Below the pieces are notes generated by a model that saw nothing but the letters and a program-made list of their open reading frames with translations, was not told where the DNA came from and ran no database searches. Position numbers and translations under genes: made by a program. 64,000 nt of DNA, taken from contig NZ_QJJP01000013.1 of the NCBI RefSeq assembly GCF_003201565.1, forward strand, positions 1 through 64,000, in the 5' to 3' direction. Shown here one piece after another: positions 1-64,000 of the stretch; the first letter of the stretch is position 1; every line of letters starts with the position of its first letter. This DNA is from Nitrosomonas sp. Nm84. GTDB lineage: Bacteria > Pseudomonadota > Gammaproteobacteria > Burkholderiales > Nitrosomonadaceae.

Positions 1-107
1 CAAAACCTTACCCAAGATTGATGAAACCGAGGGGGCAAGCATGTGATGAAATCCGTATGCACGGTCACCCAAAAAAGCTTAAGTAAGTGCCATTCAGTCG
101 GTAGCCT

Positions 108-1079
108 CTATTTCATGTACTTGTCAAAGAACCCGATTATTTTCTTCGGATATCTTCCAAAATAATTGTATCCATCCTTAAATCGTCGGGTGGTTCCTTC
201 AATCCAGAGTAGCTCTTTTTCTTTGCTTCCTAAAAGATCGAATGTTTTCTGTGCATCTTCCGGATTCTTCGTCCACGCGTCGTCTTTCACTTGAACCATC
301 AAAACCGGCATTTTTACGCCATGAGCCGATAGTTGCGGTGTCATTTCATCCATCAGGAAAGCTCCAGCTTTCAGCAATTCGAAATCCAGTAAGTCCAGAT
401 ACTGGTCAACGCTTTGTAGTTCAGAAAATGCCCGATAAATGGCTCTCATGGAAACTACCATTGGGCTACACAAGCACGAAACATTCTCGAATAAATCCGG
501 ACGCCTGTTGATCGCCTCGTACTGAGAATTTCCACCCATACATTGGCTGTATAAGCCCACCTTCATTTTGCCCAATCTTGGGTGATTATCGACATATTTC
601 TTTACTCCCACGCAGTCGCGCCATTCGATCTGCCCAATGCCACTTACACCATTATTGGAAGCGCCGCTTCGACCGTGATTCCGGATATCGTACGCAAGCA
701 CGTTATAGCCGGCATCGGTTAGGTGTTTCATCTGAATGACAAAATCAATTTCCACGGCATCATAAGTACTCCACGGCTCTCCGAAGTGCCCCTGAAAACC
801 CGCACGACACATAGGAAGCGCATGATTAAAGATAACCAGCTTGTCGCTTTCACCGCCTTTGGCCGGTATATACCAGCCTTCCAAGGGCACACCGTCTTCG
901 GCAGGAAAGAAAATATCTTCCCATCCTGTCATGCCATAATCATCCGGCGTTTTATGAAGAACGCTTCTAAAAGGCTTCACAACATTGACCATGCCTTTGA
1001 TCTTCGCATAATCCGCATCAGAGATAGTTTTTAACTGCTCCAAAGCGTTGGACATTCTTTCTTCTGACATTCTACCCAC
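108..1079 (-). CDS. alpha/beta hydrolase with a cysteine nucleophile motif
   Basis: A 323-residue alpha/beta-hydrolase-fold protein, probably cytoplasmic because no signal peptide is visible. The fold shows in the strand before FNHALP, the AYDIRNHGRSG segment and the nucleophile elbow GLYSQCMGG, where the usual serine is a cysteine as in dienelactone hydrolases. An acid residue is likely in VKDDAW. The histidine expected near the C-terminus is not obvious: the stretch reads EGTTRRFKDG. The start is GTG at 1079, six bases after AAGGAG; an ATG three codons later has poorer spacing. It lies 23 bases downstream of the flavodoxin-like gene and probably shares its transcript. The substrate is unknown. 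Confidence 0.75.
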   Translation of the reverse strand: MGRMSEERMSNALEQLKTISDADYAKIKGMVNVVKPFRSVLHKTPDDYGMTGWEDIFFPAEDGVPLEGWYIPAKGGESDKLVIFNHALPMCRAGFQGHFGEPWSTYDAVEIDFVIQMKHLTDAGYNVLAYDIRNHGRSGASNNGVSGIGQIEWRDCVGVKKYVDNHPRLGKMKVGLYSQCMGGNSQYEAINRRPDLFENVSCLCSPMVVSMRAIYRAFSELQSVDQYLDLLDFELLKAGAFLMDEMTPQLSAHGVKMPVLMVQVKDDAWTKNPEDAQKTFDLLGSKEKELLWIEGTTRRFKDGYNYFGRYPKKIIGFFDKYMK

Positions 1080-1102
1080 GGGTTTCTCCTTATTATTAGG
1101 GG

Positions 1103-1684
1103 TTAGTTTTCTGCAAATAATGTTGTAACTTCATTCAAAAATTCTTCGGTTGATAGTTGGCTTCCCATGCGCCCACGAATGATTGCCTTATGTTCGAAAG
1201 ATTTGGCATCATGCTTCATGACGAGAGATTTGAATTCATCAATGTAGTTCTGCCCGTAATTGCTGTTGTAAGAGTTGAAAAACACAACATCCTTTCCATC
1301 GAAGCGATTATTTTCTGCAAATTTCCAGATAGAAGGGGAAGGCCGATAGAACCATATCGGTGAACCCAGATAGATTTTGTTGTATTTGGCAAAGTCAATA
1401 GTTTGTGGCGTAATTTCTACTTCATGATCTTGAAAAGACATTGCGGCATTTACTAATCCTGTCACGCCGATCTCATACTTGGGTGCCTCTATATTGATGA
1501 GTTCCGCATCGAACATCTCAGCAATCTTGTTCGCCATGATCGCCGTATTTCCTGAGCGTGAAAAATAAATGACGGCGATATCCGATTGCTTTGATGCCTC
1601 TGATTTTGAAAGCAAGCCGCTGTTTTTATTAAACTGACTTCTTTCTATCGAGGTAATAATTACAGGGGCAATGATTACAGCCAA
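1103..1684 (-). CDS. flavodoxin-like protein, probably membrane-anchored, with disrupted start
   Basis: The 193-residue reading frame contains a flavodoxin-type FMN fold: the phosphate loop YFSRSGNTAIMA at about residues 40-51, then IYLGSPIWFYRPSP. It probably moves electrons with FMN, at the membrane or outside it, because a hydrophobic stretch precedes the domain. The frame opens with a TTG at 1684 inside that hydrophobic stretch, which is an unlikely start. A better start is ATG at 1725, preceded by AAGGA, followed by six A and encoding MKK. One extra A would join it in frame to a normal anchor sequence (SVFYTIISILFLAVIIAP). So the gene may be frameshifted, phase-variable or affected by a base-calling error. 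It is followed by the hydrolase gene. Confidence 0.7.
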   Translation of the reverse strand: MAVIIAPVIITSIERSQFNKNSGLLSKSEASKQSDIAVIYFSRSGNTAIMANKIAEMFDAELINIEAPKYEIGVTGLVNAAMSFQDHEVEITPQTIDFAKYNKIYLGSPIWFYRPSPSIWKFAENNRFDGKDVVFFNSYNSNYGQNYIDEFKSLVMKHDAKSFEHKAIIRGRMGSQLSTEEFLNEVTTLFAEN

Positions 1685-2191
1685 AAATAAGATCGAAATA
1701 ATGGTATAAAAAACACTTTTTTCATTTTTCCTTCAAGTTCCTATTCTTAGGTAAGCTGATGTTGTTTATCCAAACTCTCCTATCATGAGACTCTGAAACT
1801 ATCGCCTAAAATAAAAGTCTCTGAGTTGGAAGAAATGTATTTTTTGTGCAACATTAGGTTAAACTTTATTTCTGAAAGAGAACACTGAAAGTGTAGCTGC
1901 GCAAATAAATATTGTGCAGCTGGCATAAACTTCCTAACTACCCTCTAACGTGAAGCTGCTTATCGTACATGATCTAAATCTGTAGATGTTACTCAGGTGA
2001 GATGATGGATGAAGTGGCGCGTAAGCAGCTTCGGGATTTTCTTGCTGGGTTTGCCGGGCTCGCTCATACTAGTGGCAAGCTAGCGAAGCTAGAATGACTG
2101 GGAGCGCGGGCTGCGAGCAGGTGAAAGAGCAAATGGTCAAGAGCCTGAAGTAATTGCGTTCCGTAATTCAATTTTTTCACGAAGGATTATT
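1685..2191. other. 507-base intergenic region with a frameshifted leader and a small open frame
   Basis: The first 40 bases hold the ATG and poly-A tract belonging to the flavodoxin-like gene. The middle is AT-rich with no recognisable gene. From 2002 a 31-codon open frame on the plus strand (starting MMDEVARKQL) follows an AGGTGA and is richer in GC than its surroundings; it could be a gene remnant. A ten-base inverted pair (AAGCTGCTTA at 1953-1962 and TAAGCAGCTT at 2022-2031) flanks its start. AAGGA before 2192 is the ribosome site of the next gene. Confidence 0.4.
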
Positions 2192-2929
2192 ATGACGAAT
2201 CGAAATATCACACGAAGACAATGCCTACTCGGGGCCTGCGGTTTGGGTTTGGGGGCGGCCTTGAATGTCAAGGCTGAATCGCCTTTAATCAATCAATCAA
2301 TCAATACGGAACCTTATCCACGTAATGCCGATGAAGCATTGAAACGACTGAAAGCGGGTAACCAGCGGTTTATGGACGATAAGCCGTTACATGACCGCCA
2401 GGAATCTTCCTGGCGTAGCCTCCTTGTGGAAACCCAGAAACCGTTTGCCACCATTTTGGGATGCAGCGATTCGCGCGTGCCGCCTGAACTCATTTTTGAT
2501 GTTGGATTTGGCGAGCTCTTCACAGTTCGTGTTGCCGGCAATGTTATTGCGGAAGATGTGATCGGCTCATTGCAATATGCCGTGCGCCACCTCCGTACTT
2601 CATTAGTAGTCGTGTTGGGGCATGAAAAGTGTGGCGCCGTCTCTGCTACCATAGAAGAAATGATCAATCGGCCTACTGAACCTGAACACATCGGATCGCT
2701 GATCCAATTGATTAAGCCTGGTCTAACCAGCCTCAGTATGGAAGCGCACAAGGCGGGAGTGGATAAGGAGGCATTGGTCAGTGCTGCGGTGGAAGCAAAT
2801 GTTCGATGGTCTATGCATCAACTCGTCACGCTACCCGCAGCAGTGAAGGCTATGCGAGAAGGACGGGGGGCAACCCTTATGGGGGGCATTTATGAGCTGG
2901 AGACGGGGCGTGTTCGTTTTCTAAGTTAG
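2192..2929 (+). CDS. Tat-exported beta-class carbonic anhydrase
   Basis: Catalyses the interconversion of CO2 and bicarbonate. The beta-class signature is complete: zinc ligands Cys91 (in CSDSR), His144 and Cys147 (in HEKCGA), with the Asp93/Arg95 dyad. The N-terminus has a twin-arginine signal (TRRQCLLG) followed by a hydrophobic stretch and a likely cleavage after VKA near residue 28, so the enzyme should fold in the cytoplasm and work in the periplasm. The length of 245 residues is normal once the signal is allowed for. It stands alone between the flavodoxin-like pair and the guanidine operon. A periplasmic enzyme could help supply inorganic carbon to an autotroph; that role is inference. 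Confidence 0.9.
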   Translation: MTNRNITRRQCLLGACGLGLGAALNVKAESPLINQSINTEPYPRNADEALKRLKAGNQRFMDDKPLHDRQESSWRSLLVETQKPFATILGCSDSRVPPELIFDVGFGELFTVRVAGNVIAEDVIGSLQYAVRHLRTSLVVVLGHEKCGAVSATIEEMINRPTEPEHIGSLIQLIKPGLTSLSMEAHKAGVDKEALVSAAVEANVRWSMHQLVTLPAAVKAMREGRGATLMGGIYELETGRVRFLS

Positions 2930-2941
2930 GCTCGCCTGTTG

Positions 2942-2965
2942 CCCATCCATTTCCTGATGGATAGG
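2942..2965 (+). terminator. possible terminator after carbonic anhydrase
   Basis: The stem CCCATCCAT pairs with ATGGATAGGG around a six-base loop, with one bulged A, just after the stop codon. There is no clear T run afterwards, so termination is uncertain. Confidence 0.35.
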
Positions 2966-3081
2966 GTTGAGATTCTCCGAAGATAGACGGAACTAATTAA
3001 TTTTAAAACTAACAGTGGATAGGCGAACTGGGCGACCGTGTTGAAAATACTGTGGTGGAAAATAACTCCAATCAGTACTGG

Positions 3082-4902
3082 CTATGGATTATCCAACTGC
3101 CGCAAGTAGTTACGCCATCCACCTAAGTGACTAATATCTTTTGCATTGTTGATGGCATAGTACTCGCACAGAAAACCGAGTACCGTTTCATTATTTGCCA
3201 GGGTTATCGAGCCGATTCCTAAGGGTGCTGGAATACTGGCTACAAAACTACCCAGTTCGCGGACTGGTAACTCCCAGACTTCCACTTCGATGGCAACACC
3301 TTGTTCATTTTTGCTGACTCGAATTAACCCAGGACGCAGTGGCGGATGACCGGGTAGTGCATAAAGCTTGTAATCCGACGAGGTTGTGGTGCTGGTCACC
3401 AATCGGCCATGGCGACTGGTTAACTGTTCATTCAACGGCAAACCGGACAAATGTGCGCCACAGACGGCTATACGTATTTGGCCAGATCGGGATGCGATAG
3501 GGAAGAGAGTACTGGGAGATAGTGCAATACCGGTTGCTCCCAGAGGAAGTGAATAAGCTTGCTGCCAACGATGCGCCAGATGCAGCAGCGGTTCATCCTG
3601 GTGGGCTGGCGCTGCCAGCGTGATGCCAAAAGGTAGTCCGTCACGCTGAAAACCGGCAGGAACGGCGACTGCGGCGTAGTCGAGCAGATTCATGAAATTG
3701 GTGTAATAGCCCAGGTTGGTGTTGAGGCGTATGGGATCCTGCTGCATGGCATGAATGGGGTAGATGGTGCCGGCGGTCGGCGCCAGCAAGCAGTCAACTT
3801 GTGTCCAAACCTGATCTGCTTGTTGTTTGATGCTGCGTAATTGATAGATTCCATTGAAAGCATCCGCAGCGGAGCGCTGTTTCGCGGTTGCAATGATCTC
3901 GCGCACCGGTGCGATAATCTGATCGCCGTGCAGCTCGAAGAAAGATTGGATGGCGGCATAACGTTCCGCCACCCAGGGGCCTTCGTAGAGGAGACGCGCG
4001 GCTTCGAGAAACGGTTCGAAATCTATTTCGATAGCTTCTCCGCCCAGTGCCTGCATGCGGGCTACTGCGTCATTGAACAGCCGCTCACTCTCATGATTAT
4101 CGAAAAATTTCAATTGCTGTTGGCGCGGGATGCCAAAACGAAAATGAGGTGCAGCGCCAAAATCAAAGCCATGTCCTTCTCTTTCCCTGGAATAGATATC
4201 TGCTGTGTCGTAAGCGGCGGAAATGGTCAGGAGGCGTGCCGCATCCGCTGCAGTATGCGCGAAGACGGATACCGTATCGAGGGAACGGCAGGCGGTTACC
4301 ATGCCATGCGCGGAAAGCCAGCCTTTGGTGGGTTTATAGCCAATCAGGTTATTAAAAGCAGCGGGAATCCTGCCGGAACCCGCGGTATCGGTGCCGAGAC
4401 TGAAACATACTTGCCCTTTGGCGACAGCGACCGCCGAACCTGAGCTGGAGCCGCCGGAAATATACTCGGGATTGAATGCATTGCGACACGCACCATACGG
4501 CGATCGTGTGCCATTCAATCCGGTGGCGAACTGATCGAGATTGGTTTTGCCGATGGGAATCGCGCCGGCGTCGATCAATTTTTGCACGACTACGGCACTG
4601 CGCGATGGCGTGTAGGCAAAAGCCGGACAGGCCGCGGTGGTCGGTATGTCCGCCAGATCGATATTATCCTTGATGGCGAAAGGCACGCCATACAGCGGCA
4701 ATGACGTCATGTCTTGCGCTTCCACTTTGCGGGCGTAATCTCGCAACGATTCCAGTGGCAATACGGAAATCCAGACGTGATCGGGATCATTTTGAATATC
4801 GGCATGAATGGCTTCGACCATTTGCGTGGGTGATAGCTCACCGCTGGCGTAGCGTCGCAGTAAAGAGGGCATATCGCCCAACGGGAGAAACTTGTGCATC
4901 AT
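3082..4902 (-). CDS. atzF: allophanate hydrolase
   Basis: Hydrolyses allophanate to two ammonia and two CO2, the last step of the guanidine (or urea) carboxylase route. The N-terminal amidase-signature domain has the Ser-cisSer-Lys triad: Lys78, the GGSSSGS loop at 150-156, and Ser176 in TAGSGR. A C-terminal allophanate-hydrolase domain follows from about residue 460. The start is taken at the ATG at 4902, which overlaps the stop of the carboxylase gene as ATGA; a longer frame to 4965 would lie inside the carboxylase. At 606 residues it has the usual length. It is the last gene of the riboswitch operon and is probably translationally coupled to the carboxylase. Confidence 0.93.
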
Positions 4903-7900
4903 GACGGGTTTTCCTGAACGATGAACAGCACTTGCCCGGCGGAGACATATCCACCTTGCTTGCAAAATAGCTGCCGCAACGTGCCGGTAACGGGAGAATC
5001 CACCGGAAATTCCATTTTCATCGACTCGATCATGACCACTGGTTTGCCTGCTTCCACCTGCTCACCTTCTTTGACCAGCAGCTTCCACACGGTGCCGGTT
5101 ACTTGTGAGCTGATGGCTTGCGCACCTTCTGGCAAATCCAGTTCGCTTTGTGGATCCGCTTCATCGAGTGTATCTTCACTGACATACTGCGCTTGACCAT
5201 TGGCTTCCCAACGTTGCCGTTCGGCTTCAAATGCAGCTTGTTGCCGGGTTTTGAATGTGCTGATGCTGGCGGCATGTTGTTGCAGGAAGGCATGGTATTG
5301 CTTCAGACTCAGCGTCGTTTCTTCTGTGCGTAGTTTGAAGTGCCCGCTGATAAAATCCTTACGCAGTTCGAGCAGTTCACTCTCGCTGACCGGATAGAAA
5401 CGAATTTGATCAAAGAAGCGCAATAACCACGGTTGACCATCCTTGAAATCGACGGTCTGGCGATAACGATTCCACATTTGCACGGTACGTCCGACGAACT
5501 GATAGCCACCCGGACCTTCCATGCCGTATACGCATAAATAGGCGCCACCGATACCGACGGCATTTTCGGGTGTCCAAGTGCGCGCCGGGTTGTATTTGGT
5601 GGTGACCAGACGATGGCGCGGATCCAGCGGGGTTGCTACGGGCGCACCCAAGTAGACATCGCCGAGTCCCATCACCAGATAACTGGCTGCAAATACGATA
5701 TGCTGAACCTCCTCAATGTCTTCCAGCCCGTTAATGCGGCGGATAAATTCAATGTTGCTTGGGCACCAGGGCGCGTCGCTGCGTACCGATTGCATGTATT
5801 TTTCGATGGCGAGTCGCGTGGCCGCATCATCCCAGGATAAAGGCAAGTGGATGATGCGAGACGGTACTTCCATGTCATCAATCGATGGCAATTGGCTTTC
5901 GCCCGCGATCAGAAGCGTCAGTAATTTTTCGCGTGCCAGCTGGCTTGAGTCAAAATGAATCTGCAATGAGCGTATGCCAGGAGTCAGATCCAATATGCCG
6001 CAAAGCTCACCGCTATCGATGCGTTGTTGCAGCCACGTCATCAGTGCATGCGCACGAAAGCGCAGATTCAGATCGAGTACCGCCGATCCATATTCGATCA
6101 ACAGGTATTTATCGCCGGATTGGCGATAAGTGACTTGCACTTGTGCTGTGCTCTCTGGAATGTAGTGCAGGATCGGGCTACCTGGTTTTTCGGATCGAAC
6201 AATCGGCGGCAAGCTTGCATCCGCATGAAGATGCTGAATCAGTTGGTTTTGCTGTTGTTCCAACGCCAGCGCTTGTTCCATCGATATCGGATAAAAATGG
6301 ATGCTGTCACCGGGTTTGAGTTGCCCGGTTTTCCACAGTTCCGCTTGAACGATAGTGACCGGGCAAACGAAACCACCCAGGCTGGGGCCGTCAGGGCCCA
6401 GGATAATCGGCATATCGCCGGTAAAATCGACTGCGCCGATGGCATAGGCATTGTCGTGAATATTGGAGGGATGCAAGCCGGCTTCGCCACCATCGCTACG
6501 CGCCCACTGCGGCTTCGGACCGATCAGACGCACGCCGGTACGGCTGGAGTTATGATGCACCTTCCATTCGGCGGCAAAGAATTGTTCAATATCCGCTTCG
6601 GTAAAAAAATCCGGTGCGCCGTGAGGGCCATACAATACGGCAATTTCCCAGCGATTGGTATAAAGCGGAGCCCATTCCTGCGGCAAATGCTGTGGTGTTG
6701 GCTGGGAAGACGGTAGTGGTTGCACATGCAAGACATCGCCGACACGCAGCGTGCGTCCGGCATGGCCGCCAAATTGGCCGAGTGTAAAGGTGGATTTGCT
6801 ACCGAGATAATCGGGTACCTGAAAACCACCGTGCACGGCCAGATACACCCGGCTGCCGGCTTGCTGGATTTTGCCAAACTGTACGAGTGCACCGGCTTTG
6901 ATGGCATAGGATTGCCATAGTGACAGTGGTTCGCCATCCAGCGATACATCGATAGGCGCGCCACAGATAGCGATCATACTGTCGCAATTAAAACGCAGTG
7001 TCGGGCCTGCCAGTGTGATTTCCAGTCCGGCGCTATCTTCGGGATTGTTGACCAACCGGTTAGCAAAGCGGAAAGCCAGGCTATCCATTGGTCCAGAAGG
7101 TGGAACGCCGACATTCCAGTAACCGATCCGTCCGGGATAATCCTGTACCATGGTTTGCACGCCGGCATTCAGAACATCGATACTGTGCGGCTGATAATGG
7201 AAGCCATTGAGGAATTGCGTGGTCGATTGTCCGTTACGGAACACCGTGCTTTGCAGAATCTGTTTGAGATAAGCCAGATTGGTTTCAATCCCATACAATG
7301 CGGTGTCATCCAATGCTGTCAACAGCTTGGCGATGGCGGTTTCCCGCTCTGGTGCGTGCACGATGATCTTGGCCAGCATCGGGTCATAAAACGCGGAAAC
7401 TTCGATGCCGCGCTCAACCCAGGTTTCAACACGCGCAGCGGCAGAGAATTCCGCTGCGGTGAGTGTGCCGCTGGAGGGTTGAAAATCTTTTGCAGGATTC
7501 TCGGCATAAACTCGCACCTGAATGGACGCGCCTCTGGGTTTGATCGTGAAAGAATCTAGCGAAGGCAGATCGCCAGCCGCTTGCCGCACCATCCATTCCA
7601 CCAGGTCAATGCCGGTGGCTTCCTCCGTTATGCCATGCTCTACCTGTAAGCGGGTGTTGACCTCAAGAAAATAGAATTGGCCATTGGCATCATCAAAAAT
7701 ATATTCAACCGTACCGGCGGATTGATAATTGACAGCTTTGCCAAGGCGTACTGCAGTGTCCAGCAATGCTTGACGCAGATGCGGTGCTAGGTTGGGAGCG
7801 GGTGTTTCTTCGATGACTTTCTGGTTACGCCGCTGCATGGAACAATCACGCTCACCCAGTGCGACGACCTGGCCTTTGCCGTCACCGAAAATCTGTACTT

Positions 7901-8525
7901 CGATATGGCGCGCCCGGTCGACAAATTTTTCCAAGAATAAACCGGCATCCTTGAAATTGTTTTGTGCCAACGTTTTGACCGATTCGTAGGCACCGACCAA
8001 TTCATCCTGATTCCAGCACAAACGCATGCCGATGCCACCGCCGCCGGCGGTGCTTTTCAGCATCACGGGATAGCCGATATGTTTGGCCTGATGGCAAGCG
8101 GCCTCAAGGTTTTCCAGCAAACCGGTTCCCGGCAGCAAAGGCACCTGATTCTCCAGTGCCAAGGCGCGTGCTGTGTGTTTTAAACCAAACGCGCGCATTT
8201 GTTGTGGTGTAGGGCCGATAAAACAGATGCCATGCGCAGCGCATTGTTCAGCAAAATCGGCTTTCTCGCTGAGGAAACCATAGCCGGGATGAATGGCTTG
8301 CGCACCGCTTTGCTGTGCTACCTCCAGGATTTTATCGGTGCGCAAATAGCTTTCCGCAGCGAGTCCACTGCCAATGCAGTAGGCCTCATCGGCTTCGATG
8401 ACATGCCGTGATAATGCATCGGCTTCGGTATAAACGGCGACACTTTTGACATGCATGCGGCGCAGGGTGCGGATAATCCGGCAAGCAATGGCACCGCGAT
8501 TGGCAATCAAGACTTTATCGAACAT
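4899..8525 (-). CDS. biotin-dependent urea/guanidine carboxylase
   Basis: ATP-dependent carboxylase of 1208 residues. Residues 1-450 form a biotin carboxylase domain (ATP-grasp loop [26 protein letters not shown]). Then come the KipA- and KipI-like carboxyltransferase domains (about 465-1010) and a C-terminal biotinyl domain with the modified lysine in ESMKMEF (Lys1170). Proteins of this form were long called urea carboxylase. Members in operons with two DUF1989 proteins and a guanidine-I riboswitch have been shown to carboxylate guanidine, so guanidine is the likely substrate here. This is inferred from context, not from the active site. It lies between the second DUF1989 gene (44-base gap) and atzF (ATGA overlap). 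Confidence 0.93.
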
Positions 8526-8569
8526 AGCGTTATCCTTTTTCTTGATGAATCATCAACTGGATTTATCGG

Positions 8570-9235
8570 TTACTGGGAATCCCAGATCAATAACCGGATT
8601 GGTGTCGGATTATAGGCATTGCACGGATTGTTGAGTTGCGGACAATTCGAGATCAATACCAGTACATCCATTTCAGCCTGCATTTCGACATATTTGCCTG
8701 GTGCCGAAACGCCATCGACAAATTCCAATCCGCCTGCTTCGGTGACAGGGACATTCATGAAAAAATTGATGTTGCTGGGTATGTCGCGCTTACTCATGTT
8801 CAGTTGTTCACAAGCTGTTTCATGCGCCAGCGCATGCAGAAAATTATCCCGGCAACTGTGCATCGGGTATTTTTCCAACGCATAGCGTACCGTGTTGCTT
8901 TCCGCCGCACAGGCACCACCCAATGTATCATGCCGCCCACAGGTATCGGCTACGATTGTGAGCATGGTATTGCCAAAATTGGAGCAAAGTTTGCTACCAG
9001 TGGTCAGATACAGCTTATTCTGAGTGCGAATGGTATCGGTGGCGCTATAGCGTTCCAAGGCGTGACCGGCATTGAAAAACAATGTGTCGACGGCTTGATT
9101 GCCTTCCAGGTCAACGATACGGAAAATTTGTCCTTGCTTGACGATGCCGACCCAGGGCTCGCCGGCTGCACAAATTTCATCGACTACGGCAAGATCCGGA
9201 TTGAGTTTGCTGGCTATCATAGTTTGCGTGCTCAT
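8570..9235 (-). CDS. DUF1989 protein, carboxyguanidine deiminase subunit (UAAP2 type)
   Basis: A 221-residue protein of the DUF1989 family, historically annotated as urea amidolyase associated protein 2. Paired DUF1989 proteins have been shown to form a carboxyguanidine deiminase that releases ammonia and gives allophanate. Conserved family features visible are [10 protein letters not shown] near residue 50, [12 protein letters not shown] near 110 and [10 protein letters not shown] near 155. It overlaps the upstream DUF1989 gene by four bases (ATGA), which fits equal production of two subunits, and has GGAGGT five bases before its start. The two DUF1989 proteins here share motifs but are clearly different in sequence. 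Confidence 0.9.
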
Positions 9236-9960
9236 TGCGCACCTCCACAGGGGTGATAGAACCGGTGAGTATTGTGTAACCCTCTAACATTTTCGGCGAT
9301 CTGCTGGCATGTTGAAATTGCTGCATCGGGTGTCACAAATGCCGATAGATCAACGGCGCCGGGCTGGTAAGTTGGTTTTGTATCCAGCGGGTGCGGGGCA
9401 GCCGAGAGTATGACCAAGGTATCCATTTCAAAACTCAGATCAATATAATCACCTGCCTGGCTGTTACCGGCATGAAATGTTAGCTCGCCATCAGCATCGG
9501 CAGTGACTTTGCTGAAGAAATTAATGTTGGGCACAACGTCGCGCATGCCTAATCCCCACTTGCCCAATTCGATCAGCATGCCATCCAGGCCGCTGCGGAA
9601 CATGTGATTGCGATGTTCTTGATAGCGTGCAATGCCATATCTTTGTTGTATTGATTTCGCGTCACTCAATCCGCAAACGGTATCGTTCCAGCCAGCAGTA
9701 TCCGCCGTAATGCAGCAGAAAATCCGCCCCATATCCGAATGACAGGCATGCCCTTGGGTCAGGCGGAAGGTGTGCTGCGATTTTAGTGTATCTGCCATAT
9801 TATAGCGTTCGAGCTTTTCTTCCTGATTAAAGAACAATACTGCCGCATTTGCACCACCACTTACGTCCGTCAGACGTAACGTGGCACCGCGACGCATGAT
9901 GCCGGACCAGTGGCATCCGCCGGGTATGGATTGTTTCCAGATGATATTTTGTTGATTCAT
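9232..9960 (-). CDS. DUF1989 protein, carboxyguanidine deiminase subunit (UAAP1 type)
   Basis: A 242-residue DUF1989 family protein, historically called urea amidolyase associated protein 1 and now understood as one subunit of carboxyguanidine deiminase. It shares with its partner the [17 protein letters not shown] segment, a cysteine-containing [12 protein letters not shown] region and the [12 protein letters not shown] motif. AAGGAG lies eight bases before the ATG. It sits 24 bases after the permease gene and overlaps the second DUF1989 gene. Cytoplasmic, with no signal peptide. Assignment of activity rests on family and operon context. Confidence 0.9.
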
Positions 9961-9984
9961 GATGGACTCCTTGTCAAAGCAATT

Positions 9985-11421
9985 TTACTTAGTGCTAACC
10001 CATTTCTTGCAAAGGATATACAGTGTGGTGATCGTCAGGATACTGCTGAGTACCAGTGGCGTTGCCCATAATTGCCACCACGGCGCATCGGCTGAAATGG
10101 CATATGGGCGGGGCCAGGCGATATTGATGACCTCAAACAACGACCAAATGAATGCCAGGATATTGATGATCAATCCCCATGCGCCAAGTTTTAATTCGCC
10201 GAGTTGAGGATTCCACCGACCTGTGAGTCGGGCAAACAATGCGAATCCGGTTGTGAACGTGAACATGGCATATAAACCGCCGGTACCGAAAGCGATAATG
10301 GTGGCCACAGCATCATCATTGAGCCCGAAAATCAATCCGCAGCCTGCCAGCAGAACGGTAAAGAGGACCGCGTTACGCGGTGTTTTGCTGGTCGTGACTC
10401 GGCTCAACACGGCTGGCATATTGCCTTCCCGCGCCATGGAATACACGATGCGAGAAGTATATTTAGTCATGGACGCGCCGCAGGCCAGAAAAGCAATCAT
10501 CACAATGGCCAGAAAGGGTTTTTCAAACCAATCACCAATGCTGTTGGCAATCAATGGCGTGACCGGATCAGCGGTATGGCTGGAATTTCTTAATGTGTCA
10601 TGATCAAATGCCAGGATCAGTGCGGCTGAGTTAAATAAAACTACCGTACCAACAACCAGTAGCGACATGAGAATTGCACGCGGCACCATGCGTTTCGGTT
10701 GATGGGTTTCTTCCGCTGTGGTGGAACAGGCATCAAAACCGATAAAAGCCCAACCAGCGATAGCCAGTGCCGCTAGGAAAGCGGCCATTTCACTGGGCGC
10801 AGTTCCGGTCCCCATGTGCTGGAATAACTCCATGAAAGAATGCTGACGGAAGAAAAGAAATAACAGCAGTGCCACGCCGAATGATCCTACCACCTCGGCG
10901 TAAACACCGAGTTTGATCACCAGATTGAAAATGCCGACAGGTGCCAGATTGAGTAGCGTGCAGAGAAACAGAAATAGGGCACCCCAGAGTACCATCATTG
11001 TGCCGCCATCACCCTGCGATCCGCAAAAGGTGGCGAGCCAGAAACCGCCGGTGTAGGCGGTTGTCGTGACCATGGCAATGGTGGAGCAAATATAAATCAC
11101 GCCTGCATATTGCCCGGCAATGGCGCCGCCCAGTTGCCGTGCCCACTTATAGGCGCCGCCTGCAATCGGGAATTGCGAAGATAATTCTGCATACACAGTA
11201 GCTACCAGTAGCTGCATGAGCAAGCACACCGCCAATGCAGCAAACCAACCGCCACCGGTAACTGTGGTTTGCACGCCGATGATGGCATAGAGTCCGGCGA
11301 CCGGCGAGACAACCGCAAAACCCAGTGTAAAGCTGTGCCATACACTCATGCTGCGATTGAGTACATCACCGACTACATGGGCATCTTGCGAGGAAGCGGT
11401 TTGTTTTGTTGAACCTGACAT
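9985..11421 (-). CDS. APC-family permease, probable guanidine (or urea-like) importer
   Basis: A 478-residue amino acid-polyamine-organocation permease with about twelve membrane segments and the family's N-terminal SVWHSFTLGFAVVSPVAGLY and AGGAYKWARQL motifs. It is the first gene after the guanidine-I riboswitch and belongs to the subgroup found beside urea/guanidine carboxylases. Import of guanidine or guanidinium is the natural inference, although exporters also occur under this riboswitch class. Coupling with a complete degradation pathway argues for uptake. GGAG precedes the ATG. The gene is followed at 24 bases by the first DUF1989 gene. Confidence 0.85.
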   Translation of the reverse strand: MSGSTKQTASSQDAHVVGDVLNRSMSVWHSFTLGFAVVSPVAGLYAIIGVQTTVTGGGWFAALAVCLLMQLLVATVYAELSSQFPIAGGAYKWARQLGGAIAGQYAGVIYICSTIAMVTTTAYTGGFWLATFCGSQGDGGTMMVLWGALFLFLCTLLNLAPVGIFNLVIKLGVYAEVVGSFGVALLLFLFFRQHSFMELFQHMGTGTAPSEMAAFLAALAIAGWAFIGFDACSTTAEETHQPKRMVPRAILMSLLVVGTVVLFNSAALILAFDHDTLRNSSHTADPVTPLIANSIGDWFEKPFLAIVMIAFLACGASMTKYTSRIVYSMAREGNMPAVLSRVTTSKTPRNAVLFTVLLAGCGLIFGLNDDAVATIIAFGTGGLYAMFTFTTGFALFARLTGRWNPQLGELKLGAWGLIINILAFIWSLFEVINIAWPRPYAISADAPWWQLWATPLVLSSILTITTLYILCKKWVSTK

Positions 11422-11436
11422 AACAAGTCTCCATAC

Positions 11437-11490
11437 AAAAAGGGTTTACCGAGATTGTAATGCACTCTAAGAACATTACGCTTAATCTCC
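11437..11490 (-). terminator. attenuator hairpin at the 3' edge of the guanidine riboswitch
   Basis: In the transcript, GAGATT (11489-11484) can pair with AATCTC (11456-11451) and GTAATG (11479-11474) with CATTAC (11462-11457), with a four-base bulge. GG at the 5' base can also meet CC just before a run of five U (11441-11437). The 5' arm reuses the closing GGGAGA of the riboswitch, so the aptamer and this hairpin should exclude each other. That suits ligand-dependent antitermination before the permease gene. Confidence 0.6.
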
Positions 11491-11582
11491 CGGGCTTTTT
11501 TCCCTCCGTGGAGTCTCGTTAGCACGAGACCGGAAGCTCTTGGACCTGACGTCGTTTCTTGTACGACCGGAACCCTAGTTTC
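11485..11582 (-). ncRNA. guanidine-I (ykkC) riboswitch
   Basis: Read on the minus strand, the leader of the permease operon has the hallmark conserved blocks of the guanidine-I aptamer in the right order: CTAGGGTTCCGG at the 5' side, CAGGTCCAAGAGC, then CACGGAGGGA and AAAAGCCCGGGAGA at the 3' side. A variable hairpin (TCTCGT..ACGAGA) lies between them. It sits 64 bases upstream of the permease ATG. The class binds guanidinium and turns on guanidine transport or breakdown genes; every downstream gene here fits that. Confidence 0.92.
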
Positions 11583-11937
11583 CATTGAATTACTGCTTTT
11601 TGAGTTGTTATGCCGTCAATCGTTCAATGGCATTTTAGCAAGCGAGTAATGGAGGGTATTTTAAATGCGTGATTTGGAAAAAGCAATGATTTTGGAGATT
11701 GCATTATTGCTGGTTTGATAAAGCTTGATATGATGGAATCTGAGTTGACGTATCGCTCAGACCCCTTTGTTAGATTTATTTATCAGAAGCCAATCGTTCA
11801 AACCGTTCAGCCAACATTGCAGTTACGCCCTCGTTGCTGTCAAAGTCAGCATCTAATTTCCCGGATTTTTCATGTATGTTATAGTAAAAACGGCATCGTA
11901 GTACGCCACTCCTATTAACGCTGTGTGGAGGATCAAG
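11583..11937. other. intergenic region upstream of the guanidine operon and the TetR gene
   Basis: Divergent promoters for the riboswitch operon and the regulator must lie here. A possible -10 TATAGT at 11880-11885 with a TG-type extension could serve the regulator, but its -35 (TTTCCC) is poor. An 18-codon open frame (11665-11718, starting MRDLEKAMIL) follows a GGAGGG ten bases upstream; it may be chance. No other gene is seen. Confidence 0.35.
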
Positions 11938-12648
11938 ATGAAAAAAAGTAAGCTTGAGATACGCGAGGCGATTGTGGATACGGCTGTTACCATCGCGGAA
12001 CGTTCAAATTGGGAAGCGGTACGCTTGTTTGATGTGGCCGCTGAATTGAACATTTCCCTGGATGACATCCGTCTTTATTTCCGCGAAAAGGAAGATCTGG
12101 TTGATGCCTGGTTTGACCAGGCAGACAGCCAAATGCTCAAGGCGGCGGAAACCGTGGAATTCCTGTCATTGTCTCCGCGGGAACGTTTACATTGTCTCAT
12201 CATGACCTGGCTGGATGCGTTGGTTGCGCACCGTAAGGTCACGCGACAGATGATCGGCGCCAAACTGGAACCCGGCCATCTGCATATCCAAATCCCCGCC
12301 ATTATGCGCATCAGCCGCACGGTGCAGTGGATGCGCGAAGCTGCGCAGCGTGATGCTACCTTTGTACGCCGCGCATTGGAAGAAACCGCGCTGACCACGA
12401 TTTATCTGACCACGTTTGTGTACTGGATGCGCGATGAATCCGAGAATTCACAGCGCACGCGCAACTTTCTGGAAAAAAAACTGCAAGTAGCCGAGACGCT
12501 GGATCGTTTAATCTACAGAACCCCACGCACTGAAACCGCCGATGATCCTTCCGAGGAAACCAGCGCTACACATGAGATCCCGGCTACTGTTGAGTCTTCT
12601 TCATTGGCTGAATCCATGACGCCAAAAATGCATGCCAAGTCCGGTTAA
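11938..12648 (+). CDS. TetR-type transcriptional regulator
   Basis: A 236-residue DNA-binding regulator. The N-terminal helix-turn-helix is typical of TetR proteins: a first helix in IREAIVDTAVTIAE, then FDVAAELNISLDDIRLYFREKEDL near residues 30-55. The C-terminal ligand domain is not recognisable. The ATG at 11938 is chosen because GGAGG sits seven bases before it; a GTG five codons upstream overlaps that site. It diverges from the guanidine operon, but regulation of that operon is not shown. The stop codon TAA lies inside the left end of a repeat element (12645-12790), so the C-terminus may have been cut or re-formed by the insertion. Confidence 0.8.
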   Translation: MKKSKLEIREAIVDTAVTIAERSNWEAVRLFDVAAELNISLDDIRLYFREKEDLVDAWFDQADSQMLKAAETVEFLSLSPRERLHCLIMTWLDALVAHRKVTRQMIGAKLEPGHLHIQIPAIMRISRTVQWMREAAQRDATFVRRALEETALTTIYLTTFVYWMRDESENSQRTRNFLEKKLQVAETLDRLIYRTPRTETADDPSEETSATHEIPATVESSSLAESMTPKMHAKSG

Positions 12649-12790
12649 CAGGCCATTGAAAAACGTTTTCGAGGCAGCCGATACCAGGCAAGAACAGGTG
12701 AGAAAGCGCAGTTTATGCGTAATAAATGAGCATTTTGAACCTGCTTTTAACACCGTAGCGGCAACGCAGATAGTTTTAATGGCCTGTTAA
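12645..12790 (+). repeat. MITE-like repeat, copy A, with perfect 13-base terminal inverted repeats
   Basis: A 146-base element bounded by TTAACAGGCCATT and its exact reverse complement AATGGCCTGTTAA. Its interior matches copies at 52247-52397 (same strand) and 36018-36163 (opposite strand), and its first half matches 39321-39391 (opposite strand). It carries no transposase. It exactly fills the space between the TetR stop codon, which it supplies, and the start of the next gene two bases further on. Confidence 0.85.
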
Positions 12791-12792
12791 TC

Positions 12793-13854
12793 ATGGATCC
12801 GCTCACGCATGCTTTAAGCGGTGCCCTGCTGGCACGGGCTGCGGCACGACTGCCAGCGCAATTGCATCCTGAACGAGCCACATTGCCACTGCGCATGCAG
12901 ATTGCCGCCGGTTTTGCCGCGGCGGCGTTTCCCGATATTGACTTTGCACTACGTCTGATTGACACGCTGACCTATCTCAATTGGCACCAAGGCCCGACGC
13001 ACTCTTTGATCCTTTTGCCGCTGTGGGCATGGCTATTGGCTTGGCTGTTTTCATGGCTTTCTCGCGGGCGTTATGGCTGGAAATTATTTATTCTGCCCGC
13101 TTGTTTGGGTATCGCCATCCATATTGCCGGGGATTTGATTACGTCGTATGGATTGATGCTGTTCGCACCTTTCTCTACCCAGCGTTTTTCTCTGCCGCTG
13201 GTGTTTGTCATCGATCCCTGGTTCAGCCTGATCATCATCGCTGGCCTGATTGCGTCATGGCGCTATCCGCAGCCCAGAAATCCAGCGATTATTGCTTTGG
13301 TGAGTTTGTGCGGCTATGTGATTTTTTTATGGACTTTGCACCAACAGGCGATCGGAATCGCCACTCATTACGTTGATTCACAAGCTATTCCTCAAGCACA
13401 AATCAGCGTGCTGCCGCAACCATTGTCGCCATTTCACTGGAAAATCATCATCCGGCACGATGAGACTTATCACCTTGCACTTGTCAACTTGCGGCAATCC
13501 GATAATCCACAGCAAAACCAAACCACTTGGTTACTACCGAAAATGGCTGCTGCCTATCGCCCAGTCGCGGAAAATAATTGGCAATCATATCCACAATTCG
13601 GCGACAATCCGGCGGCAGTAACACTCGCCCGCGCAGCTTGGCTTGATCCCGCTTTTGCACCATTCCGCGCATTCGCAATATTCCCGGTACTGGAACGCAT
13701 GGATACCTCAGAACAAGGCTTGTGCGTCTGGTTCTACGACCTGCGTTTCCAATTCCCGGAGTTACCGCCTTCTTTCCGCTATGGCGTGTGCCGCCAAGAC
13801 GATCATTCCGACTGGCGAATGTTTCGGCAACAGGGATTATTTTATATTGACTGA
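12793..13854 (+). CDS. membrane-bound metal-dependent hydrolase (YdjM/DUF457 family)
   Basis: A 353-residue inner-membrane protein. The family opening MDPLTHALSGALLAR, the acidic AAFPDIDF and the histidine motif HQGPTHSLILLPLW near residues 68-81 mark the metal-dependent hydrolase family of which E. coli YdjM is a member. Several membrane segments lie between 85 and 190, followed by a soluble C-terminal half from about 200. The substrate is not known. Its start codon lies directly behind repeat copy A and has no recognisable ribosome site, because the preceding bases are the repeat's terminal repeat. It may rely on coupling to the regulator gene or be poorly expressed. Confidence 0.8.
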   Translation: MDPLTHALSGALLARAAARLPAQLHPERATLPLRMQIAAGFAAAAFPDIDFALRLIDTLTYLNWHQGPTHSLILLPLWAWLLAWLFSWLSRGRYGWKLFILPACLGIAIHIAGDLITSYGLMLFAPFSTQRFSLPLVFVIDPWFSLIIIAGLIASWRYPQPRNPAIIALVSLCGYVIFLWTLHQQAIGIATHYVDSQAIPQAQISVLPQPLSPFHWKIIIRHDETYHLALVNLRQSDNPQQNQTTWLLPKMAAAYRPVAENNWQSYPQFGDNPAAVTLARAAWLDPAFAPFRAFAIFPVLERMDTSEQGLCVWFYDLRFQFPELPPSFRYGVCRQDDHSDWRMFRQQGLFYID

Positions 13855-13953
13855 CAACGCAGTTACGAAACACGTATTTCCAGATAAAATGTGCTGGAAA
13901 CAAGGCCCCCATTCAGTTTATGATGCAGTCGTCATCACACAAGGAGAATGATC

Positions 13954-14019
13954 ATGGCAAAAGGACAGCAACGCAAAACTAAAGAAGCGAAGAAACCTAA
14001 GAAGGAAACACCGAAGTAA
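13954..14019 (+). CDS. 21-residue lysine-rich basic protein
   Basis: A very short reading frame (starting MAKGQQRKTKEAKKP) with AAGGAG seven bases before its ATG. Ten of its 21 residues are lysine or arginine. It has no hydrophobic stretch and is probably a cytosolic, possibly nucleic-acid-binding, peptide. From memory, very similar short basic proteins occur in other betaproteobacteria; I cannot confirm this here. It stands alone between the membrane hydrolase and the methyltransferase. Function unknown. Confidence 0.6.
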   Translation: MAKGQQRKTKEAKKPKKETPK

Positions 14020-14196
14020 CAAGTAAAACCAGCCAGTAATTCAAAGGTCGTGAGTTAAGAATAGAGCAGGTAAATTGTGCATCATCATTCTTTGTCGCGA
14101 CCTGAATCTGATGTCTTTCTCTGACGGCACAGCCGCACTACACATCATAGTATCAAAACAAATTAGATTTGCTCTAAAAGGTAATGAGATAGCAAT

Positions 14197-15189
14197 ATGA
14201 ACATCATCAAAAGTATCTTTGGGATCGCACGGCATCTGCCGGTGTTGTCTCATTATGTCCGTTACTATGATAATCTGAAAATTTCTTGCGCCGATCAGAC
14301 GGCTAAGCTGGCTGAATATAAGTATGAGTGTGGCTTGTTTCCGCCTGGGCATTACCATTCACCACTACCAGATTTTTATTTGATTGAGAGGAAAGCTGCA
14401 GATATCTTTCTTGACCCATCACCTGCACTCATTGATATTCAACTCGACATGGATGGGCAACTTGACTTGTTGCGCGCATTCGCAGAACTAAAAGAAAGCT
14501 ACGACCCGCCCAACGATCGGGATAAGTCGTACCGTTATTGGTATAACAATGACTTTTTTTCCTACTTAGATGCCTGCGTACTAGCTAAAATGCTGCTGTA
14601 CTTCAAGCCGCGTCGACTGATCGAAGTCGGATCCGGTTATTCCTCTGCTGTTATACAAGATATCAACGAACGGCACATGGATTGGTCATTGCGGCTAACG
14701 ATGATCGAACCCCATCCAAACCGTGTCAATGATCTCTTCCGAACAGATGATTTCTTACGGGCAGATTTAATACAAACACCTGTAGAATCTGTCGTGCAGA
14801 CATTGTGGCAAGAATTGGGCGAGAATGACATCTTATTTATAGACTCATCACACGTCAGTAAAATTGCAAGTGACGTTAACCACATAATCTTTCAAGTATT
14901 ACCGGCACTGAAGCCTGGTGTCATTATCCATTTTCATGACATCTTCTATCCCTTTGAGTATCCTAAAGAGTGGATTCTTGGCGGCGTGGCATGGAATGAG
15001 TCCTACATTTTGCGTGCTTTTCTCCAAAACAACGACGCTTATCAGATCATTTTCTTCAATGATTACCTCAAACGGTTTCACCGCGAGATTTTACATACTG
15101 CACTGCCCATTAGCGCCAGAGATACCGAACCAGATCAAGCAATGATTAATGCGCCTGGAAACAGCATATGGATTCGCAAGCTTCGTTAG
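14197..15189 (+). CDS. class I SAM-dependent methyltransferase
   Basis: A 330-residue protein. The methyltransferase core occupies about residues 120-270: motif I RLIEVGSGYSSAVI, an acidic MIEPHP that should hold the SAM ribose, and FIDSSHVSKIASDVNHI followed by PGVIIHFHDIFYPFEYP. It resembles enzymes of the Methyltransf_24 group. The N-terminal 110 residues have no recognised domain. The gene is more AT-rich than its neighbours and has no linked pathway genes, so it could be acquired. The natural substrate cannot be told from the sequence. Confidence 0.75.
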   Translation: MNIIKSIFGIARHLPVLSHYVRYYDNLKISCADQTAKLAEYKYECGLFPPGHYHSPLPDFYLIERKAADIFLDPSPALIDIQLDMDGQLDLLRAFAELKESYDPPNDRDKSYRYWYNNDFFSYLDACVLAKMLLYFKPRRLIEVGSGYSSAVIQDINERHMDWSLRLTMIEPHPNRVNDLFRTDDFLRADLIQTPVESVVQTLWQELGENDILFIDSSHVSKIASDVNHIIFQVLPALKPGVIIHFHDIFYPFEYPKEWILGGVAWNESYILRAFLQNNDAYQIIFFNDYLKRFHREILHTALPISARDTEPDQAMINAPGNSIWIRKLR

Positions 15190-15241
15190 ACCGAAATTCC
15201 TGCAGGATGCGCAATCTTAAATTGATACTTTGCATTACGCA

Positions 15242-15502
15242 TTACTTCAACAACGGATGATCCTTGGGTAATTGCTTGGCATACCACATCGCCAGTTTAT
15301 GCCGCATAGTTTTTTCGGCAACTTGATCTTCCGGCAAAGGTTGCATGACTTTGTCGTGTACCAGCAGGCGATAGATGTAGAGTAGCTTCTCACTCGCCGA
15401 ATCGGTTGCTTCAAACTGCACTACGCCTCGTCCTTCCGCATATTTCACGCCGGCCAGCATAGCTTCCTTGAACAAGGCGGCTTCATTTTTCAGTTTTTTC
15501 AT
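15242..15502 (-). CDS. small conserved protein, probably DUF5062
   Basis: An 86-residue soluble protein rich in Lys and Glu, predicted largely helical (starting MKKLKNEAALFKEAMLAGVK, ending AKQLPKDHPLLK). Its length and the N-terminal pattern fit the DUF5062 family of small proteins found in beta- and gammaproteobacteria, as far as I can judge from memory. No catalytic motif is visible. It lies 33 bases downstream of the broken hepT fragment and converges with the methyltransferase gene. Function unknown. Confidence 0.6.
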   Translation of the reverse strand: MKKLKNEAALFKEAMLAGVKYAEGRGVVQFEATDSASEKLLYIYRLLVHDKVMQPLPEDQVAEKTMRHKLAMWYAKQLPKDHPLLK

Positions 15503-15535
15503 GATAATCCTCGTTGTCTCATTTGCTAACCATTA

Positions 15536-15742
15536 CTACAAAGCAGCATACCGGATGATTCCCTGGGCAAGTCGGCGGAAATCTTGCAAAGAATTTTGGC
15601 AAATCGCATAAACAATTTCCCAATTGATTACTTCATAATGATGCATGGCGATATTTCTAAAGCCAATTGCCTTTTTCAATTGTTTGCAACTCTCGGACGT
15701 AATTGCGTCCAGCTCATGCAATGTCGTAAAAGCTTCTCCCAT
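15536..15742 (-). pseudogene. hepT: hepT toxin remnant (C-terminal half)
   Basis: The 68 residues match the C-terminal half of HepT (HEPN/DUF86) toxins: an LKKAIGFRNIAMHHYEVINWEIVY segment contains the RNxxxHxY ribonuclease motif. A full HepT is about 135-140 residues; the N-terminal half is missing. The frame overlaps the preceding mntA remnant in a different phase. This fits one internal deletion that joined the front of mntA to the back of hepT. Probably not a working toxin, although the catalytic motif is intact. Confidence 0.75.
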
Positions 15743-15929
15743 CGTTTGCGGCGATGGTTTGTGTCAGTTGTAGTTTGAAGTCCGCAGTGAGCGGCGCTTG
15801 CGTCAATAAGTCCAGATCGATGTCGCTATCGGGGCGCGCATTACCTGCCGCCATCGAGCCAAACAATATCGCCAGCTTGATCTGCGGATAGCGCGACAGT
15901 AATGCGGTCAATTGACTAAGCACCCGCAA
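15714..15929 (-). pseudogene. mntA: mntA antitoxin nucleotidyltransferase remnant (N-terminal half)
   Basis: The 71 residues contain the minimal nucleotidyltransferase motif LFGSMAAGNARPDSDIDLDLL, the GSx(10)DxD signature of MntA antitoxins that AMPylate HepT. A full MntA is about 135 residues and carries a third catalytic acid that is lost here. After about residue 55 the frame runs into hepT sequence read out of phase. The start (TTG at 15929 or GTG at 15923) overlaps the end of glnS by a few bases. This is the front half of a collapsed type VII toxin-antitoxin operon. Confidence 0.75.
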
Positions 15930-17622
15930 TTTTCCCCCACGAATCGCGCAAGGTTACGGCGCGGTTAAATACCGGTTTGCCGGGTTTCATGTCGAGCCGA
16001 TCGGCGATGAAGTAGCCGTTGCGTTCAAACTGAAAACTTTGTTCGGGCTGCGCATCGCACAAAGATTGCTCTACATATGCGGTAATGATTTGTTTCGAAT
16101 CCGGATTCAGCGAAGTTTTGTAATCCTTGTCGCCGCTGTCCGGATAAGGGTCGGTGAATAATCGATCATACAGGCGTATTTCTGCCGATTGCGCGTGTTT
16201 CTCAGATAACCAATGGATATTACCTTTGACTTTACGGCTTTCTGCACCAGGGGTGCCGCTCTTGGTGTCCGGATCGTAGGTACAATGGATCGCTTCGACT
16301 TCACCTTGAGCGTTTTTATCGACTTGCACGCATTTGACGATAAAGGCGTAACGTAATCGCACTTCCGCGCCGGGCGACAGGCGGAAATAGCCTTTGGTGG
16401 GCACTTCCATGAAATCGTCGCGTTCGATATACAGCGTTTTGGAAAAAGGAATCGTGCGTTTTTCCCATTCCGGTTTTTGCGGATGATTGGGCGCAAAGCA
16501 ATCTTCTCGCTGATCTTCCGGATAATTATCGATAATCAATTTCAGCGGCTTCAGCACGGCGATACGGCGCGGCGCATTCTCGTTCAAATCTTCACGCAGA
16601 CAGTCTTCCAGTATGCTCATGTCGATCCAGGAATCCGCCTTGCTGATGCCGATGCGCTCGGCAAACAAGCGAATGGCACGTGGTGTAAAGCCGCGGCGGC
16701 GCACGCCTGCGAGCGTACTCAATCGAGGGTCATCCCAGCCGTCCACCAGTTTGCTTTCCACCAATTCGATCAATTTGCGCTTGCTCATCACGGTATAAGT
16801 CAGATTGAGGCGGGCGAATTCGATTTGTTGCGGATGGCATGGTACTTTATCCACCAATTGATCCAGCACCCAGTCGTACAGCGGCCGGTGGTCTTCAAAT
16901 TCCAGCGTACACAAGGAGTGTGTGATTTTCTCCAATGCGTCGGAAATGCAATGCGTATAGTCGTACATCGGATAAATGCACCATTGGTTGCCGGTACGTT
17001 GATGGTGCACATGGCGGATACGATAAATCACGGGGTCACGCATGTTGATGTTGGGCGAAGCCATATCGATCTTGGCTCGCAGCACATATTGACCATCGGG
17101 AAATTCCCCGGCTTTCATGCGCCGGAACAAATCCAGGTTTTCCGCACTTGGACGGTCGCGATAGGGGCTGTTTTTGCCGGGGCTGGTCAGCGTGCCGCGC
17201 ATCTCGCGAATCTCATCTGCGGTAAGGCTTTCGATATAGGCCTTTCCTTGGTTGATCAGATACTCGGCAAATTCGTAGAGCTGATCAAAATAATCGGAAG
17301 AATAATAAAGATGCTTGCCCCAATCAAAACCCAGCCAGGACACGCTGTCACAAATGGAATCCACATATTCCTGCGCTTCTTTCTCCGGATTGGTATCGTC
17401 AAAGCGCAAATGACACACGCCACCATAATCATGCGCGATACCAAAATTCAAACAGATGCTCTTGGCATGGCCAATATGCAAATAACCATTGGGTTCGGGG
17501 GGGAAGCGCGTTTCTACACGACCGTTCCATTTGCCGTTGCGATTATCTTCGTCGATGATATTGCGAATAAAATTGGCAGGCGCTGATTCTGTGGATAGAT
17601 TCGTCTCGGATTTCTCTTTCAA
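15916..17622 (-). CDS. glnS: glutaminyl-tRNA synthetase
   Basis: Charges tRNA-Gln with glutamine in the cytoplasm. It is 568 residues, close to the family norm. The class I signature HIGH is at residues 49-52 (in [15 protein letters not shown]), and the KMSKS-type loop appears as VMSKRKL near residue 280. The two C-terminal beta-barrel anticodon-binding domains occupy the last 200 residues. It stands alone on the minus strand. The mntA remnant begins within its last few codons. A long open frame on the opposite strand is only a shadow of this gene. Confidence 0.97.
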
Positions 17623-17858
17623 AGCTTGTCTCTCAGCATGTAATGATACGTTAAGATAAAATATCTGTTCTGTCCATGGAATTGGGTAATCAAAAATTCA
17701 TTAAAAATTATTCATCCCAGTGTCATCTTCATGTTTTTCAGTGATGATGCGATTATAGCGACGATTGGTCTAAAATCCAGCATTCTTGAGCAAACCATCT
17801 TGCTGCTTCCGTTTGCAGCCAAATACTGTAGCCCAATAGAAAATAAGTCGTTCTAAAT

Positions 17859-17887
17859 TTGACTTTTACCGGTGTCTGACTTAGAAT
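17859..17887 (+). promoter_or_regulatory. sigma-70 promoter of rplM-rpsI
   Basis: TTGACT and TAGAAT are separated by 17 bases, close to consensus on both hexamers. They lie about 35 bases upstream of the rplM GTG, leaving a short leader that holds the ribosome site GGACAGG. The rest of the 300 bases between glnS and rplM shows no gene. Confidence 0.75.
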
Positions 17888-17922
17888 TCCCGGCTCTTTT
17901 TGAATACGCAGGACAGGTTTTC

Positions 17923-18357
17923 GTGAAAACATTTTCAGCCAAGCCGCACGAAGTAAATCATGACTGGTTTGTCATTGATGCGACCGATAAAGTGTTGGGT
18001 CGCCTTGCTTCACAGATTGCACATCGTTTGCGTGGCAAACATAAACCCATTTATACGCCACACGTTGATACCGGCGACTACATCGTTGTTGTCAATGTTG
18101 ATAAAATGCGCGTAACCGGCAATAAATTGGAAGATAAAATCTATTATCGCCATACCGGTTACCCAGGCGGAATTTATGCAACTTCCCTCAAAAAAATGCA
18201 AGAGCGTTTTCCGGCGCGTCCGCTTGAAAAAGCTGTTAAAGGCATGTTACCCAAAGGACCGTTGGGGTATGCAATGCTTAAGAAATTAAAAGTATATGCG
18301 GGTGATACTCATCCACATATGGCTCAACAACCCAAACCACTTGAAATTAGAGCTTAA
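17923..18357 (+). CDS. rplM: 50S ribosomal protein L13
   Basis: Assembly protein of the large ribosomal subunit. At 144 residues it is within the usual length. The start is GTG at 17923 (VKTFSAKP), preceded by GGACAGG; a longer frame upstream crosses the promoter and is not real. Hallmarks include [37 protein letters not shown] and GMLPKGPLG. It is followed after three bases by rpsI, the standard bacterial L13-S9 operon. Confidence 0.97.
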
Positions 18358-18360
18358 TCT

Positions 18361-18753
18361 ATGGCTACTCAATATAATTATGGAACCGGTCGACGTAAAA
18401 GTGCTGTCGCACGTGTTTTCATCAAACCAGGTAAAGGTGCAATTGTCATTAATGATAAACCGATTGATGATTATTTTTCTCGTAAAACCGGCCGCATGAT
18501 TGTCAGGCAACCGTTGGAATTAACCAATAATGCTAGTTCATTTGATATTATGGTCAATATTCACGGTGGTGGTGAATCGGGTCAAGCCGGTGCTGTACGC
18601 CATGGCATTACGCGTGCTCTGATTGATTATGACGAGACACTTAAATCTGTTTTAAGCAAAGCAGGCTTGGTTACTCGTGATGCACGCGAAGTGGAGCGGA
18701 AAAAAGTTGGTTTGCGCAAGGCGCGGCGACGCAAACAATTCTCCAAACGATAA
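18361..18753 (+). CDS. rpsI: 30S ribosomal protein S9
   Basis: Small-subunit protein of 130 residues whose C-terminal basic tail ([12 protein letters not shown]) reaches the ribosomal P site. The start [16 protein letters not shown] is typical. It is co-transcribed with rplM and followed by a strong intrinsic terminator, so the operon has just two genes. Confidence 0.98.
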
Positions 18754-18774
18754 TTTCTTATTCATAATTGAATA

Positions 18775-18806
18775 TAAAAAAGCCGCCCTAAAAAGCGGCT
18801 TTTTTA
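18775..18806 (+). terminator. intrinsic terminator of rplM-rpsI
   Basis: AAAAAGCCGC and GCGGCTTTTT form a perfect stem around a short loop, ending in six T. It lies about 20 bases after the rpsI stop and 45 before argC. Confidence 0.92.
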
Positions 18807-18852
18807 TTGAATAATTACATAGTACCTTCTGAAAAAGATAATAGGAGTCACG

Positions 18853-19881
18853 ATGATTAATGTCGGCATTGTTGGTGGGACAGGCTATACCGGTGTGGAA
18901 CTGCTACGTTTACTGGCACAACACTCTAAAGTAAAAATCAAGGCGATTACATCACGTAGCGAAGCCGGCATGAATGTCGCTGAGTTATTTACCAATCTGA
19001 GAGGGCATGTCGACCTTAAATTCAGCGATCCGGCTGATGCAAAACTTAATAAGTGCGACCTTGTTTTCTTTGCCACACCCAATGGCATTGCCATGCAGCA
19101 AGTGGAGTCCTTGCTTAAGGCGGGGGTTAAAGTGATCGATCTGGCAGCTGATTTTCGCATCAAAAATGTTGCCGAATGGGAGAAATGGTATGGTATGCAG
19201 CATGCTTGTCCTGATCTAGTCGCCGAAGCGGTATATGGTTTACCGGAAATCAATCGCGACCAAGTTAAGAATGCACGCTTGATCGCCAATCCCGGTTGCT
19301 ATCCAACGGCAGTACAGCTTGGTTTTTTGCCGCTGATAGAAGCTGATGCTATTGACACGGATCACCTCATTGCCGATGTCAAATCAGGCGTTTCCGGTGC
19401 GGGTAGAAAGGCAGAGGTGCACACGTTGCATGCCGAAGCCTCGGATAATTTCAAGGCTTATGGCGTTCCCGGACACCGACACCTTCCCGAAATCCGGCAA
19501 GGACTCGCCAATGTGGCTAAACGGTCGGTTGGTTTGACGTTTGTCCCTCATTTGGTGCCAATGATTCGCGGCATCCATGCAACACTCTATGCCAGGCTGA
19601 CCAAACAAATCAATTTACAGACGCTTTACGAAAAACGTTATCAGAACGAAGCCTTTGTTGATGTACTGCCTGCAGGAAAACATCCAGAAACCCGTTCTGT
19701 GCGTGGCTCCAATCTCTGCCGTATCGCAGTACATCAACCTCAAAACAGCGATACCGTTGTCATATTATCGGTGACGGATAATCTGGTAAAAGGTGCTGCA
19801 GGTCAAGCCATACAAAATATGAATATTATGTTTGGCTTACCGGAAACGCTGGGTATTAACCAGGTTCCATTATTACCTTGA
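18853..19881 (+). CDS. argC: N-acetyl-gamma-glutamyl-phosphate reductase
   Basis: Third step of arginine synthesis: NADPH-dependent reduction of N-acetylglutamyl phosphate to the semialdehyde. It is 342 residues, the normal length for the long ArgC type. The Rossmann start [15 protein letters not shown] and the catalytic cysteine Cys149 in NPGCYPT are present, with PGHRHLPEI further on. AGGAG lies six bases before the ATG. It follows the ribosomal operon terminator and is probably transcribed alone. Confidence 0.96.
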
Positions 19882-20075
19882 TTTTTATATCTTTTTATGG
19901 ATGAGAATCGAACAATGGATCAAGCAATGTTTGCTGATCTTGTGGCTTGGAACAAAATATTTACCAAACCCAGAAAACATTGATATGATCCCTCCAGTTG
20001 ATTCAATATAAACATGTCTTACTATTTCGATAACAAGATGCAGCCGGACAGGTTTCTAATCTATAGAGTAAGTAG

Positions 20076-20843
20076 TTGAACAAGTTTTTTCAGAAGAAAT
20101 CTAAAATTTTATCTCCTCGCGTTGTAGTACGCCCTTATTTATCATGGCAATATCGCTTAGCAATCATTGTCGTTGGTTGCTTATTATTATTGTCGCTATC
20201 TTGGGGAATGTATGAGGTAGGAAGGCAATCGGCAAATACACACCATGAGATAGGAAAGCAATTAGCAAATACACTCCATGATTTGACTGAAGAAAAACTA
20301 GCGCTCTTGTATGACCCAGGAGCTTGCAGGCAAACAAAGAAGCAAAAACTATGTACCCAGATGGGTGATTTGATTCATCAATTACAAATCAGCGATACCA
20401 CTAATGATAATCTTGCTGAACAAATAAAATCGCTGGCTAATGAGAATGACCATTTGAAAGAAAAGCTGGTATTCTTGCAGCACCTCATGGCGGGTAATAC
20501 AAAAAGCGGTATTTCGATTCATCAATTCAGCCTGAAAGAAACGGACGATCCGGGTAAATATCGCTATGCGCTGACCTTGACGCAGGGCGGAGAAAGGCCG
20601 AGCGATTTCAAAGGAAAATTGAGATTCCAAGTCAAACTGCTACAAAATGATCGGAGAAAAACCATACCGTTGGTCAGCAAGGATTCCAATCAGGCCTTTC
20701 CTATTAATTTTAAATTTCTTCATCGCTTGGAAGAAAGCTTCAAAGTGCCACCAGATGCCATCGTAGAGAGTTTGCAAGTACAGGTTTATGAGAATCATGA
20801 TAATAAGGTAGTACTAACCCAAACTGCGCAACCGATGCCATAA
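20076..20843 (+). CDS. DUF6776-type membrane protein linked to bactofilin
   Basis: A 255-residue protein with a basic N-terminus, one membrane segment (about residues 25-45) and then a long periplasmic or cytoplasmic region. A coiled coil is likely around residues 95-135 (QISDTTNDNLAEQIKSLANE onward). The C-terminal 110 residues look like a beta-rich domain. A TTG at 20076 is the only reasonable start, because an in-frame stop lies just upstream. The bactofilin gene follows after 10 bases, so the two proteins may work together in cell-shape or envelope organisation. That role is inference. Confidence 0.7.
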   Translation: MNKFFQKKSKILSPRVVVRPYLSWQYRLAIIVVGCLLLLSLSWGMYEVGRQSANTHHEIGKQLANTLHDLTEEKLALLYDPGACRQTKKQKLCTQMGDLIHQLQISDTTNDNLAEQIKSLANENDHLKEKLVFLQHLMAGNTKSGISIHQFSLKETDDPGKYRYALTLTQGGERPSDFKGKLRFQVKLLQNDRRKTIPLVSKDSNQAFPINFKFLHRLEESFKVPPDAIVESLQVQVYENHDNKVVLTQTAQPMP

Positions 20844-20853
20844 GGAGAAAAAC

Positions 20854-21324
20854 ATGTTTGGTCGAAAAAAGAAAAATCAACTTCACACGCATATCGATAC
20901 TTTGATTGGTGTAAATACGAGTATCACCGGCGATATCAGCTTCAGCGGCGGCTTGCGGATTGATGGACATATTATAGGCAATGTCATCGCTAATAACGAT
21001 GAACAAAGCACCTTGGTGCTGAGTGACGAAGGTAGCATAACGGGTAAAATAAAAGTCACGAATATCATTATTAATGGCACAGTCACTGGGCCTATCCATG
21101 CGCAAGGGTATTTAGAATTACAAACTAAAGCTAAAGTACATGGTGATATTTATTATGGTACTCTGGAAATTCAATTGGGCGCTTCCGTTGAAGGAAACAT
21201 GATTCATCAAGGCAAATTAGAGTCGGAAAATAACCATCTACCTGAGAAAATGGTAACATTGATTTCAGCCAGACCGGAGAAACAACCTATCACTACAGAA
21301 AATGACGGAGTCCGCTATCCTTAG
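20854..21324 (+). CDS. bactofilin
   Basis: Polymer-forming cytoskeletal protein of 156 residues. The central bactofilin domain (about 20-115) is a right-handed beta helix built from short repeats such as TSITGDISFSGGLRIDGHIIGNV and further G-x-I/V turns. Short, poorly structured tails flank it. These proteins polymerise without nucleotide and scaffold cell-wall or membrane proteins. AAGGAG precedes the ATG. It is linked to the upstream membrane protein, a probable partner, and to erpA downstream. Confidence 0.92.
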   Translation: MFGRKKKNQLHTHIDTLIGVNTSITGDISFSGGLRIDGHIIGNVIANNDEQSTLVLSDEGSITGKIKVTNIIINGTVTGPIHAQGYLELQTKAKVHGDIYYGTLEIQLGASVEGNMIHQGKLESENNHLPEKMVTLISARPEKQPITTENDGVRYP

Positions 21325-21360
21325 TTATGCTTTGCAATTAACCATTCTACAGAGACTGAA

Positions 21361-21705
21361 ATGAGCATTGAAAATAATACGCCACTCTTATTTACCGACA
21401 ACGCTGCTTCTAAAGTCAAAGAGTTAATAGCAGAGGAGGGCAACGAGAATCTTAACCTCAGGGTTTTTGTCAGTGGTGGTGGGTGTTCAGGCTTTCAGTA
21501 TGGATTTACTTTTGATGAATCGATCAACGAAGATGATACTGTCATGGAGAAGAACGGTGTCAGACTGTTGGTTGATCCGATGAGTTTTCAGTATTTGATC
21601 GGCGCTGAAATCGACTATCAGGAAAATTTACAGGGCGCTCAATTCATCATTAAGAATCCTGGTGCGAGTAGTACTTGCGGCTGTGGATCGTCGTTCTCCG
21701 TATAA
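21361..21705 (+). CDS. erpA: iron-sulfur cluster insertion protein
   Basis: A-type carrier that delivers [2Fe-2S] or [4Fe-4S] clusters to target enzymes. At 114 residues it is the family length. The three cluster-binding cysteines are Cys42 (in [11 protein letters not shown]), Cys106 and Cys108 (in STCGCGSS). The start [16 protein letters not shown] is typical of ErpA. It lies 36 bases after bactofilin and converges with anmK. Confidence 0.95.
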
Positions 21706-21723
21706 ACTGCTGCCCCTACTAAC

Positions 21724-22824
21724 TCAGGCAGGGTAAATCGCACCTAAAACTCTGTCACCTCTGGCGCCGGTCACAGCAGCCAGATTGCCTGTTTTGCGCA
21801 GCATTGTTTGCTGTGCCAACCAGGCAAACGCAAAAGCTTCCACCCAATCGGCTGCGACACCTAATTGATCCGTCAGCGCCACTTTTTTCCCTGGCACAGC
21901 ATTCATCAATCGATTCATCAACAGTGTATTATGGGCACCCCCGCCACATACATAAATTTCTGTAGCCGTTGGGCAATAGTCATGGATTGATTGAGCAATT
22001 GTCATGACTGTTAACTGTAACAATGTCGCTTGAACATCTTTCGGCGTTTCGTTCCCGAGTAATTTTTCCTCCAGCCATTCGATATTAAATAGCTCTCTTC
22101 CAGTACTCTTAGGCGGTTGGCGCGAGAAAAAATGATCATGCAATAATTTCTTCAGTAAAGTTGGAATGACTTGGCCCGTCGCTGCCCACTGCCCATCCAT
22201 ATCATAGTTCTTTCCGGTATGACGTAAACACCAAGCATCCATCAAAATATTTCCCGGACCGCAATCAAAACCGATGATTTTGTTATGAGGATCAAGGCGG
22301 GTTATATTGGCTATGCCTCCGATATTAACAATGACACGATGACAGGTTGCGTTGGTAAAAAGCGCATGGTGGAAAGCCGGAACCAATGGCGCACCTTGGC
22401 CTCCTGCAGCCATATCACGACTTCTGAAATCTATGATTACTGTGATCTGAGTTAATTCTGCCAATAACGCTGCATTGACAAGCTGAATCGTATAACTTCT
22501 CTCCACTTCGGGACAGTGTCTAATCGTCTGACCATGACATCCAATCGCGATAACTTGTTGAAACCAGATCCCAGCGTTTCTTAACAAACTTGAGGTGGCT
22601 TCGGCATATAGGTGGGATAATTGATTACTCAATATTGCGGCACGATGCAATTCATCATGGCCTGACTGATGTAATGACAATAATTGCATACGCAATTCAT
22701 CATCATAGGGACAGAAAAAAGTCTGGAGCAAAACGGGGGTGGCAGTACTGAAATCAACTACAATAGCATCGACACCATCCAGACTTGTGCCTGACATGAT
22801 GCCGATATAGTACATAGATTTCAA
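21724..22824 (-). CDS. anmK: anhydro-N-acetylmuramic acid kinase
   Basis: Phosphorylates 1,6-anhydro-MurNAc to MurNAc-6-phosphate during murein recycling. It is 366 residues. The ATP-site opening IGIMSGTSLDGVDAIVV and the later NIGGIANIT and GFDCGPGNILMDAW motifs are diagnostic. TTG at 22824 gives the same N-terminal length as E. coli AnmK; ATG at 22815 is an alternative. It is downstream of the M23 peptidase, another cell-wall gene, on the same strand. Confidence 0.95.
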   Translation of the reverse strand: MKSMYYIGIMSGTSLDGVDAIVVDFSTATPVLLQTFFCPYDDELRMQLLSLHQSGHDELHRAAILSNQLSHLYAEATSSLLRNAGIWFQQVIAIGCHGQTIRHCPEVERSYTIQLVNAALLAELTQITVIIDFRSRDMAAGGQGAPLVPAFHHALFTNATCHRVIVNIGGIANITRLDPHNKIIGFDCGPGNILMDAWCLRHTGKNYDMDGQWAATGQVIPTLLKKLLHDHFFSRQPPKSTGRELFNIEWLEEKLLGNETPKDVQATLLQLTVMTIAQSIHDYCPTATEIYVCGGGAHNTLLMNRLMNAVPGKKVALTDQLGVAADWVEAFAFAWLAQQTMLRKTGNLAAVTGARGDRVLGAIYPA

Positions 22825-22960
22825 CTACTCACACCTTTCAAGAAACACGATTAATTTTGATATTCGATAAACATGGAAGGATTTGCAGAAAGGAGAACTG
22901 TAAAAACCTGATAGCCGGAACGTGTGTCAATGGGTAGTGCAGTACTACCCATCTAAACTA

Positions 22961-24292
22961 TTATTCCAGGGCAACGTAATGAATATTACGCATGATATTT
23001 AAACGCGCCACTAAGGAGTGTGTGCCCTTCTGGAATGCGCTTAAGTCTCTTTTTGCAATGGGTGGTGCCGTTGGCAAAGCAACTTTTGTAGGATCACGCT
23101 GTAGGCCATCCACGCGCAATTCATAGTGCAAATGCGGACCAGTCGCCATACCCGTTGAACCCACATAACCGATCACATCGCCTTGATTGACACGTTTACC
23201 TTTACCCATGCCACTTGCAAATCGTGATAGATGACCATATGCCGTTTCGTACTTACCATTATGTTTAAGAACCACCAAATTTCCATAGCCTTTTTGTGAG
23301 CCGGAAAATGTAATGATTCCATTCGCGGTTGCTTTTACCGGCGTACCGGTAGGTGCCGCATAATCAATACCTCGATGCGCTCGCCATTCTCTAAGTATGG
23401 GATGAAAGCGTGCATTGGTGAAACCTGAACTGACACGCGAGAAAGTCAATGGTGACAACAAAAACGCTTTGCGTAAGCTTTCCCCTTCAGGCGTGTAGTA
23501 ACCATCGGCGCCATTCGATGCCTTGAAGTAAATCGCTTGATGTGATTTTCCTTTATTGATGAATTCAACTGCTAAAACTCGTCCAGTTTTAGCACGCTTA
23601 CCGTTATCGGAGAATGTTTCATAGACGATGGTAAAACGGTCGCCTTGGCGTAAATCCCGATAAAAATCGATTTCTGATGCAAATATGTCCGTAAGCTGCA
23701 TAGCGACATTGTTAGGTATACCTGCGCTGTCGGTTGCAGCAAATAGAGAACTGCTGATCACACCTGATTTCATGTGAATCTGCGCATCCAACTCAATTGG
23801 CTGCTCAGTCATTTTGAATGCATCATCGGTTTTTTCCATCAAGAACAATTCTTCATTCCCGAAGAAATAGCGTAACGTCAACAGTTCGCCATCCGCGTTT
23901 GTTTGTGCATAGATAGTTTGACCGGGTTTCAGTTGACGCATTGCTCGACTGCTGCGAGCGGCCTGTAAAAAATCTGTCGAATCCTGATTATTAACATCAA
24001 GTCGGTTTAGAATTGTTGCAATAGTATCGCCACGGCGAATATTTTCCTGATGCCAGAAAGTTTGATTGGTTTGATTCTCGAGAAGGACATCTGGAATCGA
24101 TAAATCAAGTACTACTTCTTCTACCTGAACTTCTTCAAATGAGGGCGTATTAGGTGCAATACCAAACGCAGTGACTATGCCGAACAGTGGTATGCTGGAT
24201 AATGCAACCAACCAGCGAATCGTTTTTTTTGTTAATTTTGATGATTTTTGAGCTAAAATCCCTTGTTTACTGCTAAGCGATGTATATAGCAT
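22961..24292 (-). CDS. M23 murein metalloendopeptidase (MepM type)
   Basis: A 443-residue cell-wall endopeptidase. It has an N-terminal membrane anchor (about residues 27-45), an OapA/LysM-like region with RRGDTIATILNRL near residue 85, a linker domain, and a C-terminal LytM domain. The zinc ligands show in WRAHRGIDYAAPTGTPV (His and Asp) and TGPHLHYELRVDG (HxH). It cuts peptide cross-links in the periplasm to allow sacculus growth. It diverges from tyrS and is followed by anmK. Confidence 0.93.
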   Translation of the reverse strand: MLYTSLSSKQGILAQKSSKLTKKTIRWLVALSSIPLFGIVTAFGIAPNTPSFEEVQVEEVVLDLSIPDVLLENQTNQTFWHQENIRRGDTIATILNRLDVNNQDSTDFLQAARSSRAMRQLKPGQTIYAQTNADGELLTLRYFFGNEELFLMEKTDDAFKMTEQPIELDAQIHMKSGVISSSLFAATDSAGIPNNVAMQLTDIFASEIDFYRDLRQGDRFTIVYETFSDNGKRAKTGRVLAVEFINKGKSHQAIYFKASNGADGYYTPEGESLRKAFLLSPLTFSRVSSGFTNARFHPILREWRAHRGIDYAAPTGTPVKATANGIITFSGSQKGYGNLVVLKHNGKYETAYGHLSRFASGMGKGKRVNQGDVIGYVGSTGMATGPHLHYELRVDGLQRDPTKVALPTAPPIAKRDLSAFQKGTHSLVARLNIMRNIHYVALE

Positions 24293-24443
24293 TGTATGAA
24301 GTACCTCCGATCATTTATCTTTTGCAGACAGGCGCGAGTCTAACATGAAAACAATCAAAACATGTACTAAGGTACAATTGAAACTACAATAAAATGTTCT
24401 GTCAGATAAAAAAATTAATAAAAATCCTTGGCTTACCATTATC

Positions 24444-25646
24444 GTGAATAAACCAATAAAACCTCAACTCGAAATTATAAAACGTGGAAGCCATGAACTA
24501 TTAGTTGAAACAGAGCTAGAAAGTAAACTTACTTCCGGGCGGCCTTTACGAATCAAAGCTGGGTTTGACCCAACCGCCCCGGATTTGCACCTTGGTCATA
24601 CGGTGTTGCTAAATAAATTACGCCAATTGCAGGATATGGGACATCATATTCTGTTTCTGATTGGTGATTTCACCGGCATGATTGGTGATCCAAGCGGGAA
24701 AAACACTACTCGCCCACCTTTGACTCGCGAACAAGTTGCAGAAAATGCGCAATCTTATACCACACAGGTTTTTAAAATACTCAAACCCGAATGCACTGAA
24801 GTGGTATTTAATTCATCCTGGATGGATCAACTAAACGCCGCGGATCTTATCAAACTTGCCGCAACACATACGGTTGCACGCATGTTGGAACGAGATGACT
24901 TCGACAAACGCTACCGCAACAATCAGGCCATCGCTATTCATGAATTCCTCTATCCCTTGATCCAAGGGTATGATTCCGTTGCGCTCAAAGCCGACCTTGA
25001 GCTGGGCGGAACCGATCAAAAATTCAACCTTCTGATGGGGCGAGAGCTGCAAAAGCATTTTGGGCAACCGCAACAATGTATCCTCACAATGCCACTGCTG
25101 GAGGGGTTGGATGGCATCAATAAGATGTCCAAGTCTTTGAATAATTATGTCGGCATTACGGACAGCCCCAAGGAAATCTTTGGCAAGCTGATGTCGGTAT
25201 CGGATCAGCTCATGTGGCGTTACCTGGAGTTGCTGTCATTTGAATCGCTGAGTACCATCCAGGCATGGCATAAAGAAGTTGAAGCGGGACGTAATCCACG
25301 AGACATCAAGGTAATGTTTGCGCAAGAAATTGTTACACGTTTCCATAGTCAACGCGATGCTGAGGAAGCCCTCGCCGATTTTGAAACACGCTTTAAACAT
25401 GGTGCATTACCTGATGAAATAACCGAAAAAACAATTCAGATACAAGATGACGCAATACCTTTGGTGCAACTATTAAAACTCACAGAATTAACTGCCAGCA
25501 CCAGTGAAGCGCTGCGTATGATCGGCCAGGGAGCTGTCAAACTGGATGGTGAAAAAGTAGAGGACAAATCGGCCAAAATCGCACGAGGTCAATCTATCGT
25601 CATTCAAGTGGGAAAACGCAAATTTGCCAGAGCCATCATACGGTAA
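24444..25646 (+). CDS. tyrS: tyrosyl-tRNA synthetase
   Basis: Charges tRNA-Tyr. It is 400 residues with a GTG start. The class I motif appears as HLGHT near residue 50 ([14 protein letters not shown]), KMSKS as [10 protein letters not shown] near 230, and an S4 RNA-binding domain forms the last 65 residues ([18 protein letters not shown]). It diverges from the M23 peptidase gene, an arrangement I recall from other betaproteobacteria. Confidence 0.96.
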
Positions 25647-25730
25647 TTTCTTCATGCTATTAATCGTATGTCTTATCACGCCACTTGACGCTGAGAATTC
25701 GGTGCACCGGCAGAAAATGGCGCAAATAAA

Positions 25731-25759
25731 TTGCGGTTATTTACATAATCCGGTATGAT
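25731..25759 (+). promoter_or_regulatory. promoter and long leader of the RhlE helicase gene
   Basis: TTGCGG and TATGAT are separated by 17 bases. Transcription should begin near 25766, leaving a leader of about 220 bases before the GTG at 25987. The leader has one open frame but no ribosome site for it, and no riboswitch I recognise. Long leaders are common on cold-induced RNA helicase genes. Confidence 0.6.
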
Positions 25760-25986
25760 GCACGGCTTGGTTGTTCTGGCGTGTTTTTACAATGTGTCTG
25801 ATTAATCATGATCTGGTTTCATCGTTCCTGGCCTCTCTTCAATTTTTCAAGTTTCTCCGGAAAATGTATAGCAACCTTGGTTAGCGGCGATGCTTTATTT
25901 AATGCGCTAGCAGGGCTATGCATCATCTTGGGCAAGTCAGTATTTGCCTGCTTGTGCGTTCGGTTTTCACTCTTTAGGAAAATAAC

Positions 25987-27393
25987 GTGTCTTTTGAAGA
26001 TCTAAATCTAAATCTCTCTATTATCAAAGCAATTCATGATTCGGGTTATACAACCCCCACTCCCATTCAGAAACAAGCCATACCCGAATTACTATCCGGT
26101 CACGATATCATGGCATCGGCACAAACCGGAACAGGCAAAACAGCCGCTTTCATGCTGCCAGCACTTCATCTACTGGCTACACCGCCAAAAGTGCATGGCC
26201 GCGGACCACGCGTTTTAGTACTCACGCCTACACGCGAACTTGCACTTCAGGTATCCGACGCTGCTAAGAAATATGGAAAATATCTTCCCCGCACAAAAGT
26301 AATCAGCATCTTAGGTGGCATGCCTTATCCATTGCAGAATAAATTACTATCACAACCGGTAGACATTCTGGTCGCTACACCAGGACGGCTGATTGACCAT
26401 ATACAGCGTGGTCGAATCGATTTCAGCCGCTTAGAAATGCTCGTATTGGATGAAGCAGACCGGATGTTGGATATGGGTTTTATCGATGATGTTGAAACTA
26501 TCGCAGCGGCCACACCGGCAACCCGGCAAACACTGCTGTTTTCGGCCACTTTGGATGGCGCAATCGATAAAGTCGCTGCAAAACTTTTAAAATCCCCAAA
26601 ACGGATTCAGGTCGCTTCTCAGAAAGCACGGCTCGATAATATTGAGCAGCGATTACATTATGTCGATGATATGTCACATAAGAATCGTTTGTTGAATCAT
26701 GTATTGCGTGACGAAGCACTCAAACAAGCCATCGTTTTTACAGCAACCAAGCGTGATGCGGACACATTGGCCGACAATCTCTATGCACAAGGTTACGCAG
26801 CAGCTGCATTACATGGCGATATGAATCAACGCGAACGCACGCGCACACTTACTAAACTTCGCAGTGGTGGCTTGCGCGTTCTTGTGGCAACGGATGTCGC
26901 CGCCCGAGGCATTGATATCGCCGATATTACGCATGTCATCAATTTCGACTTACCCAAATTTGCAGAAGATTATGTTCACCGTATCGGTCGTACTGGTCGG
27001 GCAGGCGCGGCGGGTATTGCAGTTTCCTTTGCATCTAACCGCGACAGCGCGCATCTGACGAAAATCGAACGCTATACAGGGCAGCGCATTATGTCGCATA
27101 TCATTCCCGGCCTGGAGCCCCGTATCAAACCACGTCCGCAATCCAGTGGTTTTAGAGGTGCGGCGACACCCAGTGTCTCTCAGAAACGTAAGCATTCCTC
27201 ATTCGCAAGCACGAACGGTGGTCGCAAAAATTTCAACACCGCCAATGAATCGAATGGCAATGTCAATGGTAATAGCAACGGAAATGGTCACCGCGGTCGT
27301 TCATTTGGTCACGATAATCGCAGCATCAATAGTAATACTCTCAGAAACCGTAGTGGTTCCGGCGCGGGCCATCAGTTTGCAAGACCGAAGTAA
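25987..27393 (+). CDS. rhlE: DEAD-box RNA helicase RhlE
   Basis: ATP-dependent RNA helicase of 468 residues acting in ribosome assembly and RNA turnover. The motifs run in order: Q motif PTPIQKQAIP, motif I AQTGTGKTAA, DEAD at VLDEADRMLDMGF, SAT, and HRIGRTGRAG. After about residue 375 comes a low-complexity tail rich in Gly, Asn, Ser and Arg, usual for RhlE. AGGA precedes the GTG start. It converges with the ceramidase-like gene. Confidence 0.93.
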   Translation: MSFEDLNLNLSIIKAIHDSGYTTPTPIQKQAIPELLSGHDIMASAQTGTGKTAAFMLPALHLLATPPKVHGRGPRVLVLTPTRELALQVSDAAKKYGKYLPRTKVISILGGMPYPLQNKLLSQPVDILVATPGRLIDHIQRGRIDFSRLEMLVLDEADRMLDMGFIDDVETIAAATPATRQTLLFSATLDGAIDKVAAKLLKSPKRIQVASQKARLDNIEQRLHYVDDMSHKNRLLNHVLRDEALKQAIVFTATKRDADTLADNLYAQGYAAAALHGDMNQRERTRTLTKLRSGGLRVLVATDVAARGIDIADITHVINFDLPKFAEDYVHRIGRTGRAGAAGIAVSFASNRDSAHLTKIERYTGQRIMSHIIPGLEPRIKPRPQSSGFRGAATPSVSQKRKHSSFASTNGGRKNFNTANESNGNVNGNSNGNGHRGRSFGHDNRSINSNTLRNRSGSGAGHQFARPK

Positions 27394-27407
27394 TTTTTGT
27401 TAATGCT

Positions 27408-27436
27408 GCTTTGTCTCGAATGAATCGGGACAAAGC
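27408..27436. terminator. hairpin between convergent rhlE and ceramidase-like genes
   Basis: GCTTTGTC and GACAAAGC form a perfect eight-base stem, extended inside by CGA and TCG. It lies midway between two convergent stops. There is no adjacent T run on either strand, so it may be a weak bidirectional terminator or an RNA-end stabiliser. Confidence 0.4.
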
Positions 27437-27470
27437 GGATGAAGTGCCACGCCTTAATACAATCAAAAAA

Positions 27471-28253
27471 TCATCGTTTTTCTGATAAAAACGCCCGCTT
27501 CTGCAATATCTGCACAATCCGGTAAGCAGCCAATGCCGCCAGCAAATGTTTCAAGGTATGGCCGCTGATATGATTGCTCGTCAGAACAAAGATGTGCATA
27601 TCCAGCATTTCGGTCAACTTAGCCACGGCGTACAGAGCAATTACCTGATAGATGTCATTTGCATGTGTGTAACGTGACGGATAATACACACTCAGCAAAA
27701 TAATGAGCAGAATCGAATAAAACTGCACCACGATATAATAATTCAGGTTTCCGATACCTTGCTGCTCAGTCCAATACCAGTACAGCACACTCAACACGCC
27801 AGAAATCACCAGGAACGGCAATGACCATAAACCCAACGTCGGACTGACGCGATCAACCAATGTGGCGGCAAGCAAGGCAGTGATGCCCATCGCAATAGGC
27901 AGTCGATCCCACAGCAGGTTTGCATTATCCGGTAGCCAGTGGTAAATCATCGAACCCAATCCCGATGCAATAACGCTAAGGAATAAAACCCCATAAGGCA
28001 GGCACTCAACTCTGTTGCGAAATGCTTGTTGTGCTGGCGTTTGATAAATTCGGAAAAGATACACCAGCCCGGCACCACCGCTCAGCAGGAAAGCCAGGTT
28101 GGAAACAACATCATTGAAATTGGGAATATTTAGAAAACTACGCTGATCAGCAAACTGATGATAATCGACAGGTTGAGAAACGGGCGGCAGTAACAGGGCT
28201 GCCATCACAACGGCGATCGACAATCCACCCAGTATCCAAAGCCGTCGCTGCAT
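27471..28253 (-). CDS. ceramidase-like (CREST superfamily) membrane protein
   Basis: A 260-residue protein with about seven membrane segments. The opening motif DQRSFLNIPNFNDVVSNLAF and the later SMIYHWLPDNANLLWDRLPI and HIFVLTSNHISGHTLKHLLA carry the Ser, Asp and His pattern of the alkaline ceramidase/CREST family, whose members are zinc-dependent membrane amide hydrolases. Bacterial members are common but mostly uncharacterised, and the lipid substrate here is unknown. It lies 41 bases after radA and is probably co-transcribed with it. Confidence 0.75.
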   Translation of the reverse strand: MQRRLWILGGLSIAVVMAALLLPPVSQPVDYHQFADQRSFLNIPNFNDVVSNLAFLLSGGAGLVYLFRIYQTPAQQAFRNRVECLPYGVLFLSVIASGLGSMIYHWLPDNANLLWDRLPIAMGITALLAATLVDRVSPTLGLWSLPFLVISGVLSVLYWYWTEQQGIGNLNYYIVVQFYSILLIILLSVYYPSRYTHANDIYQVIALYAVAKLTEMLDMHIFVLTSNHISGHTLKHLLAALAAYRIVQILQKRAFLSEKR

Positions 28254-28294
28254 TTGTTAAAACCTCTGCATCATGAGAACACGTCCCGAAATTG

Positions 28295-29644
28295 TTAATA
28301 CATTTGGGAAACCGCTTCCCCGATGCGTCCAACAGCGATGATATGGATACCGGGAATTGATTGCTTGGGTTTATTGGCAAGTGGAATAATCGCCTGTTTG
28401 AAACCCAATTTTGCAGCTTCTTTCAGCCGCTCCTGTCCGCGTTGCACAGGACGTATTTCCCCTGCCAAGCCAATTTCACCGATAACAATCATCTTCTCGG
28501 CCAACGGCTTATTCTTAAGAGAAGAAACAACCGCCAGCATAATCGCCAGATCGGCACCGGGTTCTGTAATTTTTACACCGCCCACGGCATTGACAAACAC
28601 ATCCTGATCGTAGCAAGGAATACCGGCATGGCGGTGCAATACCGCCAGCAGCATGGCTAACCTGTTTTGTTCCAATCCGACACACAACCGCCGTGGATTG
28701 GGTGATCGCGCTTCATCAACTAAGGCTTGTATCTCCACCAGCAGGGGGCGTGTGCCCTCTTGCGTGACCATAATGCAGGACCCAGGAACCTGTGCATCGT
28801 GATGTGAGAGAAACAATGCGGATGGATTCTTCACTTCACGTAAACCTTTCTCACCCATTGCAAACACACCCAGCTCATTCGCCGCACCAAAACGGTTTTT
28901 GAATGCGCGGATCATGCGAAAACTGGAATGCATGTCGCCTTCAAAATACAGCACTGTGTCCACCATGTGCTCGAGCACGCGCGGCCCTGCCAGCGCACCT
29001 TCCTTAGTCACATGGCCAACCAGGATAATGCAAGTGCCGCTCGCCTTGGCCAGCCGCGTTAACTGTGCAGCGCATTCGCGCACCTGGGCAACAGATCCCG
29101 GCGCGGATTGCAATACTTCTGAATAAATCGTCTGGATTGAGTCGATCACCGCAACAGCCGGTTTGCGCTCAGCAAGAACGGATTGGATTTTCTCCAGCTG
29201 GATTTCCGCAAATAAATCCACTGCTCGCACATCCAGTGTCAGGCGTTTAGCGCGCAGCGCCACTTGTTGTGCGGATTCCTCGCCGCTGACATACAATACC
29301 TGGCGTTGCGTTGACATATGGGAGAGCGCCTGCAATAACAGGGTCGACTTGCCAATACCCGGATCTCCGCCCAGTAGCACCACACCGCCGCGCACCAAAC
29401 CGCCACCAAGAACACGGTCCAGCTCTTCCACACCAGTTGAATAACGCGGTTCTTCATGCGCATCGATGGTACTTAAATTTTGTACCCGACCGATTTCCGA
29501 TACCGGACTGAAACGCGATACGGTTTTCTCTGCAAGCGTTTCTACCAATGTATTCCATGCTTGGCAATGCGGGCACTGGCCTTGCCATTTCAAGGTTTGT
29601 CCGCCACATTCGGTGCACGAATAAATGGTTTTCTGCTTGGCCAT
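28295..29644 (-). CDS. radA: DNA repair protein RadA
   Basis: RecA-like ATPase that speeds branch migration during recombination. It is 449 residues. An N-terminal C4 zinc finger spans Cys10 to Cys27, the Walker A GGDPGIGKST is at 92-101, the RadA-specific KNRFG motif lies near residue 250, and a Lon-like C-terminal domain ends the protein. It is followed by the ceramidase-like gene, with no obvious functional link. Confidence 0.97.
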   Translation of the reverse strand: MAKQKTIYSCTECGGQTLKWQGQCPHCQAWNTLVETLAEKTVSRFSPVSEIGRVQNLSTIDAHEEPRYSTGVEELDRVLGGGLVRGGVVLLGGDPGIGKSTLLLQALSHMSTQRQVLYVSGEESAQQVALRAKRLTLDVRAVDLFAEIQLEKIQSVLAERKPAVAVIDSIQTIYSEVLQSAPGSVAQVRECAAQLTRLAKASGTCIILVGHVTKEGALAGPRVLEHMVDTVLYFEGDMHSSFRMIRAFKNRFGAANELGVFAMGEKGLREVKNPSALFLSHHDAQVPGSCIMVTQEGTRPLLVEIQALVDEARSPNPRRLCVGLEQNRLAMLLAVLHRHAGIPCYDQDVFVNAVGGVKITEPGADLAIMLAVVSSLKNKPLAEKMIVIGEIGLAGEIRPVQRGQERLKEAAKLGFKQAIIPLANKPKQSIPGIHIIAVGRIGEAVSQMY

Positions 29645-29720
29645 TGATCAGGGCAATGCTATGGCGTTTGCAATTTCGGTGTTAAAAATTGGCTTGTGCT
29701 CATAACGGATTTTCAGCCTA

Positions 29721-30266
29721 TCAATCATAAACTTCAGCAGTTTCAAATGTTGCCCCACATGCATCCTTCTCAGAGAGAGCGGGTTTACCCTTGAGCGGCC
29801 AATCTATTGCCAAGGTGGCATCATTCCACACAATGCAGCGCTCATGTTCGGGCGCCCAGTAATCGGTAGTGTTATACAAAAATTCGGCATGCTCGGAAAG
29901 TACGATGAATCCATGAGCAAAACCAGGTGGAACCCATAACTGCTTTTTATTTTCCGCGCTGAGTATTTCTCCCACCCATTGTCCGAAAGTGGGCGATGAG
30001 CGGCGAATATCCACCGCCACATCGAATACTTCCCCCACTACCACACGTACCAGCTTGCCTTGCGCTTGCTTGATCTGGTAATGCAGACCGCGCAACACAT
30101 GTTGCATGGAACGCGAATGATTGCTTTGCACAAAGCTTATGTGTTTGCCAACGGCTGAGTCAAATGCACGCTGATTAAAACTTTCAAAAAAGAAACCGCG
30201 TTCATCACTAAAAACACGTGGTTCCAATAATAAAACTTCCGGGATAGTCAGTTGAGTTGATTTCAT
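29721..30266 (-). CDS. rfbC: dTDP-4-dehydrorhamnose 3,5-epimerase
   Basis: Third enzyme of dTDP-L-rhamnose synthesis. It is 181 residues, the normal length. The cupin core includes FVQSNHSRSMQHVLRGLHYQ with the catalytic His, and WVPPGFAHGFIVLSE. It lies 10 bases after rfbA in an operon. The other two rhamnose genes, rfbB and rfbD, are not in this window, so the pathway must be completed elsewhere. Confidence 0.95.
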   Translation of the reverse strand: MKSTQLTIPEVLLLEPRVFSDERGFFFESFNQRAFDSAVGKHISFVQSNHSRSMQHVLRGLHYQIKQAQGKLVRVVVGEVFDVAVDIRRSSPTFGQWVGEILSAENKKQLWVPPGFAHGFIVLSEHAEFLYNTTDYWAPEHERCIVWNDATLAIDWPLKGKPALSEKDACGATFETAEVYD

Positions 30267-30276
30267 TTAGTACCCA

Positions 30277-31200
30277 TTAATCGGAATCACAATCAAAATC
30301 ACGTGTTAGCACTTGCAGCAAATACTGACCATAGCCATTCTTGGCCAACGGCGTCGCAAGCTGCGTCAATTGCTCCGCATCAATCCATCCCTGCCGGAAT
30401 GCAATTTCTTCCGGACAGGCAATTTTTAATCCTTGCCGATGTTCGATGGTGGCGACAAACTGACTCGCATCCAGCAGAGATTCATGGGTACCGGTATCCA
30501 GCCATGCATAACCACGCCCCATGATCTCAACACGCAGCGCAGATCGTTCCAGATAAATACGATTCAAGTCGGTGATCTCCAATTCATTGCGTACTGATGG
30601 TTTCAAGCTCTTGGCGTAGTCCACCACGTGCTGATCATAAAAATACAACCCTGTCACAGCATACTGGGATTTCGGTTGCAGCGGTTTTTCCTCCAGATTG
30701 ATCACACGACCCTTTGCGTCAAATTCAACTACGCCATAGCGTTCCGGATCATGCACATGATAGGCAAACACGCTGGCGCCCTGCGTACGTTCCATCGCAT
30801 TCGTCAGCAAATGATGAAAATCGTGCCCATGAAAAATGTTATCGCCCAACACCAGCGCTGAGCAATCGTTACCAATGAACGATTCACCAATGATAAATGC
30901 TTGTGCCAGCCCATCTGGCGATGGCTGCGCGGCGTACGATATATTTAGTCCCCATTGATGGCCATCCCGTAACAGCTCTGCATAGTTTCCGACATCACGT
31001 GGTGTCGAAATCACCAAAATATCCTGGATTCCCGCCAGCATTAATGTACTGAGCGGATAATAAATCATGGGTTTATCAAATACCGGCAATAACTGTTTGG
31101 ATACCGTTTGCGTTACCGGATACAGGCGCGTACCAGAACCACCTGCGAGCACGATACCTTTGCGCCGGGGAACGATAGATTTTTTATCTTTTGCTGTCAT
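30277..31200 (-). CDS. rfbA: glucose-1-phosphate thymidylyltransferase
   Basis: Makes dTDP-glucose from dTTP and glucose-1-phosphate, the first step of dTDP-rhamnose synthesis. The nucleotide-binding loop [11 protein letters not shown] is at about residues 18-28, and [12 protein letters not shown] and GDNIFHG follow. The ATG at 31200 gives 307 residues with a 13-residue lead; a GTG at 31248 would add 16 more. Neither has a convincing ribosome site. It is the first gene of the rfbA-rfbC pair and diverges from the degenerate ABC exporter. Confidence 0.95.
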
Positions 31201-31333
31201 ATATGATGAAATACCTGGTGTTGGTATAAATAAAATTCCGATATTCACAAACTCATGAATGGATCACATGATGCGGCTGATTCATTAGATGAGTAGTAAT
31301 TAATTGTACTACATCTGTTTTGCCTTCCAGATG

Positions 31334-31348
31334 ATTGCACGGTGCAAT
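31334..31348. promoter_or_regulatory. 15-base palindrome between rfbA and the ABC gene
   Basis: ATTGCAC-G-GTGCAAT is a perfect inverted repeat about 30 bases before the ABC gene start and between two divergent genes. It could be an operator. No promoter pair was clearly seen next to it. Confidence 0.35.
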
Positions 31349-31377
31349 AACAACTTGTTCATGTAGAATTACTTATT

Positions 31378-33048
31378 ATGATGCGCCAACAACCATACTT
31401 TTGCTTATTTGGCAGGCTCGTGCTCCACTGGCAGCCACTTTCACTGGCACTATATGCCATGCTCATTATCGCGACGGCTTCAGCTTTTCTACCCATACTC
31501 ATACAGCAATTGCTTCACAGTACATTTTTGCAACAAGATTTATCACGCATACAAATGATATCGCTGGCAATCATTATATTGTTTATTGCGCGCGGCATGG
31601 CGAGCTACATCAGTATTTCTAGCATCCATAAAGCAAGCTGTCAGTTGGGTATCGATTTACGCATGGAAATTTTTAACAAACTGCTGACGTTACCGGTGAG
31701 TCATTATGCGCACCTCAGTCATCATGACATCGATAAGCTGATATCCCGAATCAATCGAATCACTCACAGCATCGCTAGAAATATCAGGATCCTGGCTCAA
31801 GATTGCTTGACTATCATTGGGTTGATTATCTGCATTTTTTACCTCAATCGGGAATTTTCTCTGCTACTACTGTTCATAGCACCGCTACTCATATTGATTA
31901 TTCAGGTGACACATGATTACCTGAATACATTTGACCAGAGAAATTCATCCGCATCGAATAGCCTGGTACAGCATTTACTACAATCAATCAAACAATACAG
32001 AGAAATTCGATTGCATGGTGGCCAGAACCATGAGAATGAGCGTCTTGGCAAAACTGCTGAATCCATTTATCAAGCAGAAATTCAGCAAGCATCAATTAAG
32101 GCAGCGGTCATCCCTATCAGCGAAGTCGTTGCCACAATGATCTTGGTAGCCGTTTTTTATTTTATCTCGCAACAGGTGCTGAATGACCTGTTGAGTCTGG
32201 ATACCGTAGGTGCGTTCATTGCAGCAGTACTGTTGCTAATTAACCCCATCCAGCGCATCGCAGGCCTCCCGAAACAACTGCAGCATGAGCAGAAGAACAT
32301 TGAAATCGTGCTGTCATTTATTCAGCAAGCATCCGGGCAAGATACGGGTACTCAAAGTATTGCGCATGTCCATGGAAAATTAACATTTGAGCACGTTCGT
32401 TTTGGTAATAATGCATTCACAAAACCCATTCTAAATCATATCAATTTCACCATCAAACCAGGTGAGATCATCGTTTTTACGGGTTACACCGAAGATGAGA
32501 AAAATGCATTCATTGATCTGATACTGTGTTTACAACAACCCACCAGCGGAAGAATTCTATTCGATGATCATTCGCTCTCCGATATCCAATTGAATGACTT
32601 GCATGCCAATATTGCAATGATCACATATGATAGTGTTTTATTGGATGAAATAATTGCCGGTAATATCGCCTATGGCACGATGAGATGTGCCAATGAAGCA
32701 AAAATAACGGCTGCAGCGCAGGCCTCTCACGCGATGGAGTTTATTCGGGAAATGTCTGAAGGATTACAGACTTGGATTGGTAATGACGGCGCGAACGTAA
32801 CGCAACAGCAGCGTCAACAAATTGCCATCGCACGCGCATTACTTAAAAATTCTCCCATACTGATTTTGGATGAAATTCCCGCAGCCGATGAACCCGATTC
32901 CGATAATTTACTTTTAGACTTAGAAAAACTGATGCAAAACCGTACCACGCTTATTTTCAATCAGCAGATTCCGCACTTGAAGAAAATTGACCGAATTGTT
33001 GTTCTGGAAAATGGGTGCATCACGGAGAGCCTAACAAACATCCGGTAA
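31378..33048 (+). CDS. ABC exporter homologue with degenerate ATPase domain
   Basis: A 556-residue protein laid out like MsbA: a six-helix exporter membrane domain (about 15-300) fused to a nucleotide-binding domain (about 333-550). The ATPase motifs are damaged. Walker A reads GYTEDEKN (369-376), keeping the lysine but losing the glycine and the Ser/Thr. The Q-loop Gln is a Tyr (ITYDS). The signature is VTQQQRQQ instead of LSGGQRQR. The D-loop is altered, and the H-loop His is a Gln (NQQ). Walker B with its glutamate (ILILDE, 494-499) survives. The frame is fully open, so this looks like a kept pseudo-ATPase, possibly a partner for an intact half-transporter. Its neighbours are polysaccharide genes. 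Substrate unknown. Confidence 0.85.
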   Translation: MMRQQPYFCLFGRLVLHWQPLSLALYAMLIIATASAFLPILIQQLLHSTFLQQDLSRIQMISLAIIILFIARGMASYISISSIHKASCQLGIDLRMEIFNKLLTLPVSHYAHLSHHDIDKLISRINRITHSIARNIRILAQDCLTIIGLIICIFYLNREFSLLLLFIAPLLILIIQVTHDYLNTFDQRNSSASNSLVQHLLQSIKQYREIRLHGGQNHENERLGKTAESIYQAEIQQASIKAAVIPISEVVATMILVAVFYFISQQVLNDLLSLDTVGAFIAAVLLLINPIQRIAGLPKQLQHEQKNIEIVLSFIQQASGQDTGTQSIAHVHGKLTFEHVRFGNNAFTKPILNHINFTIKPGEIIVFTGYTEDEKNAFIDLILCLQQPTSGRILFDDHSLSDIQLNDLHANIAMITYDSVLLDEIIAGNIAYGTMRCANEAKITAAAQASHAMEFIREMSEGLQTWIGNDGANVTQQQRQQIAIARALLKNSPILILDEIPAADEPDSDNLLLDLEKLMQNRTTLIFNQQIPHLKKIDRIVVLENGCITESLTNIR

Positions 33049-34938
33049 TTAATGCTCTGATTCCTTATTGGTATATTCCGGCACCCACTTTGTGAGTTGG
33101 TCACGGACTTCCTGATCATTCAACACAGTCACTTTATCTAACCACATCATTAAATCAGACAACCAATGTTCATCAACCTGGCGAGCTTGTGCGATGCGCA
33201 ATTTCTCGTGCGGCGTAGGAAATGTATTTTCACTGGCTGACAACAACTCCTCATGCAGCTTCTCTCCAGGGCGCAATCCGCTAAATACAATACGGATATC
33301 ACCTTCACTTAAACCGGATAAATGGATCAGGTCATTCGCCAGATCAACAATTTTGACTGGATCGCCCATATCCAGCACAAATATTTCTCCACCACCTTTT
33401 GTGCCTCCCATCAAACCGGCTTGTAAAACCAATTGTGCGGCTTCGGGAATGGACATGAAATAACGCGTTATTTCCGGATGAGTAATGGTAATCGGCCCGC
33501 CCTTGGCAATTTGTTCACGAAATTTTGGAATAACACTACCGGTACTCCCCAGCACATTGCCAAAACGTACCATCACAAAACGGGTTGAATGTGATTGAAT
33601 ACTTTGATCAGGTTTTATATGCTTTGAGATCGACTGCTGCAACGCTTGGCACACCATTTCAGCCAAGCGCTTGCTTGCGCCCATCACACTGACCGGATTG
33701 ACTGCCTTATCCGTTGAAATCAGGACAAACTTTCCCACCTCAAAATTAATCGCCACTTGCGCTAGCACATAAGTACCCAGCACATTATTCAGCAAAGCCT
33801 GGCACGCATTTTCATGCTCCATCAATGGCACATGTTTATAAGCAGCGGCATGGAACACGATGGAAGGCCGGAATTGCGTAAATATTTGTGTCATGCGCGC
33901 GCAATCTTTGATGTCACCGATGACGAACGACCTCTTGATCCCAGGAAAATGAAGTAAAAGTTCCTCTCGAATGCTATACAGTGCAAATTCATTCAATTCC
34001 AGAAATACAATCCGATCCGGATCAAACGCGATCAGTTGACGACATAATTCCGAGCCAATCGATCCGCCTGCGCCTGTTACCAGAACGACCTTTCCTGTTA
34101 ACAAGCTATGTAATCCGTCATTATCAAGAATGACAGGCGCTCTTCCCAGCAAATCGTCCAGCTCTACTTCACGAATCTTTGATACGGTCGTTTTGCCACT
34201 GATCAGATCTGCATAGGACGGCACAGTCATCGCTTTTACACCGATTTCCGAACACATCTCCAAGGTATGGCGATGTATCCGATGAGGAACTGATGGTATC
34301 GCGATAATGACATGTCCCACATTCAGCTTTTGCACCCATTGCGGCAATTCATCGATCACACCCAATACACGCACACCGTGTAGTCGAGTACCCATTTTTT
34401 TTGGGTTGTCATCCAGCATTCCTACAACATGCCATTCACGGCTTCTCGCTAATTCCTTGACCAGATTCATCGCGGTATTACCTGCGCCGATGATCAGAAC
34501 CAACTTCGTCTCATAACTCTCCAAACTATACAAGCGACGCTCTTTCCAAGTGCGATAGAGAAAACGGCTGCTGCCCATAATCAATAGCAATAGCAATGGT
34601 CCGAGCAGAAGGACGGAGCCGGGAATGTCATCCAATAAGCCGAGCAACCACAGCATCAGTAATACTGTCACTGTGCCGGCCACAACGGCAACAAAAATCC
34701 TTTTTACGTCCGGTAAACTGGCGTAGCGCCACAATCCTCGGTAAAGTCCCAGCCACAAAAAGAAACTGGTCTGGATGAGCACGATCCAAGGCAAAATGAT
34801 CGATAGTAACTCTAGGGCGGGAGTGGGAATATCGAAATTAAAGCGGAGTAAATAGGCTAACCACCATGCTACGGCGACTGCAACAAAATCATGGATAAAA
34901 GCAATCAATGTACGAATTCCGAATCTACTTACAAACAT
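33049..34938 (-). CDS. UDP-sugar 4,6-dehydratase, CapD/WbpM family
   Basis: A 629-residue inner-membrane enzyme. Four N-terminal membrane helices (to about residue 125) precede a first Rossmann domain (VLIIGAGNTAMNLVKE) and a second SDR domain from about 285 (VLVTGAGGSIGSELCRQL) with STDKAVNPVSVMGASKR. Family members dehydrate UDP-GlcNAc on the way to diaminosugars or fucosamine-type residues of surface polysaccharides. It directly follows the WecA/WbpL-type gene, a pairing known from O-antigen loci. It converges with the ABC gene with no intergenic base. Confidence 0.9.
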   Translation of the reverse strand: MFVSRFGIRTLIAFIHDFVAVAVAWWLAYLLRFNFDIPTPALELLSIILPWIVLIQTSFFLWLGLYRGLWRYASLPDVKRIFVAVVAGTVTVLLMLWLLGLLDDIPGSVLLLGPLLLLLIMGSSRFLYRTWKERRLYSLESYETKLVLIIGAGNTAMNLVKELARSREWHVVGMLDDNPKKMGTRLHGVRVLGVIDELPQWVQKLNVGHVIIAIPSVPHRIHRHTLEMCSEIGVKAMTVPSYADLISGKTTVSKIREVELDDLLGRAPVILDNDGLHSLLTGKVVLVTGAGGSIGSELCRQLIAFDPDRIVFLELNEFALYSIREELLLHFPGIKRSFVIGDIKDCARMTQIFTQFRPSIVFHAAAYKHVPLMEHENACQALLNNVLGTYVLAQVAINFEVGKFVLISTDKAVNPVSVMGASKRLAEMVCQALQQSISKHIKPDQSIQSHSTRFVMVRFGNVLGSTGSVIPKFREQIAKGGPITITHPEITRYFMSIPEAAQLVLQAGLMGGTKGGGEIFVLDMGDPVKIVDLANDLIHLSGLSEGDIRIVFSGLRPGEKLHEELLSASENTFPTPHEKLRIAQARQVDEHWLSDLMMWLDKVTVLNDQEVRDQLTKWVPEYTNKESEH

Positions 34939-34939
34939 G

Positions 34940-35932
34940 TTATCCCCGATCGGAATAATATTTCTGATGCCAATCAGAAATAAGCATTAATATCAGATAA
35001 ATACTCCCCCAAATCGCTACTACCCCGTACTGTACCGTCACATCTTGCCTGCATGCCCATACAGCACTCCCACCCACTATGAGCATGAGCGCATAACCTG
35101 ACAATGCGGTGTTACGGTGACCGAAACCGCTTTGAATAATGCGCTGATAATAATGTTCGCGATGTGCCAGCCAGATTCTTTTTCCACGAATCAGGCGTTT
35201 TATCAGCGTCACTGTCGAATCTGCAATAAAAGGCGAAAAAACCAGCAACGGTAGCCACACAGACCATAGATTATTCATCCATCCGAGTATTCCCAATACA
35301 GCCGCCAGGAATCCCAATGGAATCGCACCGACGTCCCCCATGAAAATTCTGGCCGGATAGAAATTGTGTATCAGAAAAGCCAAAGCTGCGGCAGCAATTG
35401 AAAAATTGATCACAGCAAAATCATAATTCTCTGCTAGGTAGGCAAACAAGCCATAATATCCAAATCCGATTACCGCCATGCCACCCGCCAGACCATCCGA
35501 GCCATCCATAAAGTTATAAAGATTAGACACCCAGACAATCGCAGCTGTAGCGCACAATACGCTCATCCAGCCATAAGCCTGCAGTAAGAGATCGGTAGAA
35601 AACACTGCTGCGGCAACAATCTGCACCAGCAGTCGGCACCAGACCGGCAAATGTTCAACATCATCAGCGAATGATACGATGATCAGCAGGCTGATACCTA
35701 CCCATACTGTCATAGGTACCATCACCCAGAAAAACAACCAGGTGATGATTACTGCCAAAAATAAGCCCAAGCCGCCGGTGCGCGGAACGGGTACCGAGTG
35801 CAGCGAACGTGAATTAGGATGATCCAACCCCCAGCTAGTTTTGTGCTTTATCAACCATAGAATTGAGAAAAAAGCGATGACAAATGCTAGCACCGACGCT
35901 GCTACCATTGATAGAGGAGAATTCAAAACCAT
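34940..35932 (-). CDS. MraY/WecA/WbpL-type glycosyl-1-phosphate transferase
   Basis: A 330-residue polytopic protein (about eleven membrane segments) of glycosyltransferase family 4. The motifs SFADDVEHLPVW, NLYNFMDGSDGLAGG, and MGDVGAIPLGFLAA with a later HREHYYQR match the family. It starts surface polysaccharide synthesis by moving a sugar-1-phosphate onto undecaprenyl phosphate. It is one base upstream of the CapD/WbpM gene and is presumably co-expressed. Repeat copy C sits in its upstream region. Confidence 0.9.
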   Translation of the reverse strand: MVLNSPLSMVAASVLAFVIAFFSILWLIKHKTSWGLDHPNSRSLHSVPVPRTGGLGLFLAVIITWLFFWVMVPMTVWVGISLLIIVSFADDVEHLPVWCRLLVQIVAAAVFSTDLLLQAYGWMSVLCATAAIVWVSNLYNFMDGSDGLAGGMAVIGFGYYGLFAYLAENYDFAVINFSIAAAALAFLIHNFYPARIFMGDVGAIPLGFLAAVLGILGWMNNLWSVWLPLLVFSPFIADSTVTLIKRLIRGKRIWLAHREHYYQRIIQSGFGHRNTALSGYALMLIVGGSAVWACRQDVTVQYGVVAIWGSIYLILMLISDWHQKYYSDRG

Positions 35933-36017
35933 AGTGACCGGATCATCCGTGATAAGTCAATGAAAAACAAATGTCACTTTCTTATGTCATGAATGACCAG
36001 AAAGTGACAGGATGTTT

Positions 36018-36163
36018 GGCAGAGCGTTGAAAAACGATCTGCATTGCCGCTATGATGTTAAAAACAGGCTCAAAATGCGCATTTGTCACACATGAATTGC
36101 ATTCTTTCACCTGCTTTTGCTGAGTGTCGGCTGCCTCGGAAATGTTTTTCAGCGGCCTATTAA
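36018..36163 (-). repeat. MITE-like repeat, copy C
   Basis: On the minus strand it begins TTAATAGGCCGCTGAAAAAC and continues with CCGAGGCAGCCGA, CAGGTGA, GCGCATTTTGAGCCTG and TTTTTAACATCATAGCGGCA, closely matching copy A over its length. Its far end has drifted, so the terminal repeats no longer pair well. It lies between the polysaccharide initiation gene and the aminotransferase gene. Confidence 0.8.
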
Positions 36164-36188
36164 GGCTGCTATCCATCTTGAAGAAGCC

Positions 36189-37406
36189 CTAAAACATGGG
36201 ATTAGAGGCATAGCTTTGATGTGCTGCTGCTGCAGCACCGCCACGCTCGGTCTTCACACCCATATCAAGTAATACGCTCTCCAGTGCATTTAAGCAGAAC
36301 AGCACATTCTCTACCCTGCTTGATGTGCCCATCAAACCAAAACGCCAAACTTTCCCGGCAAAATCCCCCAAGCCGGCACCAATCTCAAGATTATAGTCAT
36401 CCAGCAAGCGCCGGCGAACTTCTTTTTCATCCACGCCAGCCGGTACAAAAACGGAGTTCAGCTGCGGTAAACGATATGGTTCTGCAACCACATAATTCAT
36501 GCCCAGCGTCGCAAACCCAGCTTTCAGCGCTTGGTAATTCCGCTGATGGCGTGCCCAGGAATGTTCCAGTCCTTCTTCGGCAAGCATCAATAACGATTCA
36601 TGCAGCGCATACAGCGCATTGGTTGGCGCGGTGTGATGATAAGTACGTGTCGACGATCCCCAGTAATTCAGCAGCAAACTGATGTCCATGAACCAGCTAT
36701 GTACTTTTTCCTTACGATTCTTAACCAGATCAGTCACACGCTCGGAGAAACTCACAGGCGACAAACCTGGAGGACAGGATAAACATTTCTGGCTGCCGGA
36801 ATAGATCGCATCAATTCCCCATTCGTCCACTTTAATTGGCGTACCGCCTAGCGAGGTAACCGTATCGACAATCGTTAAACAATCATATTTGCGTGCAATT
36901 TCACACAATGTTTTGGCATCGGATTGCGCGCCGGTAGAAGTTTCTGCGTGAGCAAACGCGACAATCTTAGCATCAGGGTTCTTTTTCAGCGCATCTTCAA
37001 CTTTTTGCGGATCGACCGGCTCACCCCATTTATCGTCCACCACTACTGCAGTACCACCATGACGCTCGACGTTTTCAATCATGCGTCCGCCAAAAACCCC
37101 GTTGCGGCACACAATGACTTTATCGCCGGGAACAATCATATTGACAAAGCACATTTCCATGCCCACAGAGCCAGGTCCGGAAACCGGAAAAGTCATGCGA
37201 TTCTTGGTTTGAAATGCGTAGCGCATCAAGCCTTTAATTTCTTCCATCATCTCGGTAAAAACCGGATCAAGGTGACCTAATGTGGGACGCGCCATGGCAT
37301 TCAGCACACGCGGATGGGTGTCTGATGGACCAGGTCCCATCAAAACACGCTGCGGAGGATAAAAAACTTTAACTTCTTTTTCGGGACGAAAATCTTCGGT
37401 ATTCAT
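36189..37406 (-). CDS. alanine-glyoxylate / serine-pyruvate type aminotransferase
   Basis: A PLP-dependent class V aminotransferase of 405 residues. The opening RVLMGPGPSDTHPRVL, the aspartate in TIVDTVTSLGG and the PLP lysine in YSGSQKCLSCPPGLSP are the family's marks. It probably converts glyoxylate to glycine with alanine or serine as donor. In an organism with RuBisCO this would recycle photorespiratory glycolate, but that is inference. The ATG at 37406 is chosen because the long frame upstream is AT-rich and unlike a protein. It is monocistronic. Confidence 0.88.
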   Translation of the reverse strand: MNTEDFRPEKEVKVFYPPQRVLMGPGPSDTHPRVLNAMARPTLGHLDPVFTEMMEEIKGLMRYAFQTKNRMTFPVSGPGSVGMEMCFVNMIVPGDKVIVCRNGVFGGRMIENVERHGGTAVVVDDKWGEPVDPQKVEDALKKNPDAKIVAFAHAETSTGAQSDAKTLCEIARKYDCLTIVDTVTSLGGTPIKVDEWGIDAIYSGSQKCLSCPPGLSPVSFSERVTDLVKNRKEKVHSWFMDISLLLNYWGSSTRTYHHTAPTNALYALHESLLMLAEEGLEHSWARHQRNYQALKAGFATLGMNYVVAEPYRLPQLNSVFVPAGVDEKEVRRRLLDDYNLEIGAGLGDFAGKVWRFGLMGTSSRVENVLFCLNALESVLLDMGVKTERGGAAAAAHQSYASNPMF

Positions 37407-37700
37407 GAACGATCCTAAATTAATTATGTAATTTGATTTGTTTTGTAAAAAGATTGATTTTAACAAGTGAATCGAGAGTTTACTATAAACTGATGGGCAC
37501 TCAATAAAATATGCTGATGGATATGCTAAAAAATTCCCATAACCATCTGAAATTTTGAATTTTTGGCATGCAGTGTATGGAAGGTTTTTTTGCTGGTCTT
37601 TGCCAAACACGTTATTCATAATGATGTGCTTGAATAAATGCAAAATTAGAATTCTCAGCTATTGAGACAAAATCAATCTGATTAAAAATACTTCCATCGT

Positions 37701-38237
37701 ATGCGCTATTCTCTAAAAACATCAATCATGTCTTTGCTATGTGTGCTCATGCTATCCGCTTGCACGACAACGCCTACACGAGAAGAGTTACTAAATCAGA
37801 AAATTATTTATAGTCGCAACAGTGACAAATATTACCTGGAAATTGCAGAATGCCTAAAAAGTGATGAAGGCTTTCATTTGCCGAAATGGCATCGTCACAC
37901 CTGGCGCGATATCAATACTTATTTTATCTATCATGACTCGTTGCAAGTCGATGGTTACCCGCAGATGCATGATGAAGCTGCAAAAACGTACTACATTACT
38001 GAGATTCATGATCCCAAGTCTTCGGGGAGCATCAACCAACCGATTACCTATGGCAATGGGAACTGGATAATGACCATTAAAGATACCGGCAGTAAAGAAA
38101 GTACAAAGTCTCAAATCGAAATTCGCAGCAATAAAAATCTTCTCAGTGATTATCCACCGGCTTCATATATACCCGATCCTAAGGCGTCACTATCTCAGCG
38201 TTTATACAAAGTGGAAACAATTGATCAGTGTTTTTAA
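37701..38237 (+). CDS. uncharacterised lipoprotein
   Basis: A 178-residue protein with a lipoprotein signal: basic MRYSLK, a hydrophobic stretch and the lipobox LSAC with the modified cysteine near residue 21. The mature part is hydrophilic with many Tyr and Ser and ends in DQCF. I recognise no domain. It is probably outer-membrane anchored. It stands alone; the 294 bases upstream are AT-rich and hold nothing recognisable except a possible promoter. A perfect palindrome follows the gene. Confidence 0.65.
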   Translation: MRYSLKTSIMSLLCVLMLSACTTTPTREELLNQKIIYSRNSDKYYLEIAECLKSDEGFHLPKWHRHTWRDINTYFIYHDSLQVDGYPQMHDEAAKTYYITEIHDPKSSGSINQPITYGNGNWIMTIKDTGSKESTKSQIEIRSNKNLLSDYPPASYIPDPKASLSQRLYKVETIDQCF

Positions 38238-38256
38238 TCTCTTCCGGTTTTAATTC

Positions 38257-38274
38257 TTCGCCCCTAGGGGCGAA
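38257..38274. repeat. 18-base perfect palindrome
   Basis: TTCGCCCCTAGGGGCGAA reads the same on both strands. It lies 20 bases after the lipoprotein stop. As RNA it would form a tight hairpin with almost no loop. There is no T run on the plus strand, so it is a poor terminator and may be a protein site. The region 38238-38610 holds no other clear feature except a small minus-strand frame. Confidence 0.45.
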
Positions 38275-38421
38275 GGCTGATTGAGAACCAGCAGCATGAA
38301 GAGTGATTTTTAATACCTCGCTATTTGCGACGGAGTGCTTTATTTGTCCAGGATTCTCGCATTGCATTCGATTGCAAGATGCAATCTCTCTGCATTGTGC
38401 GGCCGGCTTGGATGTGGATTG

Positions 38422-38556
38422 CTAGGTGCACGCCTTTCGCTCTGCACGATTAATCAATGCCGTAAGAATCAGGCCAGTACCAAGGAAGCTGACCGTGATT
38501 ACTGTGCCAAGCGTTAAGTGTGCGGCAGGTTCCGGTAGGGCTGCAACTAACTGCAT
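38422..38556 (-). CDS. possible 44-residue single-pass membrane peptide
   Basis: An open frame starting MQLVAALPEP with one hydrophobic segment (LTLGTVITVSFLGTGLILTA) and a basic end (INRAERK). It lies 55 bases downstream of the DUF457-like gene on the same strand and could be in its transcript. There is no clear ribosome site and no recognised family, so it may be chance or part of a decayed gene. Confidence 0.25.
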   Translation of the reverse strand: MQLVAALPEPAAHLTLGTVITVSFLGTGLILTALINRAERKACT

Positions 38557-38610
38557 GGGTGAGAGCCACGGCGATAGTTGCAGAAAACAGATGCAGAGAA
38601 AAATGCATGA

Positions 38611-39096
38611 TCACGTCAAATCAATTCCCCGTTTGCGAAACAAGCTGAATGCATAAATCAGAAGGACGGTAGAAAATATTCCTTCAAGTACCCAAGAGCC
38701 AATTCCAAATTGATTCCAAAGCCCCATGCCAAGGTGATAATCCGAATGTGGGAAAAGTGCCAAATCATTGTTGTGCATAGGCCAGTCAGCCAAAAAATGA
38801 GAGAAACTGGCTATGCCTGCAATAATTGCGACGCGCTTGTGCTTGATGAAGCATACAGCCCATATAATTGACCAGAAGATAGCCGCCAGGAGTGAGTGAT
38901 CCCAATCAATAAAAGTCAAATCAAAATAGAGATAAGGTAAAGCTTGCAAGTTGGGCGTAACCTGATTCCAGCCAAGAACGATAAAAATTCCCGCCAGAAT
39001 GTCCAGGAAAACGACCCCTAATAGGATAGGAGGGGTTGGGACATCGGGGTAACGTGCTTTAAGCGCCATTCCAATTGCAAAGTGACCAACGTACAT
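38611..39096 (-). CDS. small membrane protein of the metal-dependent hydrolase type
   Basis: A 161-residue protein with four to five membrane segments. The start MYVGHFAIGMALKARYPDVP, the central DWDHSLLAAIFW and the later FSHFLADWPMHNNDL hold His and Asp pairs like those of membrane-bound metal-dependent hydrolases (DUF457-like). The ATG at 39096 has GAGGAG five bases upstream; a longer frame to 39138 lacks this. Proteins like this are widely annotated but not characterised. It stands alone, downstream of the short repeat copy D. Confidence 0.7.
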   Translation of the reverse strand: MYVGHFAIGMALKARYPDVPTPPILLGVVFLDILAGIFIVLGWNQVTPNLQALPYLYFDLTFIDWDHSLLAAIFWSIIWAVCFIKHKRVAIIAGIASFSHFLADWPMHNNDLALFPHSDYHLGMGLWNQFGIGSWVLEGIFSTVLLIYAFSLFRKRGIDLT

Positions 39097-39320
39097 TTCT
39101 TCTCCTCTGAAGATTAACCTAATGTAATAACACGACAAAGAATTATTTCATAGACTGGGGGGCAAAGTGTAGTAATTCAATTATCCACCGACACGTATTC
39201 CTGAAGCTTTTGCAGTAGCTTGTCGAGCTGCAAGCACCTTATGCAATACCGCATCAACTGCTGCACCTTTTATAATGAACTTCTGATGAAGGCAGTGCTC
39301 CGCTTGGGATTCAGCGGTGC

Positions 39321-39391
39321 TTTATTGCGCTTTTTCGTCCGTTTTTGCCTTGCATCGGCTGCCTCGAATACGTTTTTCAACGGCCTGTTAA
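39321..39391 (-). repeat. MITE-like repeat, partial copy D
   Basis: On the minus strand it begins TTAACAGGCCGTTGAAAAAC, continues GTATTCGAGGCAGCCGATGC, and matches copy A for about 70 bases up to AAAGCGCA, then diverges. No matching far end was found, so this is half an element or a different family member. It occupies the middle of the 458-base gap at 39097-39554, which otherwise shows no gene. Confidence 0.75.
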
Positions 39392-39554
39392 ATATTGAAC
39401 ATTCCTGCGTTCAGTCACTATTCAGCTCAAAGGCTGCACAATTAAACCGCAATATCAGATCGATTGGGTATTGGATGATCGGGAATGCATAAGATTTAAA
39501 CGAAAAAATTACCCGAAAAAATGATCTACCTTTGGTTTATTCAGGAGATACATC

Positions 39555-39890
39555 ATGAATACTAAAACAACGCTTATTCTTCTTGCTGTAATTGGAATGT
39601 TTCTTCTTGGTGGATGTGTAGCCACACCTTATTCCGGAGGCGTGGGATATTATCGCGGTGCTGCTTATAGTTATGGATATCAATCACCAGTTTATTACAG
39701 CAGCCCAAGAGGTTACATGGGTAGCTATAGGTATTTCGGTAACGGACATCGACATTTCATCGGTGGACATAGACATCACCACGGAGGGCATAGACACTCC
39801 ATCGGCGTACAGCGGCATTGGGGCGGACACAAACATTCCGGCGGCGGTCATCACGGCAGGGGCCATAGCGGTCATAGAGGGCATCGCTGA
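39555..39890 (+). CDS. small Gly/His-rich lipoprotein
   Basis: A 111-residue protein with a lipoprotein signal (hydrophobic stretch, lipobox LLGGC, Cys near residue 21). Then comes a Tyr/Gly/Ser stretch and a C-terminal half made almost only of Gly, His, Arg and Ser in repeats like GGHRH. The histidines could bind Ni, Cu or Zn in the periplasm or outer membrane; that is inferred from composition alone. AGGAGAT lies eight bases before the ATG. It is followed by a good terminator, so it is an independent unit. Confidence 0.65.
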   Translation: MNTKTTLILLAVIGMFLLGGCVATPYSGGVGYYRGAAYSYGYQSPVYYSSPRGYMGSYRYFGNGHRHFIGGHRHHHGGHRHSIGVQRHWGGHKHSGGGHHGRGHSGHRGHR

Positions 39891-39916
39891 TGAGAAATGA
39901 GCATGCTTGCGACTAG

Positions 39917-39946
39917 CCCGCCAGAATATGGCGGGTTATATTTTTT
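39917..39946 (+). terminator. intrinsic terminator after the His-rich lipoprotein
   Basis: CCCGCC and GGCGGG pair around a seven-base loop and are followed by TTATATTTTTT. Confidence 0.85.
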
Positions 39947-40057
39947 GAATAAGCCTCAGTGTTAAATGTTGGGCATCTCTTCGTTCAGTCCAACTGATGT
40001 GCTAACCGACACATGATCTTCGATAAAAGCACATTCATAGTGATTGTGGCAGAATAA

Positions 40058-40339
40058 TTAATCGCTACGTTTGGTCACTTCCACCAAATGATAACCAAAC
40101 TGTGTTTTAACCGGGCCTTGCACCTCGCCGACAGGTGCGCTGAATACCACGGTATCAAATTCCTTCACCATTTGCCCGCGGCCAAATTCACCCAAGTCAC
40201 CGCCTTGTTTGCCGGATGGACAGAGTGAATGTTGTTGCGCTAATTGACTGAATTCGGCGCCATTTTCTATTTCAGCTTTCAGGTTGTTACATTGCTCTTC
40301 GGTTTTTACCAAGATATGACGTGCACTGGCTCGTGCCAT
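40058..40339 (-). CDS. ppiC: parvulin-type peptidyl-prolyl isomerase
   Basis: A single-domain parvulin of 93 residues, the size of E. coli PpiC. It contains ARHILVKTEEQC at the start, the central CPSGKQGGDLGEFGRGQMV and the closing TQFGYHLVEVTKR. It isomerises peptide bonds before proline during folding. With no signal peptide it should be cytoplasmic. AGGAG precedes the ATG. It is a single gene diverging from the ABC/FtsX set. Confidence 0.95.
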   Translation of the reverse strand: MARASARHILVKTEEQCNNLKAEIENGAEFSQLAQQHSLCPSGKQGGDLGEFGRGQMVKEFDTVVFSAPVGEVQGPVKTQFGYHLVEVTKRSD

Positions 40340-40470
40340 AAGATTTCTCCTGTATTTTTAAATTAATTTTTTGTTACGTGGTACATTTAAGCACAAATAC
40401 GTGTGCTTATTAAAGTACTGTTCTAGTTTTATAGCCGTCCAAGTCATCGAGGGTTTAATGAAAATATTCA

Positions 40471-41148
40471 GTGGTATCAGTGCCAATGCTTGAGTTATGC
40501 AGTGTCAATAAAGCTTATGCCGAAGGCCGCAAGGTGCTAACCAATTTAAGCTATACGCTGAAAGCAGGCGAGTACGTTGCCATCATGGGTGAGTCGGGTG
40601 TGGGGAAGTCGACTTTGTTGAATTTGATTGCGGGGCTGGATACGCCGGATTCCGGTGAAATTCGCATTAACGGCGCTACCATTTCGTCGCTGGATGACGA
40701 TGCAGCCACGCGACTGCGGCGCCAACAGTTCGGTTTCATCTTTCAGGCATTTCATGTATTGCCGCATCTGACATTGAGCCAGAATATCGCTTTGCCTTTA
40801 TTACTGAATGGGGCGCCGTTGGATCGTGTAGAACAAATGTTGGCCGACGTGGGATTGCGTGATCGCGGGCATCATTTTCCGCGTCAATTGTCCGGTGGCG
40901 AATTGCAGCGTGTTGCGATTGCGCGGGCGTTGATACACCGGCCTAAACTGGTTTTGGCGGATGAGCCGACAGGCAATCTCGATCCGGATACGGCGCATGA
41001 GATTCTCCAGTTAATGCGTACGGAAATCAAAGCTAATGGCGCGACGGGCATTATCGTAACGCACTCGCATGCGGCTGCTGCGACGGCCGACATGATTTTG
41101 AATTTAACCAAGGATGGTTTGCATCCTGTGGCATCAGAGGGCACCTAG
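40471..41148 (+). CDS. LolD/YbbA-type ABC transporter ATPase
   Basis: A 225-residue ATPase subunit with intact motifs: Walker A GESGVGKST, signature LSGGELQRVAIARAL, Walker B LVLADEPTGNLD and H-loop VTHSH. It powers the FtsX-like permease encoded three bases downstream. The start is either GTG at 40471 or ATG at 40486. An 11-codon frame with a good GAGGG site (ATG at 40458, ending at 40493) overlaps both, so translation may be coupled to it. The set resembles LolCDE/MacB-type mechanotransmission systems that act on envelope lipids or lipoproteins. Confidence 0.9.
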   Translation: MVSVPMLELCSVNKAYAEGRKVLTNLSYTLKAGEYVAIMGESGVGKSTLLNLIAGLDTPDSGEIRINGATISSLDDDAATRLRRQQFGFIFQAFHVLPHLTLSQNIALPLLLNGAPLDRVEQMLADVGLRDRGHHFPRQLSGGELQRVAIARALIHRPKLVLADEPTGNLDPDTAHEILQLMRTEIKANGATGIIVTHSHAAAATADMILNLTKDGLHPVASEGT

Positions 41149-41151
41149 CCA

Positions 41152-43701
41152 ATGAATTCGGCATCGTTATCTCGCTGGCTGCTATTCGGTGAATGGCGCG
41201 CGCATCTGGTACAAGTAATCGTGGCGCTCATCGCTATCGCCATCGGTATTGCGATGGGGTTTTCAATCCATCTGATTAATACCGCTGCTTTTAATGAATT
41301 TTCCGCTGCCAGCAAAAGTCTGTCCGGGCAAGCGGATTTGCAGGTGCGCGGCCAGAAGGCAGTGTTTGATGAGTCGCTTTATCCGCTGCTGGCTAACACC
41401 GCAGGTGTCGCATTGGTAAATCCGGTGCTGGAACTGGATGTTGCAATACCGGGAAAACAGCACAATAGAAATGACCAAAAACTAAAAATTATCGGCATCG
41501 ATATGTTTCGGGCAGCGCAGATTTCACCTGATTTGCTGGGATTGCCCGCGGAAGGAGAAACGCTGGATCGTCTGGCGAGCGATACTATTTTCCTATCACC
41601 GGCTGCGATGGCGTGGCTGCAGGTTAAGCAAGGCGATTCATTGCAACTGTACGCAGGATTGCAAACCGTTACATTGCGCGTGGCGGGTGGTTTGGTGCGG
41701 GCGCGGGCAGGTCAACGCATTGCGGTGATGGATATCGGTGCGGCGCAGTGGCGCTTCCAGCAGCTGGGTGTATTGTCGCGGATCGAGTTGAAACTGCAGG
41801 ACGGTGTCAACCATGCCGCGTTTAAAGCCAAGCTGGCTAAAGAACTGGGTGGGTCGTATGTGGTTGCTGAATCGGCGGATCAGGAAACGCGAGTTGCCAA
41901 TATGTCGCGCGCCTATCGGGTCAACCTGAACATGCTGGCGCTGGTAGCGCTGTTTACCGGTGTCTTTTTGGTGTTTTCCACACAAGCACTTTCTGTTATC
42001 CGACGACGCCAGCAATTTGCGCTATTGCGCGTATTGGGCTTTACACGGCAACAGTTGTTGCGACAGATCATCACCGAAGGGGTGATTCTGGGGGTGATCG
42101 GCTCGTTGCTGGGTTTGGGTTTGGGATATGCGGTTGCGGCGCTGACGATCCAGTTTCTGGGCGGAGATTTAGGCAGCATCTTTTTCCCGGGCGTCAAACC
42201 GAGTATTTATTTTGATCCGCTGGCTGCATTGACGTTCTTTGGGGTGGGGCTTGGCGTGACTTTGCTAGGGAGCATTGCGCCGGCATTGGAGGCAGCCCGT
42301 GCCAAGCCTGCGTTAGCGTTAAGATCCGGCAGTGAAGATATGGCCATGGCAAGGTTGTCGCCGCCTTGGTTTGCGGTGATTTGTTTGTCGGTCGCCGTCT
42401 TGTTTACCCAGCTTCCTCCGATTTTTGAGCTGCCGATATTTGGCTATCTGGCGGTTGCATTGCTATTGATCGGCGGTATTGCATTGATGCCGCGTTTTGC
42501 CGCATGGTTTTTTTCAGCATTGCAGGCCAAATGGCATTCCGGCCGGATCGGCGCTGTTTTTACTTTGGTGCTGGCGCGCTTGGCAAATGCGCCCAATCAG
42601 GCTGCTATTGCACTGGGCGGCATATTGGCCAGTTTTAGTCTGATGGTTGCCATGGCCATCATGGTGACGAGTTTTCGCGTATCAGTTGATGATTGGTTGG
42701 GGCGTGTTTTACCGGCTGATTTATATGTACGCGCCGCTGCGACCGGAGATCAGGGCGGTTTTCAACCCGATGTGCAACAGGCGGTTGCTGCGCTGCCCGA
42801 TTTTGGTCGTGTGGATTTTTTTCGTTCACAGCAATTGATGCTGGATGCCAATCGGCCGGAAATCACCCTGATCGCCCGTCCTGTTGACCAATCAGATCCG
42901 CGTAATACGCTACCGATGACGGATGACATGATGGCACCTGCATCATGGCCTGACGATGTGATGCCTGTTTGGGTGTCGGAAGCAATGGTTGATTTGTATG
43001 GCTACCGGGTGGGTGAAAAAGTGATCTTGCCGATTGGCGCAGCATCCAATGAATTTCTGGTCGCCGGGGTGTGGCGTGATTATGGCCGTCAATTTGGTGC
43101 TATCCAAATGCAATTGGCCGATTATCAGGCATTAACGGGGGATGTGAGTGTCAATACGGTTGCTTTGTGGCTGCAAACTGGAATAAATCTGGATGCAGCC
43201 ATCGCGAAATTGCGGCAACTGCCGTTTGGCGCTGCGCTGGAGATATCCCGATCCGGTGATATGCGTGCATTAAGTCTGGAAATCTTTGACCGGAGTTTTG
43301 CGGTGACTTATTTACTGGAACTGGTGGCGGTCGTCATTGGATTGCTGGGCGTGGCGGCCAGTTTCTCAGCGCAAACATTGGCGCGTGCCAAAGAGTTTGG
43401 CATGTTGCGACATATTGGTGTCATGCGCCGGCAGATTCTTACGATGCTGGCCGCTGAAGGCGGGTTGTTGACTGTACTTGGGATCGCTCTGGGTTTTATT
43501 TTGGGGTGGGGTATCAGTTTGATTCTGGTTTTTATCGTCAATCCGCAATCTTTTCATTGGACCATGCAATTGCATCTGCCATGGGGTTGGTTGATGCTGG
43601 TCGCCGTGATTATGCTGGTTTCAGCGGCATTGACGGCATTGCTGGCCGGGCGCCAGGCAGTTTCCGGTAATGTCATACGTGCTGTGCGGGAGGATTGGTA
43701 A
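41152..43701 (+). CDS. FtsX-like ABC permease (YbbP type)
   Basis: An 849-residue permease with two FtsX-type membrane blocks, giving about ten membrane segments. There is one N-terminal helix and a large periplasmic domain (about 45-250), then three helices with RRRQQFALLRVLGFTRQQLL, a middle helix group, a second periplasmic domain, and a C-terminal three-helix block with LARAKEFGMLRHIGVMRRQI. It works with the upstream ATPase. It overlaps the lipocalin gene by one base (TAATG), so the three are translated together. Confidence 0.9.
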   Translation: MNSASLSRWLLFGEWRAHLVQVIVALIAIAIGIAMGFSIHLINTAAFNEFSAASKSLSGQADLQVRGQKAVFDESLYPLLANTAGVALVNPVLELDVAIPGKQHNRNDQKLKIIGIDMFRAAQISPDLLGLPAEGETLDRLASDTIFLSPAAMAWLQVKQGDSLQLYAGLQTVTLRVAGGLVRARAGQRIAVMDIGAAQWRFQQLGVLSRIELKLQDGVNHAAFKAKLAKELGGSYVVAESADQETRVANMSRAYRVNLNMLALVALFTGVFLVFSTQALSVIRRRQQFALLRVLGFTRQQLLRQIITEGVILGVIGSLLGLGLGYAVAALTIQFLGGDLGSIFFPGVKPSIYFDPLAALTFFGVGLGVTLLGSIAPALEAARAKPALALRSGSEDMAMARLSPPWFAVICLSVAVLFTQLPPIFELPIFGYLAVALLLIGGIALMPRFAAWFFSALQAKWHSGRIGAVFTLVLARLANAPNQAAIALGGILASFSLMVAMAIMVTSFRVSVDDWLGRVLPADLYVRAAATGDQGGFQPDVQQAVAALPDFGRVDFFRSQQLMLDANRPEITLIARPVDQSDPRNTLPMTDDMMAPASWPDDVMPVWVSEAMVDLYGYRVGEKVILPIGAASNEFLVAGVWRDYGRQFGAIQMQLADYQALTGDVSVNTVALWLQTGINLDAAIAKLRQLPFGAALEISRSGDMRALSLEIFDRSFAVTYLLELVAVVIGLLGVAASFSAQTLARAKEFGMLRHIGVMRRQILTMLAAEGGLLTVLGIALGFILGWGISLILVFIVNPQSFHWTMQLHLPWGWLMLVAVIMLVSAALTALLAGRQAVSGNVIRAVREDW

Positions 43702-44810
43702 TGCTGAGCGTTAACAATAACGGTAAGCGTTTTTTTACTCGTTTTGCTAGAACGATCATGCTGATTGTAAGCTTACTGATCACCAATATTTTTGCTGAAC
43801 CTTCCCGGTGGATGCCGGTTGTGCCTGATCAGCAGCTGACTTTCCCGCATGATTATGGCGCGCACCAGGATTTTCGCATTGAATGGTGGTATATCACCGG
43901 CTGGTTGGAGACTGAAGATAACAAGCCACTGGGTTTTCAGGTGACATTCTTTCGTTATGCAACGGATCTTAATGAGGATAATCCAAGCCGTTTTGCCGCG
44001 AAATATTTAATCATTGCGCATTTGGCATTATCTGACCCTGCCGTGGGCAAGCTGATGCATACGGAAAAGACTGCACGTGAAGGTTTTGATCTGGCTTATG
44101 CCAGGCAAGGCAACACGGATGTGAAACTGGACAATTGGACGTTGGTGCGTGAGGAAGATGGGCGTTATCAGGTGGATATGCAGGCCAGTGATTTTGGCTT
44201 ACGATTATCGTTATCGCCGACGCAAATGCCGCTGTTACAGGGCGAAAATGGTTTTTCCCGTAAAGGTCCGAAACCAGAACAAGCAAGTTACTACTATAGT
44301 GAACCGCATTTAAGCGTAACCGGTACGGTTTTTCGTGATAATAGGCCGGTTACTGTCAGCGGCCGTGCCTGGCTGGATCATGAATGGTCGACAGCCTATT
44401 TGGATGCTGATGCGGATGGTTGGGATTGGGTGGGTGCCAATCTGGATGATGGCTCAGCATTAATGGCTTTTCAAATACGCGGTAAGAATGGCAGTAAAGT
44501 CTGGGCCTATGCCGCACTCCGCGATGTAGCGGGTAATGTTTCATTCTTCAAACCGGAACAGGTGGAATTTGTTCCCATACGTACTTGGCAGTCGCCGCAT
44601 ACCGATGCGATCTATCCTGTGGCCATGCGTATTCGTACCGGTGAAATTGAATGGCAACTGACGCCACTGTTGGATGATCAGGAACTGGATTCACGTCAAT
44701 CAGCCGGTGCAGTTTATTGGGAAGGTGCAGTGACGCTGACTAAAGATAATAAACCGGCCGGCAAGGGGTATCTTGAGTTAACTGGTTATGTCAAACCTTT
44801 AACATTGTGA
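43701..44810 (+). CDS. AttH/CrtC lipocalin-like exported protein
   Basis: A 369-residue protein with a signal peptide (to about residue 32) and the AttH/carotenoid 1,2-hydratase lipocalin-like fold: DFRIEWWYITGWLE, FQVTFFRY, and GRAWLDHEWSTAYLD with DGWDWVGANLDDGSALMAFQ. ATG at 43701 is taken as the start, with GGGAGG seven bases upstream. AttH-like proteins occur beside FtsX-type ABC genes and probably bind a lipid in the periplasm. No carotenoid genes are near, so true CrtC activity is unlikely. Confidence 0.85.
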   Translation: MLSVNNNGKRFFTRFARTIMLIVSLLITNIFAEPSRWMPVVPDQQLTFPHDYGAHQDFRIEWWYITGWLETEDNKPLGFQVTFFRYATDLNEDNPSRFAAKYLIIAHLALSDPAVGKLMHTEKTAREGFDLAYARQGNTDVKLDNWTLVREEDGRYQVDMQASDFGLRLSLSPTQMPLLQGENGFSRKGPKPEQASYYYSEPHLSVTGTVFRDNRPVTVSGRAWLDHEWSTAYLDADADGWDWVGANLDDGSALMAFQIRGKNGSKVWAYAALRDVAGNVSFFKPEQVEFVPIRTWQSPHTDAIYPVAMRIRTGEIEWQLTPLLDDQELDSRQSAGAVYWEGAVTLTKDNKPAGKGYLELTGYVKPLTL

Positions 44811-45184
44811 ACGTGATTCCAATTAAGATTGGAGAATTCCCAGGATTGCAGGATAAGCAAGTCTACATGCATTTAAAGCGCAAAAATAGATTGCTGAGTC
44901 TGGTGAATTTTTCGATAAATGTAGCGCATGCCTAATTTCAATACTTTCATTGTTGGTAAATGTGAGTTAGAATTTACAGGCAGAATGATCAGAGTAGTAT
45001 GATTATTGCTAAATAGGTAATATACTCAGTTCCTTAGGTTGGTAATCAATAATAAAAAAGGGAATAGAGAAGATTACATGATCACAAAAGCTTGTGATTG
45101 TGAAAGTAGGGGGGTCGATGTAATCGGCTTTAGTTAAGTAGGTGAATGTTAATTAAAGAAATCCATTAAATAAGGAGATAAAAT
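44811..45184. other. 374-base AT-rich intergenic region upstream of a small membrane protein
   Basis: No gene is seen. It holds a hairpin ATCACAA-AAGC-TTGTGAT at 45081-45098 that could be an operator or an RNA structure in the leader, a stretch TACATGCATTTAAAGC at 44874-44889 resembling half of an NsrR-type site, and the ribosome site AAGGAG at 45172-45177. The length and structure suggest the small gene downstream is controlled on its own. Confidence 0.4.
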
Positions 45185-45292
45185 ATGAGCGAAGTTAATA
45201 GAAGAGAAACAGACGCACAAGTTCTGAGATTGTTCTTCATTTCAACTGCAGTGTTTATCGTTATTGGCGCAGTTGTTTACGGCGTATTCTAG
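45185..45292 (+). CDS. 35-residue single-pass membrane protein
   Basis: A short reading frame beginning MSEVNRRETDAQVLRL, then one hydrophobic helix to the C-terminus (ending GAVVYGVF). AAGGAG is seven bases before the ATG, an excellent ribosome site. The charged N-terminus with a C-terminal helix resembles small accessory subunits of respiratory or transport complexes. I do not recognise the family. It is preceded by a long structured leader, followed by a strong hairpin, and faces a protoglobin gene. Confidence 0.65.
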   Translation: MSEVNRRETDAQVLRLFFISTAVFIVIGAVVYGVF

Positions 45293-45432
45293 ACTGATCA
45301 ATTTTTATTGATATCTGTATGTGGTTTAAGTTTTGTAAGTTACTGATGATTATCTGGTTGCATTAAAACTTATTCCACCACTCATTGTGAACGACTTCAT
45401 AGTGGCGGAATCAACCGAATAAGTTTAGAAGT

Positions 45433-45476
45433 ATAAATGCCCATTTATTGGATTATTCCGATAAATGGGCATTTAT
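45433..45476. terminator. 16-base-stem bidirectional terminator
   Basis: ATAAATGCCCATTTAT and ATAAATGGGCATTTAT are exact reverse complements separated by 12 bases. A weaker hairpin (ATTCC-CCACT / AGTGG-GGAAT) precedes it near 45370-45405. It lies between the small membrane gene and the convergent protoglobin gene and could end both transcripts. Confidence 0.75.
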
Positions 45477-45541
45477 CTTTGTAGTATAAAACTTCTACGT
45501 AATTTTAATGGAGAGGTATAAACGTCACTCTCCACAACTTC

Positions 45542-46135
45542 TTAGAACTCTCCGTCTTTAATATAAGGTTGTGACCACAGAATGACCTGCATCAGCACAG
45601 ATTTGCGCCAGGCATCCTGCATACGATCGACATCATCACGTGAGTGACCGCCTTTTTCCAGGAAAGGGCGAAGCGTTGTTGTAATGGGAATGAGAAGTGC
45701 AAAAATGTAGTGTAAATGAATAATTGGCACTGCTTTTACATTATCTGTACGGTTTTTCTTGGAGCTATGATGACGCAATCCAATTTCGTACTGATAATTG
45801 AGCCAATTCTGATCATATTCAGCTTTTGCAGTATCCAGAATCCATTGACCGAAACGTTTGCGCACCCCACCCAGATAATCCATGTTAGGCTGACCATCCG
45901 CTGCGTTGGTGAAATAATGCAACAGGAAAGGTGTAGAACCGACAAAGCCATACCATACATCCAGAATCTGCTCAGTTTGGTCTTTGAGTATGTCATGCGA
46001 CATTTTGAGGTAGCGCACATCATCATCGCCAAACAGGCTGGCCTGTTTCAGCTTGGCAAAATCATCCAAGGATACGGGAGATTTTTTGAGCTCAGGACTG
46101 CCGTAAGTGTAGCCAGGTATATTTGTAGTTGCCAT
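45542..46135 (-). CDS. protoglobin
   Basis: A 197-residue single-domain globin of the protoglobin family. The extended N-terminus (NIPGYTYGSPELKKSPVSLDD) is typical, and the proximal heme histidine is in YEIGLRHH near residue 120. Such proteins bind O2, CO and NO, and NO detoxification or sensing is plausible in a bacterium that makes nitrogen oxides. No output domain is fused to it. Upstream lie two inverted repeats that could be operators (46171-46220). It is monocistronic, with a strong hairpin after its stop. Confidence 0.9.
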   Translation of the reverse strand: MATTNIPGYTYGSPELKKSPVSLDDFAKLKQASLFGDDDVRYLKMSHDILKDQTEQILDVWYGFVGSTPFLLHYFTNAADGQPNMDYLGGVRKRFGQWILDTAKAEYDQNWLNYQYEIGLRHHSSKKNRTDNVKAVPIIHLHYIFALLIPITTTLRPFLEKGGHSRDDVDRMQDAWRKSVLMQVILWSQPYIKDGEF

Positions 46136-46170
46136 AAAATTTCCTTATTGAGAAATGTTAATCATCATAG

Positions 46171-46220
46171 GTAACAACGTAACAGTATTTGTTGTTACAC
46201 TATGCATTAAATATCATGCA
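46171..46220 (-). promoter_or_regulatory. two inverted repeats upstream of the protoglobin gene
   Basis: GTAACAAC (46171-46178) and GTTGTTAC (46191-46198) form a perfect inverted repeat spaced by 12 bases. Just beyond, ATGCATTAA-ATATCATGCA (46202-46220) is an imperfect dyad resembling NsrR-type sites. Both are 35-85 bases upstream of the start codon, where an operator would be expected. Which regulator binds is inference. Confidence 0.4.
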
Positions 46221-46337
46221 GTTATGCAATGAATTCCGGTCAAATTATATAGGAAAATGATCCTGTTGAATATTTGCATGGCGGATTCTACAGGATTGAT
46301 AATGTGTGTGAACATACTTTTGGGTACTGATTCAATC

Positions 46338-47738
46338 TCAGCGTGCCTTCAATAAACCATCCAGCCAATTTTTCCAGTGCTGATACTTTTCTGATAATGC
46401 GCTGTTTCTGTGTTCAATGACAATTTGCTTGGCGTAGCGGCGGCCTGTTGTTTTAAGTCCGCAAGCCAGTAGGGCGGCGCCTTGTAAACTTGTTTCTTTT
46501 TGTTGTAAGTGAAAAACTGGGAAAGGCACGCACTGGGCGATGCCATGTTGCAGGCAAGGCAATTCGGATAAGCCGCCTGATAGATAAGCTTCAGTCAGCG
46601 GCGCATGGTGGTGAAAATCTTCCAGGATACGTGCAACCCGGAAAACAACGGCCTCAAGCATGAGTGCGGTGATTTGCTGTGTGCTCAAGTCTGCAGTTGA
46701 TTGGGAGAAATAAATGCCCCAATCTTTGCGAAAATAAGGTGCGCCTAACCCGCTGGGTTCTGCCAGGCAAAAAATATCGTTACTTGCCAAATCTTCACTG
46801 CAGCAATCCTGCACCGGATAAGGCGCCAGTGCAGCAGCGATGGAATTGAGTGTGCCTTCAATGGCAAATTGCGATTGCTGGTCGTCATTTTGATAAACCA
46901 GTGTTTGTAGATAACCATCAGATGCGAATGCATCTTTGGCAAGGGAGCGGATCACAAAACCGCCTGTGCCGAGATTAACCAAAGCCGTAGTTTGGCTATC
47001 GGTCAGGCTGGCGATCAGGGCAGCTGATTGGTCTCCGACGCTGGCCTGCAAGGTCAATCCGATATGCGGTAGTGGCACGTTCAATCCGATTGAGGGTTTG
47101 ATGTGCGCTAAAATCGAATGCGGAATATCGAATAATCTGCATAACGTGCCTGACCATTGTTGCTGGTGGATATCCATCAGCAAGGTGCGCGCGGCCATGG
47201 AAGCGTCGGTGAGAAAATGTTGACCGTGCGTCCAACGCCAGATCAGAAAAGTATCCAGCGTACCTACCAGCCATTCGCCATGAACGAATTTCTCATGCCA
47301 TGCCGGATTCTCTTGCAGTAAAACATTAAGCTTGGGCGCAAAGTAATAGGCGGTTAGTCGTAGCCCAGTCAGTTGGTGAATGGTGCTTGTCGATGCATGC
47401 AGGCGATCGCAACAACTGGATCCCCGGTCATCCTGCCACGAGATCAGTGGCGTTACCGGGTTGCCACTGGCTTTATCCCAGATCAGAAAGGACGAGCGCT
47501 GACTGCACAATCCCAAAGGAGGCTTGTCGCCGGTTTGTGCCGCGCATTCTTTAAGCACTTGTTCGGCAACTTCGGCATAGTCCAGTGCGCTGCTTTCATA
47601 GTGCCCATTGTGGCTGTTGATGGCAGGTGCAGGCTGAGTGACAATGTGCTGGAGATTTCCTTGGTGATCCATTAAAGCGGCTTTAATGGATGTAGTGCCT
47701 AAGTCGAGGGCGATGGCCGAAATCAATGTGTAATCCAT
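46338..47738 (-). CDS. FGGY-family carbohydrate kinase, probable glycerol kinase
   Basis: A 466-residue sugar kinase of the actin-like fold. The phosphate-1 motif AIALDLGTTSIKAALMD and the adenosine-region LNLGTGGFV type motif (ALVNLGTGGFVIRSL) are present, with GLGAPYFRKDWG further on. Its operon with glycerol-3-phosphate dehydrogenase and a glycerophosphodiesterase points to glycerol as substrate, although it is divergent from classical GlpK. It is the last gene and overlaps the end of the dehydrogenase gene by 16 bases. Confidence 0.82.
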   Translation of the reverse strand: MDYTLISAIALDLGTTSIKAALMDHQGNLQHIVTQPAPAINSHNGHYESSALDYAEVAEQVLKECAAQTGDKPPLGLCSQRSSFLIWDKASGNPVTPLISWQDDRGSSCCDRLHASTSTIHQLTGLRLTAYYFAPKLNVLLQENPAWHEKFVHGEWLVGTLDTFLIWRWTHGQHFLTDASMAARTLLMDIHQQQWSGTLCRLFDIPHSILAHIKPSIGLNVPLPHIGLTLQASVGDQSAALIASLTDSQTTALVNLGTGGFVIRSLAKDAFASDGYLQTLVYQNDDQQSQFAIEGTLNSIAAALAPYPVQDCCSEDLASNDIFCLAEPSGLGAPYFRKDWGIYFSQSTADLSTQQITALMLEAVVFRVARILEDFHHHAPLTEAYLSGGLSELPCLQHGIAQCVPFPVFHLQQKETSLQGAALLACGLKTTGRRYAKQIVIEHRNSALSEKYQHWKNWLDGLLKAR

Positions 47739-49312
47739 TGCTGGCAGCAGTGTTCAACTTCCTGGTGCAATCGTACATTGTCCCAATTCATGATGCTGGC
47801 CACACGCAGGGCGATTTGCGCTAACTGGTTTTTTGTCAGCTTGACCAGAATAAGTAATGGCAAGCGACGGCGCAACAAATCGTCCAGATGGATGACCATT
47901 TCAGTAGTCGCACAGTGCATCAGGTCGGCATCAATAAACGGCAGCGATGGAATGATTCGTTGCGCTAGATCCGCATCCATTTCGATACTACGAAAAATAT
48001 CATCGATGCGTGTGCCGTGGCGATGTAATAGCCATTTCGCGCTTTCTGCATCAATACTCAATTGCGCTGCCAGGCTCTGCATACGATCAAACCATACCGG
48101 GAAATTTTCCTGTGGTGCCCATGGGAGCAATCTACCCTGGGTTGCGCAGGGCGAGGAAATGCTGAGTTGCGCGCACACCGTGTCGACGATATGCGCAGCA
48201 TCCTGGCGTGATGAGGTTATTTTTCCACCAATCGCATAGTGCACGCCGTTGGGAGCGGATTTTAATTCCCAGTCACGGCTGATCGCTGAGGGTGAATCAG
48301 ACGAATCGGCCTGAGATGGTTGTTTGAAAACGCGTACCCCAGCAAAACAACCGATGATGTCGCTTCTTGTCCAGGGTGTTTTCAGATAATCGTTGGCGGC
48401 TGCAAGTAAATAAGTAATATCGCTGTCATTGGCAGCGACGTTTTCCACATTGCCTGTGAAATCGGTATCCGTTGTCCCCAGCAGCGTCAAGCCATACCAG
48501 GGGATCATGAAAAATACCCGGCCATCCGACCGGGCTGTCAGCAGCAGCGCTTCATCGTTCAGCACGGCAGGCATTACCAGATGAATTCCCTTGGCGAGAC
48601 GGCACCATGCCTGGCTTTGTGTTTCATTTGCCAACCACTGGCCGGTTGTGAAAACAATTTGTTTGGCGCTGATTTTTTGTTCGGTTTGGGTGAGTTGATC
48701 CTGGATGATTGCACCATCCGCTTTCCCATTGATTTCCAACAATTGAATCAGTTTGCAGTAATTGATGCAGCTTGCGCCGGCATCCAGTGCTCCTGCGATG
48801 AGCTCCAATACCAGCCGTGCGTCATCGGTTTGCGCATCGGCGTAGGTAAAGCCACCTTTGAGTGCATGTGGATTGAGGAAAGAAAAGTGCTCGGTGAATT
48901 GCTGTGGATTAAAATAATGGTGGCGCATTTGCGGATCGGTATCGCTGGCCAGGAAATCGTATAACGTTAAGCCTAATTTCAGTTGCAGCCGATTCATGCG
49001 CTGCTGCGCGTAGACGGGAATGCCAAAACGTAGTGGCCACACGCGGTGAGGCGCTGTATGTAACAACATGGTCCGCTCCTTGAGCGACTTGCTGACCAGT
49101 TTGAAATCATAGGTCTCCAAGTAACGCAAGCCGCCGTGGATTAATTTGCTGGATGCGGACGAGGTGGCGCTGGCCCAGTCGCTTTGCTCAATAATGGCTA
49201 CTTTGAGACCGCGCAGTGCGGCATCATACGCGGTCCATGCGCCATAGATGCCGCCACCGCAAACCAGAAGATCGAAAGGTTGATTGTGTAAAGCTGCGAA
49301 ATCTCTTTTCAT
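47723..49312 (-). CDS. glpD: glycerol-3-phosphate dehydrogenase (FAD-dependent)
   Basis: Oxidises glycerol-3-phosphate to dihydroxyacetone phosphate at the inner membrane and passes electrons to quinone. It is 529 residues. The FAD loop DLLVCGGGIYGAWTAYDAALRG is at the N-terminus, followed by SSASSKLIHGGLRYLE, and a C-terminal domain follows. It overlaps the phosphodiesterase gene by four bases (ATGA) and the kinase gene by 16, so the three are tightly coupled. Confidence 0.95.
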   Translation of the reverse strand: MKRDFAALHNQPFDLLVCGGGIYGAWTAYDAALRGLKVAIIEQSDWASATSSASSKLIHGGLRYLETYDFKLVSKSLKERTMLLHTAPHRVWPLRFGIPVYAQQRMNRLQLKLGLTLYDFLASDTDPQMRHHYFNPQQFTEHFSFLNPHALKGGFTYADAQTDDARLVLELIAGALDAGASCINYCKLIQLLEINGKADGAIIQDQLTQTEQKISAKQIVFTTGQWLANETQSQAWCRLAKGIHLVMPAVLNDEALLLTARSDGRVFFMIPWYGLTLLGTTDTDFTGNVENVAANDSDITYLLAAANDYLKTPWTRSDIIGCFAGVRVFKQPSQADSSDSPSAISRDWELKSAPNGVHYAIGGKITSSRQDAAHIVDTVCAQLSISSPCATQGRLLPWAPQENFPVWFDRMQSLAAQLSIDAESAKWLLHRHGTRIDDIFRSIEMDADLAQRIIPSLPFIDADLMHCATTEMVIHLDDLLRRRLPLLILVKLTKNQLAQIALRVASIMNWDNVRLHQEVEHCCQQWITH

Positions 49313-50058
49313 TGATCGCGCAGCATCAGCGCTTTATGGGGCAAGTCACTGATGAGGATATCAACGCCTAATTGCAACGCTTTATTGATTTCGGTATCGC
49401 TATTGCAGGTATAAACGGCGACACATTTGCCATGATCACGCAACACATCGACTATAGCGTGATCCAGATTCTCAATAGGCAGACAAAGCCCATGAAGAAA
49501 GGCATGCGTGTTTAATAGTTGGCGCGCATCTGCGATGGTTTGGTGAGTTTCAAAGTTGTAAACCAACGGAAATGCCGGTTTGTATTGATGCGCATACACC
49601 AGGCTGGCAAGATTGAAAGAGGAGGCCATGATGCGTTGCTCAGGATTCTGGCCGATCAGATCCAATGTCTGGCGGATTTTTAACTCGTGACGGGAAATCG
49701 GTTCCCAATCACGATTCTTGACTTCAATCAATAAACGACAGCGTTTGCGATAGGCGGCCAGAAAATCCTGCAACGTCATAATAACTTCGCTTGTGGATTT
49801 TGGATTGATCAATGCTTGGAGTTGATGATAATCAAAATCGTCAATGCGCTTGTCGTCCAGTCCAATTTTATTGAGAAAGCGATCATGCCAAAGTACAGCA
49901 ACTTCATCACGGCTGAGCTGCACGTCGGTTTCAATGCCATCGATGGCATAACCCAATGCTTTATCAAAAGCATTCCGGGTGTTTTCCATCGCTTCCGTAT
50001 TGGCACCGCGATGTGCAAACACCAGACAATTGTCAGGATGATGGCTGTGTTTTGGCAT
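49309..50058 (-). CDS. glycerophosphodiester phosphodiesterase
   Basis: A 249-residue GDPD enzyme that releases glycerol-3-phosphate from glycerophosphodiesters. The catalytic HRGANTEAMENT motif (His-Arg and Glu) and the metal-binding GIETDVQLSRDEVAVLWHD are present. It has no signal peptide, so it is a cytoplasmic UgpQ type. It feeds the dehydrogenase encoded next. It follows the ankyrin-repeat gene by 16 bases. Confidence 0.94.
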   Translation of the reverse strand: MPKHSHHPDNCLVFAHRGANTEAMENTRNAFDKALGYAIDGIETDVQLSRDEVAVLWHDRFLNKIGLDDKRIDDFDYHQLQALINPKSTSEVIMTLQDFLAAYRKRCRLLIEVKNRDWEPISRHELKIRQTLDLIGQNPEQRIMASSFNLASLVYAHQYKPAFPLVYNFETHQTIADARQLLNTHAFLHGLCLPIENLDHAIVDVLRDHGKCVAVYTCNSDTEINKALQLGVDILISDLPHKALMLRDQ

Positions 50059-50074
50059 TCTGCGGGTAAGTTAG

Positions 50075-51235
50075 TTACTGCGCAGCGGCTTGCAGCAATT
50101 CAATGATAGCCGCATCCCGGGTAATTTCAGCAGCGATTTTCCCTGTTTGGCTTTTGATTTTCGAATTGGCGCCTTTTGCCAGCAATACTTTCACGGCATC
50201 GATATGATCATGTAAAGCAGCCCACATCAGTGCGGTCACGCCATCATCGTTTTGCAGATCGATTTTAGCGCCATGCTCCAGTAATATTTCGATGACCGGT
50301 GTATGACCGTTTTGTGCAGCCAAAATGAGCGGTGTGAAGCCATTGGCAGCTTTATGATCGACTTGCGCACCGTGCTTGAGCAATGCCTTGGCTATCTCGG
50401 TGTTGCCGATCAACGCCGCAAGTGTCAGCGCTGTTGCGTCATTTTTATCTTTCAAATCGACTTTGGCACCTTTTGCCAACAACGCATTGACAACGTCGAA
50501 ATGCCCATCCTGGGTGGCGATATACAACGCCGTGGTGTCGTTGGCAGCCAGCAAATCAATGGGAGCATTCCTGGCTAATAATGTTTCGACGATTGCGGTG
50601 TGTCCGTTGCGCGCAGCCATATACAGTGCAGTGGTGTTGTCGGAAGCCTGTTCATCAATTTTCGCACCTTTTTCCAGTAACTTATCGACTATGCTTGTTC
50701 TACCTTCCAACGCCGCGATCATCAGGGCGGTTACTTTTTCTTTGGTCTTCAAATGAATGTCCGCACCTTTTGCTAATAGCGCATCAACAATCGCTTCGTG
50801 TCCTTTTTGTATCGCCAGCATCAGCGCAGTAATGCCATCCGTTGTTTGTGCATCAATTTGAGCGCTTTTGGCCAATAACGCATTGACAACTTCGGTGTGG
50901 CCGTTTTTTGCAGCGATAATCAATGCTGTGGCGCCGCCGGCATTTTTCAGATTCACATCGGCATTCTTTGCCAGCAACAGATCAACGATATCGGCGTGGC
51001 CATACTGCGAAGCGACGATCAGGGCGCTAAACCCCATGTCATTTTGATAATTGACGTTGATACCTTTTTCCAACAACTGCTTGATCGTTTCTACTTTGGC
51101 GGAAAAAGCAGCTTTAAGAAATTCGGTTTCATCTTCGGTGGTGGCATTGGCAACAGGGACTGACAGCATGGTCGCGATGATTGAGAAAATAAAGAAGTTA
51201 CGCGTACACTTAGCTATGTTTTTTATATAATTCAT
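50075..51235 (-). CDS. exported ankyrin-repeat protein
   Basis: A 386-residue protein with a signal peptide (cleavage after ANA near residue 32) and about ten ankyrin repeats of 33 residues (pattern GxTALxxAAxxGHxxVVxxLLxKGAxxD) filling the rest. It should be periplasmic and bind a protein partner. It is the first gene of the operon with the glycerophosphodiesterase, glpD and kinase, an unusual pairing. The repeats are similar to each other at the DNA level, which points to recent duplication. The partner is unknown. Confidence 0.88.
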   Translation of the reverse strand: MNYIKNIAKCTRNFFIFSIIATMLSVPVANATTEDETEFLKAAFSAKVETIKQLLEKGINVNYQNDMGFSALIVASQYGHADIVDLLLAKNADVNLKNAGGATALIIAAKNGHTEVVNALLAKSAQIDAQTTDGITALMLAIQKGHEAIVDALLAKGADIHLKTKEKVTALMIAALEGRTSIVDKLLEKGAKIDEQASDNTTALYMAARNGHTAIVETLLARNAPIDLLAANDTTALYIATQDGHFDVVNALLAKGAKVDLKDKNDATALTLAALIGNTEIAKALLKHGAQVDHKAANGFTPLILAAQNGHTPVIEILLEHGAKIDLQNDDGVTALMWAALHDHIDAVKVLLAKGANSKIKSQTGKIAAEITRDAAIIELLQAAAQ

Positions 51236-51489
51236 CTATTACACCTATATCGGACTTACTATGATTGATTATCTGGGTTTATTTCAGGAATTCACTGATC
51301 AATACATCATGCACTGACCATATATTGTTAGTTTTTACCGTTAATATTTTAACCTAGAAATATCTGTTCTTAAATTTAATTGGTTGTAGAAAGCCAGCAT
51401 GTTATTTTTTGCAAATAAGCAATTATAAAATGTTTGAATGATGTTTCTGGGTGTTATGAAAATTTATTAATCTTTAATGTTGGGTATCT

Positions 51490-52236
51490 ATGCATGACTG
51501 GATAATTCCTGATTGGCCAGCACCGCGCAATGTCAAAGCATTGTTTACCACTCGTAATGGCGGCGTGAGTGGTGGTGCCAATGGTGCTTATGTTTCCTTG
51601 AATTTAGGTGCGCATGTTAACGATGATTTGACGGATGTGACGCATAACCGGGCGTTATTGCGTCATCATTTACCCGCTGAACCGAAGTGGTTGAAACAGG
51701 TGCATGGTACTTTACCGATCTGGATTGATGACACGACAACAACAACGCCGGAGGGTGATGCTGTTCTCAGCCGCAAGCAAGGCACCGTTTGTGCTGTCAT
51801 GGTTGCCGATTGTTTACCGGTGTTTCTGTGTGATGCAGCCGGTACCACAGTAGGTATCGTACATGCGGGTTGGCGCGGATTGGCGGGGGGAATCATCGAA
51901 CGATCCGTTGCGGCAATGCAAGTCGACCACGGTCAGTTGCTGGCGTGGTTGGGGCCGGCGATTGGCGCTAATCATTTTGAAGTCGGCGCAGATGTCTATG
52001 AGGCTTTCACACAGCATGACGCGCAAGCGGCACAAGCTTTTGCGTCAAAGGATGGCAATCATGGAAAAAAATGGTTGGCAGATATTTTCTTGTTGGCACG
52101 CCAGCGATTGGTGAATAATGGCATTACCAGGATTTATGGTGGAGGCGTGTGTACATTCAGTGATCCTGCGCGTTTTTTTTCTTACCGTCGAGATGGTGAA
52201 ACCGGGCGCATGGCTGCATTAATCTGGCTTGATTAG
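51490..52236 (+). CDS. pgeF: peptidoglycan editing factor PgeF (YfiH family)
   Basis: A 248-residue cytoplasmic enzyme that removes wrongly built muropeptide precursors (for example with L-Ser in place of L-Ala). It was formerly annotated as a laccase or polyphenol oxidase. The zinc site residues show as KQVHG (His), VADCLPVFL (Cys) and GIVHAGWRGLAGG (His). The length is normal. Repeat copy B begins ten bases after its stop. Confidence 0.93.
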   Translation: MHDWIIPDWPAPRNVKALFTTRNGGVSGGANGAYVSLNLGAHVNDDLTDVTHNRALLRHHLPAEPKWLKQVHGTLPIWIDDTTTTTPEGDAVLSRKQGTVCAVMVADCLPVFLCDAAGTTVGIVHAGWRGLAGGIIERSVAAMQVDHGQLLAWLGPAIGANHFEVGADVYEAFTQHDAQAAQAFASKDGNHGKKWLADIFLLARQRLVNNGITRIYGGGVCTFSDPARFFSYRRDGETGRMAALIWLD

Positions 52237-52246
52237 ATGCGCATCG

Positions 52247-52397
52247 TTACCAGATCGTTGAAGAATGTTTTCGAAGCAGAGCCGATACCAGGCAAAAACA
52301 GGCGAGAAAACGCAGTTTATGCGTAATCAATGCACATTTTGAACCTGTTTTTAACACCATTTAGCGGTACGCAGATAGTTTGTCAACGACCTGTTAA
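52247..52397 (+). repeat. MITE-like repeat, copy B
   Basis: It begins TTACCAGATCGTTGAAGAAT and ends CAACGACCTGTTAA, an imperfect inverted pair. The interior (GCCGATACCAGGCAAAAACA, CGCAGTTTATGCGTAAT, CATTTTGAACCTG, TTTTTAACACCAT, ACGCAGATAGTTT) matches copy A closely. It lies in the gap between pgeF and the ZIP gene. Confidence 0.85.
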
Positions 52398-52457
52398 CTT
52401 GCTCATTAATTGCCTTGAACAGCGTATAATCCCGCCTTTGCTTTTTTAATTAACGTT

Positions 52458-53264
52458 ATGTCAACGCTTACCTGGATTATTGCTGCCAGTTTACTGGGAG
52501 GGGCACTGAGTTTATTGTTTGCAGCGATATTGTCACTCAATGCGCGGTTATCCTGGCTTTCAATACTGGTGTCTTACGCTATCGGCGCATTATTGGGCGC
52601 GGCCTTTCTAAATACTTTGCCGGAGGCATTCGAGCTGTCTGACAACCCCACGCAGGTAACGATGACTGTTCTGATCGGGATTCTGGTTTTTTTCATTTTG
52701 GAAAAATTAGTATTGTGGCGTCACTGTCATATCGAAGATTGCGAGGCGCATGATCCATCGCATGGCCTGGCGGCGACAGCGACTGTGGTCAACCACCACC
52801 AGCACGATCATGGACGTAGCGGATTCATGGTCATTGTGGGCGATACCTTTCATAATTTTGTGGACGGTATTTTGATTGCTGCTGCTTTCATGGTGGATGT
52901 GCAGTTAGGTATTGTGACATCCATTGCGATCATTGCCCATGAAATTCCCCAGGAGGCGGGAGACTTCATTATTCTTTTGAATTCAGGTTATACGCGCCGC
53001 ATGGCATTTTTGATGAATCTGCTGTCCAGCTTGGCGACTGTGGTTGGCGGTGTGTTGGCGTATTTCATGCTGCATAAGATGAATTTTCTGGTGCAACCGT
53101 TATTAGGACTTGCTTCGGCCAGCATGATTTATGTGGCCATGTCGGATTTGATCCCAGGGTTACATAAGCGACCTGAGATTCATGCAACTATTCAGCAGGT
53201 TGTATTGATTTTGCTGGGAATTTCTTCGATCTGGCTGGTGGGAAATATTTTTCCCCATACTTAG
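52458..53264 (+). CDS. ZIP-family metal transporter
   Basis: A 268-residue transporter with about eight membrane segments. The metal-binding helices are clear: HNFVDGILIAAAF and AHEIPQEAGDF (the HxxxD and HEIPxE motifs of ZIP proteins). A histidine-rich loop (HHQHDHG) lies between helices 3 and 4. It probably imports Zn2+ or a similar divalent metal across the inner membrane. No Zur site was recognised in its short upstream region, which is bounded by repeat copy B. Confidence 0.9.
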   Translation: MSTLTWIIAASLLGGALSLLFAAILSLNARLSWLSILVSYAIGALLGAAFLNTLPEAFELSDNPTQVTMTVLIGILVFFILEKLVLWRHCHIEDCEAHDPSHGLAATATVVNHHQHDHGRSGFMVIVGDTFHNFVDGILIAAAFMVDVQLGIVTSIAIIAHEIPQEAGDFIILLNSGYTRRMAFLMNLLSSLATVVGGVLAYFMLHKMNFLVQPLLGLASASMIYVAMSDLIPGLHKRPEIHATIQQVVLILLGISSIWLVGNIFPHT

Positions 53265-53319
53265 CAGGAAGGATGAAATGGTTGCAAAACACCGAAACGC
53301 TAACTATAGAGGATGTTAA

Positions 53320-53736
53320 ATGATAAAACGATTGATGGCGGTATTGTTGCTGCTTTTGTGTGTCGGCGTTGTTTATGCGGAAGAAAGCAATATTATCGAG
53401 AAAGTTGAAAGCAGTGCGCGTGCCTGGTTGGAAGGGGTTGATAGTGGAAAATATAAAGAAAGCTGGGAAAATTCATCTGCGCTATTCAAGACGAAAACAT
53501 CCGAGTTGGAATGGATCAAATCGATTACTGCACTCAGGGCATCACGTGGCACTGTGAGCGCCCGGTATATTGCCACCGCTGCCGCGGCAAAATCGTTATC
53601 AGGACTTCCTGACGGTGAATATATCGTACTCCAGTTTTACGCAACGTTTACAGAAAAAGGATTGGCACTGGAGACGGTCACGCTGGTAAAAACACACAAC
53701 GAAATATGGCAGGTTGTGGATTATTCGATGAAGTGA
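53320..53736 (+). CDS. exported DUF4019 protein
   Basis: A 138-residue protein with a signal peptide (cleavage after VYA near residue 21) and one DUF4019 domain: ARAWLEGVDSGKYKESWENS, then WIKSITALRASRGTVSARYI. These are small periplasmic proteins of unknown function with a fold resembling NTF2-like or SnoaL domains. It lies 55 bases after the ZIP gene, possibly on the same transcript. Confidence 0.8.
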   Translation: MIKRLMAVLLLLLCVGVVYAEESNIIEKVESSARAWLEGVDSGKYKESWENSSALFKTKTSELEWIKSITALRASRGTVSARYIATAAAAKSLSGLPDGEYIVLQFYATFTEKGLALETVTLVKTHNEIWQVVDYSMK

Positions 53737-53789
53737 GAAATTTGACGAGCCTTGTGCTTGCCTATTTTGTCACTGCATAGTCGCTAAAC

Positions 53790-56387
53790 TCACCCATTCG
53801 TCACCCCTTTAAATCCCTCGGAGATGCGATAATATACGCGGCGCACCGGTGTGCCGTAGCGTTCAATCACACGGTATTCAATGGCACCGGGCTGCTCGAG
53901 CATTTTTTCCACATCAATACCTTTGCTACCCGTGCGAGTTTTTTCCAAATGACGCCGTTTCATGCCGATCTGAATGATAGGGCGGTCGGTGGGCGCTTGA
54001 GAAGGAAACCAGAATTCATACATGGCACCGCTATCCCCAAACATATTGCGTGAACGGATATCCAATTTTGTGTCGCCATGCGTGTAAAAATATAAAGCGC
54101 TGGCAACTGACCATTTGCTCATGCCGACAACGATGGGTTCCTTGCCGGTTTGGTTTTTGACTTCTGCTGCAATTTGCTCAATTTCGGCGGCTGTTTCTCG
54201 CCAGTAATAGTGCTCTGTAAATAAATGATATGGTACACCAGGTATTCCCAGTACCACATAGTGCGACACAAAAGCATAAGCGAAGATGCACACGATAATA
54301 GTTGGTTGCCAAGCAGCTTGTATGCGTTTGGCCAGTGTGCTTAGATGGTCGGTTTGGCCGATCATCCAGGCGATGGTGGGCAGTACTGCAAGCCAGATTG
54401 GGGCGGTCCAGTGAAAACGTGGTTCGTCAAAAGTACTGAGAGCGAAACAAACCAGGAATGGAACCACGGTAAAAACTTGCACAAATAAGTGACGTCTGTA
54501 CTCAATTTGCTGATTGGTCTGTTTCTTAATTGAGAATAGCGCTAATACTGCTGCAATGAAGCCGATCGGGGTTAGCAGGATGATTACGTGGATAATCAAG
54601 TGATGGACTGAAAATTGATAACTATCTGTCAGCACGCGATTCGACTGAAATGCAAAGGATGCCCAATCATTACCGTAGTTCCAGATAATCACCGGCGAAA
54701 AAAGCAGTAATGCCAATAGCGCGGCCAGATAGGGGTAAGGGCGCTTCATCCAACGGCGTGCCGTCGGATCGATGATGACAAATGCCAGAGCGGCAATACC
54801 CAATAATCCCAGTGTGTACTTAGACAGTAATCCCAGACCGAAAGCGATTCCCATACCTAGCCAGGCTGAGCGTTGACCGGCTATTAATGCACGCTCCATG
54901 TAATAGAGCGTGGCGGCCCAGGCTGCAATGAGCGGCGCATCGGGTGTCATTAATACGCCGGAAGCGACTCCTATCGGTAGAATAGCCAATAACAATACCG
55001 CCCGCATCGCAGTGGATTTGTTATACAGATTCTGCGCCAGTGCATAGAGGTAACCCATGGCTACTAAACCGCACAACAGTGCACCAATGCGCACGCCAAA
55101 TTCATTGTGTCCCAGAATCGATGTGCCCAGCCAGATTAACCAAGCCACCATAGGCGGATGGTCATAAAAACTGAGATCCATGTGCTGTGCGTATTGCCAG
55201 TAATAGGCTTCATCCGGAATGAGTTGCGCCAAACCGAAATAAACCAAGCGCAGCAATAGAATGAATATCACGATACCAATGGCTGCGGTGCGCCAACGCA
55301 TCTCTAGTGACGGTAGATCTTTTTTGCTAGGAAACACATAAAAGGCTGAGCCCAGATAGTTGACGGCTGCGGTGGCAGCGATGGCCGGAAAAATTGCCAG
55401 CAGAGGTGGTATGTGCCAAACATAAACCAGCAAAGCCAGCACTCCGCCGCGTAATAATAACGCGAGGGCGCCGACGGTCAGGAAACGACCGAATTGATGC
55501 CATTGCAGATAGCCCGCGTGATGTTCACGGAATGCCCATTTTGAATTAAAAGTATAGTTGACCGTTGCAGCCACAAAGAAGCTGGCAAAGTGAGACAGAG
55601 CAAGTCCGGCATCACGGCTGATCATCCATTGAAAAACAATGGCGTCAATCAATACACCGAGTAATCCGACCGCTGCGAAGCGGCCAGCCGTATTCAGTGT
55701 GACTGTGCCACCGGCTAAGGTTATCAAACGCTGAACATAGGCCAACTGGTGGGAAAAAGACAGCTTTGAAGTGCCATGCGTGCGATCGTGAAAGCAAATC
55801 GGTACTTCGGTGACACGCAGCTTGTCGTGGTTGGCCATCAGTAATTCAAGCAGAATCTTGTAGCCACGTGCATTGTTAGAAATACTTTGAGCCAGTTCAC
55901 GGCGGAATGCAAAAAAACCGGAGGTGGCGTCATTGACATCGCAGATAGGGCGTGCTATCCAACTACCTATGCGGGACAGTAGTTGCCGATGCAGCGGCCA
56001 GTTTTCCGTGCTGCCACCAGGAACATAGCGACTGCCAATGGCAACATCATAATTGCCATCTAATACCGGGATGACAACGGCTGGTAGGCTTTCGGGCGAA
56101 TGGCTTAGATCGGCATCCATGACAACAATGACGTTACTTTGTGCTGCAGCGACACCCGCGAGTATCGAGGCGGTGAGATCCGGCTTTTCGCGCCGTTCAA
56201 TCAAGCGGACATTCGCTTGGTTTTCCCATGCGCGTACTTTGTCTGGCGTGCCATCCGTGGAACCATCATCAACGAAGATGACTTCAAAACTATTGGGGCT
56301 AAAATCCAGTGCAAATAAACGAGTGAGGAGTTGATCTATATTCTCAGACTCATTCAATGTGGGTACTACGATGGAAAATTGGGTCAT
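53790..56387 (-). CDS. GT2-GtrA-PMT three-domain glycosyltransferase fusion
   Basis: An 865-residue protein that joins three parts usually encoded separately. Residues 1-235 are a dolichol-phosphate-mannose-synthase-like GT2 (VVPTLNESENIDQLL, VVMDADLSHSPESLP). About 245-355 is a GtrA-like membrane domain, the flippase of prenyl-linked sugars. About 370 to the end is a PMT/ArnT-like GT39 transferase with many helices and the acidic PDEAYYWQYAQHMDLSFYDHP motif. One protein could thus load a sugar on a prenyl carrier, flip it and transfer it in the periplasm to lipid A or another acceptor. The acceptor is unknown. It follows mltG on the same strand. Confidence 0.88.
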   Translation of the reverse strand: MTQFSIVVPTLNESENIDQLLTRLFALDFSPNSFEVIFVDDGSTDGTPDKVRAWENQANVRLIERREKPDLTASILAGVAAAQSNVIVVMDADLSHSPESLPAVVIPVLDGNYDVAIGSRYVPGGSTENWPLHRQLLSRIGSWIARPICDVNDATSGFFAFRRELAQSISNNARGYKILLELLMANHDKLRVTEVPICFHDRTHGTSKLSFSHQLAYVQRLITLAGGTVTLNTAGRFAAVGLLGVLIDAIVFQWMISRDAGLALSHFASFFVAATVNYTFNSKWAFREHHAGYLQWHQFGRFLTVGALALLLRGGVLALLVYVWHIPPLLAIFPAIAATAAVNYLGSAFYVFPSKKDLPSLEMRWRTAAIGIVIFILLLRLVYFGLAQLIPDEAYYWQYAQHMDLSFYDHPPMVAWLIWLGTSILGHNEFGVRIGALLCGLVAMGYLYALAQNLYNKSTAMRAVLLLAILPIGVASGVLMTPDAPLIAAWAATLYYMERALIAGQRSAWLGMGIAFGLGLLSKYTLGLLGIAALAFVIIDPTARRWMKRPYPYLAALLALLLFSPVIIWNYGNDWASFAFQSNRVLTDSYQFSVHHLIIHVIILLTPIGFIAAVLALFSIKKQTNQQIEYRRHLFVQVFTVVPFLVCFALSTFDEPRFHWTAPIWLAVLPTIAWMIGQTDHLSTLAKRIQAAWQPTIIVCIFAYAFVSHYVVLGIPGVPYHLFTEHYYWRETAAEIEQIAAEVKNQTGKEPIVVGMSKWSVASALYFYTHGDTKLDIRSRNMFGDSGAMYEFWFPSQAPTDRPIIQIGMKRRHLEKTRTGSKGIDVEKMLEQPGAIEYRVIERYGTPVRRVYYRISEGFKGVTNG

Positions 56388-56437
56388 GTAGTTCCACAGA
56401 TTAGAATTTATAATGGATGATTGGCGGCATGATATTG

Positions 56438-57433
56438 TTATCTTTGTTGCTTCTGATATTTATCCACCGCTTTATTATGGTCCGTCAAGTTAGTAGAGAA
56501 TTGCGATTCTCCGTTACCTTTCGCAACAAAGTATAGTGCGTCAGTTTCGGCTGGGTTGAGTGCTGCACGAATGGAAGCTAAACTTGGCAAAGCAATGGGT
56601 GTAGGCGGTAAGCCAGCGCGAGTATAAGTGTTGTATGCCTGGTCTGCAAGCAGATCTTTTTTGCGTAGATTACCATCAAAATGCTCACCTAAACCGTAGA
56701 TGACGGTGGGGTCTGTTTGTAAGCGCATATCTTTACGTAGCCGATTAATAAAAACACCAGCGATTTCTGCGCGGTCGCTTGCTACTCCCGTTTCTTTTTC
56801 TATAATGGATGCGAGAATCAGTGCTTCGTAGGGAGTGTTTAACGGTAATGATTCTGCACGCGCTGCCCAACCGGTTTGTAAGTGATTGTGCATGGCCCGG
56901 TATGCTCGCTGCAAAATATGGATATCGCTGTCGCCCTTGATAAAATAATACGTATCAGGAAAAAATAATCCTTCTGCTGCTGTTTCACTTGCGCCGATCC
57001 GCTGCAAAATTTCCTGATCGCTGAGATCGATTGTATCATTTTGGATGGCGGGATGCTCATTTAGAACTTTCCGAAGCTGAGCAAAAGTCCAGCCTTCAAT
57101 GAATTTTATCTCCGTTTGTTTCGCGTCACCTTCTGTCAGATATTTTAACAACGCTATTTGTGAAAGGCTATCGGTCAATTGATAGTCACCGGCTTTAATA
57201 GCCGATTCTTGATTCAGATAACGTGCTAGCACAATCAATGACCATTTGTTGGGAATGACGCCGGCATCAGCAAGTTGCTGCGCGACTTGTTTTAGGTTGC
57301 TACCAGGACGAATGGAGAACTCATAGGGCGTGGTAGGCAGCGTAACTTTCGAATGCACGTGCAGATAAAGCCATCCGACTAATAAGATGGCTATTGATAC
57401 TGCGACAAGAAAGAGGCGTTTTAGCGTGTGCAT
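56438..57433 (-). CDS. mltG: endolytic murein transglycosylase MltG
   Basis: Cuts nascent glycan strands at the inner membrane and limits their length. It is 331 residues with an N-terminal membrane helix, a LysM-like region (FSIRPGSNLKQVAQQLADAG) and a YceG catalytic domain with the essential Glu in ASIIEKETGV. It is preceded by fabF at 17 bases, the usual arrangement at the end of the fab cluster. Confidence 0.95.
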   Translation of the reverse strand: MHTLKRLFLVAVSIAILLVGWLYLHVHSKVTLPTTPYEFSIRPGSNLKQVAQQLADAGVIPNKWSLIVLARYLNQESAIKAGDYQLTDSLSQIALLKYLTEGDAKQTEIKFIEGWTFAQLRKVLNEHPAIQNDTIDLSDQEILQRIGASETAAEGLFFPDTYYFIKGDSDIHILQRAYRAMHNHLQTGWAARAESLPLNTPYEALILASIIEKETGVASDRAEIAGVFINRLRKDMRLQTDPTVIYGLGEHFDGNLRKKDLLADQAYNTYTRAGLPPTPIALPSLASIRAALNPAETDALYFVAKGNGESQFSTNLTDHNKAVDKYQKQQR

Positions 57434-57450
57434 GCACCGGAAAGTAACAG

Positions 57451-58692
57451 CTATACTTTACGGAAAACCAACGTTCCGTTAGTCCCACCAAATCCGAAGG
57501 AATTGGATAATGCGACGTTGATACGCATGTTTCTTGCGGTATTGGGAATATAATCCAGATCACATTGCGGGTCTTGATTAACAAGATTAATGGTGGGTGG
57601 TGCAACTTGATGATGTATTGCAAGTGCGGAAAATACCGCCTCCACGCCTCCGGCAGCACCCAGCAAATGACCGGTCATTGATTTTGTGGAATTTACCGCA
57701 AGTTTATTGGCATGGTCTCCGAAACAACGTTTGACCGCGATCGTTTCAGCGATATCACCCAGTGGCGTAGATGTACCGTGTGCATTAATATAATCAACCT
57801 CGGTGGTAGGAATACCTGCATTTTTAAGCGCATTGGTCATGCAGCGTGCTGCACCTTCACCATCGTCGCATGGCGCTGTCATGTGAAATGCGTCGGCGCT
57901 CATACCGAAACCGACTAATTCAGCATAAATTTTTGCGCCACGTCGTTTTGCATGTTCTATTTCTTCCAATACCAGAATGCCGGCACCTTCACCCAGTACA
58001 AAACCATCGCGATCTTGATCCCAGGGACGGCTTGCGGCTGCCGGGTCATCATTACTGACTGACAAGGCTTTCGCAGCAGAAAATCCACCGATGGCAAGCG
58101 GTGTCACACAGGATTCCGCGCCACCACATACCATCACATCCGCATCGCCATATTCAATCATACGGGCCGAATTGCCAATGCTGTGTGTTGCCGTAGTACA
58201 GGCTGTGACGATAGCGAGATTGGGACCTTTGTATCCATACATAATGGATAAATTACCCGCAATCATATTAATGATCGTACTAGGAATAAAAAAAGGAGAT
58301 ATTTTGCGTGGACCGCCGGCATGATATGCGGTATCGGTGTTTTCAATCATTGGCAAGCCGCCGATTCCTGAACCGATATTGACACCGATTCGCTCCGAAT
58401 CAAGATGCGTGACATCTTCGATACCTGCGTCTTTGACAGCTTGAATTGCTGCCGCCATGCCGTAATGAATAAAAATATCCATACGACGTGCTTCTTTGAC
58501 GGACAGATATTGGTGAATATCAAAGTCTTTTACTTCACCGGCAATTTGTGAAGAAAAATTTGATGCATCAAAGCGAGTAATCTTAGTAATGCCAGATTTA
58601 CCTGAAACAATATTTTCCCACGCGCTTGACACTGTATTTCCAACGGGCGATACAATACCCAACCCGGTAATTACTACCCTGCGTTTCAACAA
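57451..58692 (-). CDS. fabF: beta-ketoacyl-ACP synthase II
   Basis: Elongates acyl-ACP by condensation with malonyl-ACP. It is 413 residues. The catalytic cysteine is in [12 protein letters not shown] and the histidines in [12 protein letters not shown] and [12 protein letters not shown]. The opening [16 protein letters not shown] is typical of FabF. It follows acpP by 39 bases in the fatty-acid operon. Confidence 0.97.
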
Positions 58693-58731
58693 AATAACTC
58701 CAATTACTTGTTGTACTTTAAAAACAAAAGA

Positions 58732-58968
58732 CTAATTTGTGTTGGCAGTGACGTAGTCAATCGCTTCCTGAACGGTATTTATTTTTTCTGCTTGCTCATC
58801 TGGAATCTCACATTCGAATTCTTCTTCCAGTGCCATGACCAGCTCAACTGTGTCAAGTGAATCCGCTCCCAGATCATTGACAAAAGAGGATTCATTTTTG
58901 ACTTCTGTTTCATTCACGCCAAGTTGTTCGGCAACAATTTTTTTAATACGCTGCTCAATATTTTCCAT
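58732..58968 (-). CDS. acpP: acyl carrier protein
   Basis: A 78-residue acidic carrier with the phosphopantetheine serine Ser37 in [12 protein letters not shown]. It shuttles growing acyl chains between fatty-acid enzymes. The 198-base AT-rich gap behind fabG probably holds its own promoter, as is common for this highly expressed gene. Confidence 0.98.
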
Positions 58969-59166
58969 CTCTAGGTATTTCCTTTCAGGTAAGAAAAACT
59001 CTTTTATTTTAACAAATTTTCAGTATCAGCAGAACCGAACTGAAGCATGATCATAGCTTACGAGATTTCAGTTATTTTACGATTCAATCTTTTTTAGCTA
59101 AATTTCGTAGCATAGAGATAATATATTACTATTAATTTTTGTGTATAAATTTTCTAATACGCTTTA

Positions 59167-59910
59167 TCAATCCATATACATTCCACCATTCACATGAAGT
59201 GTCGTACCGGTAATGTAGCCAGCAGCGGACGAAGCTAGAAACGCCACAGCGGATGCAACTTCTTCAGGGCGCCCTAATCTTCCTAAAGGAACGTGCTGAA
59301 TTAAACTTTGTTGGTGCTCATTAGTCAGTGAGCGAGTCATATCAGTATCAATAAACCCTGGGGCGACACAGTTCACGGTGATATTGCGACTGCCCACTTC
59401 GCGCGCCAGTGATTTACTAAAACCAAACAGACCTGCTTTGGCAGCAGCATAGTTTGCTTGCCCCATGTTTCCAATTGCACCGACTACAGAAGAGATATTG
59501 ATAATGCGTCCATAGCGAGCTTTCATCATAGCGCGAAGCACGACGCGGCTTAAACGAAACACCGATGTAAGATTGGTGGCTATGATTTCGTTCCATTCCT
59601 CGTCTTTCATGCGAACCAACAGATTGTCCCGTGTGATGCCGGCGTTGTTAACCAGTATTTCGATCTCACCAAATTTCTCGCGAATGATTTGCATGGCACT
59701 ATGCATTTGTTCAGTATCATTCACGTTCAGCATGATACCTGTGCCTTTGATGCCGGCCTTCTCCAGATACTGACTAATCGTGTTGGCACCATTTTCTGTG
59801 GTTGCTGTGCCAATGACAATCGCGCCATGCTGACCGAGTTTAAGTGCGATAGCTTGTCCAATACCGCGACTAGCGCCTGTTACCAATGTTATTTTATTTT
59901 CCAAAATCAT
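59167..59910 (-). CDS. fabG: 3-oxoacyl-ACP reductase
   Basis: NADPH-dependent reduction of the beta-keto group during chain elongation. It is 247 residues from the ATG at 59910, which has GGAG six bases upstream; an ATG four codons earlier lacks one. The cofactor loop TGASRGIGQAIALK, NNAGITRDNLLVRM and the catalytic YAAAK with ISSVVG are present. It lies between fabD and acpP. Confidence 0.97.
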   Translation of the reverse strand: MILENKITLVTGASRGIGQAIALKLGQHGAIVIGTATTENGANTISQYLEKAGIKGTGIMLNVNDTEQMHSAMQIIREKFGEIEILVNNAGITRDNLLVRMKDEEWNEIIATNLTSVFRLSRVVLRAMMKARYGRIINISSVVGAIGNMGQANYAAAKAGLFGFSKSLAREVGSRNITVNCVAPGFIDTDMTRSLTNEHQQSLIQHVPLGRLGRPEEVASAVAFLASSAAGYITGTTLHVNGGMYMD

Positions 59911-59958
59911 ATCTCCATACATAGAGCCATGACCGTAAGTAGCAAATACTCATGGTGA

Positions 59959-60894
59959 TTATCGTAAACTAACTGCTTGTTTGATTGTTTCGCTATCGAT
60001 TAATGATAACTGTTGCAAACTTTGGTCTATGCGTTTGTTCAGTCCAATCAATACCTTTCCGGGCCCACACTCAATGACATGTGTCATGCCGGCAACCGCA
60101 AAGGCGTGGATTGTGTCTACCCATCGTACTGGACTGACGAGTTGTTGAACTAAAATTTTCTTGATGGATAGTGCATCAGAGTGCGATTTTACATCGGCAT
60201 TATGCAAAATTGCGATTTTAGGAGATTGCAATGCGATGCCTTCCAACTGTTGTTGCATACTTTCAGCTGCTGGTTTCATCAGCGAACAATGTGAAGGGAT
60301 ACTCATCGGTAGCATGACTGCGCGTTTTGCGCCTCTTGATTTAGCCATTTCCATGCCTTGCAAAATGGCATTTTTGTGCCCGGCGATGACTACTTGTCCC
60401 GGTGAGTTGAAATTGGCTGGTTCCAGTGATTCTCCGTTACACTGTTGCGTGATATCGTGACATACGGTTCTGATGATCTCATCATCCAAGCCTAAAACTG
60501 CGGCCATTCCGCCGATTCCTTCCGGTACGGCATGTTGCATTGCTTGTGCGCGGAAGCGCACCAGCGTCAGCGCATCGGCAAAACTCAGCACTTCCGCTGC
60601 GACCAATGCCGTGTATTCGCCCAGACTATGTCCAGCGAGTAATGCCGGTTTTGCCCCCCCTAGACTGATCCATGCACGGTATACCGCGATGCCTGCTATC
60701 AGCATGAGCGGTTGTGTATTGACTGTAAGATTGAGATCTTCGACAGGCCCGGAATTTACCATTGACCAGAAATCCTGTTTGAGGATATCCGATGCTTCTT
60801 GAAAAGTTTCCTGGATAATGGGTAAATCCACATACCCATTCATCATTCCAATGGATTGTGACCCTTGACCTGGAAATACAAATGCAAATTTCAT
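59959..60894 (-). CDS. fabD: malonyl-CoA:ACP transacylase
   Basis: Moves malonyl from CoA to ACP. It is 311 residues. The nucleophile Ser is in LAGHSLGEYTALVAA, with the opening FVFPGQGSQSIGMM and the later histidine in PSHCSLM. It begins three bases after the fabH stop and is followed by fabG. Confidence 0.97.
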   Translation of the reverse strand: MKFAFVFPGQGSQSIGMMNGYVDLPIIQETFQEASDILKQDFWSMVNSGPVEDLNLTVNTQPLMLIAGIAVYRAWISLGGAKPALLAGHSLGEYTALVAAEVLSFADALTLVRFRAQAMQHAVPEGIGGMAAVLGLDDEIIRTVCHDITQQCNGESLEPANFNSPGQVVIAGHKNAILQGMEMAKSRGAKRAVMLPMSIPSHCSLMKPAAESMQQQLEGIALQSPKIAILHNADVKSHSDALSIKKILVQQLVSPVRWVDTIHAFAVAGMTHVIECGPGKVLIGLNKRIDQSLQQLSLIDSETIKQAVSLR

Positions 60895-60897
60895 AAA

Positions 60898-61854
60898 TTA
60901 CCAGCGCAGTAAAACTGCTCCCCATGTAAAACCACCCCCAACGCCTTCCAGTAGAACCAATTGGCCGGGATGGATGCGTCCATCACGTACTGCAATATCC
61001 AGAGCAAGTGGAATGGAAGCTGCGGAAGTGTTGCCGTGTTTGTCGACGGCCACAACTACCTTATCCATCGGTATGCCAAGTTTCTTTGCTGTGGATTGTA
61101 TGATGCGTATATTTGCCTGGTGGGGAATCAGCCAATCAATATCCGTCGTTTGCAGATTGTTCTCAGCCACGGCCTCTTGTCCGACTTCTTCCAGAACTTT
61201 GACTGCAAATTTGAAAACGGTACCGCCTTCCATGTTGATATATGGATTACCTTGTACTTTCCCGCCACTAATGCTGCCGGGCACGGATAGAACATTGCTA
61301 TAGCTGCCGCTGGCATGGAGATGAGTGGACAAAATGCCGGGCTGATCACTTTGCGAAAGCACTACTGCGCCCGCGCCGTCACCAAATAAAACACAGGTGC
61401 TGCGATCATTCCAGTCGAGTATTTTAGAATAAATTTCAGTACCAACCACCAATGCATTGCGACACTTACCCGAACTTACAAACATGTCAGCTGTTGCCAG
61501 CGCATACACAAAACCGCTGCAGACGGCCTGTACATCAAACGCCGGGCAATTTTCAATCCCCAGCTTATTTTGCAGGATACAAGCCGTGCTTGGGAATACC
61601 ATATCCGGGGTCGTCGTGGCAACGATGATCAGATCAATATCTTTGCTGCTGACACCAGCAGCGCTCATGGCATTTTGACTGGCATACAGTGCCAGATCAC
61701 TGGCTACTTGATCCTCACGCGCAATATGCCGTTGCGTGATGCCGGTACGGGTACGTATCCATTCATCACTGGTATCTACCATGCTCTCCAGTTCATGGTT
61801 AGTCAATATCTTTTCTGGTAAATAACTACCGGTTCCAGTGATTCTTGAATACAT
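60898..61854 (-). CDS. fabH: beta-ketoacyl-ACP synthase III
   Basis: Starts fatty-acid synthesis by joining acetyl-CoA and malonyl-ACP. It is 318 residues. The triad cysteine is in [15 protein letters not shown], the histidine in [11 protein letters not shown] and the asparagine in [14 protein letters not shown]. It overlaps the plsX stop by one base and precedes fabD. Confidence 0.97.
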
Positions 61855-62894
61855 TATTTTGTCAGTGTTTCCGGAGAGGTTTGAGAATGATGAGAAAGCT
61901 CGGCAACCCGTTCACTAATACGACGTAGCATGCCGCCACGTACTTCATCCGCTGCGCGTTTAATGGCAAAACCAAATGCATATTTATCAGCGGAGCCGTG
62001 GCTTTTAATCACTATGCCGCGTAAGCCCAAAAAGCTGGCACCGTTGTATCGGCGATGATCTACGCGGTGTTTAAAGGAATTTATAATGGGCATCGCAGTG
62101 ATACCGACCAGTTTGGTCAGTAAATTGCGTTTGAATTCTTCGCGCAAGTAAGTTGCTAGCATTTGTGCCAGACCTTCTGAGGTTTTCAAGGTGATATTGC
62201 CGACAAATCCGTCGCAAACAACGATATCGGTCGTTCCTTTGTAAATATCGTTGCCTTCAACATTACCATAAAAATTGAGCCCGCTATGACGTAACAATTC
62301 AGCTGCGTGTTTAACGGTTTCATTGCCTTTGATTTCTTCTTGACCCACGTTGAGTAATCCAACGCTTGGTGCTGGTTTGTTTTCAACTGAGGAAACCAGG
62401 GAAGAACCCATAATTCCAAATTGAAACAAGTGCTCAGCCGTACAATCAACGTTGGCACCCAGATCTAAAATATAAGTATGGCCTGTCATGGTTGGCAGTA
62501 TGCCTGCAAGTGCTGGACGATCAACACCGGGAATTGTTTTTAACACAAAGCGGGATGTCGCCAGTAATGCACCTGTGTTCCCGGCACTGATGCAAGCTTG
62601 TGCTTCACCTGTTTTAACAAGATTGATAGAAACGCGCATCGAAGAATCTTTCTTGCCGCGTAAAGCGAGCGCAGGCGATTCATCCATGCTGACGACCTCG
62701 CTGGCCGGATGTATGCGAATTCTGGGTCCTGGTGCAGAATTCGCTGCACGTAATTCCGCTTCAATTGCATCAGGAATGCCGACAAGAATGATATTGGCTT
62801 CGGGATCGTTGCGAAGATAATCGACCGCTGCTGGAATCGTCACATGCGGACCATGATCACCGCCCATACAATCTATTGCTACAGTAATATCCAA
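61854..62894 (-). CDS. plsX: phosphate acyltransferase
   Basis: Makes acyl-phosphate from acyl-ACP for phospholipid synthesis. It is 346 residues, normal for the family. The conserved [18 protein letters not shown] start ([19 protein letters not shown]) and [10 protein letters not shown] are seen. It lies between rpmF and fabH in the standard order. Confidence 0.96.
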
Positions 62895-62960
62895 TTTCAG
62901 CGCTCTTTATGACTGGGAAAACGATACACTCAGTGCAGCTTGTAGCAATAGACAAGATTT

Positions 62961-63140
62961 TTAATCGTTTTTAGTTTTAACAACCTTTTTGCCGCGGTAG
63001 TATCCATTGGGACTAATGTGGTGACGTAAATGGACTTCCCCAGTGCTTGATTCTATGGCCAAAGGAGGATTGGTTAAGAAATCATGTGAACGATGCATGC
63101 CACGTTTTGAAGGGGACTTCTTGTTTTGTTGGACTGCCAT
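62961..63140 (-). CDS. rpmF: 50S ribosomal protein L32
   Basis: A 59-residue ribosomal protein. The start [20 protein letters not shown] and the closing [14 protein letters not shown] are typical of L32. Its place between yceD and plsX is the standard order. It lacks the zinc-binding cysteines found in some L32 proteins, so it is the cysteine-free form. Confidence 0.96.
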
Positions 63141-63165
63141 GCGATTAACTCCTTAAATTCAATTT

Positions 63166-63681
63166 TCAATTCGTCTTTTTAAATTTTGCTAATGTTGCAA
63201 ATGGGTGTGCTGAATGTGACTGATCATCTACGTTACTTTCGATGGATTCCGGTAGATGTATTTTGCATTCATCATCTGGATGACACGATGAAATTGGTAA
63301 GCTGAGAATAATTTCCTCTTCAACCAAATCGAATACATCCAAATCAGACGTTGCCAAAATAGCATCCATGGTATCATCGTCATTTACTTGATCCAGTTCT
63401 GCTTCGTTTTTAACCAAGCGAAAAAAAGCTTGCAGATCTATAACATGCGTTAATTTGTCAAGGCAACGCTGACATCTGAGGTGTATTTCACCCTTAACTT
63501 CCAAATGTAGGCATGGTTTATTATTCTTATCAGAATAACCACTGATCTGGTATGTCACTACACCGCCATCATCAAACAGCAAATCACGCAAACGTGTAAA
63601 TTCAGATACCGGGATTTTATCATAATGCACACCCGCATTACGTACAAAATCGAGAGGGGTTATCACAAATCGCACAGACAT
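63166..63681 (-). CDS. yceD: YceD family protein (DUF177)
   Basis: A 171-residue cytoplasmic protein encoded directly before rpmF, as in most bacteria. The conserved CxxC-type pair is in EIHLRCQRCLDKLTHV near residue 75, and a second Cys-containing motif (ISSCHPDDECKIH) follows near 135. DUF177 proteins are linked to 23S rRNA accumulation or ribosome assembly. It diverges from maf by about 56 bases. Confidence 0.92.
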   Translation of the reverse strand: MSVRFVITPLDFVRNAGVHYDKIPVSEFTRLRDLLFDDGGVVTYQISGYSDKNNKPCLHLEVKGEIHLRCQRCLDKLTHVIDLQAFFRLVKNEAELDQVNDDDTMDAILATSDLDVFDLVEEEIILSLPISSCHPDDECKIHLPESIESNVDDQSHSAHPFATLAKFKKTN

Positions 63682-63737
63682 AAGGCGCGCATGTTATATT
63701 TTTTGCTTTAAAGTGTCAAAAAATACCGAAGGAAATT

Positions 63738-64000
63738 TTGAAAACTCAAACCATTACCCAAAAAATCATATTGGCATCCAGCTCGATTTATCGCAAAGAA
63801 TTGCTCCAGCGTTTACAAATTCCATTTGAAACCACGCATCCAAAAATCGATGAAGCACCGCTATTGAATGAATTGCCGGAACAGACCGCCGTACGCCTCG
63901 CTGAGGAAAAAGCCCGCGCTGTTGCTAAAAATTATCCGCACGCCCTTATTATCGGTTCTGACCAAATAGCCATATTAGGAAACACTCGTCTTGGGAAACC
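63738..64000 (+). CDS. maf: Maf-family nucleotide pyrophosphatase (partial, cut by window end)
   Basis: The first 87 codons of a Maf protein run off the right edge. The start is TTG at 63738 with AAGGAAA upstream. The family's SSSxxRxxLL motif appears as ASSSIYRKELLQRL, followed by RLAEEKARAVA and the catalytic aspartate in LIIGSDQIA. Maf proteins hydrolyse non-canonical or modified NTPs. Its place, divergent from yceD-rpmF-plsX-fab, suggests the YceF (m7GTP-type) branch. Confidence 0.93.
   Translation, partial: MKTQTITQKIILASSSIYRKELLQRLQIPFETTHPKIDEAPLLNELPEQTAVRLAEEKARAVAKNYPHALIIGSDQIAILGNTRLGK

Follow-up and report, generated by a model that had tools for sequence, protein, structure and literature searches.

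The guanidine operons closest to the one considered here are those of betaproteobacterial ammonia oxidisers. According to the passages of PMC11410670 on which this account draws, guanidine degradation genes are found in 135 of 145 such organisms, exclusively those of the carboxylase pathway, and in most ammonia oxidisers with guanidine genes an APC permease lies in the same region; for Nitrosospira multiformis, the legend to Figure 1c of that paper places the guanidine genes under guanidine-I control. These operons share with that of Nitrosomonas sp. Nm84 a guanidine-I riboswitch, an APC permease, a carboxylase with the signature aspartate, carboxyguanidine deiminase, allophanate hydrolase, and a separate urease; the cited passages give no difference in content, only in species.

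Other described systems are more distant. The operon of Vreelandella boliviensis, as far as the cited part of PMC12508155 describes it, also combines a guanidine-I switch, a carboxylase, two deiminase subunits, and allophanate hydrolase, but it has an ABC importer, an internal guanidine-II switch, and methylguanidine genes, whereas the Nm84 operon has an APC permease, one switch, and no such extras. The guanidinase operon of comammox Nitrospira inopinata, likewise an ammonia oxidiser, has a guanidine-I switch before an APC permease, but relies on an ATP-free Ni guanidinase and urease in place of an ATP-dependent carboxylase (PMC11410670, same passages). The urea amidolyase/urea carboxylase of Kluyveromyces lactis (5i8i, 3va7) shares the domain order of the carboxylase and Asp1584, but has Asn1330 and, in 5i8i, a fused hydrolase, where Nm84 has Asp700 and a separate hydrolase.

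The arrangement in Nm84 is real, but the survey of ammonia oxidisers in PMC11410670 means that it has already been described for most relatives. The window (the whole 64 kb stretch of DNA that was analysed) offers a clean, complete example of a pathway linking guanidine, both a pollutant and a natural metabolite, to nitrification; its value is now that of a reference form, and attention shifts to what is missing or altered in relatives.

The guanidine operon and its leader

Judged from its sequence features, the locus is very probably (about 0.93) a guanidine-inducible operon for guanidine breakdown through the guanidine carboxylase pathway in a Nitrosomonas host (Table 1). The preliminary description had listed, on a single strand, an aptamer, a permease, two overlapping DUF1989 genes, a carboxylase, and allophanate hydrolase; all are present on the minus strand of the 64 kb at the positions given there, except that an end at 11582 clips the aptamer, which extends to 11589. 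The UAAP1 and UAAP2 genes overlap by 4 bases and both score above the cut-offs of their models, giving the operon two DUF1989 subunits for a putative carboxyguanidine deiminase. Allophanate hydrolase is above its cut-off with both the amidase and the C-terminal domain in place, and aligns with 4gyr over residues 60 to 623 of a longer open reading frame that could reach a TTG at 4965; the ATG at 4902, which gives a 4-base overlap with the carboxylase stop, is the more likely start. The permease falls far below the model for the permease of the urea carboxylase system (TIGR03428) and is identified as an APC permease (PF13520) only, so its substrate rests on context. The gene set proposed earlier, running from import through to ammonia and CO2, is complete.

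Table 1. Features of the predicted guanidine operon in the window (positions are those of the whole stretch).
Feature	Position	Strand	Basis
Guanidine-I (ykkC-yxkD) riboswitch aptamer	11485..11589	-	RF00442, 91.9 bits (gathering 63), E 2.8e-15, full model 1-107
Putative expression platform: hairpin using the 3' strand of the aptamer, then TTTTT and a GGAG ribosome site before ATG 11421	11437..11495	-	Fold z -2.83
APC-superfamily permease, probable guanidine importer	9985..11421	-	PF13520, 127.4 bits; TIGR03428, 166.6 (740.45 needed)
DUF1989 protein UAAP1, putative carboxyguanidine deiminase subunit	9232..9960	-	TIGR03425, 329.3 bits (cut-off 205.95); PF09347
DUF1989 protein UAAP2, putative carboxyguanidine deiminase subunit	8570..9235	-	TIGR03424, 342.1 bits (cut-off 284.7); PF09347
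Probable guanidine carboxylase (biotin carboxylase, carboxyltransferase, biotin carrier), 1208 residues	4899..8525	-	TIGR02712, 1962.5 bits (cut-off 1303.85); alignment to K. lactis 3va7/5i8i
Allophanate hydrolase, amidase and C-terminal domain	3082..4902	-	TIGR02713, 807.5 bits (cut-off 511.05); PF01425; PF21986

The aptamer is the sole Rfam match at the gathering threshold in the window (cmscan) and the sole guanidine-I match in the 3.47 Mb assembly; its score over the whole model bears out the proposal of a guanidine riboswitch before the operon. The last strand of the aptamer is able to pair with a downstream segment, AATCTCGG, and this pairing encloses a second stem, GTAATG/CATTAC; the hairpin is followed by the T-run, the ribosome site, and the permease ATG (the z-score in Table 1 is that of the fold of 11422-11520). 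Judged by eye, the pairing is mostly preserved in 13 aligned leaders (that of the window and those of 12 related loci). The leader is consistent with antitermination and is most likely an ON switch of this type. A simple terminator scan did not report the leader hairpin, and the T-run of the supposed terminator is short or weak in several of the 13 leaders; control at the level of translation instead is therefore possible.

Among the best 39 of 80 related loci (L002-L040; several cut by contig ends), the order permease, UAAP1, UAAP2, carboxylase is found in 29, allophanate hydrolase directly follows the carboxylase in 25, and a strict aptamer pattern matches in 24; the gene order is not a product of chance. 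In L003 and L011 the hydrolase gene is broken up. Across a set of 61 genomes the aptamer is present in 34: the 37 members of the genus, the present genome counted, contribute 31, and the 24 from the order outside the genus contribute 3. A beta-carbonic anhydrase (2192-2929) was rejected as a supplier of bicarbonate for the pathway, having no tblastn match (E up to 1e-15) in the flanks of the 39 related loci, some of which are short; the same search gave no match for the TetR/COQ9-like gene at 11923-12648.

Host, physiological role, and carboxylase substrate

The assembly encodes a urease alpha subunit as well as amoA, the latter flanked by frames that look by eye like amoC and amoB; the nearest named relative of the carboxylase, among the matches listed, belongs to a Nitrosomonas MAG (95% identity), and the carboxylase of the cultured Nitrosomonas sp. 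Nm166 is 90% identical. The single arginase-family (PF00491) gene of the genome scores above the cut-offs of two agmatinase models, and its nearest solved chain is an agmatinase (342 bits), against 138 bits for 7esr, which we take to be a guanidinase; by model and solved-chain scores the gene was rejected as a guanidinase, and the genome appears to encode no clear enzyme of this kind. With amoA, urease, and an agmatinase-like arginase gene, both the guess of a Nitrosomonas-like ammonia-oxidising host and the suggestion of an ATP-spending route in place of a simple guanidinase hold.

In the proposed mechanism, guanidine would bind the leader RNA and most likely prevent the terminator hairpin, allowing transcription to continue, and the permease would import guanidine. 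The biotin-dependent carboxylase would then use ATP and bicarbonate to convert guanidine to carboxyguanidine, the DUF1989 pair would convert carboxyguanidine to allophanate and one ammonia, and allophanate hydrolase would release two ammonia and CO2; these three steps follow established knowledge of the families. The resulting ammonia would be assimilated or oxidised by ammonia monooxygenase.

That guanidine might serve ammonia oxidisers as an energy source is an idea already published (PMC11410670). In the incubations reported in the cited passages of that paper, guanidine as the only substrate was left unused by all five ammonia-oxidising bacteria with such a gene set (one of them without urease); three degraded some of it, but only when ammonium was present. 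The suggestion in the preliminary description that guanidine is an energy source in its own right goes beyond this test and is not upheld; its riboswitch, substrate, gene set, host, and lack of a clear guanidinase stand. A supplementary supply of nitrogen and energy beside ammonium, together with detoxification, is likelier than growth on guanidine alone.

A mainly detoxifying operon, in which the same enzymes would clear toxic or internally formed guanidine and ammonia would be a by-product, would accord with the failure of the tested ammonia oxidisers to live on guanidine alone and with the inhibition of N. europaea reported at 1 mM guanidine (PMC11410670, same passages), as well as with the many relatives that retain the carboxylase without the last enzyme. 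As the main role this is nonetheless less likely than not: the operon is headed by a permease taken as an importer, the route to three ammonia is complete here, and the neighbours scanned, from 108 to 12648, include no small multidrug resistance exporter. A linked guanidine exporter was rejected, as the genome's sole gene of that family is found on a different contig; its best scores, none of which reaches cut-off, are to Qac/EmrE models.

The cited passages of PMC11410670 distinguish guanidine from urea carboxylases by an aspartate at the position of K. lactis residue 1330, with an aspartate at 1584 also required. In the Nm84 carboxylase, Asp700 aligns with Asn1330 of the K. lactis urea amidolyase (5i8i), and Asp956, within the motif GLGDVYLG, aligns with the residue counted as Asp1584 of 5i8i, where the printed alignment ends. 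The full TIGR02712 architecture is present (residues 2-1204 on model positions 1-1201), with the biotin-bearing Lys1170 in an ESMKM motif. Conservation is close to complete in 61 other distinct open frames of related loci, one of which is the same genome's own carboxylase gene: Asp700 is found in 60, the exception (L039, Pseudomonas) having Asn, and Asp956 and the biotin lysine in all 61. To our knowledge, urea breakdown has no step for the DUF1989 pair, which counts against urea as the substrate. As the preliminary description had proposed, the carboxylase probably acts on guanidine, not urea; NCBIfam models and three genome papers, in the parts cited here, label the enzyme a urea carboxylase, and with both published aspartate signatures present this label probably names the wrong substrate. 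Despite those labels, a urea amidolyase, in which carboxylase and hydrolase would degrade urea at the expense of ATP and the riboswitch would sense guanidine incidentally, is highly improbable and was rejected on Asp700, where the K. lactis urea carboxylase has Asn; in addition, a guanidine aptamer stands before the operon, the genome already has a urease, and Nitrosomonas Is79, with the carboxylase and a putative allophanate hydrolase but no urease, gave no nitrite from urea in an unpublished result quoted in the cited part of PMC3764937.

Allophanate hydrolase across the genus

Gene content was compared in 61 genomes of the genus, some of which are the same records as the named loci (e.g., genome G011 and locus L011). 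The carboxylase is above cut-off in 57, although some copies are pieces at contig ends and that of G073 reaches the score only together with its neighbours in the frame. For allophanate hydrolase the number is 20, one of them (G005) a piece where a contig ends, and for urease alpha it is 37. The 57 genomes with the carboxylase divide into 18 with and 39 without allophanate hydrolase above cut-off, gene absence being weak evidence in incomplete assemblies; 15 of the 39 have only a free-standing C-terminal domain of the hydrolase, in one (G011) the middle of the gene is missing, and the other 23 have neither. The absence is more than an effect of fragmentary assemblies, since the hydrolase is also missing in genomes of one or two contigs (G006, G029, G035, G068, and G070) and other genes stand after the carboxylase in several named loci. 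At locus L037 of N. oligotropha Nm45 no hydrolase follows the carboxylase. Urease alpha is also below cut-off or absent in 16 of the 39 (G002, with a fragment, among them). Replacement of the lost hydrolase by urease is unsupported: hydrolase and urease occur together in 13 of the 57 genomes, the hydrolase without urease in 5, urease without the hydrolase in 23, and neither in 16 (Fisher p 0.39).

Mapped on a carboxylase tree that covers 30 genomes, 28 of them from the genus, the presence or absence of the hydrolase implies no fewer than 7 to 8 changes, of which well supported branches force 5 to 6; its clustering is only weak (counts as low arose in 47 and 14 of 500 shuffles). Repeated loss of allophanate hydrolase is the simplest reading; less simply, the hydrolase may have been gained, or the carboxylase tree may differ from the species tree. 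Whether or not the hydrolase is present, the carboxylase is strongly constrained, as seen in 11 pairs of full-length genes: dN/dS ranges from 0.083 to 0.123 where neither genome has the hydrolase (five pairs), from 0.055 to 0.082 where both have it (three pairs), and from 0.071 to 0.091 in the three mixed pairs, one of which includes the broken copy of G011. Where the hydrolase is lacking, constraint may be slightly weaker.

The free-standing C-terminal domain occurs in 15 of the 61 genomes (a count from which two weak partial matches, at 27.2 bits in G074 and 24.7 bits in G024, are excluded) but never alongside a hydrolase that passes its cut-off (20 genomes); given the relatedness of the species, this exclusion does not amount to independent evidence. 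An open frame was flagged at 11 of 12 places inspected among the 15; at the exception, L167, the match has internal stop codons. The neighbourhoods of the domain vary between groups of relatives, and inspection of frame starts by eye at the 12 places recognised no guanidine gene alongside; replacement of the hydrolase by the C-terminal domain is therefore not claimed. Discussion of the missing hydrolase was not found in open-licence full texts; the supplementary tables of PMC11410670, which lie outside that scope, may cover it.

A second carboxylase without the biotin carboxylase domain

Five genomes (G001, G012, G017, G021, and G036) have two aptamers and, in addition to a full-length carboxylase, a second, shorter one (about 780-810 residues) in which the biotin carboxylase domain is missing. 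This headless carboxylase sits behind a permease and DUF1989 genes and retains both aspartate residues and the biotin lysine; the sole copy scanned, from L145, consists of carboxyltransferase and biotin carrier domains only. It may borrow the biotin carboxylase of a partner. A short carboxylase is also found in G062 and G080 (the two-aptamer statement covers the other five genomes), and all seven genomes with the short form are without allophanate hydrolase and urease above cut-off. A nucleoside-deaminase-like gene that follows the headless carboxylase in L145 was set aside, being absent from that place in L146 and L148. Open-licence full texts were not found to discuss the headless protein.

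The missing allophanate hydrolase and the headless carboxylase are testable gaps in guanidine handling by ammonia oxidisers. A joint reading can be offered only tentatively, with the odds somewhat against it: most Nitrosomonas pathways would lack the textbook end, carboxylase and switch remaining under purifying selection while the hydrolase is repeatedly lost, and allophanate would be split by an unrecognised enzyme or would decay to urea, itself then hydrolysed or lost; for some Nitrosomonas and for Nitrosospira, the reading adds that the headless carboxyltransferase-biotin carrier protein may act on guanidine with a borrowed biotin carboxylase.

Among the best 120 of 7999 protein candidates scored, 48 lack the biotin carboxylase domain (although a protein of 705 residues, and perhaps another of 763, could be a fragment), and all 48 have the same three residues; their sources include Nitrosomonas, Nitrosospira, and Nitrosovibrio. 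The headless carboxylase is itself under constraint, with dN/dS of 0.064 to 0.121 in 10 of 10 pairs.

Nitrosomonas genomes without allophanate hydrolase or urease above cut-off

The enzymes were crossed in Nitrosomonas genomes G000-G036 and G061-G084. Guanidine carboxylase occurs without allophanate hydrolase above the cut-off (the curated score threshold of each family model) in 39 of the 57 carboxylase-bearing genomes, 16 of which also lack urease alpha above its cut-off. Presence and absence of allophanate hydrolase are scattered on the carboxylase tree, which includes 28 genomes of the genus. Fifteen of 61 genomes carry a free-standing C-terminal domain of allophanate hydrolase (AH_C), and no genome in this group has the enzyme itself above the cut-off. 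On contig C44 of genome G011 (L177; probably the same record as L011), the allophanate hydrolase matches only model positions 2-205 and 387-562, its middle part being gone; it is apparently a decaying copy, and the carboxylase upstream is intact.

Headless second carboxylases

Five genomes, each with two guanidine-I aptamers, encode a second carboxylase without the biotin carboxylase domain (headless); Nitrosospira and Nitrosovibrio proteins lacking this domain are also present among the matches listed. In the L148 species, a urea transporter gene lies convergent to the headless carboxylase gene and would fit urea as a product; the arrangement was seen in one genome only.

Features at loci from relatives (coordinates local to each locus)
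Feature	Locus	Position	Strand	Remark
Headless carboxylase	L145	5164-7518	-	biotin carboxylase domain absent
Headless carboxylase	L146	5329-7716	-	biotin carboxylase domain absent
Headless carboxylase	L148	6731-9085	+	biotin carboxylase domain absent
Urea transporter gene	L148	9105-10043	-	TIGR03441, 336.6 bits
Free-standing AH_C	L165-L176, e.g. L166	7141-7623 (L166)	+ (L166)	C-terminal domain of allophanate hydrolase

Possible activation of the guanidine switch in infected cells

In a published study on infected cells, the authors raise guanidine as an alternative role. The genes concerned look like guanidine genes under riboswitch control, and infected cells may therefore have this switch in its ON state.
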